Positions 1 to 64,000 of a DNA stretch of 64,000 nucleotides are shown here, piece after piece. The translations under genes were made by a program, and so were the position numbers. The DNA is from Hyphomicrobiales bacterium (GTDB lineage: Bacteria > Pseudomonadota > Alphaproteobacteria > Rhizobiales > Beijerinckiaceae): positions 1 to 64,000 of the forward strand of contig JAFBAS010000059.1 in NCBI GenBank assembly GCA_019247605.1, in the 5' to 3' direction. The notes below the pieces were generated by a model. The model made no database searches. It had not been told where the DNA came from and saw only the letters and a list, made by a program, of their open reading frames with translations. Within the stretch, counting starts at the first letter, position 1; each line of letters opens with the position of its first letter.

Positions 1-676
1 GATGCAGCTCGGCTTCATCGCGAAATCGGCGGGCGCGGATTCGCTTCAATGAGACCGAGGCGCGCGGGCCTCGGATGCGACCGTAGGGACCACTCAAGGG
101 GCTTCCGTGGACCCGCTTCAATGAGGCCGAGGCGCGCGGGCCACGGATACACACCGGACCGTGGGGGATCTCTCGACCAGGTGATCTCGCTTCAATGAGG
201 CCGAGGCGCGCGGGCCTCGGATGCGCCGCCCTCGGCGGGCTTCAGCACAAACCAGGTGATGGCTTCAATGAGGCCGAGGCGCGCGGGCCTCGGATGCCTC
301 GCCGGATGGAAAGCCGGCGCACGCGCGATGCAAGCTTCAATGAGGGCGAGGCGCGCGGGCCTCGGATGCATTGCGGGCCTGAAGCGTTCGTATCAGGAAG
401 CGGCGGGCTTCAATGAGGCCGAGGCGCGCGGGCTCGGATGCGAGGCCTTTACCCGCCGCGCCGGCGACCAAAGGCATCGGCGTCACCGCGCTCACGCTTC
501 AATGAGGCCGAGGCGCGCGGGCCTCGGATGCCCCCTAAGCTTGTCAATGATGCTGGTGACGCGGTTGATCCTTCAATGAGGCCGAGGCGCGCGGGCCTCG
601 GATGCGCCGTGATAACCTGATTGGCGATGCCAATTCCCTCGCTTCAATGAGGCCAAGGCGCGCGAGCCTCGGATGC
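1..676 (-). CRISPR. Type I-G (I-U) CRISPR array, nine complete repeats plus the end of a tenth
   Basis: Complete repeats lie at 43-78, 115-150, 189-224, 262-297, 334-369, 407-441, 496-531, 570-605 and 641-676; bases 1-5 are the tail of another, so the array continues to the left. Spacers are 35-38 nt except 442-495, which is 54 nt. On the minus strand each repeat ends in ATTGAAGC, which resembles the usual 8-nt crRNA 5' handle of type I systems, and holds a CCGAGGC/GCCTCGG hairpin. Transcription is therefore inferred from right to left, the same strand as the cas operon, with the leader right of 676. Repeats are unusually variable: substitutions at 43-78, 115-150, 334-369, 570-605 and 641-676, and a one-base deletion at 407-441. 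Confidence 0.97.
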
Positions 677-1009
677 AGCCACCTTATAACACCTTCGCTC
701 GTAACGCGATTCTGTCGCGTTTTCGAGGAGTGAATCGCCAGGGCGGTCGAGTGGTGGGCAACTCTCACGTCGAGCTTGTTCACAATGTCAAAAAGCAGCA
801 CCCCTTCAAAGGGTTGGCCTTATTCGAGCGGGTCCCGCCTTCTCGTCGGCACAACGGCGGTCGAACGCCAGAGGCGGAGGCCAGGCCAAGATAGGCTTGG
901 CCAAGATAGACGCGGCCAAGTTATTGCGCTTCGCAAAACCCCCGACCTTGTATAAGGGGCGCACTTCGGATTATATGTTCGGTTAAACTCACCAAACTTC
1001 TATGAGGCA
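677..1009 (-). promoter_or_regulatory. Probable CRISPR leader region, no gene
   Basis: This 333-bp stretch lies between the leader-proximal repeat and the solitary repeat and has no credible coding frame. On the minus strand it contains a perfect TATAAT (plus coordinates 970-975) about 290 bp before the array, inside the spacer-like part of the solitary repeat unit, and a second AT-rich box (TTATAAGG) just before the first repeat. A direct repeat GGCCAAG(ATAG) recurs with a 15-bp period at 884-894, 899-909 and 914-920. A hairpin-plus-T stretch around 793-818 on the minus strand could be a weak terminator. Leader function is inferred from position and orientation. Confidence 0.6.
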
Positions 1010-1062
1010 GCTTCAATGAGGCCGAAGCGCGCCCCAACGCCAAGAAAAGCACAGTTCACCGC
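974..1062 (-). ncRNA. CreA-like crRNA: solitary degenerate repeat plus spacer-like sequence
   Basis: Read on the minus strand, 1032-1010 is the 3' two thirds of a CRISPR repeat (22 of 23 positions, one change at 1026) including the intact ATTGAAGC handle. The 5' arm of the hairpin is lost; only a weak, mostly G-U stem remains possible. The next bases (1009 downward) form a spacer-like segment starting TGCCTCATAGAAGTTTGGTG. It matches the promoter of the divergent tRNA gene (see 1078-1101). This is the organisation of CreA RNAs, which guide Cascade to repress a neighbouring toxic RNA. The 5' end is guessed from a CATAAT box (plus 1074-1079) on the minus strand; the 3' end assumes a 36-nt spacer part. 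Confidence 0.72.
1010..1032 (-). repeat. Solitary degenerate CRISPR repeat outside the array
   Basis: Bases 1010-1032 match the array repeat at 22 of 23 positions. Beyond 1032 the match stops abruptly, so the 13 bases forming the 5' end of the transcribed repeat are missing. It lies 333 bp from the nearest array repeat. Retention of the handle and loss of the hairpin arm fits the repeat degeneration described for CreA-type guide RNAs; a simple leftover of an older array is the alternative. Confidence 0.9.
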
Positions 1063-1074
1063 GTCACGCAAGCA

Positions 1075-1101
1075 TTATGACTAATAGAATGTTTGGTTAG
1101 T
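1075..1101 (+). promoter_or_regulatory. Predicted Cascade target in the tRNA promoter (PAM TTA plus protospacer)
   Basis: Positions 1-12 of the solitary repeat's spacer-like segment match 1078-1089 at 10 of 12 bases, mismatched only at positions 3 and 6; position 6 is a base that type I effectors flip out. After one extra T (1090), positions 13-23 match 1091-1101 at 10 of 11. The three bases 5' of the match (1075-1077) are TTA, which fits the TTN motif reported for a type I-G system. The target covers the upstream part of the tRNA promoter, so binding would repress it. The -10 box proposed for the divergent guide RNA (1074-1079) overlaps the PAM, which suggests autoregulation. Confidence 0.75.
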
Positions 1102-1107
1102 GGATTT

Positions 1108-1116
1108 TGCTAGACT
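1108..1116 (+). promoter_or_regulatory. Putative extended -10 promoter of the suppressor tRNA
   Basis: TGCTAGACT is an extended -10 box (TGnTAnnnT) starting 42 bp before the tRNA and would give a 5' leader of roughly 25 nt. The -35 region would overlap the predicted Cascade target. A second candidate -10, TAGAAT at 1085-1090, lies inside that target. Either assignment puts the guide-matched sequence on the promoter. Confidence 0.5.
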
Positions 1117-1147
1117 CGTCCGTCATGTAAGTGTAATGGCGGACGAG
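1115..1147 (+). promoter_or_regulatory. Perfect 8-bp inverted repeat in the tRNA 5' leader
   Basis: CTCGTCCG (1115-1122) pairs with CGGACGAG (1140-1147) around a 17-base loop, ending two bases before the tRNA 5' end. It could guide 5' processing or block alternative folding. The loop contains a minimal AUG-UAA reading frame (1125-1130), whose significance is unknown. Confidence 0.6.
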
Positions 1148-1149
1148 CT

Positions 1150-1239
1150 GGCCCCGTGGCGGAAACGGTAGACGCAGCGGACTCTAAATCCGCAGCCCTC
1201 ACACGGCATTTGTCGGTTCGAATCCGACGGGGGCCACCA
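1150..1239 (+). tRNA. tRNA-Leu-like amber suppressor, anticodon CUA
   Basis: This is a complete class II cloverleaf with an encoded CCA (1237-1239). The acceptor is 1150-1156 with 1229-1235, six pairs plus one G-G mismatch at 7-66. The D-arm carries GCG...CGC and the GG of 18-19. The anticodon stem is 1177-1181 with 1189-1193. The loop 1182-1188 is CTCTAAA, so bases 34-36 (1184-1186) are CUA, complementary to UAG. An 18-base variable region (1194-1211) contains a GCC/GGC stem. The T-arm (1212-1228) has loop TTCGAAT, and the discriminator is A73. The D-arm sequence, long variable arm and A73 fit tRNA-Leu; the anticodon loop matches classical amber suppressors such as supF. Charging with leucine is an inference. 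Its place between cas genes and array, under a CRISPR-guide-matched promoter, suggests a CreT-like toxic RNA. Confidence 0.92.
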
Positions 1240-1251
1240 GTAACCTATACC

Positions 1252-1268
1252 AGCGTGAGCACGCTTTT
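1252..1268 (+). terminator. Intrinsic terminator of the tRNA gene
   Basis: AGCGT (1252-1256) and ACGCT (1261-1265) form a 5-bp stem with loop GAGC, running into TTTT, 13 bp after the tRNA. There is no T-run on the other strand, so it serves the tRNA and not csb2. It makes the tRNA a free-standing transcription unit. Confidence 0.8.
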
Positions 1269-1296
1269 CCTATAGCAAATTAGGTGCAGGGGGCAC

Positions 1297-3510
1297 TCAG
1301 CCCGCCGAATGAGGGAATTTAGCCGCTGCGAAGAGCCCACCCCCGAAATGGCGATCACGGCCGAGAAGGATCGGCCCTCCTGTCGCACTGTGGAAGATAA
1401 GCCTTGCGAGGCCGAATAACCCAGCGCCCGACTTGGCGGAAGTCTTAATGACCTCAATTCGCGGTCGGGGCAATCCGGCGCGGCGACACTCGGCGAGAAG
1501 ATCGGCCTCGAGCGCGGCCGCCGCATCGTTGAGCTTCGCATGGCGCGTCACCCGATAGGGTGTGAGGCTTTCCCACGAAGACGACGCGGCGAACAAAGGA
1601 TCATCGGAAAGGTCGAAAGTGCCTGGCGCGAGAGCGAGCCTTCCGGCCGCGCCGGCGCGCAATTCATAAAATCCGTCGAGCGCCTCGTCTAATAGCTGAA
1701 GGTTCTCGCGTTCACCTTTTGAGGCCTGCCGCCGTTCGAGGAGATGCGGCGCGACGATCAATAATCGCTTACGAGGCGCGTCGGACACGAAGGCGAGATG
1801 CTCGTGTCCACCCAGGCGCGATGGAGCGCCATCGGCCGCATGGCCGGTGAAAAAGGCCGGCAGCTCTTTGCGCTCCCCTATCTTGGCCTGCACACGCGAC
1901 ATGACGGCGCGGCGAAGCGCCCGCGTGAGCGCAAGATGATCCTCGGCCGTGAGCCCTCCGATGATCGCGAAAGCGAACGCCCCTTCGCCGCGCCGGTCGG
2001 GCGCCATGAGGCCAAGCCCGAGATACCGCCCGTCGCCGATGAGAAGAGGGCCGGGAACAGGCTTCGTGAAAGCGAGCTCGACATGCCAGAGCCGTTCCTT
2101 GGCGAAGCGCGTGCCGGGAGCGAAAGCCTCCGCGCGTTCTCCCTTGGCCTCGAAAGGCTCGCGCTGAACGCGGATCGCCTGCAAGGGCGTGTCGATCCCC
2201 GCATGGCGCAAAGCCTGGCGCAAGGCGGCTTCCGCCGCCGCATGCTCGCGCAATCGCTCCGTCGCGCCTTTGGCCTCTTCGCGCATGCGCCGCGGATCGA
2301 TGCGACGGCGTGCGGCGCGCTCGGAAAGCGCCACCGGCGTGACGCTTCGCCAAAGGCGCGCGGGAGCGACATCCCCGATGCCGTAATGCGCAAGCATCGT
2401 GCGCTCTTCGGACGGGACCAGCTCGGCGCCACCTTCCGGCACCTCACCGGTCTTCGGATCGAAGTCGAGCGCGAGTCCGGAAAACGCCCAGGCGATATCC
2501 TCGGCCGCGATCGGACAATCCGGTGGCACCGTCACGAGCACGCGCCTCACGGAGCGCTGGGTCTTGGCGTGGCCGATGGATGGTAAGGGCGTGATGCGAA
2601 TGCGCCGGGCCTTGTCGGCCTCCGTGGCGTCTCGAGCGATGAAGACACGGTCGATGACAGGCGCGCTATTCGGCAACGCCTTTTTCAGCCGCTCTGCCGC
2701 TCGATCCCTGATTGTCTCGGTCAACGCGACGATGCGCGCGAGGGCCTGAGGCGCGAAAGCACCCGACCTCTCCGCACCGAATTTCACGATATCGTAGAGG
2801 AGAAAAACAGCCGGGCTGTTGTAGGGAACTTGCCGGAAGCTCGGCTTTGGCGCCTGGGAAAAAAGCAGACGCGATTTCTTGCCTTCGCCGACCCTCTTGA
2901 AGCGCCCGCGTGTCTTCTCGAAGCGCGCCACCAGGCTCGCGAGCGAGCCTGGATGTGGCGAAGAGAGCGCCTCGCCGCTGCTATGTTCGCTCGGGTGCCA
3001 TGAAATGCGGCCATGCTGGCGAAGCCGGGCGTTAGTCTCGCGCTCGGCGAGAATCTCGCCTTTCGCCCAGGCCATATCGACCCCGCGGCCGAGCTGATAA
3101 AGGCGATCGGCGATTTCGCAAATCACTTGCGCATGCTGATCGGCGTCCGCGCCAGGCTCGAAGGTCCACGCATAAACCAACGAAGTGGCCGGGTCGAAAA
3201 ACCGAGGGCGAATGATCTTGCCGGTGCGGACTTCGCCGACCCTCGCGGGATCACCACCGACCGCGTCGAGATCATTGTTCGGAACGAATGTTTTGTAACC
3301 CCGCCCCGCAAGGGCAGGAGGAGCGGCGATTTCAGGCGGCGCAAGGCCTTCGAGCCAACGCAGAGATTCGGCCATGGGGCCGGGCAGTGTTGCCCCACGC
3401 GCCGCGCCCGCGACGAGCGCCTGAAAGAAGCGCGCGGGCGATGGCGGCCACTCTCCGCTGCCGTGATAGCTACCGTCGTGGAACTGAACGGAGATAAGAA
3501 GGCTGGCCAT
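1297..3510 (-). CDS. csb2: Type I-G CRISPR protein Csb2 (Cas5-Cas6 fusion, GSU0054 family)
   Basis: A 737-residue protein opening with a RAMP-type strand and the family's FHDGSYHGSGEWPPSPARFFQALVAG segment shape (residues about 9-35), and ending with the glycine-rich HFGGGLF motif near the C terminus. Family knowledge: Csb2 joins a Cas5-like domain and a Cas6-like nuclease, so it probably processes the crRNA precursor and caps the 5' handle in the effector complex. It is the last gene of the operon; its ATG lies 4 bp past the csb1 TGA (3515-3517), so the two are translationally coupled. It ends in TGA, about 30 bp from the tRNA terminator on the opposite strand. Assignment to the family is firm; the domain split is inferred. 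Confidence 0.92.
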   Translation of the reverse strand: MASLLISVQFHDGSYHGSGEWPPSPARFFQALVAGAARGATLPGPMAESLRWLEGLAPPEIAAPPALAGRGYKTFVPNNDLDAVGGDPARVGEVRTGKIIRPRFFDPATSLVYAWTFEPGADADQHAQVICEIADRLYQLGRGVDMAWAKGEILAERETNARLRQHGRISWHPSEHSSGEALSSPHPGSLASLVARFEKTRGRFKRVGEGKKSRLLFSQAPKPSFRQVPYNSPAVFLLYDIVKFGAERSGAFAPQALARIVALTETIRDRAAERLKKALPNSAPVIDRVFIARDATEADKARRIRITPLPSIGHAKTQRSVRRVLVTVPPDCPIAAEDIAWAFSGLALDFDPKTGEVPEGGAELVPSEERTMLAHYGIGDVAPARLWRSVTPVALSERAARRRIDPRRMREEAKGATERLREHAAAEAALRQALRHAGIDTPLQAIRVQREPFEAKGERAEAFAPGTRFAKERLWHVELAFTKPVPGPLLIGDGRYLGLGLMAPDRRGEGAFAFAIIGGLTAEDHLALTRALRRAVMSRVQAKIGERKELPAFFTGHAADGAPSRLGGHEHLAFVSDAPRKRLLIVAPHLLERRQASKGERENLQLLDEALDGFYELRAGAAGRLALAPGTFDLSDDPLFAASSSWESLTPYRVTRHAKLNDAAAALEADLLAECRRAGLPRPRIEVIKTSAKSGAGLFGLARLIFHSATGGPILLGRDRHFGGGLFAAAKFPHSAG

Positions 3511-3514
3511 GAGC

Positions 3515-5483
<1,969 letters not shown>

Positions 5484-5484
<1 letters not shown>

Positions 5485-8378
5485 CAGGAGACCCCCGCTT
5501 CCGCCACCGCTGACGGGGCATCCTCTCCCCTGTCGCTCGCATCATTGTCACGGGAAGCCTGCTGATCGGCGGCACGCAAAAGGGATTCCCACCAGGCGAG
5601 ACCCCAAGGCCCCCAGCGCTTTTGAAGCCGCGCGAACCGTAGCCCGACCTCGCGCGCACGGTCTCGAAGAGCCGTGAGCGGCGCATCCTCGCAGCCACGC
5701 TCTTCGATCACGGGGCGTGCATGTCCGTGATGCGCGGCGATGAGATGAAGGAGGAGGTCGCGCCAATCCTCGGGCAAGGCATCGATCCGTTTTCGCACTT
5801 CCGGCCGAAGCTGTTTGGCGGCTTCGGTCGCCGGTTCGAAAACGGCGAGCGACCCGAACTCATGACGATACCCGTCGAGAACCTTGTGGTCGATCGGCCC
5901 GCGCGTCTTGGCGAGTGGCCCCGATAAACCGTGCTTCCTGGCGTCACGCTCCGCCCGGAAGGCTCGTTGCCAGGGCGGCGCTTTCTTGCCCTCATCATGA
6001 AGGCATGCCGCAAGCACCAACACCTCGACGGCGATGCCGGAAAGGCCGAGCCTCGCGGCTATTTCGCGGATTTTTCGTTCGGCGAGGCTTTGGTGATCGG
6101 CAAGCGTCTGCGGTTTGGAGATCGCGCGCCCTTCCTCGCTTTGCGCGACACTCTTGAAATGCTCGACGACGAGCCATCTGACGGGATCGCCATCGGCATC
6201 CCGGCTGAGGACAAAATCATCCTCGACACGCCATTCGGTTTCATTCGTCTCGTTTTCGCGCGTCGTCATTCGTACGCGGAACTTGACCTTTTCCCGCCAA
6301 CCTTCATCGGGCTCGTCAGCGGTTGAGGGTTGAGTGTCCTCTCCGTCCTCGAGCAAGCCGTCCGTCAAGCCGCCGAAGCGAGCATCGACGATGAGGATTT
6401 TTCCTACGAGACCATCGTGAAAATCCTCAACCGCCCTGCCTTTGCGCTCCTGCGCAAGCTGACCAAGCGTCAAGGATTTTTCGTATTCGGCGCTCGCCGA
6501 AAGGATCAGGACGACGATATCGTCGCGCCGCAACTCGCTCGCAGGCTCCGGAACCCTTACGCGAACCTCTTCGTCCCCTTCGGGCAATTCTTCGGCGCCG
6601 CTCGGCTCGATAATTTTTCTTGGGGCCTTTCGCTGGAGCAGGGTCGCGGCTCGCTTCCGAAGCCAGTCGGCTACACGAAACGCCTCGGTTTCCAGCTTCT
6701 CGATTTCAAGCGGCGGGGCGGCACCGAAGAATTCGTTTGTTTCCTTCTTGCTCGCAAGACTTGGCCGGCCACGATCGTCAACATGGAGCGGTAGATATTT
6801 GCGCCACACCACAGTCGTCTGTACTTGTGGCTCAAACCAGCCGCGCAACCAGGGTGCGATTTCCGGTCGGCCGGTGTGGTTTTCGAGCGAGGTCATCGAC
6901 CAAACCTCGGCGAGCGCGCGTGTCATCGCCGGATGCAGAGGTTCGGGCGTCGAGGCCTCCTTGATTGTGCGTTGGCCGACTTGCTCGCGCAATTCGAGAA
7001 GCGCCGCGGGTCCGCCCTTTCCGTCAAGATCGGCTTCGATCTTTCCGAGAAGCGCTCGCGTCGCGGTGAGCCGCCCTTTGCGAACCTCGTCCTTCTCGAT
7101 CCCCGACGTGTCGAATACCACCACCTCGGCCTTGCGGGATTCGCCGCCGCGCCGATTGACGCGCCCCAGGCGTTGCACCATGCGCTCCCATGGCGCCAAA
7201 TCGCAGACCATGTGATCGGCGTCGACATCGACGCCCACCTCACCGGCCGAAGTCGCGACGAGGAATGCGGGCTTATCGGCTGGCGGTGCGTTGCCCGTGA
7301 AGCCGAGCTTTTCGAGGCTCATGGCAACTTCATCGCGTTCGTGCACCCGGCGAGCACCGACGAGGAGTTCCGGCGCATGAATCTCGATCTTCTCGCGCCC
7401 GGATTTCTTGTCCCCTTTGGCGAGCGCCTCGATCGCTTCCGCCACCCCCTGCGCGCTCGGGCCTCCGCCATCGTCTCTTTTTTCCCGTCGGTTGCAGAAG
7501 ACGACGACGCGCGAGGGCGCGCCCTTCGTCGCCAGCGCAAACGCGGTTTCGGCGAGCTGCTTGTCGGGATTCTTCTCGGCCAGCGGCTCGACGCGTAGTT
7601 GCTTCTGGGCGTTGAGCCGCAGGGAAGCCACGTCATCGCCCCGGTCCTCCTCTTCAAGCCCGAAGGTGGTGCGGCCGTGAACGGGCCATTCGCGCTGCGT
7701 CGCGGAAAGAGGCAGGACGACGAAGCGCGGCAATGGTGTTCGGTCCTTCGGCCAAAGTGAAGGATCTCTCTCGATCGTCCGCAAAAGATCGGCGAAAGGC
7801 GGAACGAGATGGGCTTCGTCGAGAACCAAGAGCGTATCGACGCCGAGCAAGCCCGCATGAAAAGGGCGCATCTTGCGCGAGACGCCGTAACCTTCGAAGA
7901 GGAGCCGTGACCCGATCATGTCGACCGTGCCGACGATGATGGCCGGCGCTGAGGGATCCGCAAGCCACTCGCGGTTGTCGACATGCGCGCCGCGCAGCGT
8001 CGAAATGGGGAGCGCGCCTTCGCGAAGGCCAAGCCGCTCCTTGAGATGTCCGGCGCTGCCCTGAAGGTTTTTGCGGAGCTTCTCGGCCTCCGCGGTCGCC
8101 TGGTCGACCACGGCGCGCCGGTCCACCACATACACCAATCGCCTCGGTATTGCGTTTAGCGCATCTTTGCTCGCGAAAGCGCGCGCGAGGAGCCAGATCG
8201 GCATGACCGAGGTTTTCCCTAACCCGGTCGGCAAATCGAGTGAGGCGGGAATCTTTCCGAGAACAAATTGCTCAAAGAGCCGCTGCTGCCATCGCATCGG
8301 CGAATGGCCCGTCAGCAGGGCAAAGCTTTCGGAAAACAAATTCAGGCTACTCATCTTTGAGCCGATCCCCAGCGGCAT
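5484..8378 (-). CDS. cas3: Type I-G CRISPR helicase-nuclease Cas3 with C-terminal HD domain
   Basis: A 964-residue protein with the helicase at the N terminus: Walker A PTGLGKT near residue 51, LVLDEAHL near 185, and motif VI QRLGRVNRRG near 404. The HD nuclease follows at the C terminus, with CLHDEGKK near 794 and a later AAHHGHARP. This order (helicase then HD) is the reverse of most Cas3 proteins and is characteristic of type I-U/I-G. It unwinds and degrades DNA bound by the Csb1/Csb2/Csb3 complex. It is the first gene of the operon. The upstream start is used here; the in-frame ATG at 8354 (MSSLNLF), preceded by GGGGAT, is a credible alternative. Ends in TGA. Confidence 0.93.
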
Positions 8379-8531
8379 TGGAATGTTTGATCGTCCTTTA
8401 GCGATCCTACGCGTCCATTATCGTTGTTTGTCTAAATAGCACATCTTATGAGGCCTTGAAGCGTTTTATTTGCGAGGCTTTCGGACACAAAAATAGGCTT
8501 ATTTCCCGAATAGCCAACTCTAAACGGCGAA
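8379..8531 (-). promoter_or_regulatory. cas operon upstream region with a guide-seed-like site
   Basis: There is no gene here. On the minus strand an AT-rich stretch with GATAAT (plus about 8418-8423) is a candidate -10 for cas3. About 70 bp upstream of the cas3 start, 8447-8454 read on the minus strand is GCCTCATA, identical to positions 2-9 of the spacer-like part of the solitary repeat RNA. The adjacent trinucleotide at the PAM position is CAA, which does not fit TTN. The site also shares GGCCTCAT with the repeat itself. Confidence 0.35.
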
Positions 8532-8568
8532 CCCCGCGAGGACCTTGCGGCTGTCGCGGGGCTCTTTT
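8532..8568 (+). terminator. Intrinsic terminator without an obvious upstream gene
   Basis: CCCCGCGA (8532-8539) and TCGCGGGG (8554-8561) form a perfect 8-bp stem with a 14-base loop, followed by CTCTTTT. It points rightward, yet nothing codes on the plus strand between the cas3 start (8378) and here. It may end a small RNA transcribed divergently from cas3 or stop antisense transcription. Confidence 0.65.
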
Positions 8569-8738
8569 CGTCCGAAACCGTATGCCGAGTTGGCAGTGAC
8601 GAATTTCGGCTCAGGGAAGTTCTTATACGTGGGTTTACCGGAGTCCCCGGGAACGCGCAATCTCGCCCCGACATGCCGCATTGAATTGTCCGTCTTTTTG
8701 CCGTGCATCATCTAGATTGGTGCAAAGTAGGTGCAACA

Positions 8739-9029
8739 ATATCGGCAAATGCCACGAGCAGGTCGCGCGACGAACGCCTGGAAGTGCGAATCTCCCGCGA
8801 CCAGAAAACCTTGTTCCAACGGGCTGCCGAGTTGCATGGGCGCACGCTCGCCGACTTCGTAATCACGAGCGTGCAAGATGCAGCTATGCGCGTGATCGAA
8901 GAAGCGCAGTCCATCAGGCTCGGCGAGGAAGACAGCCGAGCCTTTGCCGAAGCGTTGCTCAACTCGCGCGAGCCGAATGCGAGGCTCAAGAAGGCGGCGC
9001 AGCGATATTTAAAACTGACGGGTGGCTGA
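8739..9029 (+). pseudogene. TacA-like (DUF1778) antitoxin with a lost start codon
   Basis: The frame encodes SANATSRSRDERLEVRIS followed by QRAAELHGRTLADFVITS, the ribbon-helix-helix core of DUF1778/TacA antitoxins, and the family's SRAFAEALLNSREPN tail segment that caps the GNAT toxin. Relatives start with ATG where 8739-8741 here reads ATA, with a GTAGGTG ribosome-binding-like stretch just upstream. An in-frame ATG exists at 8703, adding 12 unrelated residues, so the protein may still be made. The partner toxin downstream is truncated (see 9042). The module looks like debris beside the cas operon. Confidence 0.65.
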
Positions 9030-9041
9030 TTAGCGTCTTCT

Positions 9042-9100
9042 GTGACACCGGTGCGCGTCGAACCCCTATCGGAACGGCATCATCGAGAGGCCTTCGCTGA
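9042..9100 (+). pseudogene. TacT-type GNAT toxin remnant (N-terminal stub)
   Basis: From a GTG at 9042 the frame reads VRVEPLSERHHREAF, the opening expected for a TacT acetyltransferase toxin, directly after its antitoxin. After about 19 residues the similarity ends and the frame becomes unrelated, so the acetyl-CoA-binding domain is missing. This is most simply a deletion that fused the toxin start to sequence adjoining ubiB. Low information content limits certainty. Confidence 0.5.
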
Positions 9101-9160
9101 CCGAGATCGCCAGACCGCCTTCGTCATGAGAGGCGCCACGTTTCTTTGTCCTGAGGCCCG

Positions 9161-10741
9161 CTACAAAAAGAAATGGATCGCGAGAAGGGCCGCGATGACC
9201 CAAAGCGCGATCCACCAGAGCCGCGCGCCACGTGCCTCGGCGCGACCGATTGCCTGGATCGAGGCTTCGTCGATGCGAAGCCCGCTGGCTTCGAATTCGC
9301 CCGCAAGCTCAGGCGGGTCGAGCCGGGCGAGGACACGTTCGGAGCGCGTCACGAGCTCAGGGAGCTTTCCGGCCGCCGAGACGAAGGCCTGAAGCGCCGC
9401 GGCCGCCTGCTCGAGGCGTCCGGAGGGTCCGAGATGGCGCGTGATCCATTCGCGCACTACCGGATCGGCGGTCGCCCACATATCGAGCTTGGGGTCGAGC
9501 ATGCGGCCGACGCCTTCGACCACCACCATGGTCTTCTGCAGCATGACGAGCTCGGTTCGCGTCCTCATGTCGAAGAGCGCCGTCACCTCAAAAAGGAGCG
9601 ACAAGAGCTTCGCCATCGAGATCTGGTCGGCACGGCGCTGTTGGATGGGCTCGCCGATGGCGCGCAGCGCCTGGGCAAAGTCCCCGATCGCGTGGGTGTG
9701 CGGCACATATCCGGCCTCGAAATGCACCTCGGCCACGCGCCGATAATCACGCGTGATGAAGCCGTAGAGGATTTCGGCGAGGAAGCGCCGCTCCTTCTCG
9801 CCGAGCCGGCCCATGATGCCGAAATCGACGGCGACCAAGCGTCCGCGCGCATCCACGAACAGGTTTCCCTGATGCATGTCCGCATGGAAGAAACCTGAAC
9901 CGAGCGCCTGACGCAGGAAGGACTGGATGACGACGCGCGCGAGCGCCACCCGGTCATGGCCCGCCGCCTCGATCTCGGCAATCTGGGAAAGCGGCAGGCC
10001 GTCGATCCATTCGAGCGTGAGCACTTCCTTCGCGGTGTGCTCCCAATCGACGCTCGGCACGCGGAAATCGGAGTCGTCCTTCGTGTTCTCGGCGAATTCG
10101 GAAAGGGCGGCGGCCTCGAGCCGCAGATCCATCTCGATCGCGACCGAGCGGGCGAGCGTCTCGACCACGGCCGCGAGACGAAGGCGCCGCATGGCCGGAG
10201 CGACACGCTCGATGAGCGCCGCGCCGAAGCGCATGTCTGCGAGATCGCGCTTGAAGCGAGGCTCGATGCCGGGGCGCAGCACCTTCACGGCAACGAGGCG
10301 CGGCTTGCCTCCCGCGATGAGGCAAGCCTTGTGCACTTGCGCGATCGAGGCAGCCGCGACGGGCTCGCCGAACTCGGAAAAGAGCGTATCGACGGGCTTG
10401 TCGAGCGCGGCTTCGATCATCGTGATTGCTTGCGCGCGCGGGAAGGGCGCCATTCGATCCTGAAGCGCCTCGAGGCCGCTTGCCACGCGCACGCCCACGA
10501 TGTCGGGTCTCGTCGCCAAAAACTGGCCGAATTTCACATAGGAGGGGCCAAGCCGGGTCATGGCTTGCGCCAGTCCGGTGCCGGGATCGCCGCCGCGGCG
10601 TTCGAGGAGGCGCGCCAGCCCCACCCCCAGCCTCAAGCCGGCCGGAATGGTGGCTTCGTCGACGATGCCGAACGCGCCCTCGCGCGCTAGCACGAAGCCG
10701 ACACGCGCGAGACGCAGGAGATGGATCGGGGCGGTCAGCAC
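9161..10741 (-). CDS. ubiB: Ubiquinone biosynthesis protein UbiB (ABC1/ADCK-type atypical kinase)
   Basis: A 526-residue protein with the UbiB fold hallmarks: KxGQ in YVKFGQFLATRPD, the alanine-rich nucleotide loop VAAASIAQVH, the lysine of VAVKVLRPG, catalytic HADMHQGNLFVD and AVDFG. A hydrophobic C terminus (LWWIALWVIAALLAIHFFL) anchors it in the inner membrane. UbiB proteins act as ATPases that support coenzyme Q assembly or transport. It starts 13 bp after ubiE and is surely co-transcribed. In many related genomes coaBC and dut follow ubiB; here the TA remnant and the CRISPR locus do. Confidence 0.95.
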   Translation of the reverse strand: MLTAPIHLLRLARVGFVLAREGAFGIVDEATIPAGLRLGVGLARLLERRGGDPGTGLAQAMTRLGPSYVKFGQFLATRPDIVGVRVASGLEALQDRMAPFPRAQAITMIEAALDKPVDTLFSEFGEPVAAASIAQVHKACLIAGGKPRLVAVKVLRPGIEPRFKRDLADMRFGAALIERVAPAMRRLRLAAVVETLARSVAIEMDLRLEAAALSEFAENTKDDSDFRVPSVDWEHTAKEVLTLEWIDGLPLSQIAEIEAAGHDRVALARVVIQSFLRQALGSGFFHADMHQGNLFVDARGRLVAVDFGIMGRLGEKERRFLAEILYGFITRDYRRVAEVHFEAGYVPHTHAIGDFAQALRAIGEPIQQRRADQISMAKLLSLLFEVTALFDMRTRTELVMLQKTMVVVEGVGRMLDPKLDMWATADPVVREWITRHLGPSGRLEQAAAALQAFVSAAGKLPELVTRSERVLARLDPPELAGEFEASGLRIDEASIQAIGRAEARGARLWWIALWVIAALLAIHFFL

Positions 10742-10754
10742 GGCGGGCGCGGTC

Positions 10755-11507
10755 TCACAGTTTCCAGGCCGAGTGGATGGCCGCGATGTTCCCCGACAAT
10801 GGGCGGTGCTTCACCCGGCGAAAACCGGCACGCTCGATCATGCGCGCGAAGAGCGCCGGGCGTGGAAAACGGCGGATGCTCTCGACGAGGTAGCGATAGG
10901 GGCCCTCGTCACCCGCGACGAGCTTGCCGAGCTTCGGGATGACGCTCGACGAATAGGCATCGTAGAGCCTGTCGAGCCCCGGCATATCGACCGAGGAGAA
11001 TTCAAGGCAAAGAAAACGTCCCCCGAGCTTGAGCACGCGGAAAGCTTCCGCCAGGGCCTTGTCGATCGAGGGCACATTGCGGATGCCGAAGGCGATCGTA
11101 TAGGCGTCGAAGGAAGCCGTGGCGAAGGGGAGATCCTCGGCATTGGCTTGCGCGAAGGCGAGCTGCCGCGCCCGTGCCGGGCCGGCGCGCTCGCGACCGA
11201 CCGCGAGCATCTCGGCGCTGATGTCGCAAAGCGTTACCCGCGCGCGCCGCCCCCCGGCATCGACGATGCGAAAGGCCACGTCGCCTGTCCCTCCCGCGAC
11301 ATCGATCACGGAAAAAGCGTGCGGGGGCAACATGGCGACGAATTCGTTCTTCCAAGCCCGATGAACGCCAAAGGACATGAGGTCGTTCATCAGGTCGTAG
11401 CGGCGCGCGACCTGGCGGAAGACATCGTCGACAAGGCCCTGCTTCTCGTCGAGGCGCACCGTCGAGAAGCCGAAATGCGTCCGCGAGCCCCCATCCGTGC
11501 TTGCCAT
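10755..11507 (-). CDS. ubiE: Demethylmenaquinone/ubiquinone C-methyltransferase UbiE
   Basis: A 250-residue class I methyltransferase. [19 protein letters not shown] near the N terminus is the UbiE/COQ5 signature; [15 protein letters not shown] is the SAM-binding glycine loop; FGIRNVPS follows the family's third motif. It methylates the quinone ring in ubiquinone synthesis. It is first in the ubiE-ubiB pair. The usual divergent mutM neighbour is absent; hemW lies upstream on the same strand. Confidence 0.96.
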
Positions 11508-11639
11508 TGCGATCCCTTCGACGCTCGGACCGGCCTTTTGCGGGCAGGCCAGCCCTTCCGTGAATGATGCTCTAGCACGATCTTGGAAAGTAAGAACGGG
11601 CTCTGCGGCTCATGCGCCAAGCTGCGCTGTTTTCTTCCC

Positions 11640-12830
11640 TCAGGCGGCGAGATCCGCGACCAGCGCATCGAGCACCAGGAAACCCTCGGCCGTTGCCCGC
11701 AGGCGTTGGTTGCGCTCCTCGAGAAGGCCGAGTGCCATAAGGTGAGTCAGGCGTTCCGGCGCAAGCTCGCGCCCCGAAAGCGCGACGAAACGCTCGGGCT
11801 CGATACCCTCCGCGAGCCGAAGGCCCATGAGCAGGAACTCATCCCCTTCGTCTTGCCGCGACAGGATCTGGCGTTCCACCACGCCATGTCCCTTTGCCGC
11901 CACCTGCCGCAGCCAGGTCTCGGGCCGCTTCTCGGTCGAGAGGGCAAGGCGCCCGCGCGGCGCCACGAGGCGCCCATGCGCGCCGGGGCCGACGCCGGCA
12001 TATTCGCCATAACGCCAATAGGTGAGGTTGTGGCGGCATTGCGCGCCTGGCCTTGCGTGGTTCGACACCTCATAGGCGGGAAGCCCGTGCCGGGCGCAAA
12101 GCTCCTGAGTCACTTCATAGAGGGCGCGAGCCTCTTCGGGTTTTGGCGGATCGAGCTTGCCGGCGCGCCACAAGGCTTCAAAGGGAGTACCGGGCTCGAG
12201 CGTGAGCTGATAGAGCGACAAATGGTCTGCGGCACGCGAAAGCGCGGTCTCGAGCTCGGCGCGCCAGGCCGCGGCATCTTGCGCCGGGCGCGCATAGATG
12301 AGGTCGAAAGAGACGCGCTCGAACACGGACATGGCGATGGCGACGGCGCGAAGCGCTTCGTCGACCGAGTGCATGCGGCCGAGCATCTTCAGATCCGGAT
12401 CGTTCAAGGCCTGAACGCCGAGCGAGACGCGATTCACTCCGGCCGCGCGATAACCGCGGAAGCGGCTTGCTTCGACGCTCGTCGGATTGGCTTCGAGGGT
12501 CACCTCGGCCCTTGCATCGAGCGGCCAGATACGCGCGATCGCCTCGAGGATGGCGCCGACCGTTCGCGGCTCCATGAGCGAAGGCGTGCCGCCACCAAAA
12601 AAAATGCTCGTCACCATTCGACCGGGCGCCAACTCGCCCATATGGGCAAGCTCGGCTTCGAATGCGCGCACGAAAAGCGGCTGATCGGGGGGTGCATGCC
12701 GCACATGGCTGTTGAAGTCGCAATAGGGGCATTTCGCGAGGCAGAACGGCCAATGGACATAGACGCCGAAACCCGCATCGCGCGTCGCATGCGCCGACGA
12801 ATGGGATTTTTTCAAAGCGGCCGTGCTCAT
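11640..12830 (-). CDS. hemW: Radical SAM haem chaperone HemW
   Basis: This protein carries the radical SAM cluster motif CLAKCPYC just after YVHWPFC, then [10 protein letters not shown] and LEANPTS, as in HemW (the former 'HemN-like' family). It lacks the longer N-terminal region of true coproporphyrinogen dehydrogenase HemN, so a haem-trafficking role is more likely than an oxygen-independent oxidase. The chosen ATG (12828-12830) overlaps the rdgB TGA by 4 bp. A further upstream in-frame ATG at 12845 would add five residues inside rdgB. The rdgB-hemW pair is widely conserved in alphaproteobacteria. Confidence 0.93.
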
Positions 12831-13531
12831 GAGGGTTCGAGGCAAGCTCGCGCGAGTTTCATGAAAGCGCGGGCCCGGTGCGACAGCGCTGCCTCGGCGT
12901 GCTTGGCCACGTTCCAGTCGATGCCGTGCTTTCCTTGCGCCGTCATCTCGCCGAAGGTGAGATCATGCCCGTCGGGCTGAAACATCGGATCGTAACCGAA
13001 GCCTTTTTCGCCGCGCGGCGGCCAGACGAGATGGCCGTGGACGCGCCCTTCGAACAGCTCCTCATGGCCATCCGGCCACGCGATCACGAGAGCGGAAACG
13101 AAATGCGCGCGACGCTTGCCTGGGGTGAGCGCGGCTCGCCGATGAAGTTCGCGCTCGACGCGTTCCATCGCGGGCCGGAAGTCCTTGTTCACGGCCCAAT
13201 CGGCGGAGAACAGGCCGGGCGCTCCGTCGAGTGCGTCGACACAAATCCCCGAATCATCCGCGAGAGCTGGTATTCCGGTTGCCTTTGTGGCCGCATGCGC
13301 CTTGATGGCCGCGTTCTCGCAAAACATGTGGCCGGTCTCGGCCGGAACCGGAAGATCGAGCTCGCCGGCCGAGACCGCCCCGACGCCGAAAGGGGCCAGG
13401 AGCTCACGCATTTCGACGAGCTTTCCCGGATTGTGCGTGGCGATCACCACGCGGCCCGCAAGGGGCCGATGCCTTGCCGCGGCGTTGCGAGGTTGCGCGC
13501 GATTGAGCAAGGGGCTGTCCGACATTGCCAT
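12827..13531 (-). CDS. rdgB: XTP/dITP diphosphatase RdgB (HAM1 family)
   Basis: [14 protein letters not shown] is the HAM1 N-terminal signature, followed by [13 protein letters not shown] and GFGYDPMF, which line the nucleotide site. The enzyme removes non-canonical purine triphosphates such as dITP and XTP from the nucleotide pool. The start MAMSDS at 13531 is preferred because a GAGAG stretch lies about 9 bp upstream; a longer frame to 13591 exists but lacks similarity. The stop overlaps hemW. Confidence 0.93.
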
Positions 13532-13676
13532 TCGATAAGCTCTCGGAATGGGTGCGACAAGGAGATTCGCCTCATCCGTCGTGCATTGCACCTCGGGAAC
13601 CGGCGCAAATATCCGGCATAGAGTTTAGATGCGTTCGCATATCTTATATGATAACGTATGCTCCGGAGGATACAGC

Positions 13677-13964
13677 ATGAGCGGCATTGAACGCGTCACC
13701 ATCACTCTGCCGGCCGAAATGGCGTCCGCCGTGAAAAGAGCCGTGAAGGTCGGCGACTACTCGTCGACAAGCGAGGTCGTGCGGGCGGCGTTGCGGGATT
13801 GGAAAACAAAGCGCGCGCTTCAGATCGAGGAGTTGGCGAAGCTAAAAGCTGACATTGACGCGGGGCTTGCTGACCTCGCCGCCGGCCGAGTCAGGAATTT
13901 CGACGTGACCCGGATCGTCAAGCGAGGAAAAAAGCTATTAGCCAGCCGCTCGTCCTGCGCCTGA
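13677..13964 (+). CDS. ParD-family (ribbon-helix-helix) antitoxin
   Basis: MSGIERVTITLPAEMASAV begins a ribbon-helix-helix DNA-binding domain, and GDYSSTSEVVRAALRDW is the ParD signature. The start is fixed by a strong GGAGGA about 9 bp upstream. The C-terminal part should wrap ParE. The gene itself looks intact, but the downstream toxin carries two lesions, so this antitoxin may be a survivor of a dead module. The last residues (KKLLASRSSCA) run across the position where the toxin would start. Confidence 0.88.
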   Translation: MSGIERVTITLPAEMASAVKRAVKVGDYSSTSEVVRAALRDWKTKRALQIEELAKLKADIDAGLADLAAGRVRNFDVTRIVKRGKKLLASRSSCA

Positions 13965-14270
13965 CGCGTGCCGCTGAGGCGGACATTGCAGAAATTTGGG
14001 CCTACCTCGCCGCCGAGGCTTCGGAGCCTGTCGCGACTCGGGTTGTCGAGAAGATCATGGATGCGTGCCAGCTTTTCTGCCATTTTCCGCTGGCCGGGGC
14101 CTCGCGTGAGCAATTCGCGCCAGGACTCCGTTTGGGTTTTGCCGGAAGATACGCTGTCTATTTACCAGCATAGCGACCATAGGCTTGTGGTGATACGCGT
14201 GCTTCATGGCGCGCGTGATGCTGCGGCGCTTGCCGCAGGTGGAGCGTTTCAAAGACCCCGATCCCTATAG
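13937..14270 (+). pseudogene. ParE-family toxin, frameshifted and with a lost start codon
   Basis: The first part reads ISQPLVLRLTRAAEADIAEIWAYLAAE and continues to LRLGFAGRYAVYL, a normal ParE N-terminal half and core strand. The rest, IYQHSDHRLVVIRVLHGARDAAAL, lies in the next frame; one extra T in TATTTACC near 14158-14163 explains the switch, and without it the frame hits TAG. In addition the expected ATG is ATT (13937-13939). The toxin cannot be made as sequenced unless by error or frameshifting. A sequencing error at the T-run cannot be excluded. Confidence 0.8.
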
Positions 14271-14369
14271 GCGAGAGATGATACGCCGTGGCCTGGGCGC
14301 CGCCACCATGATTTGCGGCGCTTGCGCCTCCGCCTCAAACTGAGCACGAACCGCGAGGGCCAGACCCCA

Positions 14370-15695
14370 ATGATGCCAGCCGTCGACAGGATCAAGACCG
14401 ACGCCGCTCTTCCGGCGCACGCCGATGTCGTCATCATCGGCGGCGGCATCATCGGGGTGAGCGCCGCCTTCTTCCTGTCGCGGCAAGGTATCGACGTGGT
14501 GCTTTGCGAGAAGGGCTATGTGGCTTGCGAGCAATCGGGTCGCAATTGGGGTTGGGTGCGCGCCATGGGGCGCGACCTCGCCGAGATCCCGCTCTGCCTC
14601 GAAAGCCAGCGGCTCTGGGGTTCGATGAACGAGGCCTGTGGGGCGGAAACCGGCTTTCGCCGCTGCGGCATCCTCTATCTCTGCGACACTGAAAAAGAGA
14701 TGGTGAGCCAGAAGGCTTGGCTCGACGCGGCGCGCCCTTTTCAAATCACCTCGCGCCTCGTCGACCCGCGCGAGCTTGCCGACATTCTTCCAGGAACGAC
14801 GCGCCGTTTGGTTGGCGCGCTGATGACGCCGAGCGATGCGCGCGCCGAGCCGCAAAAGGCGGTGCCGGCGATTGCCGAGGCGGCGCGCCGGCAAGGCGCT
14901 AAGGTCATCGAGAATTGCGCCGTGCGTGGCCTCGACATCGCGGCGGGCAAGGTCGCAGGCGTCGTCACCGAAAAGGGGCGGATCGCTTGCGACGCCGTGA
15001 TTCTCGCGGGCGGCGCTTGGTCGCGCCTCTTTCTCGGCAATGAAGGGATCGACCTGCCGCAGCTGAAAATGCTCGGTTCCGTGTTCGCCACGCCGCCCAT
15101 GCCGGGCGGTCCGGAGGTCACGGTCGGGGGTTCCACCTTCTCGTTCCGCAAACGGCTCGATGGCGGCTACACGGTGTCTCGCCGCAACGGCAGCATCTCG
15201 CATATCACGCCCGATTCGTTTCGCCTCTTCTTCGATTTTCTTCCCTCTCTGATCACGGGGTGGGACGAGCTGAAGCTTCGGGTCGCCGGCCGTTTCCGGG
15301 AGGAATGGCGCATGCCGCGAGAATGGAAGCTCGACGCACAGTCCCCGTTCGAGGAGATCAGGGTGCTCGATCCGGCACCTGACGACGCCCAAATCGAGGA
15401 GGCCAAGAGCACGATCGGAGCCGGATTTCCCTTCTTTCGCAATATGAAGGTCGAGAACGCTTGGGGCGGCTTGATCGACGTGACGCCCGATGCCGTGCCG
15501 GTGATCTCGCCGGTCGAGACCATGCCAGGCCTCATCCTCGCAACGGGCTTCTCGGGCCATGGCTTCGGCATCGGGCCCGGCGCCGGAAAACTCGCTTCGG
15601 AGCTCGCCACAGGCGCGCCGCCTTGTGTCGACCCGACACCGTTTCGCCTCTCGCGGTTCAAGCGAAGCACCAGGCTTGCAAGAAAGGCGGCGTGA
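14370..15695 (+). CDS. FAD-dependent oxidoreductase, D-amino-acid/glycine oxidase (DAO) family
   Basis: The FAD-binding dinucleotide fold ADVVIIGGGIIGVSAAFFLS lies near residue 20; a conserved SGRNWGWVRAMGRDLAE segment and the C-terminal VIPVISPVE-(x)-GLILATGFSGHGFGIGPGAG flavin motif follow. The family oxidises amine groups of amino acids such as D-amino acids, glycine or sarcosine. The start is taken at the ATGATG at 14370; a longer frame to 14313 lacks similarity. Together with the downstream MFS carrier and RidA (which clears reactive imines made by such oxidases), this looks like an amine-catabolism group on one strand. Confidence 0.88.
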   Translation: MMPAVDRIKTDAALPAHADVVIIGGGIIGVSAAFFLSRQGIDVVLCEKGYVACEQSGRNWGWVRAMGRDLAEIPLCLESQRLWGSMNEACGAETGFRRCGILYLCDTEKEMVSQKAWLDAARPFQITSRLVDPRELADILPGTTRRLVGALMTPSDARAEPQKAVPAIAEAARRQGAKVIENCAVRGLDIAAGKVAGVVTEKGRIACDAVILAGGAWSRLFLGNEGIDLPQLKMLGSVFATPPMPGGPEVTVGGSTFSFRKRLDGGYTVSRRNGSISHITPDSFRLFFDFLPSLITGWDELKLRVAGRFREEWRMPREWKLDAQSPFEEIRVLDPAPDDAQIEEAKSTIGAGFPFFRNMKVENAWGGLIDVTPDAVPVISPVETMPGLILATGFSGHGFGIGPGAGKLASELATGAPPCVDPTPFRLSRFKRSTRLARKAA

Positions 15696-15870
15696 AAGAG
15701 AGGCAGCGTCGAAATCGCCAAGGCCAATCCCCCTCCGCTGAGCTAAAACGTTGCCACTGCGGTTGCCCCGCAACCTCGCCGAAGCGCTCATCGCCCCTAT
15801 CTACTGGGCATCAGGTCGCTGGGATCGGGCACGAAGTTCGCCGCCCGGGCAGGCAGGAAACGGTTAGGTT

Positions 15871-17355
15871 ATGCGGCAGGACGAAGAGGGGAAGAGCGCA
15901 ACGCGCCAGGCTGCACAAGCAGAACGCCCCCGCGAGCTTTCGACCGACATTCCGGCGCGGCTCGAGCGCCTGCCTTGGGGGCGTTTTCACACGCTCGTCG
16001 TCGTCGCGCTCGGCATCACCTGGATTCTCGACGGCCTCGAAGTGACGCTCGCGGGCTCGGTCGCGGGCGCCCTGAAGGAAAGCCCGGCGCTCGATTTCAG
16101 CGACCGCGATGTCGGCGTCGCCGGCAGCGCCTACCTGTTGGGTGCCGTTCTGGGAGCGCTCTTCTTCGGCTGGCTCACCGATCGCCTCGGCCGCAAGAAG
16201 CTGTTCTTCACCACCATCGTGGTCTATCTCACGGCGACCGCGCTCACCGGCCTGTCCTGGAACGGATGGACGTTCTGGCTCTTCCGCTTCCTCACGGGCG
16301 CCGGTATCGGCGGCGAATATACCGCAATCAACTCGACGATCCAGGAGCTGGTGCCCGCCCGTTATCGCGGCTTCACCGATCTCGTGATCAACGGCAGCTT
16401 CTGGATCGGCGCGGCGCTCGGTGCGGGTGCCGCGATCGTCCTCCTCGATCCGCACATCATCAACCCGGAGACGGGATGGCGCGCCTGCTTTTTCATCGGC
16501 GCGGGACTCGGCCTCGTCGTCTTCCTCATGCGGATGTGGATTCCCGAAAGCCCGCGCTGGCTAGCCTTACATGGCCGGGAGGCGCAGGCCCGCCTCGTCG
16601 CAGAAGGGATCGAAGCCAGATTCGAGGCCGCCGGCCACGTGCTCGCGCCCGTCGATGCCAGCGCGGCGATCCGGCTCAAGGCGCGCAGCCACACGCCGCT
16701 CAAGGAAGTCTTCGTCACGCTTTTTCGAAGCCATCGCCAGCGCGCACTGGTCGGCCTTGCGCTGATGGCCGCCCAAGCCTTCTTCTACAACGCGATCTTT
16801 TTCACCTACGCCCTGGTTCTCACGAAATTCTATGGCGTCAGCGCGGGCGATGTCGGCTGGTACATCCTGCCCTTCGCGCTCGGCAATTTCATGGGACCTC
16901 TCCTTCTCGGTCGTCTTTTCGACACGCTCGGGCGCCGTTTCATGATCGCCGCGACCTATGCCTTGTCGGGCGTGCTGCTTCTCGCCTGCGGAGCGCTCTT
17001 TGCGGCCGGGCTCTTGTCGGCCTCAGGGCAGACGCTTGCCTGGATGGTGATCTTCTTCTTCGCCTCGCCCGCCGCTAGCGCCGCCTACCTCACGGTCAGC
17101 GAGACTTTCCCGCTCGAGATTCGGGCGCTGGCAATCGCGGTTTTCTACGCCATCGGCACGGGGCTTGGCGGCGTTGTCGCCCCGATCCTCTTCGGCATGC
17201 TGATCGAGAGCGGGTCGCGCGCCTCGGTCTTCGCGGGCTATGCGTTCGGCGCGGTGTTGATGGTGGGCGCCGCGATTGTCGCTGCTCTTTTCGCGGTACG
17301 CGCCGAGCGCAAGCCCCTCGAGGAGGTCGCAACCCCACTTTCCGCCATCGCCTGA
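15871..17355 (+). CDS. MFS transporter, metabolite:H+ symporter (sugar/aromatic acid type)
   Basis: A 494-residue protein with twelve predicted hydrophobic segments. GWLTDRLGRKKLF after the second helix is the MFS signature loop, and WIPESPRWL ends the first half, as in sugar porter/AAHS carriers. A roughly 40-residue polar N-terminal extension precedes the first helix. The substrate cannot be read from sequence; placement between an amino-acid oxidase and RidA suggests an amine or organic acid. Confidence 0.88.
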   Translation: MRQDEEGKSATRQAAQAERPRELSTDIPARLERLPWGRFHTLVVVALGITWILDGLEVTLAGSVAGALKESPALDFSDRDVGVAGSAYLLGAVLGALFFGWLTDRLGRKKLFFTTIVVYLTATALTGLSWNGWTFWLFRFLTGAGIGGEYTAINSTIQELVPARYRGFTDLVINGSFWIGAALGAGAAIVLLDPHIINPETGWRACFFIGAGLGLVVFLMRMWIPESPRWLALHGREAQARLVAEGIEARFEAAGHVLAPVDASAAIRLKARSHTPLKEVFVTLFRSHRQRALVGLALMAAQAFFYNAIFFTYALVLTKFYGVSAGDVGWYILPFALGNFMGPLLLGRLFDTLGRRFMIAATYALSGVLLLACGALFAAGLLSASGQTLAWMVIFFFASPAASAAYLTVSETFPLEIRALAIAVFYAIGTGLGGVVAPILFGMLIESGSRASVFAGYAFGAVLMVGAAIVAALFAVRAERKPLEEVATPLSAIA

Positions 17356-17459
17356 GAGGCTGGACGGCCCCCGTTGGGAACGGAACCTTCTTACATGCAA
17401 ATCGGATTGCCAACGCCGAGAAACTCCTTCATCCAGCGCTTCGTTGAAGGAGGAACGCC

Positions 17460-17852
17460 ATGGCCAACCGTCAACTGATCTCAACCGGCTCACCCTTCGA
17501 GGCAGCCTACGGTTATTCGCGCGCGGTGGCCGACGGGGATTACGTCTTCGTCGCCGGCACGACCGGCTACAACTATGCCAAGATGGAAATGCCGGAGGAT
17601 GTGAGCGAGCAGACGCGGAACTGCTTCTCGACGATTGCCAAGGTTCTCACGGACGCCGGGTCGTCGATGGAAAGCATCGTGCGGGCCACCTACTACGTCA
17701 CGGACACGAGCTTTCAAGAGCCGGTCCTGCGCGTTTGCGGCGAGCGCTTGCGCTCCGTGCGCCCCGCCTCGACCATGCTTGTCGTCGTCGGCTTGCTCAA
17801 GCCCGAGATGAAGGTCGAGATCGAGGTCACGGCGCGTCTCTTGCCGAAATAG
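17460..17852 (+). CDS. RidA-family protein (enamine/imine deaminase)
   Basis: A 130-residue YjgF/YER057c/UK114 protein. Typical elements are VADGDYVFVAGTTGYNYA, TRNCFSTIAKVLTDAGSSMESIVRATYYVTD and the ending VGLLKPEMKVEIEVTARL. RidA proteins hydrolyse reactive enamines and imines. The start has a very strong AAGGAGGA site 7 bp upstream. The gene ends in TAG, so it would be extended by the suppressor tRNA described at 1150 if that were expressed. Confidence 0.9.
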   Translation: MANRQLISTGSPFEAAYGYSRAVADGDYVFVAGTTGYNYAKMEMPEDVSEQTRNCFSTIAKVLTDAGSSMESIVRATYYVTDTSFQEPVLRVCGERLRSVRPASTMLVVVGLLKPEMKVEIEVTARLLPK

Positions 17853-18228
17853 GGTTGCGGCTACGCGGCTGGCCAGCCGCCGCGCCGGCGTGATTTGCCG
17901 GGATGCGCCTGAGCTTCCCGGGCACGAGCCTTGCGAGTCGCCTGCCATTTTGGAACTTGTGCCACTATGGTCAAAAAATGCTTTCGATTGGAGCAGGCCC
18001 GGTTGCGGCGACATGCACGCTGACCGAAGGGGAGCCGCAACGCGTCGGCCGCGACCGCGTGTTGGTGTCTTCGAGGCACCATCCACAAAAAAGTGAGCCG
18101 CGCGTCTCAAAGGCGCCGCAACGCGGTCATCCGCCGTTCATAAAAAACGTTGCATTCATCAGGTTAAGCCGCTTAGGAGCGGAGAGTCCCTCGAGGGTGG
18201 GCTTTCGGGCCCGACCCATGGCGTTGTT
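17853..18228. other. Intergenic region without a recognisable gene
   Basis: This 376-bp stretch holds no credible coding frame on either strand. It contains the 10-bp palindrome CCCTCGAGGG at 18188-18197, about 30 bp before the ClC gene start, which may be an operator. An AT-rich box around 18139-18160 may belong to that gene's promoter. Nothing else stands out. Confidence 0.5.
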
Positions 18229-20076
18229 TTGACGGCGATGAACTTCGACGCTGTCTTCTCGGCTCGTTCCAATCTCCATGCACGCGTAACCGCGGCGGGC
18301 CGCGCGATCTCGCGGGCACCGTTCAGCTTGCGTCGGGCGCCGGACCATCTGCGCGCCCTTGTCCGCACCAGCGAAGTTTGGCTCACGGCGCTCGCGGCAG
18401 TCGCCGGCGGACTCGCCGGCGCCATGGTCTGCGGCATGTCCTACGTCGTGGTGATCGCGCATCGCCTGATCTTCCACGTCAACTCGCATACGGGGGTGAG
18501 CGGTGCCCAGGGCCTCCCTTTCCTCTCGTCGCTCTTGGCTCCCGCGGCCGGCGGGGCCGTGCTCGGTCTGGTGCTCTGGGCTTACTCCCAATGGCGCGAG
18601 CGCATCCCGGTCGACCCGATCGAGGCGAATGCGCTGCATGGCGGGCGCTTGTCGCTCACGGACAGCTTCATCGTCGCCTTGCAAAACGTGATCTCGAACG
18701 GCTTCGGCGCTTCCGTCGGCCTCGAAGCCGGCTATACGCAGATCGGTTCTGGCGTCGCCTCACGCCTCGGCCAGTTCTTTGGGCTGCGCCGCAACGATCT
18801 GCGCACGCTTGTCGGTTGCGGCGCCGCGGGTGCCATCGCGGCCGCCTTCGACGCGCCGCTCGCGGCTTCCGCCTATGCGTTCGAGCTGATCATGGGCCTT
18901 TACACCATCGCAACGCTCGCGCCCGTCGCCGTGGCTGCCTTCATGGGCACCTTGGTGGCGCGCACGTTGTGGCAACCCGCCTTCGTCGTGGCGATCGCGG
19001 TGCCGAGCGTCGATCTCGGCCACTATCCCTTCATGCTGCTCCTTGGCATCGTTTGCGCCGGTGCCGGCATTCTCATCATGCGGCTCGTGACCATCGTCGA
19101 GCAGACGATGCGCCAAGCTTGGATTCCGATGTGGCTGCGCCCGGCGCTCGGGGGCATCGTGCTCGGCCTTTTGGCGCAGATCACGATCCAGGTGCTCTCG
19201 GCCGGCCACGGCGCGCTGCAGCTGGCGATCCGCACCGAGCAGACGCTTGCCTTCCTGGCGCTTGTCGTGGTGCTGAAGTCGCTTGCGGCCGCCGTCTCGA
19301 TCGGTTCGGGGTTTCGCGGCGGCCTGTTCTTCGCTTCGCTCTTTCTCGGAATCGTGCTCGGCAAGCTTTACGGCGGCTTGCTCGTGCTGGGTGGTGTCGT
19401 CGCGCCCGAGGCCACCCCGCTCTTCGCTGTCGCGGCAATGAGCGGGCTTGCCGCGGCTATCATCGGCGCGCCCTTGACGATGATCGTGCTCGCGCTCGAG
19501 GTCACCGGGGATTTCGGCATGGCGGGCGTGGTGATGCTCTGCGTGCTCGCGGCGTCGCTGACGGCGCGTGAGACTTTCGGCTACTCCTTCGCCACCTGGC
19601 GCTTCCATTTGCGCGGTGAATCGATTCGCAGCGCCCAGGATGTCGGCTGGATCCGATCGCTCACGGTCGACAGCCTCATGCGTCGCGACGCGCCCATCGT
19701 GCGCAACAATATGAGCTTCGAGGCCTTCCGCGAGAAATTCCCCCTCGGCTCGGCGAAGACGGTGATCGCGACCGATGAGGCGGGCCGTTACGCCGGGCTC
19801 GTCGAGGTCGCGACGGTGCATTCCCACGAGCTGGACACGCTGGGCTCGGCGGGGCTCATCGAGGATCTCGCCTATCAGCGCGACGACATGCTCTTGCCCT
19901 CGATGAACGCCAAGGAGGCGGCGCGCGATTTCGATCGCCTCGAGAGCGACTCGATCGCCGTCGTCGACACACGCGACACGCGCCGAATCGTGGGCCTCCT
20001 AACCGAAGCCCATGTGCTGCGCCGCTACAGCGCCGAGCTCGACCGGCACCGCCGCGAGGCTCTGGGCGAGGTGTAG
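18229..20076 (+). CDS. ClC-family chloride channel/transporter with C-terminal CBS region
   Basis: A 615-residue membrane protein. GFGASVGLEAGYTQIGSG corresponds to the ClC GxExP selectivity segment, keeping the gating glutamate although the following proline is alanine-glycine here. GSGFRGGLFFASLFLG corresponds to the second chloride-coordinating segment. After about residue 475 a soluble part with CBS-like features follows (RSLTVDSLMRRDAPIV and DSIAVVDTRDTRRIVGLLTEAHVLRRY). It probably exchanges chloride and protons, regulated through CBS. It ends in TAG. An alternative start is the ATG at 18238. Confidence 0.9.
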   Translation: MTAMNFDAVFSARSNLHARVTAAGRAISRAPFSLRRAPDHLRALVRTSEVWLTALAAVAGGLAGAMVCGMSYVVVIAHRLIFHVNSHTGVSGAQGLPFLSSLLAPAAGGAVLGLVLWAYSQWRERIPVDPIEANALHGGRLSLTDSFIVALQNVISNGFGASVGLEAGYTQIGSGVASRLGQFFGLRRNDLRTLVGCGAAGAIAAAFDAPLAASAYAFELIMGLYTIATLAPVAVAAFMGTLVARTLWQPAFVVAIAVPSVDLGHYPFMLLLGIVCAGAGILIMRLVTIVEQTMRQAWIPMWLRPALGGIVLGLLAQITIQVLSAGHGALQLAIRTEQTLAFLALVVVLKSLAAAVSIGSGFRGGLFFASLFLGIVLGKLYGGLLVLGGVVAPEATPLFAVAAMSGLAAAIIGAPLTMIVLALEVTGDFGMAGVVMLCVLAASLTARETFGYSFATWRFHLRGESIRSAQDVGWIRSLTVDSLMRRDAPIVRNNMSFEAFREKFPLGSAKTVIATDEAGRYAGLVEVATVHSHELDTLGSAGLIEDLAYQRDDMLLPSMNAKEAARDFDRLESDSIAVVDTRDTRRIVGLLTEAHVLRRYSAELDRHRREALGEV

Positions 20077-20088
20077 CGCGGGAAAAAC

Positions 20089-20442
20089 ATGAGCGGCCAA
20101 GCCGAGCTGATCGATCTTTATTGCGACGTGTGGGGTGAAGCTGACGCTCATCGCCGCGCTGAAAAGCTTGACGCGGTGTGGGGCCATGGTGCCGCCTACA
20201 CCGATCCGACCGTGCATGCGGTCGGCGCGCAGGAGCTCCTTGCGCACATCGCGGGCGTTCGAGATCGACGCCCGGGGTCGAGGGTCGTGCGCACTACCGA
20301 GATCGAAATTCACCATGGCATGGGACTATTTTCTTGGCAGGCGGTTGGTGCCGACGGTGCGATCTTGCGAAAAGGCATCGATATCGCGTTTTTCAGCGCG
20401 GATAGAGGAAAGATCGAACGCATGATCGGCTTTTTCACATAA
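20089..20442 (+). CDS. SnoaL/NTF2-like small protein of unknown function
   Basis: A 117-residue single-domain protein; AELIDLYCDVWGEAD, WGHGAAYTDPTVHAVGAQELLAHIA and a terminal IERMIGFFT are typical of the SnoaL-like branch of the NTF2 fold. Such proteins bind small molecules or act as isomerases; no catalytic pair can be asserted. It begins 12 bp after the ClC gene and is probably co-transcribed with it. Confidence 0.75.
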   Translation: MSGQAELIDLYCDVWGEADAHRRAEKLDAVWGHGAAYTDPTVHAVGAQELLAHIAGVRDRRPGSRVVRTTEIEIHHGMGLFSWQAVGADGAILRKGIDIAFFSADRGKIERMIGFFT

Positions 20443-20576
20443 TGAACGAAGCCGTCCCATCGGCTCCATTGCCGCCTCGCCTCCCGTTGCGCCTCCCTCG
20501 AAGCTTTGCTTAATTCGGGCCGACGCGGGGAGAGCGCGCCCGCGCGCCGCAACCCAGGGAGGGGTCGCAACCGCTC

Positions 20577-21497
20577 ATGTCGACGGCCCTCCTCGCGGTG
20601 CAGACGCTGAACGGCTTGCAGCTCGGCGTCATCCTCTTCCTCATCGCGGCCGGGCTCACCCTCGTGTTCGGGGTGATGGACTTCATCAATCTCGCGCACG
20701 GCGTGCAATACATGCTCGGCGCCTATTTCGCCGTCACGGCTTATGGGCTGACGCAAAGCTTTCCGCTGGCTCTCGCGCTGGCTATCGGCGCTTCCTTGCT
20801 GGTCGGCTTAATCCTCGAGGCGGCGATCTTTCGCCACCTCTACGGGCGCGACCATCTCGATCAGGTGCTCGCGACATTCGGCATCATCCTCTTCCTCAAC
20901 GAAGCCGCACGCATGACCTTCGGCGCCAACGCGCTCTCGCTGTCGATGCCGGACGCGCTCTCGGGCTCGTTGCGCTTGATGCCCGGGCTCCTCTACCCGG
21001 TGTATCGCTTGGTCGTGATCGGCGCCGGCATCGGCGTCGGCGTCCTCCTCTACGTTCTCGTCAATCACACGCGTGTCGGCATGCTGGTGCGCGCCGGTGC
21101 TTCGAACGCCCCGATGGTGTCGGCCCTGGGCGTCGATATCGGGCGCCTGTTCATGATCGTTTTCGGCGTCGGGGCCATGCTGGCCGGGTTCGCAGGCGCC
21201 CTGGTCGCGCCGATTTTCGCGGTCGAGCCGAACATGGGCGACAACCTGCTGATCCTCGCCTTCGTCGTGATCGTCATCGGCGGCATCGGCTCGGTGCGCG
21301 GCGCCTTCGTGGCGTCGCTTCTCGTCGGCCTCGTCGACACGCTCGGCCGTTCGTTCGCGAGCGACGTGTTACGAGGCGTGCTCTCGTCTTCGGCGGCCAA
21401 TCAGGCAGGTCCTGCGTTGGCCTCGACGCTGATCTACGTGCTCATGGCAGCGGTGCTCTTCTTCAAGCCGGCCGGACTTTTTCCGGCCCGGGCCTGA
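20577..21497 (+). CDS. livH: Branched-chain amino acid ABC transporter permease LivH
   Basis: A 306-residue permease with about eight hydrophobic segments. NGLQLGVILFLIAAGLTLVFGVMDFINLAHGVQYMLGAYFA is the standard LivH opening, and the EAA-like loop with NAPMVSALGVDIGRLF follows. An AGGGAGGGG sequence precedes the start. It heads a livHMGF set of four genes. No periplasmic binding protein is present in the window, so the substrate (amino acid, amide or urea) is open. Confidence 0.9.
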   Translation: MSTALLAVQTLNGLQLGVILFLIAAGLTLVFGVMDFINLAHGVQYMLGAYFAVTAYGLTQSFPLALALAIGASLLVGLILEAAIFRHLYGRDHLDQVLATFGIILFLNEAARMTFGANALSLSMPDALSGSLRLMPGLLYPVYRLVVIGAGIGVGVLLYVLVNHTRVGMLVRAGASNAPMVSALGVDIGRLFMIVFGVGAMLAGFAGALVAPIFAVEPNMGDNLLILAFVVIVIGGIGSVRGAFVASLLVGLVDTLGRSFASDVLRGVLSSSAANQAGPALASTLIYVLMAAVLFFKPAGLFPARA

Positions 21498-21499
21498 CC

Positions 21500-22483
21500 A
21501 TGCGCGGGATCGCGGTGCCGATGGACTCCACGTCGCCGACCGCGACCGAACCCAGTCGCGCCCTCGTGCCGGTGCTTCTTTTCGCGGCGCTGGCGCTCGC
21601 GCCGCTGCTCGGTGCGTTCGGTGCCGAGCGTTACGTCCTTGCGCTTCTCACCCGGTGCGCGATCTTCGCCATCGCGGCGCTCGGGCTCGATCTCGCGCTC
21701 GGTTGCGGCGGGCTCGTGAGCTTCGGCCACGCGGCTTTCATCGGCATCGGCGGCTACGCGGCCGGAATCCTGACCGCGAACGGAATCGACGACGGCATTC
21801 TCCTGCTCTTCGTCGCGCTCGCCGCAAGCGGTCTCTTCGCGCTTGCGACGGGCGCGATATCGCTGAAGACGCGCGGCGTGCATTTCATCATGATCACGCT
21901 TGCCTTTGGCCAGATGGCCTATTTCGTGGCGAATTCGCTCAAGGCCTATGGCGGCGACGACGGGCTGACGCTCGCAAACCGCGCATCTTTCTTCGGGCAC
22001 GACCTCCTCGCCGACAACCGCGCCTTCTATTACCTGTCACTTGCGATGCTGCTCGCGGTTTATCTCTTTGCGCGTGCCGTGCTGCGCTCGCGCTTCGGCC
22101 GCGTGCTGCGCGGCGCCAAGGAGAACGAGACGCGCATGGCCGCGATCGGCTTCAACCCGTATCCGTTTCGCCTCACGGCTTATGTGATCTCGGGCATGAT
22201 GGCCGGGGTCGCGGGCTTTCTCCTCGCGGAGCAATCCGAGTTCGTGAGCCCCGCATTCATGACATGGCAGCGTTCGGGCGATCTCATTATCATGGTCATG
22301 CTCGGCGGCATGGCCTCGCTCGACGGCGCCATTCTCGGCGCGGTCTTCGTAGTGTTGACTGAAGAGCTGCTCTCGGGCTTCACCGAGCATTGGCGCGTAA
22401 TTTTCGGGCCCTTCCTCGTTCTCGTGGTGCTCTTCGCGCGCGGCGGCCTTCTCGGCATCCTCACCGGTCGCCGCCATGGCTGA
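21500..22483 (+). CDS. livM: Branched-chain amino acid ABC transporter permease LivM
   Basis: A 327-residue permease. ALGLDLALGCGGLVSFGHAAFIGIGGYAAG is the LivM signature, and RVLRGAKENETRMAAIGFNPYPFRLTAYVISG is the cytoplasmic loop that contacts the ATPase. It starts 3 bp after livH and overlaps livG by 8 bp. An internal ATG at 21524 is another possible start. Confidence 0.9.
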   Translation: MRGIAVPMDSTSPTATEPSRALVPVLLFAALALAPLLGAFGAERYVLALLTRCAIFAIAALGLDLALGCGGLVSFGHAAFIGIGGYAAGILTANGIDDGILLLFVALAASGLFALATGAISLKTRGVHFIMITLAFGQMAYFVANSLKAYGGDDGLTLANRASFFGHDLLADNRAFYYLSLAMLLAVYLFARAVLRSRFGRVLRGAKENETRMAAIGFNPYPFRLTAYVISGMMAGVAGFLLAEQSEFVSPAFMTWQRSGDLIIMVMLGGMASLDGAILGAVFVVLTEELLSGFTEHWRVIFGPFLVLVVLFARGGLLGILTGRRHG

Positions 22484-23225
22484 GCCTCTACTGGCGCTCG
22501 ATCGCGTGACGAAGAGCTTCGGCGCTCTGCGCGTGACGGACGAGGTCTCGCTCGACATTTCCAAAGGCGAGCTGCACGCGCTCATCGGGCCGAACGGGGC
22601 CGGCAAGACGAGCCTCATCAATCAGCTCTCCGGGTCGTTTGCGAGCGACAGCGGGCGCATCGTCTTCGACGGCGAGGATGTGACCGATCTGCCGATGCAT
22701 GCTCGCGCTCGCCGTGGCCTCGTGCGCAGCTTTCAGGTCACCTCGATCCTGCCACGCTTCACCGCGCTCGAGAATGTCGCGCTCGCCGCGCAATCGCGCT
22801 TCGGATCGAGCGCGCGCTTCTTCGGCAATGCGGCACGCGAGTCGCGCCTCAACGAGGGGGCGATGGAGGCACTCGCCGAACTCGGTCTCGCGGAGCGAGC
22901 CCACAGGTTCGCTGGCACGCTCTCGCATGGCGAGAAGCGCAGGCTCGAGCTTGCCATCGCGCTCGCGCTCCAACCGAAGCTTCTTCTCCTGGACGAGCCG
23001 ATGGCGGGTGCCGGGGCGAGCGAAAGCGAGGCATTGGTGGGGACGCTATCTGCCCTCAAGGGGGGTTGTACGATCCTCCTCGTCGAGCACGACATGCAGG
23101 CGGTGTTCGCGCTCGCCGATCGCATCAGCGTCCTCGTCAATGGCGGCGTGATCGCGACAGGCACACCGGACGAAGTGCGCTCGGATGCGCAAGTGCGGTC
23201 CGCCTACCTCGGTGAGGCCGGCTGA
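22476..23225 (+). CDS. livG: Branched-chain amino acid ABC transporter ATPase LivG
   Basis: A 249-residue ABC ATPase: Walker A GPNGAGKTS near residue 39, signature LSHGEKRRLELAIAL, Walker B LLLLDEPMAGAG and switch histidine in LVEHDM. The LivG pattern of a long insert after Walker A (VTDLPMHARARRGLVRSFQ) is present. The signature is LSHGE rather than LSGGE. It overlaps livM. Confidence 0.9.
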   Translation: MAEPLLALDRVTKSFGALRVTDEVSLDISKGELHALIGPNGAGKTSLINQLSGSFASDSGRIVFDGEDVTDLPMHARARRGLVRSFQVTSILPRFTALENVALAAQSRFGSSARFFGNAARESRLNEGAMEALAELGLAERAHRFAGTLSHGEKRRLELAIALALQPKLLLLDEPMAGAGASESEALVGTLSALKGGCTILLVEHDMQAVFALADRISVLVNGGVIATGTPDEVRSDAQVRSAYLGEAG

Positions 23226-23250
23226 TGCCGCCTTTGCTGAATATCCTTCC

Positions 23251-23949
23251 ATGCTGAGCGTCGAGGGGCTCGAGGCCGGTTATGACACGGCGCGCGTGCT
23301 TTTCGGCGTCGACCTCGAGGTCGAAGCCGCGCAGGTCGTCACCCTCCTCGGGCGCAACGGCATGGGCAAGACCACACTGGTCAAGGCCATCATGGGGTTG
23401 TTGCGGCCAAGCTCCGGGTCCGTGAGCTTCGAAGGAAGAGCGCTCGCCGGCGCGCCGCCTTTTCGGATCGCTCAAGCTGGAATCGGCTTCGTGCCGGAGG
23501 GGCGCCAGGTGTTTCCCACCTTGACGGTCCAGGAGAACCTCATCGCGACCGCGGCGTCTCGCTTCGGCCCGCCTCGCTGGACGCTCGCGCGCGTGGAGAG
23601 CCTGTTTCCGCGGCTCGCCGAACGGCGCCGACAACTCGGCTGGCAGCTTTCGGGCGGCGAGCAGCAAATGCTCGCCATCGGGCGGGCCCTGATGACGAAC
23701 CCCAAGCTGCTCATCCTCGACGAAGCAACGGAAGGCTTGGCGCCGCTTGCACGCGCCGAGATCTGGACGGCCCTCACGCACCTCAAGCAGGAGGGCCAAA
23801 CCATTCTCCTCATCGACAAGAATCTCGACGCCATGATGAGGATCGCCGACCGTCACATCGTGCTTGAGAAAGGCAAGGTGGTGTGGAGCGGCACGAGCGC
23901 GTCACTCGCGGCGGAAGGGGCGGTCAGGGAGCGCTATCTCACGGTGTGA
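23251..23949 (+). CDS. livF: Branched-chain amino acid ABC transporter ATPase LivF
   Basis: A 232-residue ABC ATPase with Walker A GRNGMGKTT, signature LSGGEQQMLAIGRAL, Walker B LLILDEATEGLAP and a non-canonical switch region (LLIDKNLDAMM, with lysine-asparagine where many LivF have the histidine/glutamine), as is common in LivF. RIAQAGIGFVPEGRQVFPTLTVQENL is a clear LivF marker. The ATG at 23251 is chosen; a longer frame overlapping livG has no similarity. It closes the liv operon. Confidence 0.9.
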   Translation: MLSVEGLEAGYDTARVLFGVDLEVEAAQVVTLLGRNGMGKTTLVKAIMGLLRPSSGSVSFEGRALAGAPPFRIAQAGIGFVPEGRQVFPTLTVQENLIATAASRFGPPRWTLARVESLFPRLAERRRQLGWQLSGGEQQMLAIGRALMTNPKLLILDEATEGLAPLARAEIWTALTHLKQEGQTILLIDKNLDAMMRIADRHIVLEKGKVVWSGTSASLAAEGAVRERYLTV

Positions 23950-24013
23950 ACGGTAGGGGGGAGCGATTGAAGGTCTCCAAACACGTCAGTGCCCCCGGTA
24001 GTCTTGCCGCCAG

Positions 24014-24451
24014 CTATGCGCCATCGACCTTCGCCGCCACGCACTCGACCTCGACCTTGAATTGTGGGCGTGAGAATCCCGAGACGATCATCAAGGTCGA
24101 GGCTGGCGGCGGATTGCCGACATGACGGTCCCGCACCCGCATGTAATCGGCGAGATACGCCTCCTTAGTCACGAAAGCATTGAGCCGCACGATGTCGGAG
24201 AGCTCCATCCGGGCCTCGGCAAGGAGCGCGGCAATCGCCGCAAAGCAAAGCTCCGCCTGGGCTTCCGCGCTTTCCGGTGTCTCCCCCTTTGCGTCGATAC
24301 CCAGCTGGCCCGACACGAAAACGAGGCGTGCGCCGGCCGCCACCTCGATCGCGGCCGAGTAGCGCGCGAGCGGGGTCGCCAACGTTTTGGGGGACAGAGG
24401 GCGCAAAGCGGGCATGGGGAGCCTTTGATCGTCAGTCGGGGATGGGTTCAC
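24014..24451 (-). CDS. RidA-family protein
   Basis: A 145-residue RidA-fold protein (ARLVFVSGQLGIDAKGETPES, AELCFAAIAALLAEARMELSDIVRLNAFVT, KVEVECVAAKV). Its GTG start (24449-24451) overlaps the rlmE TGA in GTGA, so it is translationally coupled to rlmE. A role in clearing reactive imines is expected from the family; the pairing with an rRNA methyltransferase looks incidental. Confidence 0.85.
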   Translation of the reverse strand: MNPSPTDDQRLPMPALRPLSPKTLATPLARYSAAIEVAAGARLVFVSGQLGIDAKGETPESAEAQAELCFAAIAALLAEARMELSDIVRLNAFVTKEAYLADYMRVRDRHVGNPPPASTLMIVSGFSRPQFKVEVECVAAKVDGA

Positions 24452-25146
24452 GCGGGACTCGCCCCGCCTCGAAATCCGGTCGCGAGCAGGTAAAGCTCGG
24501 CCGAATCAACGCGACTCGCGGCCGGCTTCACATGTTTGACGCGGGCAAAATCGCGCTTGAGCGAGGCAAGCAAGGTGCTTTCGGTCCCGCCCTGCAGGAC
24601 CTTCGCCAAAAAAGCGCCGCCGGGGGCCAGCACCTCGGTGGCAAATTCCGCGGCAGCTTCGGCGAGCCCCATGATACGCAGATGATCCGTCTTGCGGTGG
24701 CCCGTCGTGTTCGCCGCCATGTCGGAGAGCACGAGATCGGCTTTGCCGCCGAGCGTCGCGATGAGCCAGTCCGGCGCCTCTGGCGCGAGGAAATCGAGTT
24801 GCGCGAAAATCACGCCCTCGATGGCCTCGAGCTCGAGAAGGTCGATCGCGACGACCCGCCCCTCGCCGGTCTTCGCCGCGACGCGCTCGGCCGCGTATTG
24901 GGACCAGCCGCCAGGCGCAGCGCCGAGATCCACGACGCGCAGGCCGCGCCGCAAGAGGTGGTGGCGCTCATCGATTTCCTTAAGCTTGTAGGCGGCGCGC
25001 GAACGATATCCCTCGCGCTTCGCCATGGCCACGTAAGGGTCGTTGAGCTGGCGTGTCAGCCATTGGCGCGAGGACGTCGATTTCTTCGCCCGTTTGCGAA
25101 CCCTCACCGAAAGGCTGCGCGGTGGAAGCTTATCCCCTGATGCCAT
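24448..25146 (-). CDS. rlmE: 23S rRNA (uridine-2'-O)-methyltransferase RlmE
   Basis: A 232-residue FtsJ/RrmJ methyltransferase. The K-D-K-E catalytic set is visible: K in RSRAAYKLKEID, D in LVLSDMAANTTGH, K in FLAKVLQGG, E in DSAELYLLATG. SAM is bound by VVDLGAAPGGWSQYA. It methylates U2552 in the ribosomal A-loop. The basic N terminus (RVRKRAKKS) probably contacts RNA. In many relatives a Ppx/GppA phosphatase gene precedes it; here a stress protein does. Confidence 0.95.
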   Translation of the reverse strand: MASGDKLPPRSLSVRVRKRAKKSTSSRQWLTRQLNDPYVAMAKREGYRSRAAYKLKEIDERHHLLRRGLRVVDLGAAPGGWSQYAAERVAAKTGEGRVVAIDLLELEAIEGVIFAQLDFLAPEAPDWLIATLGGKADLVLSDMAANTTGHRKTDHLRIMGLAEAAAEFATEVLAPGGAFLAKVLQGGTESTLLASLKRDFARVKHVKPAASRVDSAELYLLATGFRGGASPA

Positions 25147-25188
25147 GATGGACGGCGCCCATGTCCGATGTCCGAATAGACCCCGGGG

Positions 25189-26019
25189 TCAGCGCGCCAT
25201 GAACACCGGTAAGGTCGTGTTGGCGAGAATGTGGCTCGTCGCCCCGCCGAAGATCATCTGGCGCAAACGGCTTTGGGTGTAGGCGCCTTTGATGAGGAGA
25301 TCGGCCCCGACGGAGGCCGTGTACTCCAAAATCATCTCGCCGCTCGTGCGCTTCCCGGCAGTGACGTTTACGGCTTGCGCGTCGATGCCGTTCAGCTTGA
25401 GCCCATTGGCGAGTTGCTCCCCGCTCGGCCCCGGCACGGTGCCGCCTTCGACCGTCAGGATGGTGATACGTTTCGCCTGGTGCAGAAGCGGCATCGCAAG
25501 CGCGACCGCGAGCGCCGTCTCGGTGCTGCGGTTCCAGGCGATGACGATGTTGTCGCCGAGCTCGCGCGGCGGGGTCGGCGGAGCGATGAGGCAAGGCTTG
25601 CCACTCTCGAAGAGCACGGCCTCGAGCGTGGACGAGCGCGGTCCTGACGGGTCGTAGCCGGGTCTCCCGAGGACCGTGATGTCGAAAACGCGCGCATGGC
25701 TCGCGACGAAGATGTCGCCCGGATCGGCTTCGGTGAGCCAGCTGAAGGAGACGGGCGCGCCCTCTGCTTGCGAAGGCGCTTCCTGGCGCATGAAGCGGTC
25801 GAAGACCTTGCGGGCCTCGCCGGCGAGCTCTTCGGAGGGACGGCCTTCGGTTACCCAAAGCGGCGTCATGTCGCCGAAGCCATAGACCTCATACATCGGA
25901 AAAAAGGCGAAGCCCTGGATATGCCCGCCAAAACGGCTGGCCAACAAATGGGCGCAGGCGAGCACCGACTGGGTGTAGTCGTTTTGCTCGAGCGGAACGA
26001 GAATTGCCCTCATGCTCAT
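25189..26019 (-). CDS. Universal stress protein, two-domain UspA type
   Basis: A 276-residue protein with two Usp domains. The second ends in DLLIKGAYTQSRLRQMIFGGATSHILANTTLPVFMAR, which carries the G-x2-G-x9-G(S/T) ATP-binding pattern approximately; the first is more degenerate. Such proteins bind ATP and are induced under stress. Single gene, same strand as rlmE but separated by 42 bp. Confidence 0.9.
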   Translation of the reverse strand: MSMRAILVPLEQNDYTQSVLACAHLLASRFGGHIQGFAFFPMYEVYGFGDMTPLWVTEGRPSEELAGEARKVFDRFMRQEAPSQAEGAPVSFSWLTEADPGDIFVASHARVFDITVLGRPGYDPSGPRSSTLEAVLFESGKPCLIAPPTPPRELGDNIVIAWNRSTETALAVALAMPLLHQAKRITILTVEGGTVPGPSGEQLANGLKLNGIDAQAVNVTAGKRTSGEMILEYTASVGADLLIKGAYTQSRLRQMIFGGATSHILANTTLPVFMAR

Positions 26020-26276
26020 CGCACCCTCCGAACGTTATCCGCAAAGCTCTCTATGGGAGGGACGTTAATTCCTCTCCATTTCCGATCGCTGCCGTCTTCG
26101 TAGCGAGCCGAAAATCCGCCTTGTCAATTTGTAACCCATGGAGGCGCCGGCACAAAGGCCTCTCACGATCGCGGCTCAGCGTGCCGGAACGCTCCAGAAC
26201 CGAACCTAAGCGGCCACGAGGCAAGGAAGCGGTGGGATCGTCCGCACTCCTGCCCGTGGGTGATTTCACGCCACCC

Positions 26277-26762
26277 TTACTTTCCTCTCCTGCCGACGAG
26301 CGTGAGGTTGGCGACGCCGATCGCGAGGTTGAGGCCGGCCTGCGCGCCCACCGAGAGAGGCTGAAGGCTGAAGGCGCGGTTGAAGCCGCCGACGAGGACG
26401 TTGGCGCTCGCGCCGACGCCCGCGGTCGCTTGGCCGGAGGCACCGACATAATCGCCTTCGAGCGCCCACGGACCAAAATCCGTGCTTGGCGCGAACACCT
26501 GCCAGACGAGCACGCCCTGCGTGGTCGCGCCGATGTCGATGCCGAATTTGCTGATGGTGCCGTAATATCCCTCAATGCGGCGATTGATGCCCTCATAGGT
26601 ACAATTGAGCCGTTGCTGCGAGGTGATGATGAGACCGATCCCCCCGGACGTGTCGCAGCTCAGCGTGCCGACCTGCGTTTGCGCGCTGGCCGTAAGTGGC
26701 GAAAAGAGTGTCGCCCCGACAATCGCAACGACCGCAAAAAAGCATCTGATCGATGAGGTCAT
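26277..26762 (-). CDS. DUF992 secreted protein
   Basis: A 161-residue protein with a signal peptide (MTSSIRCFFAVVAIVGATLFSPLTASA) and a glycine-rich body typical of DUF992: VGTLSCDTSGGIGLIITS, CTYEG, and a repeated GVGASANVLVGG-like end. Two cysteines near the N terminus may form a disulfide. The family is largely confined to Rhizobiales and has no known function. Confidence 0.85.
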   Translation of the reverse strand: MTSSIRCFFAVVAIVGATLFSPLTASAQTQVGTLSCDTSGGIGLIITSQQRLNCTYEGINRRIEGYYGTISKFGIDIGATTQGVLVWQVFAPSTDFGPWALEGDYVGASGQATAGVGASANVLVGGFNRAFSLQPLSVGAQAGLNLAIGVANLTLVGRRGK

Positions 26763-26968
26763 GATTGGTTCTCCGCTCGATGATGGGGGTTCAGCGTGTA
26801 TTTCGGGCAGTTTTCCGCAATTTGATGCGCTTGGCTCGCGTTTCTGATGATCCGTTAAATGTTTTCAAAGTCGGGGGTGACGCTCGGCAGATATGTGCCC
26901 AGCTTGGCGCATTCGGCAAGTTCTTGCGCCCTATCAATGCCGGATAGTTGACGGAAAAAGGGGGAGAA

Positions 26969-27775
26969 TCAGCCCGCCGGCAAGCGCGCAAACAGGGGGG
27001 CGAGATCGGCCGGCGGTTCGATGCCGAATTCGGCCCCGAGTGTCTCTTCGAGTTCACGCGCATGGGTGAGCATCCCCTCTTCGACGCGCCCATCCAGGAA
27101 GCGGCGAGCAAGACGTCTGTTCAGCAGGCTCACGCGTCCGTTTGGCGTCAATCGTTGAACCATCAAGGCGTTGCGAAAGCGGGAATTCGGATGGGTCGAG
27201 GTGAACCAGTTCGCCATCTCGATGTCGATCGAAAATTGCGGCTCCAGCGTGAAGCGGTAGACGTCCCTCCACTCCGAAGCGAGTCTTGCTTGCAGTGTAA
27301 CGTGTCCGTCCCTCTCGACCAGGCGAAGAATGCCCGTGGGTGTCTCTTGCTCGACGCCGTAAACGAGCCGCAAGGGCGATGAAGCAAGCAACCCGCCGAA
27401 ACCGACATCGGCCAAATAGGCGCCTTCCTCGAGCTCCATTTTCAGCACCATGTGAGCGCGCGGGTTGGGTGGCGCGCCGGCTGGCGCCATCCACAGAACA
27501 CGCGCGGCAAGCGGCGTGACCGAGAAACCAAGCTTTTCAAGCACCGCCTTGAAAAGCGTGTTCTGCTCGAAGCAATAGCCGCCGCGCCGGCTGGCGACGA
27601 GCTTCGCCTGAAGCGCCGGGATGTCGAGCGGAACGGGGCGGCCGAGCAGCGGGTCGAGGTTTTCGAAGACGATCGCAGCCGGATGTAACAAATGTAGAGT
27701 TTGAAGCGTCGCAAGATCGACGCGAGGCGTTCCCTCATAGCCGATCCGTGCGAAATAAGCACTCATATCGAGCAT
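26969..27775 (-). CDS. nat: Arylamine N-acetyltransferase
   Basis: A 268-residue enzyme with the complete catalytic triad: Cys68 in RRGGYCFEQN, His108 in PRAHMVLK and Asp123 in LADVGFGG. It moves acetyl groups from acetyl-CoA to arylamines and hydrazines. Length and triad spacing match the family. It stands alone, divergent from the flavoprotein gene at 27965. Confidence 0.95.
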   Translation of the reverse strand: MLDMSAYFARIGYEGTPRVDLATLQTLHLLHPAAIVFENLDPLLGRPVPLDIPALQAKLVASRRGGYCFEQNTLFKAVLEKLGFSVTPLAARVLWMAPAGAPPNPRAHMVLKMELEEGAYLADVGFGGLLASSPLRLVYGVEQETPTGILRLVERDGHVTLQARLASEWRDVYRFTLEPQFSIDIEMANWFTSTHPNSRFRNALMVQRLTPNGRVSLLNRRLARRFLDGRVEEGMLTHARELEETLGAEFGIEPPADLAPLFARLPAG

Positions 27776-27964
27776 TACGTCTACTTTCCGTCGAGGTTGT
27801 CGGATTCGCCCGCGGGTGTGTTCGAAGCTCTCATCTTATTTCTTGCTCCTTTTCAACGCGAGGCGGAAGTTCAGCGACTTTCTAAAAAGCACAAGTCCTG
27901 CCGTAAGCGCTTTGTACTAAGCATGACTTTTATCGTCCGGAGAATGACTTCACGAGGTGGCTCG

Positions 27965-29788
27965 ATGAACAGGAGAGCCTTGCTCAAAGGAGCGGCATCG
28001 ACGCTGTTTTTTCCGTGCGTATCGGCCTTGTCCGGCGCGCCGGTGCGAGCCGCCGCCGGCGATCGCGCCCTCACGCGGATAAGGCCCACGGATCCCGATT
28101 GGCCGTCGCCGGCTCAATGGCAGGAGTTACGGGAAAAGGTGAATGGAAATCTGCTGGAAGTCCATTCGCCTTTGCACATTTGCGAAGAGGCGCCGGCCGG
28201 CGCGGCCTGCGACCACCTCTTCAAGGAGCTGAAGAACCCGTATTTCGTCGGCGACGACGTCGCGTTGACGCAAACGACCGGCTGGATCGATGCGTGGACA
28301 TTGCGCCCCAGCGTCTACGCGGTCGCCGCGAGAAGCGTGGAGGATGTGGTCGCCGCCGTCAATTTCGCACGTGAACGCAATTTGCGTCTCGTGGTGAAGG
28401 GCGGCGGGCACAGCTATCTCGGAACGTCCAACGCGCCCGATTCGCTCCTCATCTGGACGCGGGCCATGGACCAGATCGTCTTGCGGCCCGACTTCGTCGC
28501 CGAGGGCTGCGCGGTGGCCCCGCAACCGGCCGTGACCGTCGGCGCAGGTGCGATCTGGATGCACACCTATAACGAGGTCACGACGAAGGGCGGTCGCTAC
28601 GTGCAAGGTGGCGGTTGCGGCACGGTCGGTGTCGCGGGCCTCGTGCAAGGCGGTGGGTTCGGCAGCTATTCGAAAGCTTACGGGACCGCCGCTGCGGGAT
28701 TGCTCGAGGCCGAAATCGTCACCGCGGACGGGAAGGTGAGAGTCGCCAATGCCTGCACGAATCCAGATTTGTTCTGGGCCCTCAAGGGGGGCGGAGGGGG
28801 CAGCCTCGGCGTGGTTACCCGTCTGACGCTGAGGACGAGCGAGCTTCCTGGCTATTTCGGCCTGGTGTTGGCGACGATCGAGGCGACCTCCGACGAGGCC
28901 TTCCGCAAGCTCATGGGTCGCTTCCTGAGCTTTTGCGGCGAGAGCCTCGTCAACCCGCATTGGGGCGAGATCGTCAAAGTGCGGCCCGGTAATCGGCTCG
29001 AGATCGGCCTGGAGTGGCATGGCCTCGATGAGCGATCGGCAATGGCTCTCTGGCGTCCCTTTTTCGAGTGGGTCGAAGCGTCGGGGAAGGATTTCACCTT
29101 CAAACGGGCACCGTTCATTGTCAGCGTGCCGGCTCGCCAGCGCTGGGATCCCGGCTTCTTCAGGAGCTATGCGCCGCAGGCCGTGCTCCTGGACGACCGG
29201 CCCGGCGCTCCGCTGGAGAACATATTCTGGTCTGCCAATTTCGCCGAAGCCGGGCATTTCCTCCACGGCTTCGAATCGCTCTGGCTCCCTGCGACGCTTT
29301 TGCAAGCCGAGCGCCGCGAGGAACTCGTAGGCGCGTTGCTCGCGGCAGGCAGGCTCTGGACGGTCGAGCTCCACTTGCAGAAAGGCCTCGCCGGCGCCTC
29401 GGCCGAAACGCGCGCCGAAACTGCCGATACGGCCACGAATCCGGCTGTGCTCGACGCTTTCGCGCTCGCTATCATCGCTGGTGAAGGCCCGCCTGGCTAT
29501 CCGGGGCTCAAGGGTCGCGAACCCGATCTCGCCTTGGCGCGACGCCACGCGGCGCAAATCGTGAACGCCGTGAGCGAGCTCAAGAAAATCGCGCCTGACG
29601 GTGGTTCCTACGTCGCTGAAAGCAGCTACTTCGAAAGCGACTGGCAGAAATCGTATTGGGGTCAAAACTACGCGAGGCTCATCGCGATCAAGCGCAAATA
29701 TGATCCAGAGTGCCTCTTCTTCTGTCGTCACGGCGTAGGCACGGAAAATTGGAGCGATGATGGCTTCACGCGAGTGGCATTGCCTTGA
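27965..29788 (+). CDS. Tat-exported FAD-linked oxidoreductase (berberine-bridge-enzyme-like)
   Basis: A 607-residue protein from the ATG at 27965, which begins MNRRALLKGAAS, a twin-arginine export signal. RLVVKGGGHSYLG holds the histidine, and GGGCGTVGVAGLVQGGGFG the cysteine, expected for bicovalent flavin attachment. The C terminus (SYWGQNYARLIAIKRKYDPECLF) is the BBE segment. It probably oxidises an alcohol, sugar or alkaloid in the periplasm. The frame stays open upstream to 27701 but overlaps the divergent nat gene and lacks similarity. Confidence 0.9.
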   Translation: MNRRALLKGAASTLFFPCVSALSGAPVRAAAGDRALTRIRPTDPDWPSPAQWQELREKVNGNLLEVHSPLHICEEAPAGAACDHLFKELKNPYFVGDDVALTQTTGWIDAWTLRPSVYAVAARSVEDVVAAVNFARERNLRLVVKGGGHSYLGTSNAPDSLLIWTRAMDQIVLRPDFVAEGCAVAPQPAVTVGAGAIWMHTYNEVTTKGGRYVQGGGCGTVGVAGLVQGGGFGSYSKAYGTAAAGLLEAEIVTADGKVRVANACTNPDLFWALKGGGGGSLGVVTRLTLRTSELPGYFGLVLATIEATSDEAFRKLMGRFLSFCGESLVNPHWGEIVKVRPGNRLEIGLEWHGLDERSAMALWRPFFEWVEASGKDFTFKRAPFIVSVPARQRWDPGFFRSYAPQAVLLDDRPGAPLENIFWSANFAEAGHFLHGFESLWLPATLLQAERREELVGALLAAGRLWTVELHLQKGLAGASAETRAETADTATNPAVLDAFALAIIAGEGPPGYPGLKGREPDLALARRHAAQIVNAVSELKKIAPDGGSYVAESSYFESDWQKSYWGQNYARLIAIKRKYDPECLFFCRHGVGTENWSDDGFTRVALP

Positions 29789-30034
29789 GCTGATCATCAC
29801 CGCCAAGTCAGCACTTAGCTTGGACGAACTTAGAGCGGACCATATAGGCCGAATCGCTAAACATTTCCGCTCATTTTTTCTCGACATGATCTTTATACAA
29901 AATAGCTCGCGCCGTTGTGCCCAATGCTCTAATAGATGCGCACTCCTTATCCAATCACGTCATAAGAGGCGACCACATCGCGCCTCGTCGCTACCTCACC
30001 GGGAACGCAGTCGCACCTGCAAGAGGATCTGGGA

Positions 30035-30498
30035 ATGATCTCGGTTCGACCATTCGAGGACCAGCACGCGCCAGCGCTTGCTGAAATAATGATCGAGATG
30101 ACGCGTTTCTATGGCGCCTCTATTCCAAAGAATGCGAGGATCACAGAAGACATTATTGGCCATTCAAAAAACATTGACATCCTCCTCGCTTTCAATCGGG
30201 AAGCGCCTGTGGGCTTCGCCACTTTCACCACGCTTTTTCCAGTCGGGGGCCTGCGATCATTTACGTATATTCAGCAGGTATATGTCGGGGCGGCCGCCCG
30301 ACGCCTTGGTGTCGCGCAGCGCCTGATGTCGGCGATCGCCCGCACGTCCAAAGCCCGCGGTTGCCAACGATTGGAATGGGCAACAGCACGGAAAATATTG
30401 CCGCTCGCGCCCTCTATGACGGCTTGGGAGCGAGCGGCTCAACTAAAATTCAATATGTTCTGGAAGGCGATGCTCTGGATAAATTAGCAGCCGTCTGA
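30035..30498 (+). pseudogene. GNAT-family N-acetyltransferase, frameshifted near its C terminus
   Basis: The first 116 residues form a normal GNAT fold up to RLEWATA, with the acetyl-CoA-binding strand-loop IQQVYVGAAARRLGVAQRLM. Just after, the reading frame loses similarity and stops at 30487, whereas the next frame carries the expected NIAARALYDGLGASGSTKIQYVLEGDAL and ends at 30498. Loss of one base in CACGGAAAAT near 30390-30400 explains it. The protein as encoded lacks the last helix and strand. A sequencing error is possible. Confidence 0.75.
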
Positions 30499-30592
30499 TT
30501 TCTGCTTGAAACCGATGATCCTTACCAAATCGCGATCGTGCTGGCGCTTTCTGTATGATGACTAAACGGTTTGAAATGGCCGCTTCCACCCC

Positions 30593-31138
30593 TCAGGGCG
30601 TCAGCACCAGGCGGTTGTCGACCACTTGGAAGCCGGAGAGACGCTTGAGGAAGGTCATGCCCAGGAGGCTTATGCGCGCCGCGCCGCGCGGCAGGACGAG
30701 GCTGGAGACATCCCGTACATGGATTTGGCCGAGCGAGACCTCGCGAAGGTCGGTCTTCGCCGCCATGACTACCCCGTTGGCCGTGTTGACCTGTTGATTG
30801 TAATCGCTCGGGAAGGGATGGATGCCGGCGCGCTCGGCATCCTCCGCGGTAAGCGCGACCGAATAGGCGCCTGTGTCGACGAGCATCCTTAAGGTCGCCC
30901 CCTCGACGACCACCTCGGCCTGGAATTGGCCTGCCCGATCTCCGATGAGCGTCATCGGCCCGCTGCCGAAAGCCGGGCCCGGCGCGGCGCGAATGAGGGC
31001 GGCTTCGGCCGTGGGAGGTGCCGCGCGCGAAGGCTCAGGCGCCTTGCGAAAGGCCTCGAACCCTTTCGCCGCGACAAGGATCACGGCCAGCGCGACGATG
31101 ATGAGGCGGCCTGCGAATTTGAAAACATCGACGAGCAT
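30593..31138 (-). CDS. TIGR02281-family retropepsin-like aspartic protease, membrane anchored
   Basis: From the ATG at 31138 (MLVDVFKFAGRLIIVALAVILVAA) a single membrane helix precedes a periplasmic domain with MLVDTGAYSVALT, the DTGA active-site motif of clan AA proteases, and VLPRGAARISLLGMTFLKRL at the end. The active enzyme is expected as a dimer, since only one DTG is present. The frame extends upstream to 31213 without similarity. Substrates are unknown. Confidence 0.85.
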   Translation of the reverse strand: MLVDVFKFAGRLIIVALAVILVAAKGFEAFRKAPEPSRAAPPTAEAALIRAAPGPAFGSGPMTLIGDRAGQFQAEVVVEGATLRMLVDTGAYSVALTAEDAERAGIHPFPSDYNQQVNTANGVVMAAKTDLREVSLGQIHVRDVSSLVLPRGAARISLLGMTFLKRLSGFQVVDNRLVLTP

Positions 31139-31299
31139 GGCCGATCCCGGGAGTGGCAGACGCGCGACATCGTCGCGAGCTCCGGTTGAGGAGATATTGA
31201 GGGCGCGCGTCAAACTTCATCCATCGCGCTATTGTGGTGAAGGAAGCGTCGAGGGAATCCCTCAACTGCTCGCGACACCCTTGCACGCAAAACGGTGAA

Positions 31300-32262
31300 T
31301 CAGGCGCGAGCTTTGAACGCGCCCTTCTGCGTTCCCGCCACTCCGACGCGCTTGATTTCCCATTCGAGCTCGACGCCCGAGTTGTCGCGCACGCGCCGCC
31401 GCACCTCTTCCCCCAAGGCCTCGATCTCATCGGCCGTGGCACCACCATGGTTGATCAGGAAGTTGCAATGAAGCTCGGAAACTTGCGCGTTGCCGAACCG
31501 CAACCCTCGGCACCCGGCCGCGTCGATAAGCTCCCAGGATTTGCGCCCCGGTGGGTTCTTGAAGGTCGAGCCGCCCGTATGAGTGTTGACGGGTTGAGTG
31601 GATGAGCGTTTGCCGGTGATCTCTTGCATCTCGGCGCGGATCGTCTCTTCATCGCCTTTGCGCCCTTGGAAAACGCCCTCGATGAAGATGAGATGATCGG
31701 GCGCCCCCGAGCGGCGATAGGAAAATTGCATCTCGGGATTCTTCAAGATCACCATCTCGCCGGAGTGATCGAGCGCTTTTGCTTCGACGAGCAGGTCCTT
31801 TGTCTCGCCGCCATAGGCGCCCGCATTCATGCGCAGCGCGCCGCCCACGCTTCCCGGAATGCCACGATAGAAGGAAAGTCCGGAAAGGCCAAATTTTGCA
31901 GCGCCAAGCGCGAGCTTCACATCGGGTGCTCCGGCGCCTGCACGAACCCGTTCGCCCGCGTCCTGCTCGACCCGCATGAAGCCTTTGCCGAGGCGGATCA
32001 CGATGCCCGCCACTCCGCCATCGCGCACCAGAAGGTTCGAGCCGAGCCCGATCGTGAGGATCTGCATCTCGCGCGCGAGCGGCGTCTTTTGCACAGCGCT
32101 GAGGAAATGGCGAAGATCCTCGAGATCGTCCGGCGTGAACAGAAGCTCGGCCGCGCCACCGGCGCGAAACCAGGAGATCGGCGCGAGGGGAGCATCCGCC
32201 GCAAGTTCTCCACGCAAGCGCGGCGCGGCGGCACGAAGCGCGTTCAAAAGATCTTGCGTCAT
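31300..32262 (-). CDS. murB: UDP-N-acetylenolpyruvoylglucosamine reductase MurB
   Basis: A 320-residue type I MurB: FAD-binding LTIGLGSNLLVRDGG, GIPGSVGGALRMNAGAYGG, catalytic serine in GGSTFKNPPG and glutamate in GVELEWEIKRVG. It makes UDP-MurNAc for peptidoglycan. In most alphaproteobacteria murB sits between murC and ddlB in the division cluster; here it is isolated between a protease and a GST gene, so check for a second copy. Confidence 0.95.
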   Translation of the reverse strand: MTQDLLNALRAAAPRLRGELAADAPLAPISWFRAGGAAELLFTPDDLEDLRHFLSAVQKTPLAREMQILTIGLGSNLLVRDGGVAGIVIRLGKGFMRVEQDAGERVRAGAGAPDVKLALGAAKFGLSGLSFYRGIPGSVGGALRMNAGAYGGETKDLLVEAKALDHSGEMVILKNPEMQFSYRRSGAPDHLIFIEGVFQGRKGDEETIRAEMQEITGKRSSTQPVNTHTGGSTFKNPPGRKSWELIDAAGCRGLRFGNAQVSELHCNFLINHGGATADEIEALGEEVRRRVRDNSGVELEWEIKRVGVAGTQKGAFKARA

Positions 32263-32373
32263 TCAGTCATCCTGTGCGAGCGGCGCGGATCAATGTCCGG
32301 CTTTCGCTGCAGATTCAAGATCCATGAACCGCCGCGCGATTCCGCTCATGTGCGATTTTCGTCACGTCCGATC

Positions 32374-33078
32374 TCAACCTGCGGCGGACACGAGAGATGT
32401 CACGAATTTCGGCAAAGGGCGGCCTTGTGAGACGAGATAGGCCGCCATGGCCGAGACCACGCTTCGCACGGCGGGCCTCGCGGTGATCTCCTCCCGCCAC
32501 CGCAGAAGCTTCGGCGTCGCATCCGTCATCGGTGCGCCCATTCGTGCGCCGAAGAACTGTGCCATGTAAAAAGCGATATCGGCGTAGGAATACGTTCCGG
32601 CGAGAAAGCTCTTTCCCGCCAGAAGCTCTTCCATCTCGGAATAATAACGTGCCGCCGCCTCGCGCGCCGCGACTGCTATGGGATCGTCGGGCATCTCCTG
32701 GAGGGACATGAGGCGGACGATCGGCGGAAAAAACACCTCGTCGGATTTGTGCTCGAGGAGGCGCGCGCGGGCCCTTGCGTCGATCTCGCGCGGCCACAAT
32801 GGCGGTTCCGGCCGCAAATCCTCGAAATACTCGAATATCTGGGTGGAATCGAAGATTTCGACATCGCCATGCACCAGCACAGGCACTTGTCGCTTCGGGT
32901 TGATGCGGACGACTTGCGGGTGCTTTGGCTCGTAAAGCCGATTCATGTCGAAGGGCACCATCACGAGTTCGAATTCGAGACCCTTTTCGCGCGCGGCGAT
33001 CTCGGCCTTGGCGCCGAACATGCTCAACGGGCCGGAGTAGAGGGTCATCGGGCGAGAGAGCGGCGTCATTCTGGTCAT
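32374..33078 (-). CDS. Glutathione S-transferase family protein
   Basis: The N-terminal thioredoxin-like domain reads MTLYSGPLSMFGAKAEIAAREKGLEFE, with VPVLVHGDVEIFDSTQIFEYFED as the glutathione-binding ESxxI-like segment; the helical domain carries YSYADIAFYMAQFF. The start at 33078 has GAGG 7 bp upstream; a closer ATG at 33048 begins exactly at the fold. Substrate unknown. Confidence 0.88.
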   Translation of the reverse strand: MTRMTPLSRPMTLYSGPLSMFGAKAEIAAREKGLEFELVMVPFDMNRLYEPKHPQVVRINPKRQVPVLVHGDVEIFDSTQIFEYFEDLRPEPPLWPREIDARARARLLEHKSDEVFFPPIVRLMSLQEMPDDPIAVAAREAAARYYSEMEELLAGKSFLAGTYSYADIAFYMAQFFGARMGAPMTDATPKLLRWREEITARPAVRSVVSAMAAYLVSQGRPLPKFVTSLVSAAG

Positions 33079-33232
33079 CGGCGAACCTCGCAATTCTTAG
33101 GTGAATCGATGTCCATACATGATCTCGCAGGACCGCGTTCGCCAAGGCCGTTTACGTTTTCGTAGCCTGAGCGCCGCAGCATGGGCCGGTGGCGGTTCGC
33201 ACCGACCAACGAGATTCGAGAAAGCTGAAATC

Positions 33233-33559
33233 ATGGCGCTCTTTGCCAAAGGTCTCGCGATGCCATTCCTCGGGCTTCTGGTCGCGGCGCCGGGCGAGCC
33301 GTCCCCGGCGTCGGGCGACGTTCCTGGGGCCGTGATCGCGACGCTTTCGCGGCGTTTCGTGAGCGATCCGGCGCCGCTCGTTCGTGGACTCGTGATCAAG
33401 CCGGACCGGCGCATGCCCGGCTTTGTCGCCTGCGGCGAAGTCGGCGTGAAGGACAGCCAATACCAAAGGTTTTTCGTCACCGTACCGGGCGGTCTTGCGG
33501 TTCTCGAGAGCGACGAGCGCGATCTTCTCGCCCGCTATTGGGAGCTCAACGCCTGTTGA
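33233..33559 (+). CDS. Small secreted protein of unknown function
   Basis: From ATG 33233 the protein has about 108 residues with a hydrophobic start (MALFAKGLAMPFLGLLVAAPG) that looks like a signal peptide. The rest includes RGLVIKPDRRMPGFVACGEVGVKDSQYQRFFVTV. I do not recognise a family. Its 3' end overlaps the convergent peptidase gene by 14 bp. Confidence 0.6.
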   Translation: MALFAKGLAMPFLGLLVAAPGEPSPASGDVPGAVIATLSRRFVSDPAPLVRGLVIKPDRRMPGFVACGEVGVKDSQYQRFFVTVPGGLAVLESDERDLLARYWELNAC

Positions 33560-34247
33560 CCTCGACGACCGGGAGGGAGCTCGTCGAAGCCACCGCACCG
33601 ATCTCCGCATCCTCGCTGTCGACGAGGGACACCCAGGTGTTCTCATCAGCCTGCGCCTGTCGTTTCAGGAAGGCGTAACCCGTCTCGTCCCAGCGCAGCA
33701 CCTTGTCGGTGAGGTTGTCGAGCACGAAGTCGCCCTGATCGGTGGTTACCGTGAGAATCGCATGGCCTTCGCCGCGATGGTCGAGCACCACGGTCGCGAG
33801 CGCCGCCGAAAGCGGCCAACCGGCCTCGATCAACATCTTGCGCTTCAAGAGCATGAAGTCGCTGCAATCGCCGGCGCCGTCGTCCGGATAAGTCCACCAA
33901 TCGACGAGCGCGTCGCGATCCAGGTGGTAATGCTCGTCGTCCGTCCGCGCCGTGATGGTCCGGTTGGCAAGTGTGTTCACCGCGATGAGGAGGTGGCGTG
34001 CCTGCGGCGTGAGCGCGACGTTCACGGGCGCCTGTTTGCCCGCATTGCATTCATCCGCCTGCACCCGGCAGAGATTGTGCCAGCCGATCGGTTTGCGCGT
34101 CTCGGCTCCCGCCGGCGTCCAGCTCGCGTGATGCGCGCCGGCAATTTTTCGCGCGGGTGCTGGCGATGCGGTCGCCTTCAACGCCATGGCGGTCACGCCG
34201 TAGCCGACGAGTCCCGCTAGCAGAAGCTTGATGATCCCCGTTGTCAT
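33546..34247 (-). CDS. Bacterial transglutaminase-like cysteine peptidase (BTLCP, family C93)
   Basis: A secreted or membrane-anchored protein (MTTGIIKLLLAGLVGYGVTAMAL) with the papain-like triad: Cys in GAGDCSDFM, His in GEGHAILTV and Asp in FVLDNLTDKV. This is the BTLCP family, related to LapG, abundant in Rhizobiales. The start at 34247 is supported by AGGGG 6 bp upstream; the frame runs to 34283 otherwise. A role in cleaving a surface protein is likely by family but the target is unknown. Confidence 0.85.
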   Translation of the reverse strand: MTTGIIKLLLAGLVGYGVTAMALKATASPAPARKIAGAHHASWTPAGAETRKPIGWHNLCRVQADECNAGKQAPVNVALTPQARHLLIAVNTLANRTITARTDDEHYHLDRDALVDWWTYPDDGAGDCSDFMLLKRKMLIEAGWPLSAALATVVLDHRGEGHAILTVTTDQGDFVLDNLTDKVLRWDETGYAFLKRQAQADENTWVSLVDSEDAEIGAVASTSSLPVVEVNRR

Positions 34248-34417
34248 TTTGACCCCTTCCCTGAGGTGGGGCCAAGCTCGCATGCAAATTCTTCGGGGTG
34301 CCCAAATTTGAGCATCGGATTCGAGCGGATCGATTTACGCCCGATTAGGCAAACCCCTATTCACGGCCGTGTGCTTGTGGTCGAGCGATCCGAGGAGCGC
34401 GAGGGGAAGGGATCAGC

Positions 34418-34439
34418 GGTTCACTCCATTTCGTGAACC
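34418..34439. promoter_or_regulatory. Inverted repeat in the intergenic region before the BTLCP gene
   Basis: GGTTCAC (34418-34424) and GTGAACC (34433-34439) form a perfect 7-bp dyad with an 8-base centre, about 170 bp upstream of the peptidase start. There is no T-run on either side, so it looks more like an operator than a terminator. The rest of 34248-34534 holds no gene. Confidence 0.4.
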
Positions 34440-34534
34440 CCCTTCTCGAGGCTCGCTGCCGCGAGCTTCGCCGGTGGTGACACCGTGTTGGCGTGAGCCC
34501 GTCGGCGCGAACCCCGCTTAGATATACGGCGGCA

Positions 34535-35089
34535 TCATCGCCTCAGCTTCGGCGGGGGGTAGGTCGGGTCGTTGAGGCAGGCGTTCATCCACTCCCGATC
34601 CCGACCGGAAATCGGCTGCGTAAAGCTTGAAAGCTTCGGAAGCCCGGCCGATTTGCCGATATCGGCGCAGGATCGGTCTCTCGCGCCGAGCTCGAATATC
34701 CGACCGGCACAAATCAATAGCGGCCGGTCGGTCTTCATCCATTCGGAAGGGGCGAAAGGCACGGCCTGCCCTGAGCACGCGATGCTCGTTTCGGCGCCAG
34801 GCGTTCCGCAATTATACGTCACGCGGCCGGAAAGGCCCTGGGTCTCCGCAATGAGGCGCCCTTCAAAGTCGCGAGCATCGGCCGAGTAATGCCATAAGCC
34901 GCAAATGCGCTCCTCTTTTTGCTCGAGGATGAAATAGTGGCAGGCGGGCTCGCCCTTGCCGCTTTGGCAAGCTTCCCACACCCCGTGGAAAGGCGCTGAC
35001 GGATCGGCATGTGCGCCGGCGCGCGGGAGAATGAGCGCGAGTGCAAGCGCGGCGGCGCACAGAGAGGGATGATGGCGCTCCTTGCGCAC
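34535..35089 (-). CDS. Secreted protein of unknown function
   Basis: From the GTG at 35089 the product has about 184 residues with a signal peptide (HHPSLCAAALALALILPRAGAHA). The mature part has six cysteines, including EACQSGKGEPACHYFIL, ERICGLW and VTYNCGTPGAETSIAC, suggesting disulfides. No family recognised. A longer frame to 35182 would overlap the M20 gene upstream, so the shorter start is preferred. Confidence 0.65.
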   Translation of the reverse strand: MRKERHHPSLCAAALALALILPRAGAHADPSAPFHGVWEACQSGKGEPACHYFILEQKEERICGLWHYSADARDFEGRLIAETQGLSGRVTYNCGTPGAETSIACSGQAVPFAPSEWMKTDRPLLICAGRIFELGARDRSCADIGKSAGLPKLSSFTQPISGRDREWMNACLNDPTYPPPKLRR

Positions 35090-35130
35090 GAAGTGGGTCT
35101 CGCGCCTGCCGGGTCTCAGCGTTCCGAGGT

Positions 35131-36336
35131 TCAGCGTTCCTCGGAGGCCCAGCCCAGCTCTTGCTGCACGAGGCTTGCCCAATAGGCGGCGCCGAGCGCC
35201 AGGATGTCGTCGTTGAAGTCATAGCGGGGCGTGTGAACCTGATGCACTTCGCCTTTCGGGTTCGCGCCGTTGCCAATGCGCATGAAGACGCCCGGCTTCT
35301 TCTGCAGCATGTAGGCGAAATCCTCGCCGCCTGTGCTGAGCTGCACATCCCCCACGTTCGCTTCCCCGACGACCGCGGCGGCGGCGGCGCGCGCGACCGG
35401 CATCTTTTCCTCCCAATTCACGGTGGGTGGACAGAGCGGTTCGTATTCGAGCCGAGCCTCGCACCCATGCGCCGTGGCAAGGGTCGCAGCGAGCTCTTCG
35501 AGCCGACGCCTGATGACTGCTTGCGCCTCGGTGCGGAAGTAACGGGCGGTGCCGCGCACCACGATCTTCGATGGCATGACGTTCGGCGAGTTGTAGGCGC
35601 CGCCGCTCACATGCCCGACGCTGAGAGCGGCGCTCTCCGTCGGGTGGAGATTGCGCGGCAGGATGGTGTGCACACCGAGAAGGAAATGGCCGAGCACCAC
35701 CGTCGCGTCCGTCGCCAGATGCGGCGAGGAGCCGCCATGGCCACCGGTGCCGGTGAAGGTGACGCCCCAAAAGTCCGAACCCGCGAGCATCGGGCCTTCG
35801 CGCGTCGCGAATTTCCCGACCGGGAGGCCAGGCGAGTTGTGAAGCCCATAGACGCTGTCGCAAGGGAAACGGTCGAACAAACCATCGGCGATCATCGCAG
35901 GCGCGCCCGTTCCTGCCTCCTCGGCCGGCTGGAAGATGAAATGCACGGTGCCGGCGAAATCGCGCTCGCTCGCGAGATATCGCGCGGCACCAAGCAGCAT
36001 CGTCGTGTGCCCGTCATGACCGCAAGCGTGCATCTTGCCCGGCACGACCGAGGCGTGAGAAAAGTCGTTCGCTTCCTCGATGAAGAGGGCATCCATGTCG
36101 GCCCTCAACCCGATCGCCCTTTGTCCCGGGCGATTGCCCTTGAGTGTGCCGACCACGCCGGTTCCGCCGATGTGTTCCGTGACGTCGATGCCCCAGCCGC
36201 GAAGCTTTTCGGCGACGAGGCCTGCGGTCCGTACCTCTTCAAATCGCGTTTCCGGGTGCTTGTGGATGTCCCGCCTGATCTCGATGAGCTCCGGCGCGAA
36301 AGCGTTGATCGCGTCGAGAATAGCCTTTTTCGCCAT
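35131..36336 (-). CDS. M20-family amidohydrolase (hippurate hydrolase/aminoacylase type)
   Basis: A 401-residue metallopeptidase of the M20D group: GLRADMDALFIEE, MHACGHDGHTTMLLGAAR and FIFQPAEEAGTG supply metal-binding Cys/His/Glu residues; QLSTGGEDFAYMLQ follows near the C terminus. It hydrolyses N-acylated amino acids or similar amides. The start at 36336 has AGGAG about 12 bp upstream. A close paralogue lies at 56810. Confidence 0.9.
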   Translation of the reverse strand: MAKKAILDAINAFAPELIEIRRDIHKHPETRFEEVRTAGLVAEKLRGWGIDVTEHIGGTGVVGTLKGNRPGQRAIGLRADMDALFIEEANDFSHASVVPGKMHACGHDGHTTMLLGAARYLASERDFAGTVHFIFQPAEEAGTGAPAMIADGLFDRFPCDSVYGLHNSPGLPVGKFATREGPMLAGSDFWGVTFTGTGGHGGSSPHLATDATVVLGHFLLGVHTILPRNLHPTESAALSVGHVSGGAYNSPNVMPSKIVVRGTARYFRTEAQAVIRRRLEELAATLATAHGCEARLEYEPLCPPTVNWEEKMPVARAAAAAVVGEANVGDVQLSTGGEDFAYMLQKKPGVFMRIGNGANPKGEVHQVHTPRYDFNDDILALGAAYWASLVQQELGWASEER

Positions 36337-36586
36337 GGCCGGGACCATCTCCTGATTACGGGCCGCGACATTGTGACAGCGGCATCGGTGGGTCAAGCAA
36401 AGCCGGTTCAGAAAGTTGCCACCTGCGAACATGGCGCCTGTCCCGCTGGCAAGCGTTGATAGCCGGGCCTGATCCGCGATCAGGTCCGAGGACGGCCAGG
36501 ACGAAGCGGCAACGGCCTGCGCCGTCATGACCGTGCGTCGGCCCGATCATCCATGCCTGCCGCCGCCTACACGCGCAGAAGGAAGG

Positions 36587-36617
36587 CGTGGGTGACCGGA
36601 ACAAGTCCGGTCGTGAC
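36587..36617. repeat. REP-like palindromic element
   Basis: GACCGGA (36594-36600) and TCCGGTC (36606-36612) flank ACAAG, within GCGTGGGT...GTGACGAAG. This shape (GTGACCGGAACAAGTCCGG and its flank) is like the intergenic palindromes common in Rhizobiales. It sits between the two same-strand genes. Copy number elsewhere cannot be seen here. Confidence 0.55.
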
Positions 36618-36697
36618 GAAGCGGAATCGCCCCCGATCGACATCACCCGGCTTGGCCCGGAGATCCCTGCCTCACACCCACGCGACCCTTGGCGCCC

Positions 36698-37513
36698 TCA
36701 GCTCTTTGCGCCGATTGCCTCGAGGTAGCGTGCGACGGAGCGGTCGAAGACGGCGCGGCCATCGGCCATCACGTTGCGCCGCGCGAAGGCGCCGTAAATT
36801 TTGACGAAGCGATAGGGCGCCATGACCTCACCGATGCGCCGCACCGCGGCTGCGTCGAGTGGAATGTAGTTCGGGAAGCTGTGCATGAAGCTCACTGAGG
36901 CGCGGTCCATGTTCACCGCTATCACGTCGCCGGCGAACACGGCACCTTCTCCACTGGCGCCTTGCGCCGAATGCATCACCGTCGCGCCCGGGAAATGGCC
37001 GCCGCAGCAGATGAGCGTGAGGCCCGGCGCGATCTCATGCTCGTCGCCCTTCCAATACGAGATCGCGGGATGATCGCGCATTACCCATTCGCGATCATCC
37101 TCATGGAGATAGATGGGGACTCGGCCGAAAGCATCGCTCCATTCAGCCATCACCGTGTAGTAATGCGGATGGGAAATGGCGATGGCCTTGAGCCCGCCCT
37201 GCGCCGTGATCCGGCGGACCGCCTCGTCATCGATGAGCGCGACGCAATCCCAGAGCACATTTCCTTCGGGTGTCCGCACGAGGAGCGCGCGTTGTCCAAT
37301 GCCGAAATGCGGGTCGACGCCGATGCCAGTGACGCTTTCATCCTCGTCCTCGAAACGAAGCTTGTGGGTCGTCTGCAGCTTTTCGAGCGTCGTCCAGCTC
37401 TGGCCTTCCCAGCGGACGAATTGCCGATCGTCCTCGCAGATCGGGCAGCTCGCGGGTGGCGCCTCGCCCATGGCGAATTGCGTGCCGCAAGTGACGCAGA
37501 TGAAAGAGGTCAT
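36698..37513 (-). CDS. Metallo-beta-lactamase-fold protein with N-terminal zinc ribbon
   Basis: A 271-residue protein. The start, FICVTCGTQFAMGEAPPASCPICEDD, holds two CxxC pairs (a rubredoxin/zinc-ribbon-like knob). The MBL domain follows: ISHPHYYTVMAEW replaces the usual HxHxDH, keeping two histidines but not Asp-His; CGGHFPGATVMH and VFAGDVIAVN give the later ligands. It may bind a single metal. Function unknown. Confidence 0.8.
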   Translation of the reverse strand: MTSFICVTCGTQFAMGEAPPASCPICEDDRQFVRWEGQSWTTLEKLQTTHKLRFEDEDESVTGIGVDPHFGIGQRALLVRTPEGNVLWDCVALIDDEAVRRITAQGGLKAIAISHPHYYTVMAEWSDAFGRVPIYLHEDDREWVMRDHPAISYWKGDEHEIAPGLTLICCGGHFPGATVMHSAQGASGEGAVFAGDVIAVNMDRASVSFMHSFPNYIPLDAAAVRRIGEVMAPYRFVKIYGAFARRNVMADGRAVFDRSVARYLEAIGAKS

Positions 37514-37542
37514 ACGTTAGCGCTTCCGCTCATTTTTATGGG

Positions 37543-37628
37543 GTGAAAAGTGAAGCGTCAAAAGTGAAACGAAAGCGGCTATCCTCATTGCCACATTTCA
37601 CGTTCACCTTTCACTATTCACCCTTCAC
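37543..37628. repeat. Two opposed arrays of GTGAANN heptamer repeats
   Basis: Four 7-bp units on the plus strand (GTGAAAA, GTGAAGC, GTCAAAA, GTGAAAC; 37543-37570) face five units on the minus strand (37628-37595; GTGAAGG, GTGAATA, GTGAAAG, GTGAAC, GTGAAAT). The block fills the gap between dctM and the MBL gene and could fold into a long imperfect hairpin. It may end dctPQM transcription or be a simple-sequence expansion. Confidence 0.75.
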
Positions 37629-37635
37629 CACCGTA

Positions 37636-39102
37636 TCAATTCACCACCCCCAGCAGTCTCGGCAACCAGAGCGAAATCGCCGGGATGTAGGTCACCATGG
37701 CGAGGAAGATGAGCATCGTCGCGAGCCAGGGGAGCACCGCGATGGTGAGCTCCGAAATACCCATCCGGGTGATTCCCGCCGCGACGTAAAGATTGAGTCC
37801 CACCGGCGGGTGACACAGCCCGACTTCCATGTTGACCGCCATCAATATGCCGAGATGAACCGGATGTACGCCTAGCGCGGCCGCGATCGGGAAGAGGATC
37901 GGCGCCATGATCAGCACGATGGCGGAGGGGTCCATGAAGTTCCCGGCGGCGAGCAGGATGATGTTGGTGACGAACAGGAAGGCCAGCATGCCGAAGCCTT
38001 GCGCCGTCATCCATTGCGCCATCGACTGGGGTATCTGCTCGGAAGTGAGCAGCCACGAGAACACCGTCGCATTGGTGATGATGTAGAGGATCATGGCGCT
38101 CATCGAGGCGGCCTTGAGCAGCACCGCGGGCACCTCGGAAAGGCGAAGCTCCTTGTAGACGAAGACGGCGATGAAGAAGGAGTAGACGGCGGCCATGGCG
38201 GCGGCCTCGGTCGGCGTGAAGAGCCCGCCATAAATGCCCCCTAGGACGAGCACGATGAGGAAGAGGCCCCAGAAGCTCTCGCGGAAGGTGCGCAAAGTCT
38301 CGGTCCAGCTCGCCCGCGGCAGGCGCGGATATCCCTTGCGCCAGGCGCGATACCAGGTGGTCGCGCCCAGCATGGTGGCAAGCATCAGCCCCGGAACGAG
38401 CCCCGCGATGAAGAGCTGGCCGACGGACGCCGATTCCACGATGTTGCCGTCAGGGCCCAAGGGCTGCATGCCGCTCGTTGCCACGGCGAAGATCACGAGA
38501 TTGATCGAGGGCGGGAACAGGATGCCGAGCGCGCCCGAGGTTGCGATCACGCCGGCGCCGAAGCGCTGCGGATAGCCGTTCTCGACGATGGCGGGAAGAA
38601 TGATCGAGCCGATGCCGACGACGGTCGCGACCGAGGAGCCCGAGATCGCGGCAAAGAGCGCGCAGGCTACCACGCCCGCAAGACCAAGCCCGCCATACCA
38701 ATGTCCGATCATGGCGCTCGCGAAGGCGATCATGCGCCGCGCCACCCCGCCGGAGGTGAGAAAGGTTCCCGAAAGGATGAAGAAGGGAATCGCCATGATC
38801 TCGAAGCGATCGATGCTGGTGAACAGCTTGAGGCCGACCATCTTCGGATCGACATCGCTCAGGATGAACAGATAGGTGAGCACGGAGAGGCCGAGCGCGA
38901 TCGAGATCGGCATCCCGGTCGCCATCAGCGCCAGGAGAAGCGCAAACAGCATCAGGGCGCGCATGGTTTGCGAGAGCGTGATGATGTCGAGCTTCATGGC
39001 AAAGCAGATCAGCGCGAGCAGGATCGGCGCGCCGATGAGAAGCGCCGCCGCGATCGCGCTGCCCCGCGACCGCGAGCCGAACGTTAACGAGGAAAGGCTC
39101 AT
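37636..39102 (-). CDS. dctM: TRAP transporter large permease DctM
   Basis: A 488-residue permease with about twelve hydrophobic segments, from the ATG at 39102 which overlaps the dctQ TGA by 4 bp. FAAISGSSVATVVGIGSIILPAI and ALGILFPPSINLVIFAVAT are DctM signatures, as is MEVGLCHPPVGLNLYVAAG. It carries out sodium-driven uptake of an organic acid with DctQ and DctP. An upstream extension of the frame is within dctQ and is not real. Confidence 0.93.
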   Translation of the reverse strand: MSLSSLTFGSRSRGSAIAAALLIGAPILLALICFAMKLDIITLSQTMRALMLFALLLALMATGMPISIALGLSVLTYLFILSDVDPKMVGLKLFTSIDRFEIMAIPFFILSGTFLTSGGVARRMIAFASAMIGHWYGGLGLAGVVACALFAAISGSSVATVVGIGSIILPAIVENGYPQRFGAGVIATSGALGILFPPSINLVIFAVATSGMQPLGPDGNIVESASVGQLFIAGLVPGLMLATMLGATTWYRAWRKGYPRLPRASWTETLRTFRESFWGLFLIVLVLGGIYGGLFTPTEAAAMAAVYSFFIAVFVYKELRLSEVPAVLLKAASMSAMILYIITNATVFSWLLTSEQIPQSMAQWMTAQGFGMLAFLFVTNIILLAAGNFMDPSAIVLIMAPILFPIAAALGVHPVHLGILMAVNMEVGLCHPPVGLNLYVAAGITRMGISELTIAVLPWLATMLIFLAMVTYIPAISLWLPRLLGVVN

Positions 39103-39731
39103 CCGGCGGGCTCCGCGACCGGCTCGGCGAGCGGAGGCGTCACCGCCGCGATCTCGGCCGCGTGGCCGTGGCGGGGCACGGTGTCGTAACACAGGAGCCG
39201 CCAGAGCACCTGGAGGAAGCGAAAGCACATGAGGAAAGAGCCGAGCGGAATGCAAAGGTAGATGTAGCGGCTCGGCCATTCGAGCTCTTGGGAAACCTCA
39301 TCCGGATCGAGCTCGTAGACGTAGATGCCGCCGAGCGTGCCGATGACGCCGGTGAACAAAGCGCCGCAGAGGAGCGCGAACGCGACGACGGGCTTGCGTG
39401 CCGGCGGCGCAAGCCGGTCGACGAGCACGTCGACGCCGACATGGATGCCGGTTCTCACCCCGAGCGCGGCACCGAACTTTGCCATCCACACGAACATGTA
39501 GGTGGCGAGCTCCTGGGCCCAGGAAAGATTGAGGGAGGTAAGCCGCGTGTAAACCCAAAGAGCGGCTTGGCTCACCAGGATATGTCCATGCACCTTCGCC
39601 CAGCCGCCGAGGGCCGCCGAATTGCTCGCACCATAGCGATGCAGGACGGCGACGAAGGTGAGGGCGGTCGCGCAGGCGATGAGAGTGGCGATGATCCACT
39701 CTTCGAGCCGATCGAGGATGCGATCGAGCAC
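39099..39731 (-). CDS. dctQ: TRAP transporter small permease DctQ
   Basis: A 210-residue protein with four hydrophobic segments; SWAQELATYMFVWMAKFGAALGVRTGIHVGVDVLVDRL is the DctQ core. The loop between the first and second segments is longer than usual (SNSAALGGWAKVHGHILVSQAALWV). It lies 4 bp after dctP and overlaps dctM. Confidence 0.92.
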   Translation of the reverse strand: MLDRILDRLEEWIIATLIACATALTFVAVLHRYGASNSAALGGWAKVHGHILVSQAALWVYTRLTSLNLSWAQELATYMFVWMAKFGAALGVRTGIHVGVDVLVDRLAPPARKPVVAFALLCGALFTGVIGTLGGIYVYELDPDEVSQELEWPSRYIYLCIPLGSFLMCFRFLQVLWRLLCYDTVPRHGHAAEIAAVTPPLAEPVAEPAG

Positions 39732-39734
39732 CGT

Positions 39735-40787
39735 TCAGAGCGCAGGCGTGAAGCCGGCTGACTTGTAAACCTGGTCGATGAAGTCCTTGCCGAAGCGGCT
39801 TTGCATCTCGGTGTGCACCGGCATGAGCTTGGCGATCCAGGCTTGACGTTCCTCCGGGGTGAGCACATGCACTTCGACCTTTCCGGAAGCCTTGATCTTG
39901 TCCAGCGCGTCGGCGTTGTCCTTGGCGGCGGTCTCGTTGAAGAAGTCGGTCGATTCCTTCACGGCCCGGTCGAGACCCTGGCGCACATCCTCAGGCAGGC
40001 CGTCCCAGAACTTCTTGTTGGTAATGAGCGCGTAAATGAGCCGCCCATGATAGGAGACGGTGAGGTATTTCTGCACCTCGTAAAAGCGCTGTGTCCAGAT
40101 GTTCGACGGCACATTGTCCTCGCCGTCGACGACGCCGGTCTGCAAGGCTTGGTAAAGCTCCGAGAAAGCCATGATCTGCGGAATGGCGCCGAGCTCGCGG
40201 GCCGCCGCATCCAGAACTTTCGAGCCTTGGATGCGCATTTTCATGCCCTTGAAATCATCCGGCATGATGAGCGGCTTGTTCGCCGTGTAGACATGCGCGC
40301 CATTGTCCCAATAGGCGAGGGATTTGACGCCCTTGGTCTCGAGCTTCTTGTTGAATTCGCCGATCATCGGGCTTGCGAACATCTGGCGGGCGCGCGCATC
40401 GTCGCTCATCAGGAAGGGGAGGTCGAAGACGTCGAACTCCTTCACGCCGAGCGGGCCGAATTTCGAGATCGACGGCGCAAGGATCTGCACGGAGCCGAGC
40501 TGCAGCGCCTCGAGCTCCTCCTTGTCCTTGTAAAGCGACGAATTGGGATAGACCTCGACCTTCACTTTCCCGTTCGTGTATTTCTCGGCGAGCTCCTTGA
40601 ACAGGATCGCGGCCTTGCCCTTGGGGGCGTCGGGCGAGACGACATGGCTGAACTTGATGATGATCGGCTGCTCCGCCATGCCGGGACGCGAGGGCACGAA
40701 GAGCACAAGCGCCGCGAGCGCCAAGCTCGCGATCGCGGCCCTAAGGGTCATGCGCACAAAGGCGTCGAGCGCGAGCCATCTACGCAT
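39735..40787 (-). CDS. dctP: TRAP transporter substrate-binding protein DctP
   Basis: A protein of about 350 residues with a signal peptide ending near PSRPGMAEQ. PIIIKFSHVVSPDAPKGKAAILFKELAEKYTNGKVKVEVYPNSSLYKD is the DctP start; the arginine in GMKMRIQGSKVL binds a carboxylate, so the ligand is probably an organic acid. YQALQTGVVDGEDNVPSNIW is the family signature. The start at 40787 (MRRWLALDAF) has GGAGG 8 bp upstream; ATG 40793 is possible. Confidence 0.93.
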   Translation of the reverse strand: MRRWLALDAFVRMTLRAAIASLALAALVLFVPSRPGMAEQPIIIKFSHVVSPDAPKGKAAILFKELAEKYTNGKVKVEVYPNSSLYKDKEELEALQLGSVQILAPSISKFGPLGVKEFDVFDLPFLMSDDARARQMFASPMIGEFNKKLETKGVKSLAYWDNGAHVYTANKPLIMPDDFKGMKMRIQGSKVLDAAARELGAIPQIMAFSELYQALQTGVVDGEDNVPSNIWTQRFYEVQKYLTVSYHGRLIYALITNKKFWDGLPEDVRQGLDRAVKESTDFFNETAAKDNADALDKIKASGKVEVHVLTPEERQAWIAKLMPVHTEMQSRFGKDFIDQVYKSAGFTPAL

Positions 40788-40926
40788 CGGCATCTCCTCC
40801 CGGATTGGCGGGTCGCGGAGCGTTGCGACCTTCTTGAATTGACGTAAAAAATAGCATCTGCCGCGCCGACGTCCAGCTACCATAGTCGAACGGGCAGAGA
40901 CCCTGGACAAAGAGGGCAATGACAAC

Positions 40927-42390
40927 ATGGCGGCGACAATCATCGATTCCCGCATTTTCGGCGACATCTTCAGCACGGCGAAAATGCGCGCGGTGTTCTC
41001 GGACGAAAACCGGGTGCGGTGCTATCTCGACATCGAAGCCGCTTTGGCCCTGGTTCAGGCGCGCCTCGGCATCATTCCGCAGGAGGCGGCCGACGAGATC
41101 CGCCGCCATTGCCGCCTCGAGGCGATCGACGTGGCGAAGCTGAAGACTCAGACGGAGCGCATCGGCTATCCGGTCCTCGGCGTCGTGCAGCAGCTCGTCG
41201 CCGCATCGCGGGACGGGCTTGGCGAATGGTGCCACTGGGGCGCGACGACGCAGGACATCACTGACACGGCGACGGTGATGCAGATCGGTGGAGCGCTCGA
41301 GCTCGTGGAGGAAGACCTCGAGGCGATCGCGGCCTCGCTTGCCGCTCTCGCTCGCCGCTATCGCGACACGCCGATGGTGGCGCGCAGCAACCTACAGCAC
41401 GCGGTGCCGATCACCTTCGGCTACAAGGCGGCCGTGCTCCTCGCCGGCGTGCGGCGGCATCTCGCGCGATTGCACGAGCTTCGCCCGCGCGTGCTCGTTG
41501 GCGAGTTCGGCGGGGCCGCCGGCAATCTCTCCTCGCTCGGCCGCGATGGACTTGAAGTCCAGGCGGCGCTCATGGCGGAGCTCGGGCTCGCCCAGCCGGA
41601 GATCGCCTGGCACACGATGCGCGACAACATCGCCGAGGTCGGCTGCTTCCTCGGCCTGGTCACCGGCACGCTCGGCAAGCTCGCGACCGACATCAAGCTC
41701 ATGATGCAGACCGAGGTCGCCGAGGCTTACGAGCCCTTCTCCGAAGGGCGCGGCTCCTCGAGCACCATGCCGCAAAAGCGCAACCCGATCTCATGCGCCT
41801 ACATCCATGCCTGCGTCGCGGTGGTGCGCCAGCACGTCGCCGCCCTGCTCGATGCCATGATGGAAGATCACGAACGTTCGACGGGGCCCTGGGAGATCGA
41901 GTGGATTTCACTGCCGGAGATTTTCTGCCTTTCGGCGGGTGCCTTGGCGCAGGCGCGATTCCTAACCCATGGGCTGATCGTCGACGAGAAGCGGATGCGG
42001 CAGAACCTCGAGGCCACCGGCGGGCTCATCATGTCGGAGGCGGTGATGATGGGTCTCGGCCCGGCGCTTGGCCGGCAGCGCGCGCATGATCTCGTCTACG
42101 ACATCTGCCGGGAAGTCATCGTGAGCGGACGACCCTTCCTCGATCTCCTCGCCGAAAATCGCGAGATCTCAGCCCATCTCGATCGCGCCGCGCTGGAGAA
42201 GCTCCTCGAGCCCGAGAACTACCTCGGCCTTTGCGGCGAGATGGTCGATCGGGTGCTTGCTCGGGAGGCAGCCTTTACCTCTCCCGGCGCAAGAGGTGCG
42301 GGTGTCTCTACCGTAACCCCGCCGGCTGTGCCGGGGCGCCACCCCAGGCGGAGTTCGCCGGGATGCCTTCCCCCTTCATCACGACGGTGA
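40927..42390 (+). CDS. Lyase of the fumarase/aspartase superfamily (adenylosuccinate lyase/PcaB-like)
   Basis: A 487-residue protein with the superfamily signature EGRGSSSTMPQKRNPISC (mobile active-site loop), EWCHWGATTQDITDT and SNLQHAVPITFGYK. It is closest in shape to adenylosuccinate lyase and 3-carboxy-cis,cis-muconate cycloisomerase proteins. As it is divergent from a DctPQM importer, the substrate may be an imported substituted succinate or muconate; that is inference. The last ~28 residues run antisense into the 3' end of the NRPS gene (42308-42390) and have no family counterpart. Confidence 0.85.
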   Translation: MAATIIDSRIFGDIFSTAKMRAVFSDENRVRCYLDIEAALALVQARLGIIPQEAADEIRRHCRLEAIDVAKLKTQTERIGYPVLGVVQQLVAASRDGLGEWCHWGATTQDITDTATVMQIGGALELVEEDLEAIAASLAALARRYRDTPMVARSNLQHAVPITFGYKAAVLLAGVRRHLARLHELRPRVLVGEFGGAAGNLSSLGRDGLEVQAALMAELGLAQPEIAWHTMRDNIAEVGCFLGLVTGTLGKLATDIKLMMQTEVAEAYEPFSEGRGSSSTMPQKRNPISCAYIHACVAVVRQHVAALLDAMMEDHERSTGPWEIEWISLPEIFCLSAGALAQARFLTHGLIVDEKRMRQNLEATGGLIMSEAVMMGLGPALGRQRAHDLVYDICREVIVSGRPFLDLLAENREISAHLDRAALEKLLEPENYLGLCGEMVDRVLAREAAFTSPGARGAGVSTVTPPAVPGRHPRRSSPGCLPPSSRR

Positions 42391-45300
42391 GGTCGCCAAG
42401 GCGCACATGATCTCCGACGCGCGTGTCGTAAAGCACGGTGCTTCCGGCGCCGACGGTCACGCCCTTGCCGAGCTTGATGCGGCCGATCTTCATGAGCCGG
42501 TCTTCGTAGAGATGGGTCTGCAGGGCCGAATTCTCGTTGATGGCGCAAAAATCGCCGACATCGATGCAATCGAATTCGGTGATGTCGGTGGTCGCCCAAT
42601 ACGTGCCTTCGCCGATCTTGGCACCGAAGAGGCGCATGCACCAAGCAAGCATCGGCGTGCCGTGCAGATGATCGAGAAGCACGCGGCTCGCCATGGTCGA
42701 GTAAGCGACCGCGATCGCCTCGGAGCGCAGAGCGAACCATGACCACATCGGCCGCATCATCGGCTTGTAGACGCCCATCAGCAGCCATTTGAGCGCGCAC
42801 ACGACGAGCATCATCATGACCGAGATGAGCACGCCCGCCGCGAGGAATTGCGGAATGAGAACGTCGAGATCGCCGTCGAGCACGGCGGGTCCGAAATATT
42901 CGGCCGCGAACACGCCGAAGGTGATGTAGAGCGCGGTCGGCAATGAAAGGCAAAAGGCCTCGAATACGGCACGCCCGAGCTTGCGCGCGAAGGAGGGTTC
43001 GAACGTCCAGTTCGCGCCGACATCGAAGGTCTGTCGCACCGGGAATTTGAGCGGCGGAGAGCCGAACCAGATCTCCCCTTCGCCGACGCCTTTGCTAGGC
43101 GGCTTCGACTTCACCCCGATGAGCGCGCCTTGCGCGATATCGGTGCCGGGCGCGACGACGGCCGAATTGCCGACGAAGCTACGTGCGGCGATCTTTACGG
43201 GCGCAAGCGTCATGTAGCCGCGCCGCACATCCTCTTCGCCGAGCACCACCTCATCGGCGATGAAGCAATTCTCACCGATCTCGACGAGGTCATAACGCCC
43301 GCCGAGGCTGGTCGAGATTTCCGCGCCCCGCCCGATCCTCGCGCCCATGAGTCGGTACCACCAGCGCATGTAGAAGGTGGCATAAAGCGAGTTCAGCGTG
43401 CCGAGCGTCACGGCCGTGCACAGGCCCACGAGCCACATGCGCCAATAGAAGACGGAATAAACCGAGTGCACGCCGGGCCTCACCCTCGGCAAGACGATCC
43501 AGCGGATCGCCGCGATCAGGAGCACCGTGAACGCGATGAGCGCCATCGCGGTCGGCCAGGCGACGATCGGCGTGAGGTAGAGATAGTCGATCGACGAGAA
43601 CGAGCCGACGAGATCGGCGAGCTGATCGAAAAGGTAGAAAGCCGGGAGCACGGGCATGAGGCCGAGCGGCGGGATGGCGAGAAGCATCAGCACGTGGAAG
43701 GCGGCGGTGAGCGCGCGCCAACCGCGTGACGCCTGGGCATGGGGCGGCAGCGAGGTCGCGTCCACCATGCCGATTTTGCGGCCTGGCGAGCCGTCCCATT
43801 TCTCAGCTTTGCCGATGTGGCCGCCCGGCGCCACCGAGGTGAGGTCCGCGAGCTCCGCGCCTTCCTCGATCACGACATCATGGCCGATCACCGTCGAGGA
43901 GCCGATATAAGCGTCATCGCCGATTTCGACGCTTCCGAGAATGAACTCGTTGCCGATGACCGCCGCGTTGGCAATGGTGATGCGGCCGATCGAGGCGCGC
44001 GGTCCGATCCTCACGAGATCGGGCGCGCCGCAAGTGACCTCGCCGATATAGGCGCCTTCACCGATTTTTGCGCCCATCATGCGCAGGTAGAAATTCATCA
44101 CCGGCGAACCCTGCAAGAGGGCACCCGGCGTCAAACGACCGAACTGAGATGCAAGCCAGTAGCGGAAATAATAGGCCCCCCAGAGCGGGTATCGGCCGGG
44201 CCTGGCGCGGCCGAGCACGAGCCATTTGCCGCCGATCCCGATGAAGAAAGTCGCGACGTTGATCGCCACATAAACGGTGACGACCGTCACCAGATCCTCA
44301 AGGAAGCCGCCGGTTTCCGGCGAGAGAAGAATGTAGGCGATATAGACGCCGAGCCACTGGGCGGTGACGAGGCCGAGGAAAAACGGCATCGCCGCCGCTT
44401 GCGCCAGCCCGCAAAGAAAGCGGCGCAGCAAGGGCGGTGGCGTGAAGGAGAGGTCGGCGGGCTCGGCATTCGGCACGAGCGTGGAGTCGAGCCTTGCGGC
44501 GAGCGCGCGCAAATTGCGGGCCTCATACACGTCCTGGAGGCGGATCGTCGCAAGTGCCGGCGTCTCGCGCACGAAGGAGACGAAGCGCGCCGCGATGAGC
44601 GAATGGCCGCCGAGCTCGGCGAAAAAATCCGCTTCGAGCGGCACGAGCTCTGCGCCGAAGGCGCGCTTGGCCGCTTCGAGCAAGGCCTCTTCGGTCGCGT
44701 TGCGCGTGGGGTCCTGCTCGCCGCTTGCGGCTTGCGGGGCAAGCTCGAGCCTCTTGAGAGCCGAACGATCGATCTTGCCCGAGGCGAGCCGCGGCAAGGT
44801 CGCGATGAGCTCGTAACGCGAAGGCACCATATAGGCCGGCAATTGTCGGGCGAGTGAGGCGCGCAGGGACTTGGCGTCGGGGTTCTGGCCCGTCCGGGCG
44901 ACGAGGAAGGCCACGAGCTTCTCGACGCCCGCATCCTGGCGAAGCACCACGGCGGCCTGTGCGACGCCATGCTCATCGACGAGCCGGCTCTCGATCTCGC
45001 CGAGCTCGACGCGAAAGCCTCTGATCTTCACCTGATCGTCGATGCGGCCATGGAACAGGATGCGGCCTTGCTCATCGAGGCTCACCGCGTCCCCCGAGCG
45101 ATAGAGGATCGGGTCGGACCCGTCTGACGGGAACGGATTGGCGATGAATTTCTGCGAGGTGAGCTCGGGGCGCTGCAAGTAGCCGCGGGCGATGCCGGGA
45201 CCGCCGATCAAGAGCTCGCCCTCTTGGCCCGGCGGCACCGGCGAGAGGTCCGGCGCCACGATCCAGCAGGAATAGTTGGGGATCGGCCGCCCGATCGTGA

Positions 45301-46315
45301 CAGGCTCGCCGGGTTTCATCTCATCCGCGGTCGCGACGACGGTAGCCTCTGTCGGCCCGTATGTATTGAAGAGCCTCCTGTGCGGTTTTACCCAGCGCGC
45401 GGCCAGCGCCGGCGGCAAGGCCTCGCCGCCGAGCAGGATGAGGCGCAAGCTCGGCACATCCTTGCCGATCATGGCGAGCAAGGTCGGCACGGTATCGATC
45501 ACGGTGATGCGGTTCTCGTCGAGCACATCGGCGAGCTTGTCACTCTCACCCATGAGCCGCGCATCGGCGACGAACAAGGTCGCGCCGACGAGGTAGGGTA
45601 TCCAGATTTCCTCCATCGAGAGGTCGAAGGCGAGCGAGGCGCCCTGAAACACCACGTCCTCGGCGCGCATGCCGTAAAGGTCGTTCGCAGCGCGCAGGAA
45701 ATGGCAGATATTGCCCTGCGTGACGATGATCCCCTTCGGCTTGCCGGTCGAGCCCGAGGTATAGATCACGTAGGCGGCGTCGTTCGCCGTAAGCCCCGTC
45801 GGCCTCGCTTTCGCAAGTGCGGGAGCGTTCTCCGCGACGAGCGCCGCATCGACGAGCACGACCGCGCCGGCGGCCTTGGCGCGTTCCGCAAAAAGGCTGC
45901 CGGTCAAGAGGGCCTTGGCACCGCAATCGGCAAGGCACTCGCCGATGCGCTCGATCGGCGCGTCGGCGTCGAAGGGCAACCAGGCAGCGCCGCTCTTCGC
46001 GATGCCGATCTGCGCGATCAGAAGCTCGGGCCCGCGCGCCATCCAAAGCCCGACGACGTCGCCGGGCCCGATGCCGCGTGCCGCAAGCGCGGCCCCGATC
46101 GCGCCTGCGCGTCTCTCCACTTGCGCATAGGTGAAGGTGCCGCAAGGCCCGATGAAGGCCGGCTTCTCGGCATGAGCTTGCGCCGAAGCGGCAAAGATCT
46201 CAGGCAAGACTTCGTCACGAATGAGGTCCGGACGCGTGGCGCCGCGCAACACTGTCGGTCGCGGCTCTGCGAGCACGGCATCTTCGGCAAGGACGCGCCG
46301 ATCCATCGCGTTCAT
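42308..46315 (-). CDS. Pls/PosA-type membrane NRPS (poly-amino-acid synthetase architecture)
   Basis: About 1335 residues from ATG 46315. The adenylation domain holds YTSGSTGKPKG (near 185), FDLSMEEIW (230), NTYGPTE (317), YRSGD (405), GRIDDQVKIRGFR (423) and the A10 lysine in GKID (513). The carrier domain LGGHSLIA (about 569-575) follows. There is no condensation or thioesterase domain. The C-terminal half alternates pairs of membrane helices with three soluble left-handed-helix-like segments. This is the layout of epsilon-poly-lysine synthetase (Pls), which joins one amino acid into a short homopolymer. The product here cannot be read. The 3' end overlaps the convergent lyase gene by 83 bp. 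Confidence 0.88.
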   Translation of the reverse strand: MNAMDRRVLAEDAVLAEPRPTVLRGATRPDLIRDEVLPEIFAASAQAHAEKPAFIGPCGTFTYAQVERRAGAIGAALAARGIGPGDVVGLWMARGPELLIAQIGIAKSGAAWLPFDADAPIERIGECLADCGAKALLTGSLFAERAKAAGAVVLVDAALVAENAPALAKARPTGLTANDAAYVIYTSGSTGKPKGIIVTQGNICHFLRAANDLYGMRAEDVVFQGASLAFDLSMEEIWIPYLVGATLFVADARLMGESDKLADVLDENRITVIDTVPTLLAMIGKDVPSLRLILLGGEALPPALAARWVKPHRRLFNTYGPTEATVVATADEMKPGEPVTIGRPIPNYSCWIVAPDLSPVPPGQEGELLIGGPGIARGYLQRPELTSQKFIANPFPSDGSDPILYRSGDAVSLDEQGRILFHGRIDDQVKIRGFRVELGEIESRLVDEHGVAQAAVVLRQDAGVEKLVAFLVARTGQNPDAKSLRASLARQLPAYMVPSRYELIATLPRLASGKIDRSALKRLELAPQAASGEQDPTRNATEEALLEAAKRAFGAELVPLEADFFAELGGHSLIAARFVSFVRETPALATIRLQDVYEARNLRALAARLDSTLVPNAEPADLSFTPPPLLRRFLCGLAQAAAMPFFLGLVTAQWLGVYIAYILLSPETGGFLEDLVTVVTVYVAINVATFFIGIGGKWLVLGRARPGRYPLWGAYYFRYWLASQFGRLTPGALLQGSPVMNFYLRMMGAKIGEGAYIGEVTCGAPDLVRIGPRASIGRITIANAAVIGNEFILGSVEIGDDAYIGSSTVIGHDVVIEEGAELADLTSVAPGGHIGKAEKWDGSPGRKIGMVDATSLPPHAQASRGWRALTAAFHVLMLLAIPPLGLMPVLPAFYLFDQLADLVGSFSSIDYLYLTPIVAWPTAMALIAFTVLLIAAIRWIVLPRVRPGVHSVYSVFYWRMWLVGLCTAVTLGTLNSLYATFYMRWWYRLMGARIGRGAEISTSLGGRYDLVEIGENCFIADEVVLGEEDVRRGYMTLAPVKIAARSFVGNSAVVAPGTDIAQGALIGVKSKPPSKGVGEGEIWFGSPPLKFPVRQTFDVGANWTFEPSFARKLGRAVFEAFCLSLPTALYITFGVFAAEYFGPAVLDGDLDVLIPQFLAAGVLISVMMMLVVCALKWLLMGVYKPMMRPMWSWFALRSEAIAVAYSTMASRVLLDHLHGTPMLAWCMRLFGAKIGEGTYWATTDITEFDCIDVGDFCAINENSALQTHLYEDRLMKIGRIKLGKGVTVGAGSTVLYDTRVGDHVRLGDLTVVMKGEGIPANSAWGGAPAQPAGLR

Positions 46316-46796
46316 CGTCGCCCCTTCAGGCTCGGCGCCTTCGCCCTCGCGCCAGCCCCGTTTTCGCAACTCGAGTCCGGCACGGCGCCTCATTCCGGCC
46401 GCGCTTCGACGCTGGTTGAGAGAGCGTGAGCGGCCTGATCGGGGCTTGCCCGAGCATCGCGCCGCTTAGCGGCGGCCCGTCACGCCTAGCGGCCATTCTT
46501 TGCGGGCGCAACGATTAACCTCCCATGAACGAGAGTTGCACAGCCTTCGTTCGCAGGCGGCGCCCACCTTCAATGTTGACGGCAGCACCTGAAATGGCTC
46601 CTCGGAAGTATTATAATCCTGCAAGAAGGGTGCTCGCACAAATCCGATCGCGGGCGAAATGCGGCGATGCAGGAACTCTTCCAAGGCGATGCTCTCAACA
46701 TGAAGCGTAATGTCCAGATTTGATTCATGATGAACAAGGCTACGGTGTTTTTTCGCTTTTTAAAATGAGGCCACAGCCGAAAGAGGCCGAACCCGC
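46316..46796. promoter_or_regulatory. Divergent intergenic region between NRPS and cyclase genes
   Basis: This 481-bp gap has no convincing gene. It holds a perfect TATAAT at 46612-46617 on the plus strand, about 180 bp before the cyclase gene; the TTGACG at 46576 is too far (30 bp) to pair with it. Promoters for both divergent genes are expected here. Confidence 0.4.
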
Positions 46797-48020
46797 ATGA
46801 TTGATTCCGAATTCGCGAAGATCACTTCCTGGATTGCCGAATGCGGGCTCGCCGGCACCTCGGAAAAGCTCATGCTCGCGGGTTTTTGCGAACGGATGCG
46901 TGCCGCGGGCGTTCCGCTCGCCCGCGCCTCGCTCTTCGTCGACACACTGCATCCTTCCTACGAGGGGCGCCTGTTCCATTGGCGCAAGGGGGAGGGCGCG
47001 CGACCCCCGGTGGAATACCCGCGAACGCGAGAAGCCGATGCGATCGCGAATTGGCAGCGAAGCCCCTTTTATCGCCTGCTCGAATCGGGCGGTTCGCTTC
47101 TACGCATGCCGGTTTCGGAAACCCCGATGGGCGTGCACCCGATCTACGCGGAGCTGCGCGATGCGGGCATGACGGAATTCGTGGCGATGATCTGCCGCTT
47201 CGCCGCCGAAAGCGTGATCGGCGAAATGGATTGCGTCTATTCATCCTGGTCGACCGGGCACGAGGAGGGGTTCGCGGATGAGGATATCGCCGAGCTCGAG
47301 CGCCTCGTGCCGGTGCTTGCGCTCGCGGTGAAATCGACCTCGCTCGCGCGCATCGCGCGCACGCTCGTGGAGACCTATCTCGGCCGCGACGCGGGCCAAA
47401 GGGTGATCACCGGAAGCATCGAACGCGGCGTCGCCGATCGCATCGAGGCGGCGCTCTGGTTTTCGGATCTGCACGACTACACGCGCATTTCCGACAGCGC
47501 GGCGCCAGGCCAGATCATCCCCTTCCTCAACGACTATGCCGAGGCGGTGATCTCGGCGATCCACGAGGAAGGCGGCGACGTGCTGAAGCTCGTGGGCGAC
47601 GGGACACTCGCCATCTTCACCGGACAGGATCGCAAGGCCGCGTGCCGTGCCGCGCTTGCAGGGTTCGCCCGCGCGAGAGCGGGTGTGGCCGCGCTCAACG
47701 GGCGGCGCTCCGCCGAGGAGTTGCCGACGACGTCCATGTATCTCGGCCTGCATTTCGGCGAGGTATTCTTCGGCAATATCGGAAGCAAGGAGCGGCTCGA
47801 TTTCACGGTCGTGGGGCCTGCGGTCAACGAAGCAAGCCGGATCTTGTCGCTTTGCCGTTCGGTCGATCAGCCTTTGCTCGTCTCGTCGGCCTTTGCCGAT
47901 GCCATCGAGGAGCGAGGCGATCTCGTCTCCGTCGGCAGATACGCGCTTCGCGGGGTCGGGCGCGCCCAGGATCTCTTCACGCTCGATCCGGAGATTGAGG
48001 CCGCCGCGACGAAGGATTGA
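46797..48020 (+). CDS. Class III adenylate/guanylate cyclase
   Basis: A 407-residue cytoplasmic protein. The first ~200 residues form a sensor-like region without membrane helices. The catalytic domain starts at ALWFSDLHDYTRISD (first metal aspartate) with KLVGDGTLAIF (second), and FTVVGPAVNEASRI holds the transition-state asparagine and arginine. It makes cyclic AMP or GMP. The layout (N-terminal domain plus cyclase) is common in Rhizobiales. Confidence 0.92.
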   Translation: MIDSEFAKITSWIAECGLAGTSEKLMLAGFCERMRAAGVPLARASLFVDTLHPSYEGRLFHWRKGEGARPPVEYPRTREADAIANWQRSPFYRLLESGGSLLRMPVSETPMGVHPIYAELRDAGMTEFVAMICRFAAESVIGEMDCVYSSWSTGHEEGFADEDIAELERLVPVLALAVKSTSLARIARTLVETYLGRDAGQRVITGSIERGVADRIEAALWFSDLHDYTRISDSAAPGQIIPFLNDYAEAVISAIHEEGGDVLKLVGDGTLAIFTGQDRKAACRAALAGFARARAGVAALNGRRSAEELPTTSMYLGLHFGEVFFGNIGSKERLDFTVVGPAVNEASRILSLCRSVDQPLLVSSAFADAIEERGDLVSVGRYALRGVGRAQDLFTLDPEIEAAATKD

Positions 48021-48185
48021 AGGATTTCTCGCAGTTCTGCCCCGCACACGGCTGTTTCGCGCGTTGCGATGAAAATTGGCGCTCACTGCGATCATACGAT
48101 ATGCTAACAAACCCCATGAGACTTTGTTTACCCCAAGGGGTGCGACGATATTTGGCATAAAGAGTGCAGGCCTGCGAGCTTCACG

Positions 48186-48455
48186 ATGACCATCACGTTG
48201 ACGCTGACACCAGAACAAGAGGCATGGCTTGCCGCTCATGTGGCAAGCGGAGATTTTGCCTCGACCGAGGACGCTATTCACCGCATGATCGCCGCGGGCA
48301 TGGCCGAGCGTGCGGAGCTCGAGCACGACGATCTGACATGGGCCAAGCCCTATGTGGACGAGGCGATCGCCGATGTCGAGCTGGGTGAAGTTTTGACGCT
48401 CGAAGACCACGACACACGGATCGATACGCTAATGTCGAAGCTCGAGGGGAAGTGA
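48186..48455 (+). CDS. ParD-like antitoxin
   Basis: An 89-residue protein: TITLTLTPEQEAWLAAHVASGDFASTEDAIHRMIA is a ribbon-helix-helix domain of the ParD type, with an acidic C-terminal tail (WAKPYVDEAIADVELGEVLTLEDHD) that should bind the toxin. Its stop overlaps the GTG of the next gene. AT-rich DNA with TATGCTAACAAAC precedes it. Confidence 0.88.
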   Translation: MTITLTLTPEQEAWLAAHVASGDFASTEDAIHRMIAAGMAERAELEHDDLTWAKPYVDEAIADVELGEVLTLEDHDTRIDTLMSKLEGK

Positions 48456-48754
48456 GCCGATTCTATATCTCGCCACGCGCTCAGTCCGATCTTTCCAGCA
48501 TTCTTGAATATCTCGCCCGGGAAGCCGGAATCTGGGTTGCCCGCAACTATCGCGAGCAAATCAGGTCGTTCTACCGGCTCTTGCGCGATCACCCTGAGGT
48601 AGGGGCACCACGGCCTGCACTTGGCCGGGACATCCGTATTGTTGTCGTGCGGCCTTATCTCGTGATCTATCGACGCTCCGGGAATACAACGACTGTGCTT
48701 CGTGTCCTGCATGGGAGGCGAAAGCTCGCGGGGGTCATGCTCAAAGGCGCTTAG
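48452..48754 (+). CDS. ParE/RelE-family toxin
   Basis: A 100-residue protein with ISPRAQSDLSSILEYLAREAGIWVARNYREQI and the final VVRPYLVIYRRSGNTTTVLRVLHGRR, the standard ParE fold. It starts at a GTG within GTGA (48452), overlapping the antitoxin stop, so the pair is translationally coupled. Unlike the ParE at 13937 it appears intact. Likely target is DNA gyrase or ribosome-bound mRNA; the family cannot tell. Confidence 0.9.
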   Translation: MSRFYISPRAQSDLSSILEYLAREAGIWVARNYREQIRSFYRLLRDHPEVGAPRPALGRDIRIVVVRPYLVIYRRSGNTTTVLRVLHGRRKLAGVMLKGA

Positions 48755-48839
48755 CCCGCTTGGGAATTGCACCCAAGATTGGCGACGCGAATAACCGAGT
48801 TTTGCGTGGACAGGGTCACGTCGATCACACCGAAGCCGG

Positions 48840-49934
48840 TCACAGGCGCGAGGTGGCGCCTTCTCGCGCGAGCCAGTTGGGATCGTCATGGGCGAGATGG
48901 CACGCGACGTCCTCGATGAATGATGGCACCTCGGTTCGGCAGCGCGCGATGGCCTTTGGGCAGCGCGGGTGAAAAGGACAACCGGGCGGCGGGTCGATCG
49001 GGTTCGGTACCTCCCCGCCCACCGGGGTGCGCGCGCGCCCGCTCATCGCGAGATCGGGCACGGCGTCGAGAAGCATGCGCGTATAGGGGTGGCGCGGCCG
49101 GACGAAAAGCTCGGTGGTCGGTGCGATCTCGACGAGGCGCCCGAGATACATCACGCCCACGCGCGTCGCCATGTGGCGCACCACGGCGAGGTTGTGGGTG
49201 ATCAGGAGGTAGGTGAGGCCGAGCTTCTCTTGCAGATCGCGCATGAGGTTGAGGATTTGCGCTTGGATCGAGACGTCGAGCGCGGAGGTCGGCTCATCGC
49301 AGACGATGAAGTCCGGATTCGAGGCGAGCGCGCGTGCGATGGCGATGCGCTGGCGCTGCCCGCCCGAGAATTCATGCGGGTATTTGCGAGCATCCGCGGG
49401 GTCGAGGCCGACAAGGCGCAAAAGCTCCCCGGCGCGCGCGGTGACCGCGGCTTTCGACGGTTTCCTGGCCTCTCCATTCGGGCGGGCGGCACCGAGGCCG
49501 AAAGCATGGATCGGCTCGGCGATGATGTCGCCTACCCGCCAGCGCGGATTGAGCGAGGCGTAGGGGTCCTGGAAGATCATCTGCATGCGCCGGCGCACGT
49601 TGCGGCGCGCCGCAGGATCGCCGGTCGCGGCCATGTCGATGCCCTCGATCAACACGCGCCCATCCGTCGGCCTGAGCAGGCCGACGACCATGCGTGCCAA
49701 TGTCGATTTGCCCGAACCCGATTCGCCCACAATGCCGAGCGTCTCGCCGCGTTCGATCTTGAAGTCGAGACCGTCGACCGCCTTGAGGTGCCGACGCGGC
49801 TCATGCTCGAGAAGCCGCGCGATCAACGGCTTCGACACATCGAAGACGCGCTTCAAATGCTCGACCTCGACGAGGTGGGGCGGCCCCACCATCGGCGCGC
49901 TCGCGGCGCTCGCCTCGCGCGAAAGCGCGGTCAC
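48840..49934 (-). CDS. dppF: Dipeptide/oligopeptide ABC transporter ATPase DppF
   Basis: From the GTG at 49934, which overlaps the dppD TGA (GTGA), about 364 residues. Walker A GESGSGKST, signature FSGGQRQRIAIARAL, Walker B FIVCDEPTSALDVS. The C-terminal CPFHPRCPKAIARC binds an iron-sulfur cluster as in Opp/Dpp ATPases. Last gene of the operon dppAABCDF. Confidence 0.9.
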   Translation of the reverse strand: MTALSREASAASAPMVGPPHLVEVEHLKRVFDVSKPLIARLLEHEPRRHLKAVDGLDFKIERGETLGIVGESGSGKSTLARMVVGLLRPTDGRVLIEGIDMAATGDPAARRNVRRRMQMIFQDPYASLNPRWRVGDIIAEPIHAFGLGAARPNGEARKPSKAAVTARAGELLRLVGLDPADARKYPHEFSGGQRQRIAIARALASNPDFIVCDEPTSALDVSIQAQILNLMRDLQEKLGLTYLLITHNLAVVRHMATRVGVMYLGRLVEIAPTTELFVRPRHPYTRMLLDAVPDLAMSGRARTPVGGEVPNPIDPPPGCPFHPRCPKAIARCRTEVPSFIEDVACHLAHDDPNWLAREGATSRL

Positions 49935-50932
49935 GACACCGCCTCTTTCGCTGGCGAGGCCACCTCGCCACGATCGTAGAGCCAGCAGGCTGCGCGTCTC
50001 GTGCCGATCGCCAAAGGCGGTGGCCGCTCGATGCGGCACCGATCGAAGACGTTCGGACAGCGCGGGTTGAAGGCACACCCGGGCGGAATGGCGGAAAGGC
50101 GCGGCATGGCGCCTGGAATCTGGGCGAGGCGCGCAGCGCGCCCTTCGAGCGTCGGTATCGCGGCCATCAGCCCCTTGGCGTAAGGGTGAAGTGGATCGCG
50201 CACGACCTCGTCGACCCGGCCGATCTCGGCGATGCGTCCGGCATACATCACGGCGACCCGGTCCGCCGTCTCCGCGATCACGCCCATGTCATGCGTGATC
50301 AGGATCACGGCCGCATGGTGCTCGCGCGCGAGCCGCTTCAGCACGGCGATGATCTGCGCCTGCACGGAGACGTCGAGCGCGGTCGTCGGCTCGTCCGCGA
50401 TCACGAGCGCCGGCTCGGCGCAAAGCGCGAGCGCGATCACCACGCGCTGGCGCATGCCGCCGGAGAATTCATGCGGATAGCCGTCGATGCGTTTCTCGGG
50501 CGCCGGAATGCCTACCTCGGTGAGAAGTGCGAGCGCGCGCTCGCGCGCCTGCCTTTGGGTAAGCGAGGTGTGCGTGAGGATGGTCTCGACGAGTTGATCG
50601 CCGATCCGCAAGAGCGGATTGAGGCTTGTCAACGGGTCCTGGAAGATCATGCCGATGCGCCGTCCGCGGATTTTGCGCATCGCTTCGGGCGGCAGATTGT
50701 CGATGCGCTCGCCCGCGAGCCTGATCTCGCCCCCGGCGATCCGGCCCGGCGGATCGAGGAGGCCGATGATGGCGAGGCCGGTGAGCGATTTGCCGGCACC
50801 GGATTCGCCGACGACGCCGAGGATTTCACCCGGAGCGAGATCGAACGACACGCCGTCGAGCGCGGTGAGCGGCCCACGCCGCGTGGCGAACTCGACGCGC
50901 AGGTCCTTGACCGAGAGAAGCGGCGCCGTCAT
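49931..50932 (-). CDS. dppD: Dipeptide/oligopeptide ABC transporter ATPase DppD
   Basis: A 333-residue ATPase starting MTAPLLSVKDLRVEF at 50932. Walker A GESGAGKSL, signature FSGGMRQRVVIALAL, Walker B LVIADEPTTALDVS, and the cysteine-rich CAFNPRCPNVFDRC near the end. Start overlaps the dppC stop in ATGA; stop overlaps dppF. Confidence 0.92.
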   Translation of the reverse strand: MTAPLLSVKDLRVEFATRRGPLTALDGVSFDLAPGEILGVVGESGAGKSLTGLAIIGLLDPPGRIAGGEIRLAGERIDNLPPEAMRKIRGRRIGMIFQDPLTSLNPLLRIGDQLVETILTHTSLTQRQARERALALLTEVGIPAPEKRIDGYPHEFSGGMRQRVVIALALCAEPALVIADEPTTALDVSVQAQIIAVLKRLAREHHAAVILITHDMGVIAETADRVAVMYAGRIAEIGRVDEVVRDPLHPYAKGLMAAIPTLEGRAARLAQIPGAMPRLSAIPPGCAFNPRCPNVFDRCRIERPPPLAIGTRRAACWLYDRGEVASPAKEAVS

Positions 50933-51885
50933 TTCAGCCTCGGGTTCAGCGCATCGCGCAACCAGTCGCCGAGCAGATTGACGGCAAGCACGAGCGCCGC
51001 GAGCGTGATGCTCGGGAAAGTCACGATCCACCATTCGCCCGAGAACAGGAAGTTCTGGCCGATGCGGATCAAGGTGCCGAGCGATGGCTGCGTCGGCGGC
51101 AAACCCACCCCGAGAAACGAGAGCGTCGCCTCGGTGATGATGGCGAGCGCGAGGTTGATCGTCGCGATGACCAGCACCGGCCCCATGACGTTCGGCAGGA
51201 TATGGCGCGCCAGGATGCGTGCCGGTGACAAGCCGATGAGGCGCGCCGCCTGCACATAGTCGCGGTTCTTCTCGACGAGCGTCGAGCCGCGCACGGTGCG
51301 CGCATACTGCACCCAGAAGGAGAGGCCGATCGAGATCACGAGAATGCCGAAAGCGGTTTGTTCGCGATTTTGCCCTTTGAGCAAGGCCTGCACTACGCCA
51401 TCGACGAGGAGCGCGATGAGGATCGCCGGAAAGGTGAGCTGCACATCCGCGATACGCATGATGATCGAATCGATACGGCCCCCCGCATAGCCGGCGATGA
51501 GGCCGAGCGTGATGCCGATCGCGCCGCCAAGCAACACGCCGAAGACGCCGATGAGAAGCGAGACGCGCAAGCCGTAGAGGATCGCCGACCACAGATCACG
51601 GCCTTGATCATCGGTGCCGAGGAGGAAGCGTGGATCGCCTCCGGTCACGAAGCGCGGGGGATTGAGTGAATCGATGAGGAAGTTGCTCGCCGGATCGAAA
51701 GGGTTCGTCGGTGCGATCAAGGGCGCGAAAACCGCGGCGAGGAAAAAGATGAGCGTCAGCGCGCCGGCGACGACCGTGACCTTCGACGAAAGGAAGCTCG
51801 CGAGGAGATCGCTGTCCTTGACGCGCCCGAGAAAAGACCTCGAGGTCGGTTCGGATTTCGGCAGCTCGACTGTGATCTCGCTCAT
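50929..51885 (-). CDS. dppC: Dipeptide/oligopeptide ABC transporter permease DppC
   Basis: A 318-residue permease starting MSEITVELPKSEP with five to six hydrophobic segments. LLGTDDQGRDLWSAILYGLRVSLLIG and the EAA loop DYVQAARLIGLSPARILARHILPN are diagnostic. Start lies 5 bp from the dppB stop. Confidence 0.92.
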   Translation of the reverse strand: MSEITVELPKSEPTSRSFLGRVKDSDLLASFLSSKVTVVAGALTLIFFLAAVFAPLIAPTNPFDPASNFLIDSLNPPRFVTGGDPRFLLGTDDQGRDLWSAILYGLRVSLLIGVFGVLLGGAIGITLGLIAGYAGGRIDSIIMRIADVQLTFPAILIALLVDGVVQALLKGQNREQTAFGILVISIGLSFWVQYARTVRGSTLVEKNRDYVQAARLIGLSPARILARHILPNVMGPVLVIATINLALAIITEATLSFLGVGLPPTQPSLGTLIRIGQNFLFSGEWWIVTFPSITLAALVLAVNLLGDWLRDALNPRLK

Positions 51886-51890
51886 CTCAA

Positions 51891-52871
51891 TCAGGCTCCA
51901 TGGATCGCGACGCGCAAACGCGGGTCGACGGCCGCGTAGAGCAGATCGACGACGAGGTTGATGATCACGAAGAGAAAGGCGATGAACAGGAGATAGGCGG
52001 CCATGATCGGGATGTCGACGTTCTGAACCGATTGCAGGAAGAGCTGTCCCATGCCGGGCCAGGAGAACACCGTTTCGGTGATGATGGAGAAGGCGACGAT
52101 CGAGCCGAGCTGGAGGCCGACGACAGTGATCACGGGGACGAGGGTGTTCTTGAGCGCGTGGCGGAAATGCACCTTCCGCTCTGAGAGGCCGCGCGCACGC
52201 GCGAAGCGGATATAATCGGCGCGCAGCACCTCGAGCATCTCGGCGCGTACGAGGCGCATGATGAGCGTCATCTGGAAGAGCGCGAGCGTGATCGCCGGCA
52301 TGATGATCGATTTGAGGCCGGATTTCGTGAGAAGCCCCGTGGTCCACCAGGAGCCGATGTGCACCACGTCCCCGCGCCCGAACGAAGGCAGCCAACCAAG
52401 CGTGACGGCAAAGAGGTAGATGAGAAGGATGCCGATGAGAAAGGTCGGCAGCGAAATTCCGACGAGCGAGAGCGCCTCGAAGAGTTTGGCGAGCGCGCTT
52501 CTTCGGTGCAAGGCGGTATAGACTCCCATAGGGATGCCGGCCACCAGCGACATGATCGAGGCGACGAAGGCGAGCTCGAGCGTCGCCGGCATGCGCGCTC
52601 CGATGAGCTCGGAGACCGGCTGCTTGAATTGGTAGGAGATGCCGAAATCGAGGCGCGCCGCGTTGGCGAGAAAGCGCAAGGCTTGCACGGGTGCGGGATC
52701 GTTGAGCCCGAGCTGCTGGCGCAGCGCCACACGCTCGCTCTCGGGCGTCTCGATGCCGACCATTTGATTCACCGGATCGCCGATGTAGCGAAACAAGACG
52801 AAGGCGATGAGGCCGACCGCGATCAGCACGCCGATCGAGGCGAAGAGGCGGCGGATGATGAAGGCGATCAT
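51891..52871 (-). CDS. dppB: Dipeptide/oligopeptide ABC transporter permease DppB
   Basis: A 326-residue permease. MIAFIIRRLFASIGVLIAVGLIAFVLFRYIGDP is the DppB/OppB start; DYIRFARARGLSERKVHFRHALKNTLVPVITVVG is the EAA loop. It is the first membrane gene after the two binding proteins. Confidence 0.93.
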   Translation of the reverse strand: MIAFIIRRLFASIGVLIAVGLIAFVLFRYIGDPVNQMVGIETPESERVALRQQLGLNDPAPVQALRFLANAARLDFGISYQFKQPVSELIGARMPATLELAFVASIMSLVAGIPMGVYTALHRRSALAKLFEALSLVGISLPTFLIGILLIYLFAVTLGWLPSFGRGDVVHIGSWWTTGLLTKSGLKSIIMPAITLALFQMTLIMRLVRAEMLEVLRADYIRFARARGLSERKVHFRHALKNTLVPVITVVGLQLGSIVAFSIITETVFSWPGMGQLFLQSVQNVDIPIMAAYLLFIAFLFVIINLVVDLLYAAVDPRLRVAIHGA

Positions 52872-52980
52872 GGAAGAAGGCCCCTTTGCCCCGCCGCGAA
52901 TCCCTCCCGCCCTTCGGCCGAACTGTTTCCTCGGCCGAACCGGAAGCGCAAGACCTGCATCCCACCCACCCGCATCGGCC

Positions 52981-54627
52981 TCAATCCATCTTCACCCAGG
53001 CGAAGACATAGAAATTGTCGGGGCGCTGGATGACGTGCACCTTTTTCGACACGCCCCAGGCAAGCGCCTGCTGATGCAACGGAATGAAGCCGACATCATC
53101 GAAAAGCGAGATCTGCCAGGCCTGCTTGAAGATGTCGTCGCGCTTCTCCTGATCGGTCTCCTGCAAGGCCGCATTGGCGAGCTCGTCCACCTTCGGGTTG
53201 CAATAGCCGCCGATGTTGTTGTGGCCGCCATTTCCTTTCTCGTCGCGACACTGAATATTATACTGAAAGACGTTGTAGCTTTCGTAGGTCGCGGGCGTCC
53301 AACCGAGAAGATAAAACGAGGTGTCGTAACCGCCGACCGCCAGGATGCGCGCGAAGAATTTCGATTTCGGCTCGGCCACGAGGTCGACCTTGACGCCGAT
53401 GCGCGCCAGCATGCCGACCACCGCCTGGCAGATCGCCTCGTCGTTGACGTAGCGGTCATTCGGGCAATCGAGCTGCACCTCGAAACCGTTTGGATAGCCG
53501 GCCTCGGCCAGCAGTTTCTTCGCGGCCCCGGGATCGAAGGGCATGCGCTTGAAGTCCTTCGCCTCCGAATAAAGCGAAGGCGCGATCATCAGCGCGGCAG
53601 GCGTGGCGAGCCCGCGCATCACCTTGGTCTTGATCGCCTCCTCTTCGATCGCCTGGTAGAAGGCCTTGCGCACGCGAACATCCTTGAACGGGTTCTTTCC
53701 CTTCACGTTCGAATGGCCGAGCTCGGGCCGCATCTGGTCAAAGCCGAGGAAGATGGTGCGAAGCTCCGGGCCAGCGAGGACTTGCGTCCCTGGATTGGCG
53801 TCGACGCGCGCCTGATCGGGAAGCGGCACCGGGTCCATCCAGTCGATCTCACCCGAAAGAAGCGCCGCGACCCGGGTCGCGTTCGAGGGGATCGGCGTGA
53901 ACACCACCTCGTCGAGATTGTGCCTCGGTGTGTCCCACCAGTTGGGATTCTTTTTCCAAACGGTCTTCACGCCGGGCTCGTGGCTCACAAGGATGAAGGG
54001 GCCGGTGCCGTTGGCGTGCAAGGCCGCGTAGGGGGGCGTCGTCGCATTCATGGCGGTGGCTTCCGTCGCGCCATGCTCCTCGGACCATTTCTTCGAAAAG
54101 ATGCCCCAGTTCTCCCATTGCGCGATGAGGAGCGGATCGGGATGCGTCAGGATGAAATCGACCGTGTAGTCATCGACCTTCACGACCTTCGTGTCGGGCG
54201 CCACGAGGTTCTTGATGTCGGAGCCTTGCGTGTGGAGTCGCTGCGCCGAGAAGACGACGTCGTCGGCCGTGAAATCCTCGCCGCCGTGGAATTTGACACC
54301 CTTGCGCAGGTGGAAGCGCCAATGCAGCGGGTCGAGCGTTTCCCAGCTCGTCGCGAGGCACGGCTCGATCTTGAGGTCGGGGCCGCGGCGGATGAGCCCT
54401 TCATAAACCGCGCTCCCCATCGCGAGGCTGAACGACTCCATCAGCGCATAAGGGTCGACCGCCTTGAGCTCGCCCTGGAAGGCAAAGCGAAGCGTCTTCG
54501 CTTCGGCGACATGGACCTGAGCGGCGCCGGCGAGGAAGGTTGCGCCCACGATCGCGCAGGCAAGCTTCGACGCGAAGCCGGGCCGGCGCGTGAAGCCTGC
54601 GCCTCGCGCTATCATCTCGAGCAGCAT
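52981..54627 (-). CDS. Peptide-type ABC substrate-binding protein (SBP family 5), second copy
   Basis: A 548-residue family 5 binding protein with a signal peptide (up to AAQVHVAEA) and the opening KTLRFAFQGELKAVDPYALMESFSLAMGSAVYEGLIRRG. It is roughly four-fifths identical to the neighbouring protein at 54800-56434, so the pair arose by tandem duplication. GGGAGG about 6 bp upstream supports this start. Directly precedes dppB. Confidence 0.92.
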   Translation of the reverse strand: MLLEMIARGAGFTRRPGFASKLACAIVGATFLAGAAQVHVAEAKTLRFAFQGELKAVDPYALMESFSLAMGSAVYEGLIRRGPDLKIEPCLATSWETLDPLHWRFHLRKGVKFHGGEDFTADDVVFSAQRLHTQGSDIKNLVAPDTKVVKVDDYTVDFILTHPDPLLIAQWENWGIFSKKWSEEHGATEATAMNATTPPYAALHANGTGPFILVSHEPGVKTVWKKNPNWWDTPRHNLDEVVFTPIPSNATRVAALLSGEIDWMDPVPLPDQARVDANPGTQVLAGPELRTIFLGFDQMRPELGHSNVKGKNPFKDVRVRKAFYQAIEEEAIKTKVMRGLATPAALMIAPSLYSEAKDFKRMPFDPGAAKKLLAEAGYPNGFEVQLDCPNDRYVNDEAICQAVVGMLARIGVKVDLVAEPKSKFFARILAVGGYDTSFYLLGWTPATYESYNVFQYNIQCRDEKGNGGHNNIGGYCNPKVDELANAALQETDQEKRDDIFKQAWQISLFDDVGFIPLHQQALAWGVSKKVHVIQRPDNFYVFAWVKMD

Positions 54628-54799
54628 ATCGGCCTCCCTGTATTCCTTCAGCGTTTCTTTTTAGCGTTTCTGCGTCGGTCCCGCTTCTCGTCACGTCGTC
54701 CCAGAGGCTCGGGAGGCAAGCTTTCTGTTCGTAAGGCCGTTGTCGGGCGACGTTGCGGATGCGCCACCCCGGTCGCGAGGTGGCGCGTGGTCTCGAGCG

Positions 54800-56434
54800 T
54801 CAGTCCATGTTCACCCAGGCAAAAATGTAATAATTGTCCGGGCGCTGCACGACATGCGTTTTCTTCGAAACGCCCCAGGCCAAGGCCTGCTGGTGCAGCG
54901 GGATGTAGGCCACGTCATCGAACAAGGAGAGCTGCCAGGCCTGCTTGAAGATGTCGTCGCGCTTCTCCTGGTCGGGCTCTTGCAGCGCTTCCTTGGCGAG
55001 CTGGTCGACCTTCGGGTTGCAATAACCTCCGACATTGTTGCCGCCGCCATTGCCCTTCTCGTCGCGGCAACCGATGATGTATTGGAACACGTTGTAGCTC
55101 TCGAGCGTCGAGGGCGTCCAACCGAGCAGGTAGAACGAGGAATCGTAACCGCCGGCAGCGGTGATCCTGGCGAAGAACTTCGACTTCGGCTCGGAGAGAA
55201 GGTCGATCTTCACGCCGATGCGCGCCAGCATGCCGACCACCGCTTGGCAGATCGCCTCGTCATTGACGTAGCGGTCGTTCGGGCAGTTCATCTGCACTTC
55301 GAAGCCCTCCGGATAGCCGGCCTCGGCAAGCAGCTTCTTCGAGGCCTCAGGATCGAAGGGAATGCGCTTGAAGTCCTTCGATTCCGAATAGAGCGACGGG
55401 GCGATCAGCAAGGCGGTGGGCGTCGCGAGCCCGCGCATCACCTTCGTCTTGATCGCCTCCTCGTCGATCGCCTGGTAGAAGGCCTTGCGCACGCGCACGT
55501 CCTTGAAAGGGTTCTTGCCCTTCACATTCGAATGGCCGAGCTCGGGCCTGATCTGATCGAAGCCGAGGAAGATGGTGCGGATTTCAGGCCCCGCGAGAAC
55601 TTCGGTTCCCGGATTGGCATTGACGCGCGCCTGGTCGGGAAGCGGCACCGGGTCCATCCAATCGATCTCGCCCGAAAGAAGGGCGGCGACGCGCGTGGCG
55701 TTCGACGGGATCGGGGTGAAGACCACCTCGTCGATATTGTGCTTGGGTTTGTCCCACCAGTTGGGGTTCTTCTTCCAAACGGTCTTCACGCCCGGCTCAT
55801 GGCTCACGAGCATGAAGGGCCCGGTCCCGTTGGCGTGTAAAGCCGCATAAGGCGGGGTTGTCGCGTTCATGGCCGTGGCTTCGGTCGCGCCATGCTCTTC
55901 CGACCACTTTTTCGAGAAAATGCCCCACGTCTCCCACTCGTTCAGCAAGAGCGGGTTCGGCGTCTTGAGAATGAAATCGACTGTGTAATCGTCGACCTTC
56001 ACGACCTTCGCATCGAGAGGCACGCGGTTCTTGATGTCGGAACCGGCCGAATGCACGCGGTCGGCCGAGAAGACCACGTCGTCGGCGGTGAAATCCTGCC
56101 CTTCGTGGAACTTCACGCCCTTGCGCAGATGGAAGCGCCAATGCAGCGGGTCGAGCGTCTCCCAGCTCGTCGCGAGGCAAGGCTCGATCTTCATGTCCTG
56201 GCCGCGCCGGATCAGCCCCTCATAGACAGAGCCGTTGACGCTCAGGCTGAAGCTCTCGTTGATCGCGTAAGGATCGGCGGCCTTCAATTCGCCTTGGAAG
56301 GCGAAGCGCAAGGTCTTGGCGTTGGCGTCCGTTGCGAGAAAGGGTCCGGTGATCATGGCGGCTGCGCCAAGCGTCGCCAGCGCGAGCATGCGAGCCTTCT
56401 TGGTCAGTTCAATTTGCATCGAGCTCAACTCCAT
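54800..56434 (-). CDS. Peptide-type ABC substrate-binding protein (SBP family 5), first copy
   Basis: A 544-residue paralogue of the preceding entry with identical key segments (LATSWETLDPLHWRFHLRKGVKFH, GIFSKKWSEEHGATEATAMN, NPFKDVRVRKAFYQAI). Differences concentrate in the signal peptide, the first 60 residues and scattered surface residues, which may reflect altered ligand choice. It is first in the operon. An alternative start (MQIEL, 56419) has GGAG 9 bp upstream. Confidence 0.92.
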   Translation of the reverse strand: MELSSMQIELTKKARMLALATLGAAAMITGPFLATDANAKTLRFAFQGELKAADPYAINESFSLSVNGSVYEGLIRRGQDMKIEPCLATSWETLDPLHWRFHLRKGVKFHEGQDFTADDVVFSADRVHSAGSDIKNRVPLDAKVVKVDDYTVDFILKTPNPLLLNEWETWGIFSKKWSEEHGATEATAMNATTPPYAALHANGTGPFMLVSHEPGVKTVWKKNPNWWDKPKHNIDEVVFTPIPSNATRVAALLSGEIDWMDPVPLPDQARVNANPGTEVLAGPEIRTIFLGFDQIRPELGHSNVKGKNPFKDVRVRKAFYQAIDEEAIKTKVMRGLATPTALLIAPSLYSESKDFKRIPFDPEASKKLLAEAGYPEGFEVQMNCPNDRYVNDEAICQAVVGMLARIGVKIDLLSEPKSKFFARITAAGGYDSSFYLLGWTPSTLESYNVFQYIIGCRDEKGNGGGNNVGGYCNPKVDQLAKEALQEPDQEKRDDIFKQAWQLSLFDDVAYIPLHQQALAWGVSKKTHVVQRPDNYYIFAWVNMD

Positions 56435-56809
56435 TGGGCTTCCCTGGGAGCCCTCGCCGGTTCCGAGCCGGGAGGTATTTTCAAATCCATTCCATCTAAG
56501 CCCAGCGGCCGTAATTGGTCCAGCGCCCGATCACAAGAGGCGTTTCGGCCTCCAGGTCGTCCTCGGGACTTCGGCTGACGCCCCCGATCGGGCGCAGGCA
56601 TGCGGACGCCACTGTCCTCTTCTGCCCGGCTTGCTCTTGCGCTTGGCGAACGGGGAGGCGAAACTCGCGGCCCGCCGTTCGGCTTTGAAGAGGCTCGACG
56701 AGCCTTGAACAAAGAGCCCGACGGCGTGGAATTCGCGGTTCCTTGCCGGCGGCTGAAACTCTTTCGGAAGGGACTTCGGGGTGAACTCAAGACAAAGTGT
56801 ACGAAACCC
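56435..56809. promoter_or_regulatory. Divergent intergenic region between binding-protein and M20 genes
   Basis: This 375-bp gap should carry promoters for both divergent units. An open frame extends the M20 gene upstream through part of it but has no family similarity. I see no clear operator. Confidence 0.35.
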
Positions 56810-57976
56810 ATGCCCGTCATCAACCGTGTTGCCGATTTCACCGACGAGATTGCCGCGTGGCGGCGCGACATTCATGCCCATCCCGAGCTCGGCTATGAAG
56901 AGAAGCGGACCGCTGCCATCGTCGCCGAGAAACTCAAGGCCTTCGGCTGCGACGAGATCGTCACCGGCATGGCCAAGACCGGCGTGGTGGGCGTGATCCG
57001 CGGCAAGAAGAATGCGAGCGGCAAGGTGATCGGCATGCGCGCCGACATGGATTGCCTGCCGCTCCAGGAGATCGGCGACATCGCGCATAGATCGACTGTC
57101 CCGAACCGGATGCATGCCTGCGGCCATGACGGCCACACCTCGATGCTGCTCGGCGCCGCGAAATATCTCTGCGAGACACGCAATTTCGACGGGACGGCGG
57201 TCGTCATCTTCCAGCCCGCCGAGGAAGGCGGCGCCGGCGGCGAGATGATGGTGAAGGAGGGGCTGATCGATCGCTTCGGGATCCGCGAGGTTTACGGGAT
57301 GCACAATATGCCTGGCTTGCCGACGGGCCATTTCGCGTTGCGTCCGGGACCCATGCTGGCCGCCGCCGATCGCTTCGAGATCGAGATCGAGGGCAAAGGC
57401 GCGCATGCGGCCAAGGCTTACGAAGGCATCGACACGATCGTCGTCGCGGCCCATACGATCACGGCATTGCAAAGCATCGTGTCGCGCAATGTCGATCCGC
57501 TGAAATCGGGCGTGCTTTCGGTCACCTATGTGCGCGGCGGCGATGCGTTCAACATCATCCCGCAAGCCGTGACGCTTCGCGGCACGGTGCGAACGCTCGA
57601 GCCCCAGGTGCAGGACCTCATCGAGTCCCGCCTCAAGGACGTCGCTGAGAAAACCGCCGCGATCTTCGGCGCGCGCGCCAAGGTCGATTACCGGCGCGGC
57701 TATCCGGTGACGCGCAATCACGAGACCGAAACAGGTTTTGCGGCACAAGCCGCCAAGGAGATCGCGGGCGCGGACAATGTGCAGACCGACATCGAGCCGA
57801 GCATGGGAGGAGAGGATTTCTCCTACATGCTGCTCGAGCGCCCGGGCGCGATGATCCTCCTCGGCAATGGCGACACCGCCGGGCTGCATCACCCCGCCTA
57901 CGATTTCAACGACGGCGCGATCTCCGCCGGCGTCTCCTACTGGGCGCGGCTCGCCGAAAAGCGCATGCCGGCGTAG
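56810..57976 (+). CDS. M20-family amidohydrolase (second copy)
   Basis: A 388-residue M20D peptidase starting MPVINRVADFTDEI. GMRADMDCLPLQE, MHACGHDGHTSMLLGAAK and FQPAEEGGAGG give metal ligands; MGGEDFSYML lies near the end. It is homologous to the enzyme at 35131-36336. Being divergent from a peptide importer, it may cleave an imported acyl-amino acid or dipeptide. Ends in TAG. Confidence 0.92.
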   Translation: MPVINRVADFTDEIAAWRRDIHAHPELGYEEKRTAAIVAEKLKAFGCDEIVTGMAKTGVVGVIRGKKNASGKVIGMRADMDCLPLQEIGDIAHRSTVPNRMHACGHDGHTSMLLGAAKYLCETRNFDGTAVVIFQPAEEGGAGGEMMVKEGLIDRFGIREVYGMHNMPGLPTGHFALRPGPMLAAADRFEIEIEGKGAHAAKAYEGIDTIVVAAHTITALQSIVSRNVDPLKSGVLSVTYVRGGDAFNIIPQAVTLRGTVRTLEPQVQDLIESRLKDVAEKTAAIFGARAKVDYRRGYPVTRNHETETGFAAQAAKEIAGADNVQTDIEPSMGGEDFSYMLLERPGAMILLGNGDTAGLHHPAYDFNDGAISAGVSYWARLAEKRMPA

Positions 57977-58147
57977 CGAGCGTGCGAGGGAGCGGGCCGC
58001 TTGTGACGGCGCCTCGTGATGTGCTTCGAGGGATCGTAGCTTGACCGGTCAAGCCCCCGAAACGGGGGCTGAAGGAGCGGCCGCGTTACCTCTTGACTTC
58101 GCTCGCCGGCTCCTCAGAAAGGCGCGGGCAAGGATCAAGAGGAAGTC

Positions 58148-58987
58148 ATGCACGCTGAGCTCGCCGCCATCATCGAGGATGCCTGGGAAAGGCGCGCCGA
58201 CATCACTTCCGCGACAAAGGGCAAGGTTCGCGAGGCGGTCGAGACCGCGATCGGGCTCTTGGACGATGGCAAGGCGCGCGTCTCCGAGCCTGAGGGCGGT
58301 CGATGGGTCGTCAAGCAATGGCTCAAGAAAGCCGTGCTCCTGTCCTTTCGCCTCAACGACATGGCCATCATCCCCGGCGGTCCCGGAGGCGCGGTCTGGT
58401 GGGACAAGGTTCCGTCCAAATTCGCCGAGTGGGGTGACAATTCGTTCGCGGCGGCTGGCTTTCGCGCCGTGCCCGGCTCGATCGTGCGGCGCGGCGCCTA
58501 TATCGCGCCCAACGTCGTGCTCATGCCGAGCTTCGTCAATCTTGGAGCTTATGTGGACAGCGGGACCATGGTCGACACCTGGGCAACGGTCGGTTCTTGT
58601 GCGCAGATCGGCAAGAACTGCCACTTGTCCGGCGGCGTGGGCATCGGCGGCGTGCTCGAGCCGTTGCAAGCCGGGCCCACGATCATCGAGGACGATTGCT
58701 TCATCGGGGCTCGCTCGGAGGTGGTCGAGGGTGTGGTGGTGCGCAAGGGGAGCGTGCTCGGCATGGGCGTGTTCATATCGTCCTCTACCAAGATCGTGGA
58801 GCGCGATACCGGCAAGGTTCATGTCGGCGAGGTGCCGCCCTACTCCGTGGTCGTCCCGGGGACCTTGCCCGGCAAGCCGCTCGCGAGCGGTGAAGCCGGG
58901 CCTTCGCTCGCTTGTGCCGTGATCGTCAAAAAGGTCGACGAGCGCACGCGCTCCAAGACGAGCATCAACGAGCTATTGCGCGATTGA
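58148..58987 (+). CDS. dapD: Tetrahydrodipicolinate N-succinyltransferase DapD
   Basis: A 279-residue acyltransferase of the hexapeptide-repeat family. [25 protein letters not shown] and the left-handed helix [34 protein letters not shown] are DapD signatures. It succinylates tetrahydrodipicolinate on the way to lysine and meso-diaminopimelate. Usually close to dapE; here it stands alone after an M20 peptidase, the family to which DapE belongs, though that M20 gene is of the acyl-amino-acid type. Confidence 0.96.
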
Positions 58988-59139
58988 GGTTGGTCCGAGA
59001 ACGCGGCTGTCTCGGAAGAACTTTGCCTTCCTGGCGAAATCGTGGGTCGAGGAGGCGCGGCGGATGTGCCGTAACATGCGCTTTGGTGCACAATCCGCCC
59101 AAAGAACTAGCGTGTTTACACAAGTAAAAAGGAGTGGTT

Positions 59140-59178
59140 CATTGGACACTCCATGAAGATGTAAGACGGTGTCCAATG
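59140..59178 (+). promoter_or_regulatory. Perfect 10-bp inverted repeat covering a start codon
   Basis: CATTGGACAC (59140-59149) and GTGTCCAATG (59169-59178) are perfectly inverted around 19 bases. The second arm ends with the ATG of the next gene, so in mRNA the start codon would be paired. A strong AAAAAGGAG lies just upstream (59126-59134), and the loop contains a three-codon frame ATG-AAG-ATG-TAA (59153-59164). It could be a translational switch or a repressor site. Confidence 0.6.
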
Positions 59179-59613
59179 AAATCCGAAACGATTGGACGGC
59201 TTATTCTTGAATCTCTGTGCGGCTGCGTTCTTCTCGCGGCAGCTCCGAGTCCGGTTGGTGCCGCGGGCTCCTTCGATGGAAACTGGCAGGTGGTGGTCGA
59301 ATGCGCGGCCTCCGCGGACGGCGCGAAGGGCTACCGCTGGGTTTTCCCGGCGACGGTCCGGAACGGTGAGCTCGTCGGGGTTTACAACCAACCCAACCGC
59401 GTTCCCTCGGGCCATCTCGTCGGACGCATAGGTCAGGATGGGTCCGCTCATCTCACCATGACCGGCCGAACCGGCGACCCCGCTTATACGATCAATCGCG
59501 CGCCGGGTGGATCGCCCATTCGCTACAGCGTGACGGCGCATTTCAGCGGCGACAGCGGCAGCGGCACCCGCAACGAGCAACGAAGCTGCAGCTTGGCGTT
59601 CTCGAGGTCCTGA
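59176..59613 (+). CDS. Small secreted protein of unknown function
   Basis: A 145-residue protein with a signal peptide (MKSETIGRLILESLCGCVLLAAAPSPVGAAG) and a beta-rich body: SFDGNWQVVVECAASADGAKGYRWVFPATVRNGELVG, then VGRIGQDGSAHLTMTGRTG. The start ATG lies in a hairpin arm. A GTG at 59134 would lengthen it by 14 residues. No family recognised. Confidence 0.65.
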   Translation: MKSETIGRLILESLCGCVLLAAAPSPVGAAGSFDGNWQVVVECAASADGAKGYRWVFPATVRNGELVGVYNQPNRVPSGHLVGRIGQDGSAHLTMTGRTGDPAYTINRAPGGSPIRYSVTAHFSGDSGSGTRNEQRSCSLAFSRS

Positions 59614-59832
59614 CGCCCGTCTCCGCGATTTCGTGTTGTGCTTCGTCGCGATAAGCGAGAAAAATCCAGGTATTTCGGTCAGCCGGCTGTTAACCACCGA
59701 CCACGATCTGAAGGTGAACCGGCTTTTTTACTGTCCAGTTAACGGCTTCTCAAGGCGAGGCGACTAAGGTTGCCATACGCTAAGCTCAATATGCAGCCGG
59801 GCGCGGACAAAACAACAGTAACGGAGTCACCT

Positions 59833-60009
59833 ATGAAGCCGATTCTCTCTCGTTTCGTCAGGGACGAGTCCGGCGCGACGGCCATCGAATATGGTTTGAT
59901 CGCGGCGCTCATCTCGGTCGTCATCATCGCCACGATCACCGCCGTGGGAACCCAGCTCACCAAGACCTTCACGAGCGTCAGCACGGCTCTTTCGGGCGCC
60001 AATAACTGA
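59833..60009 (+). CDS. flp: Flp-type pilin (Tad locus)
   Basis: A 58-residue prepilin: RFVRDESGATAIEYGLIAALISVVIIATI has the Flp processing site (G before ATAIEY, with the conserved Glu-Tyr) and a single hydrophobic helix. It is the major subunit of a Tad/Flp pilus used in adhesion. GGAG precedes the ATG. The ORF extends upstream to 59770 without meaning. Confidence 0.93.
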   Translation: MKPILSRFVRDESGATAIEYGLIAALISVVIIATITAVGTQLTKTFTSVSTALSGANN

Positions 60010-60102
60010 TCCGAAATTGCGTTTGCTTGTAACGGGGCCGGCTGAGACCGGCCCCTTTGCGTCTGGTGCCATGCTGTCGCGAGGGCGGGGAGAGCGGATG
60101 CG

Positions 60103-60609
60103 ATGACGGCCATATTGTTCCTCGGCGTGTTTCCGGCGCTGATGGCCTTCGCGGCCGCTTATGACCTCACCACGATGACCATCCCCAACAGGCTGACGGC
60201 AGCCGTGGCGCTTGCCTTCATCGGCGCGGTCGCGCTGTGTCGGCTGCCGGTGACGGAGGTCGCCTGGCACCTGTCCGCGGGAGTGGTCGTGCTTGCGGTC
60301 ACCTTCGCGATGTTCGCTGCCGGGTGGATGGGCGGTGGCGACGCCAAGCTCGCCGCCGGCGTGGCGCTCTGGCTCGGCTTCGCCGATCTCCTCGATTATC
60401 TTCTGCTCGCTTCGATCCTGGGTGGTGTGCTCACGGTCGGACTTCTCGTGGCCAGACGCTTCCCCTTGCCCACGATGTTGGCGCGCCTGCCTTGGGTCCT
60501 GAGGCTGCACGCGCCCGAGACCGGCATCCCTTACGGCATCGCGCTCGCGCTCGCGGCGCTCGTCATCCTGCCGCATGCGCAGATCATGCTCCGTGCCTTC
60601 TCGGGCTGA
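60103..60609 (+). CDS. cpaA: Prepilin peptidase CpaA (TadV)
   Basis: A 168-residue membrane protein with the two aspartates of type IV prepilin peptidases: AAYDLTTMTIPNRL and MGGGDAKLAAGVALW (GxxD-like). It lacks the methyltransferase half, as CpaA proteins do. It cleaves the Flp pilin encoded just upstream. Confidence 0.92.
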   Translation: MTAILFLGVFPALMAFAAAYDLTTMTIPNRLTAAVALAFIGAVALCRLPVTEVAWHLSAGVVVLAVTFAMFAAGWMGGGDAKLAAGVALWLGFADLLDYLLLASILGGVLTVGLLVARRFPLPTMLARLPWVLRLHAPETGIPYGIALALAALVILPHAQIMLRAFSG

Positions 60610-60918
60610 GCCGCTTCGACACCTTACCCGATCCGCAACCGCTGCTCGACGGAAGATGCTTCATTGCGAATCAAGAAAGCATCGAAGGCGCCCAAGGCTG
60701 CGGCCCAGCACGTTTTTACAGAAACGAAGATTAATTTGGTTAATTCGCAAAATAATCGCGTGAATTCATCACGCTATATCTTGCGGTGGATCACTTTTCA
60801 TCCCCGTTAATGACGTTTCGCTACTCGCGGTTAACCATGCCTTGACCATTACCTGCTCAAATCACCTGCGAGGCCGCGTCGCGTCGCCCTTTATCGTGTC
60901 ATTGTTCCGGGTCCCGTC
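60610..60918. promoter_or_regulatory. Intergenic region before the cpaBCD genes
   Basis: This 309-bp stretch has no gene. Its right half is AT-rich (60720-60800, with TTAATTTGGTTAATTCG-like sequence) and probably carries the promoter for cpaB onwards. Confidence 0.4.
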
Positions 60919-61710
60919 ATGAAACCAAAGCGTATCGCCATTATCGGCGTTGCGGTCGTCGCTGGATTGACCGCTGCGTATCTCGCAAGCGGCGGACGTG
61001 AGTCCGCTTCTCCCACCGTCGCGCCCGAGCCCGAGAAGATCGCGGCGAGCGAGGTCTTGGTGGCTTCCGCCGATTTGTCGGTCGGCACCAAGCTCGGTTC
61101 CTCCAACCTCAAATGGTTGCCTTGGCCGGCCGATGGGATCGCGCCGGGGATGATCCTCAAGAAGGACGCCCCTGACGCCATCGCTCAGAACGTGGGCTCG
61201 CTCGCGCGCCAGACCTTCATCGCCAACGAGCCCGTGACCAAGGACAAGCTGATCAAAGCCGATGCCGGCTATCTCTCCGCCATCCTGCCGGAAGGCAAGC
61301 GAGCGCTCGCCATCAGCATCGACCAGCGGGGCTCGAACAGTGCCGGCACGCTCATTCTCCCGAACGATCATGTGGACGTGATCCATATTCGCAAGGACTG
61401 GCGGGCCAGCCAGTCGCAAGGCACCGACGTCTACGCCAGCGAAACCTTGGTGCAGAACATCCGTGTGCTCGCCATCGGGCCTAATATCGAGGAGAAGAAC
61501 GGCGAGCGTGTCGCGGTCGGCGAAACGGCGACGCTCGAGCTCGACCCGAACGAGGTGAACACGATCGCGCTCGCCCAGCGCTCGGGCACGCTCACCCTCG
61601 CCTTGCGCAGCGTCGCGGACGCCAACGCCCCCGAGGTCGTTGCCGACAAGGACGCGCAGCTCTCGGTCATTCGCTACGGCGTGCAGACATTTATCGGCGG
61701 CAGGAACTGA
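60919..61710 (+). CDS. cpaB: Flp pilus assembly protein CpaB (RcpC)
   Basis: A 263-residue protein anchored by an N-terminal helix (RIAIIGVAVVAGLTAAYLAS) and a SAF-like domain (VLVASADLSVGTKLGSSNLKWLPWPADGI). RcpC/CpaB lies in the periplasm and works with the CpaC secretin. First of a same-strand set cpaB-cpaC-cpaD. Confidence 0.92.
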   Translation: MKPKRIAIIGVAVVAGLTAAYLASGGRESASPTVAPEPEKIAASEVLVASADLSVGTKLGSSNLKWLPWPADGIAPGMILKKDAPDAIAQNVGSLARQTFIANEPVTKDKLIKADAGYLSAILPEGKRALAISIDQRGSNSAGTLILPNDHVDVIHIRKDWRASQSQGTDVYASETLVQNIRVLAIGPNIEEKNGERVAVGETATLELDPNEVNTIALAQRSGTLTLALRSVADANAPEVVADKDAQLSVIRYGVQTFIGGRN

Positions 61711-61732
61711 ACGAAGGCTGGGACCCAGGAAC

Positions 61733-63226
61733 ATGCTCGCATCGCTGACGCGCATCTCGGCTCTCACGGCTAGGCTCGGCTTGCCGGCCTTGGCACTCGC
61801 CGGGGCCATCCTGGCCGTGAGCGCCGCCTGCGCGGCACCGGCGAGTTTCAGCGACGATACGCCCTCGACCATCCGCGTGACCGGCGCCAACCCCGCGGTG
61901 CCCGAAAGGATCAATCTCGGCATCGGCAAATCGATCGTCGTCGAGCTGCCGCGCGATGCCAAGGAAGTGTTTGTCGCCAATCCGAAGGTAGCCAATGCCG
62001 TGGTACGGTCGACCCGCAAGGTCTTCCTGATCGCCATGGGTGACGGGGCCACGAGCGTCTTCATCATGGACGCGCAAGGTGCCGAGATCGCCAATCTCGA
62101 AATCCTTGTCGGGCGCGACATGAACAAGCTGCGCCGAACCTTGAAGGTCGCGATGCCGAATTCGGCCATCAAGGTCACGGCCGTCGACAACACGGTGATC
62201 TTGACGGGCGAGGTCGGCTCAGCGCTCGAAGCGCAGCAGGCCATGGACATCGCGAGGGGCTTCATCGGACATCTCGACGGCGGCGCCAAGGACGCGACCG
62301 GCGACGTGATCAACTCGCTAACCGTGCGTGCGAAGGATCAGGTGATGGTCAAGGTGACGATCGCCGAGATCACACGTGACATCATCAAGCAGCTCGGCAT
62401 GGACATAACGGGCACCAACTGGCGCGTCTTCAAGTCGCCCACCGATTTCCTGCTCAATTTTCCCGTCACCGATTCGACGAGCCAGCCGGTTTCGAACACC
62501 AACATCAACATCCTGGGCTCCGCCGGCAAGGCGAAGACGGATGCCAACATCAAGGCGCTCGAGAAGGATGGTGTGGCGCGGGTGCTCGCCGAGCCGACGC
62601 TCACGGCCATCTCAGGCGAGGCATCCAAGTTCACGGCGGGCGGGACCTTTCCGGTCCCGACCAATGAAACTTGCACGGGGGCCGGCGGCACACCCCCTTG
62701 CACCGTGGGCGTCGACTTTAAGCCTTATGGAGTGACGCTCGGCTTCACGCCGGTCGTTCTCTCACCCGGCCGCATCAGCATGCGGCTCACCACCGAGGTC
62801 ACGGACATCGATTTCGAGAACACCTTCACCTTCGTGAACATCACGGTTCCGGGCACGCGCACGCGCCAAGCCGAATCGACCGTGGAGCTTCCCTCGGGAG
62901 GTTCGGTCGCGCTCGCGGGCCTCATCCAGCAAGAGGTGAGGGCGCACCTCAACGGCTTGCCGGGTTTGATGAAGCTGCCCATTCTCGGCGCGCTGTTTCG
63001 TTCCCAGGATTATCAGCGCAACGAAACGGAGCTCGTGATCATCGTCACGCCCTATGTGGTCAAGCCGGTGTCGCCGAGCGACATCGCGCGCCCGGACGAC
63101 AATTTCGTCGATCCGACCGATCCGCAAACACTGCTTCTCGGCAAGCTCAATAAAATCTACGGCGTGGCGGGGGCCAATGCTCCCCCTCCCAATTATCGCG
63201 GCTCTGTCGGCTTCATCCACGATTGA
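61733..63226 (+). CDS. cpaC: Outer-membrane secretin CpaC (RcpA)
   Basis: A 497-residue secretin starting MLASLTRISALTARLGL with a signal peptide. A BON-like region (KVAMPNSAIKVTAVDNTVILTGEVGS) precedes the secretin domain, which ends GLPGLMKLPILGALFRSQDYQRNETELVIIVTPYVV, the standard pore-family motif. It forms the outer-membrane channel for the Flp pilus. Confidence 0.93.
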   Translation: MLASLTRISALTARLGLPALALAGAILAVSAACAAPASFSDDTPSTIRVTGANPAVPERINLGIGKSIVVELPRDAKEVFVANPKVANAVVRSTRKVFLIAMGDGATSVFIMDAQGAEIANLEILVGRDMNKLRRTLKVAMPNSAIKVTAVDNTVILTGEVGSALEAQQAMDIARGFIGHLDGGAKDATGDVINSLTVRAKDQVMVKVTIAEITRDIIKQLGMDITGTNWRVFKSPTDFLLNFPVTDSTSQPVSNTNINILGSAGKAKTDANIKALEKDGVARVLAEPTLTAISGEASKFTAGGTFPVPTNETCTGAGGTPPCTVGVDFKPYGVTLGFTPVVLSPGRISMRLTTEVTDIDFENTFTFVNITVPGTRTRQAESTVELPSGGSVALAGLIQQEVRAHLNGLPGLMKLPILGALFRSQDYQRNETELVIIVTPYVVKPVSPSDIARPDDNFVDPTDPQTLLLGKLNKIYGVAGANAPPPNYRGSVGFIHD

Positions 63227-63237
63227 GGCTCGCGCAC

Positions 63238-64000
63238 ATGCACAACCAGGCTCACGCACGAGATCAAAGCAGAATGAGGCGGGCGGCGTATGGTCCGTTC
63301 GCCGGCATCGCCTTTTCGGTGCTGCTCTGTGCCTGCGGCGCCGACCGGATCGTCACGAATGCCGGTCGCGATCCTTCCGACTATCGCGATCGCCACCCGA
63401 TCGTGATCACGGACAAGAACCGCTCGCTCGATGTCTTCGTCGGCGCGAATTCAGGCCCTCTCGACCCGCGTCAGCGCGAGGATTTGCGCGCTTTCGCGCA
63501 AGAATTTCGCCAACACGGCAAAGGCGCCATGGTGGCCTATGTGCCTGTCGGCAGCACCGATCCGGTGGGTGATGCGCGCGGCATCCAGACGATCAGGGCC
63601 GCGCTGGGCGGTCCGCCAGACCACATCCGGCTGGTGGTCCAGCCCTACATGGTCGCCGATCCCTCGCTCGCGGCGCCGATCCGCTTGAGCTTCGCCGAGC
63701 TCGCCGCGAGGGTGCCGCACCCGTGCGGATTGTGGCCACGGGATCTTTCCGGCTCGACCACGAGGGAAGGCATCGAGAACGAGCAGTACTGGAATTTCGG
63801 CTGTGCCTACCAGCAGAACATCGCCGTGCAAACCGCCGATCCCATCGATCTCGTGCGTCCCCATGTCGAGGAGCGCATCGATGTCATCAAGCGCTCGAAC
63901 GAGATCACGAAGCTGCGCCAGGGCCAGGATCCCGCGACGACTTACGACAGCAGCAAGAATAAATCGTCGATCAGCACGATCGGCGGCGGTGGAGCGCCTT
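63238..64000 (+). CDS. cpaD: Pilus assembly lipoprotein CpaD (partial, cut by window end)
   Basis: The frame from the ATG at 63238 stays open to the end of the window. Its start carries a signal with a lipobox-like LLCACG and then RHPIVITDKNRSLDVFVG, typical of CpaD. CGLWPRDLSGSTTREG and NFGCAYQQNIAVQTADP are further CpaD segments. It is thought to help place the secretin. The 3' end and stop are not in the window. Confidence 0.9.
   Translation, partial: MHNQAHARDQSRMRRAAYGPFAGIAFSVLLCACGADRIVTNAGRDPSDYRDRHPIVITDKNRSLDVFVGANSGPLDPRQREDLRAFAQEFRQHGKGAMVAYVPVGSTDPVGDARGIQTIRAALGGPPDHIRLVVQPYMVADPSLAAPIRLSFAELAARVPHPCGLWPRDLSGSTTREGIENEQYWNFGCAYQQNIAVQTADPIDLVRPHVEERIDVIKRSNEITKLRQGQDPATTYDSSKNKSSISTIGGGGAP

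Follow-up and report, generated by a model that had tools for sequence, protein, structure and literature searches.

The window, which is the whole stretch of DNA that was analysed (64,000 nucleotides), carries a gene for a tRNA-Leu-like tRNA with the anticodon CUA, placed between an intact type I-G CRISPR effector operon and its array. It adjoins a creA-like element whose guide partly matches a PAM-flanked site upstream of the tRNA gene. With moderate confidence, the whole is read as a CreTA (type VIII) module of type I-G in which CreT is an amber suppressor tRNA-Leu(CUA). The architecture of this module is well supported by the sequence. The function proposed for it is put forward more tentatively: the CRISPR effector may restrain a toxin that adds a decoding function, a suppressor tRNA disabling UAG termination. 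The immune complex would probably keep the harmful tRNA off, and the cell could not safely lose its immune system.

Table 1. Features of the type I-G locus and of the proposed module. The features are sorted according to their positions in the window.
Feature	Positions	Strand	Description
CRISPR array	1..676	-	Type I-G; leader end 676; appears to run on into contig C149
psi-R2	940..975	-	Degenerate second repeat; only the start TAATCCGAAG resembles GCATCCGAGG; weak
psi-S	976..1009	-	Spacer-like 34-nt guide TGCCTCATAGAAGTTTGGTGAGTTTAACCGAACA
psi-R1	1010..1045	-	Ectopic repeat copy outside the array; keeps the 8-nt handle ATTGAAGC
PAM and target	1075..1111	+	PAM TTA (1075-1077); 34-nt protospacer-like target of the creA guide (1078-1111)
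Promoter candidate of the tRNA	1107..1137	+	Best candidate; TTGCTA (1107-1112), 19 nt, TGTAAT (1132-1137); weak consensus
Inverted repeat	1115..1147		12 bp, CTCGTCCGTCAT/ATGGCGGACGAG; directly upstream of the tRNA, overlaps the -10 candidate; z -6.0
tRNA gene (proposed creT)	1150..1239	+	tRNA-Leu-like, CCA encoded, anticodon CUA; ARAGORN, Rfam, tRNA-Leu alignment
Terminator-like hairpin	1252..1269	+	AGCGT-GAGC-ACGCT (stem-loop 1252-1265), then T run
csb2	1297..3510	-	Cas5-Cas6 fusion, 737 aa; intact
cas7g (csb1)	3515..4609	-	Intact
cas8g2	4606..5484	-	Intact
cas3g	5484..8378	-	Intact

The tRNA gene is the only one found by ARAGORN in the window (90 nt, anticodon cta). It scores 50.2 bits against the Rfam tRNA model (cut-off 29). 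The anticodon loop is C-T-CTA-A-A; A73 and an encoded CCA are present, and the long variable region includes a 3-bp stem. The class II, Leu-like CUA tRNA described in the initial annotation is therefore borne out by the ARAGORN call, the Rfam score, the loop CTCTAAA, A73 and CCA. The four characters of a Leu amber suppressor (CUA anticodon, Leu body, A73, long variable arm) are found together in this gene. The label 'Pyl' given by ARAGORN is determined by the anticodon CUA alone; a tRNA-Pyl identity is rejected on shape (90 nt, long variable arm, Leu-like). All positions that are invariant among the aligned tRNA-Leu genes of related genomes and of the genome itself are kept. One nearly invariant Leu position, G66, is altered, so that the base of the acceptor stem has a G7-G66 mismatch, which may weaken the tRNA.

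Forty-three tRNAs were detected genome-wide. The CUA tRNA is a single-copy gene, no second CUA tRNA being present among the typed tRNAs of these 43, and its Rfam score is the lowest of them all. Its body is nearer to tRNA-Leu(UAA) and tRNA-Leu(CAA) of other genera of the family than to the tRNA-Leu(CAA) of its own genome (BLAST identity: 74% to the latter, 82-85% for the best family members), and the gene was therefore probably brought in. Upstream, the TTGCTA of the promoter candidate fits the distance of the -35 box in host tRNA promoters, commonly 38-44 nt from the tRNA; a stricter scan upstream of the gene gave no consensus promoter. The inverted repeat that overlaps the -10 candidate could be an operator or a leader hairpin.

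Csb2, Cas7g, Cas8g2 and Cas3g are full-length and all above the curated cut-offs, which assigns the system to type I-G; with the array on the other side of the tRNA gene, the placing of this gene inside a CRISPR locus, also made in the initial annotation, holds. Type I-G uses the PAM TTN, a 36-nt repeat and an 8-nt crRNA handle left by Csb2 (PMC9638904). The array has irregular repeats and one spacer of 53 nt. Judged from the sequence, it would be joined to contig C149, where it would adjoin a probable transaldolase gene. No Cas1 was found in the whole assembly (98.85% complete, 191 contigs). Since the effector genes are intact in an assembly of this completeness, the adaptation genes appear to have been lost and the effector kept; a gap among the 191 contigs could also account for the missing Cas1. 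Beside cas3 lies a gene for a TacA-type antitoxin (8703-9029); the ORF that follows was not recognised as its toxin partner.

Degenerate ectopic repeats flank a spacer-like sequence in this cas locus, psi-R1 being clear and psi-R2 weak. Compared with the array repeat, psi-R1 has 12 mismatches over all 36 nt and only one in the last 22 nt: its first part is degenerate, its last part near-exact with a 4-nt linker and the 8-nt handle. The last 18 nt of psi-R1 differ from the repeat at one position; no other sequence of the window outside the array comes within three differences. A canonical hairpin for psi-R1 was not predicted by RNAfold. CreTA modules typically have a degenerate first repeat (PMC9458426).

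The guide partly matches a site at the candidate promoter of the adjacent tRNA. The first 12 nt of psi-S differ from the plus strand (1078-1089) only at positions 3 and 6, the seed matches at 9 of 10 bases behind the PAM TTA, and 20 of 24 bases match over 1078-1101 with a one-base gap after position 12 (score 15). This score is reached by about 1.5 in 10,000 shuffled targets (p ~1e-4) and, with the alignment anchored at position 1 behind a TTN PAM, by none of 3000 shuffled guides; any seed and TTN match within 500 nt is found for 0.18% of shuffled guides. In the 4.7-Mb genome, a seed with at most one mismatch behind an intact PAM occurs at two sites, 1078 and one on contig C100. Position 6 is unpaired in type I complexes, and known CreA guides repress CreT by pairing beside the PAM through positions 1-5 and 7-11 (PMC8501985); a type I-F CreA represses through 17 of 20 positions (PMC10097628). 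Two features of the match speak against the CreTA reading: the seed mismatch at position 3 and the gap after position 12. So do the missing hairpin of psi-R1, the weak psi-R2, the strict promoter scan, the G7-G66 mismatch of the tRNA and, as described below, the blind scan of handle-like motifs and the mild effect of amber suppressors in E. coli. In H. hubeiense, each seed base reportedly mattered. The target ends at 1111, within the -35 candidate (1107-1112); bound Cascade would therefore cover the -35 box.

No spacer of the array is convincing as a guide for the CUA tRNA. Spacer 2 (532-569) resembles 1057-1081, beside the creA target, with neither a seed match nor a PAM (p 0.004 for one test, uncorrected for 9 spacers).

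The module is proposed to work as follows. The degenerate mini-CRISPR on the minus strand (psi-R1, psi-S and traces of psi-R2), as read from its sequence, encodes a crRNA-like guide carrying the 8-nt handle of the system itself. The guide seed would recognise the site that starts at 1078 behind the TTA, upstream of the tRNA gene, where the match is seen and binding is expected; the effector would bind without self-cleavage because the complementarity between guide and target is partial. Cascade on this site would silence the tRNA gene. Loss or mutation of Cascade, or its inhibition by an anti-CRISPR protein, would allow the tRNA to be produced, and LeuRS would add leucine to it. The released tRNA would then read UAG as Leu and put a C-terminal tail on about one sixth of the proteins, and the cost of this read-through would keep the effector genes in the population.

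Isolated copies of the repeat were sought, irrespective of targets, in the window and in 33 fetched type I-G loci. Seven were found, one of which is an array end. In four of the seven (the window, L079, L085 and L087), the guide matches at least 9 of 10 seed bases at a nearby TTN-flanked site; the stricter count is 3/6, because L085 was already known when the context filter was widened. Decoy motifs give such seed and TTN matches in about 1% of cases. In a blind scan of all handle-like motifs, seed and PAM matches were no commoner than in decoys, so that only the ectopic repeats carry a signal. Ectopic repeats with guides matching TTN-flanked neighbours are also found, in slightly different contexts, in L088 and L138. 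The ectopic guides of L085 (~143) and L138 (~6416) have TTN-flanked targets upstream of cas7 and, by sequence, look like candidates for CreR-type self-regulation in type I-G. The ectopic elements of L087 (8036-8195; target upstream of a DUF1508 ORF) and of L088 (2508-2650; target upstream of an 88-aa ORF and a possible small RNA) are candidates for CreTA or CrePA modules whose toxins would be different ones.

Since the ectopic guides of L085 and L138 match sites upstream of cas7, guides of this kind do not always control toxins, and two further observations point the same way: the matching site of L079 lies just upstream of its own ectopic repeat on the same strand, and the target in the window overlaps the probable promoter of the creA-like element (CATAAT, minus strand, 1079-1074). 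The element could then mainly regulate its own or neighbouring transcription, with the tRNA as a passenger from an integration or from a tRNA duplication. This is judged unlikely: the target also abuts the promoter region of the tRNA, which is the only downstream gene on the same strand and retains a complete Leu body as well as a terminator of its own; the start of the cas operon is 7.3 kb away; and neither a duplicated tRNA end nor a further copy is found in the genome. CreR, a guide RNA that represses cas genes, has the same guide anatomy, but it is rejected here since the target at 1078 is upstream of the tRNA whereas the cas operon begins on the opposite strand, at 8378. CrePA, with a repressed toxic protein, is rejected since the tRNA alone lies downstream of the target on the same strand before csb2, which is antisense.

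Under the CreTA reading, the free tRNA would have to be charged and to cost the cell something. Charging by LeuRS ignores the anticodon. The three TAG-ending genes cited in the initial annotation (RidA 17460, ClC 18229, M20 56810) are real, and 18 of 110 sampled genes (~16%) end in TAG; for the TAG-ending genes of the window, read-through would add 10-122 residues. In E. coli, leuX with a CUA anticodon is an efficient suppressor (PMC7969014), and a Leu CUA tRNA gives ~90% read-through of a reporter (PMC13276491). E. coli with the Leu amber suppressor supP, facing 321 TAG genes, merely grows slower (PMC7969014). The CUA tRNA would be harmful to the present host when free, because TAG use is higher in this host than in E. 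coli. The earlier proposal of a tRNA as a CRISPR-linked toxin thus gains an adjoining creA-like gene and a guide match at an upstream TTN site; its other parts (transcription, repression, charging and toxicity of the tRNA) are predicted.

The same architecture would also suit a conditional switch, a Cascade-silenced tRNA that phage anti-CRISPRs set free and whose read-through either interferes with translation in the phage or switches on a defence gene interrupted by TAG; anti-CRISPR-responsive toxins under CRISPR repression are called CrePA (review PMC12737573). Near the locus, however, no gene interrupted by TAG was identified, and csb2, cas7g, cas8g2 and cas3g all end in TGA; the switch is considered quite improbable. 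The G7-G66 mismatch, the lowest Rfam score, the irregular repeats with their 53-nt spacer and the missing Cas1 might suggest that both the tRNA copy and the array next to it have decayed and that the tRNA no longer functions. This is likewise quite improbable, since the Leu-invariant positions, the other stems, CCA and the terminator are all intact, decay is unlikely to have changed exactly the anticodon to CUA and left the anticodon stem intact, and the guide match would have to be a coincidence.

Relatives of the CUA tRNA were sought at other type I-G loci and in genomes at large. The expectation that CUA tRNAs would lie beside other type I-G operons failed: none was found near csb2 in the 32 other loci examined (17 from the same order, scanned whole; 11 from the class, scanned within 1.5 kb of csb2; 4 from the phylum). 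Type I-G is absent from three other genomes of the same genus. No relative of the module was found; it is a singleton, which is the chief weak point of the CreTA reading. The initial annotation had also held that the same CUA tRNA scattered in genomes without CRISPR would count against it. Leu-type CUA tRNAs do occur in such places, and they are rare: with the pattern used, five matches were found in 84,980 species genomes, none at a CRISPR locus. They weaken the link with CRISPR only slightly, because it is the guide match that supports this link. In 298 genomes of the family, the genes closest in DNA sequence to the CUA tRNA are ordinary tRNA-Leu genes and one Leu/Ser hybrid; plasmids and phages, searched likewise, gave tRNA-Leu-like matches only.

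The hybrid (L096, 1502-1588; genome G623, same family) combines a Leu body with an anticodon arm like that of tRNA-Ser(UGA). It would, if LeuRS charges it, place Leu at UCA codons. It is immediately preceded by a tRNA-like 3' end, and no CRISPR was seen within the 3 kb read. In viral contigs, the Leu-type CUA pattern has one match, a TAG-recoding phage. In a pair of phage-like contigs (L075 and L077), a CUA tRNA with a Leu body occurs together with in-frame TAGs in a gene resembling PolC; opposite one of these TAGs the sister contig has a Leu codon, suggesting that this phage pair reads TAG as Leu.

The module resembles the CreTA systems described in Haloarcula (I-B), Halobacterium (I-B) and Acinetobacter (I-F): a degenerate mini-CRISPR adjoins the cas genes, the promoter region of a small RNA gene has a PAM-flanked site that the guide matches in part, and the product of the toxin gene is an RNA. 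It differs from them in subtype (I-G) and in the toxin. The described CreT RNAs carry a mini-ORF that sequesters rare tRNAs, or need a hairpin start codon, whereas the candidate CreT here is itself a UAG-decoding tRNA; a CreT of the tRNA-sequestering type is rejected, a mini-ORF with strong start signals and rare codons being absent and the product being a full tRNA. The tRNA resembles E. coli supP (leuX, CAA to CUA) in its Leu body, its CUA anticodon and the Leu expected at UAG. Whereas supP arose in the laboratory by mutation of a host gene, the gene in the window is natural and additional, lies in a CRISPR locus and has a guide dedicated to it. The CUA anticodon is shared by the suppressor tRNAs of phages that recode stop codons, and the phage pair mentioned above has a Leu-body version. 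These phage tRNAs serve recoded phage genes, whereas the host of the window uses TAG as a stop and carries the gene in a CRISPR locus.

A tRNA as CreT was not found described in the open-access literature (subscription papers and preprints are outside this scope), in agreement with the earlier statement that no tRNA was known in a CRISPR-linked toxin role. If the CreTA reading is true, this would be the first tRNA as CreT, with a mode of toxicity new to toxin-antitoxin systems of every kind, and CreTA would be extended to type I-G. Read-through of TAG would provide a simple read-out for the loss of Cascade or for anti-CRISPR activity. Stop-codon suppression could then act as a genetic poison, the persistence of an effector with no detectable adaptation gene would be explained, and CRISPR systems could guard a tRNA to protect themselves from loss.
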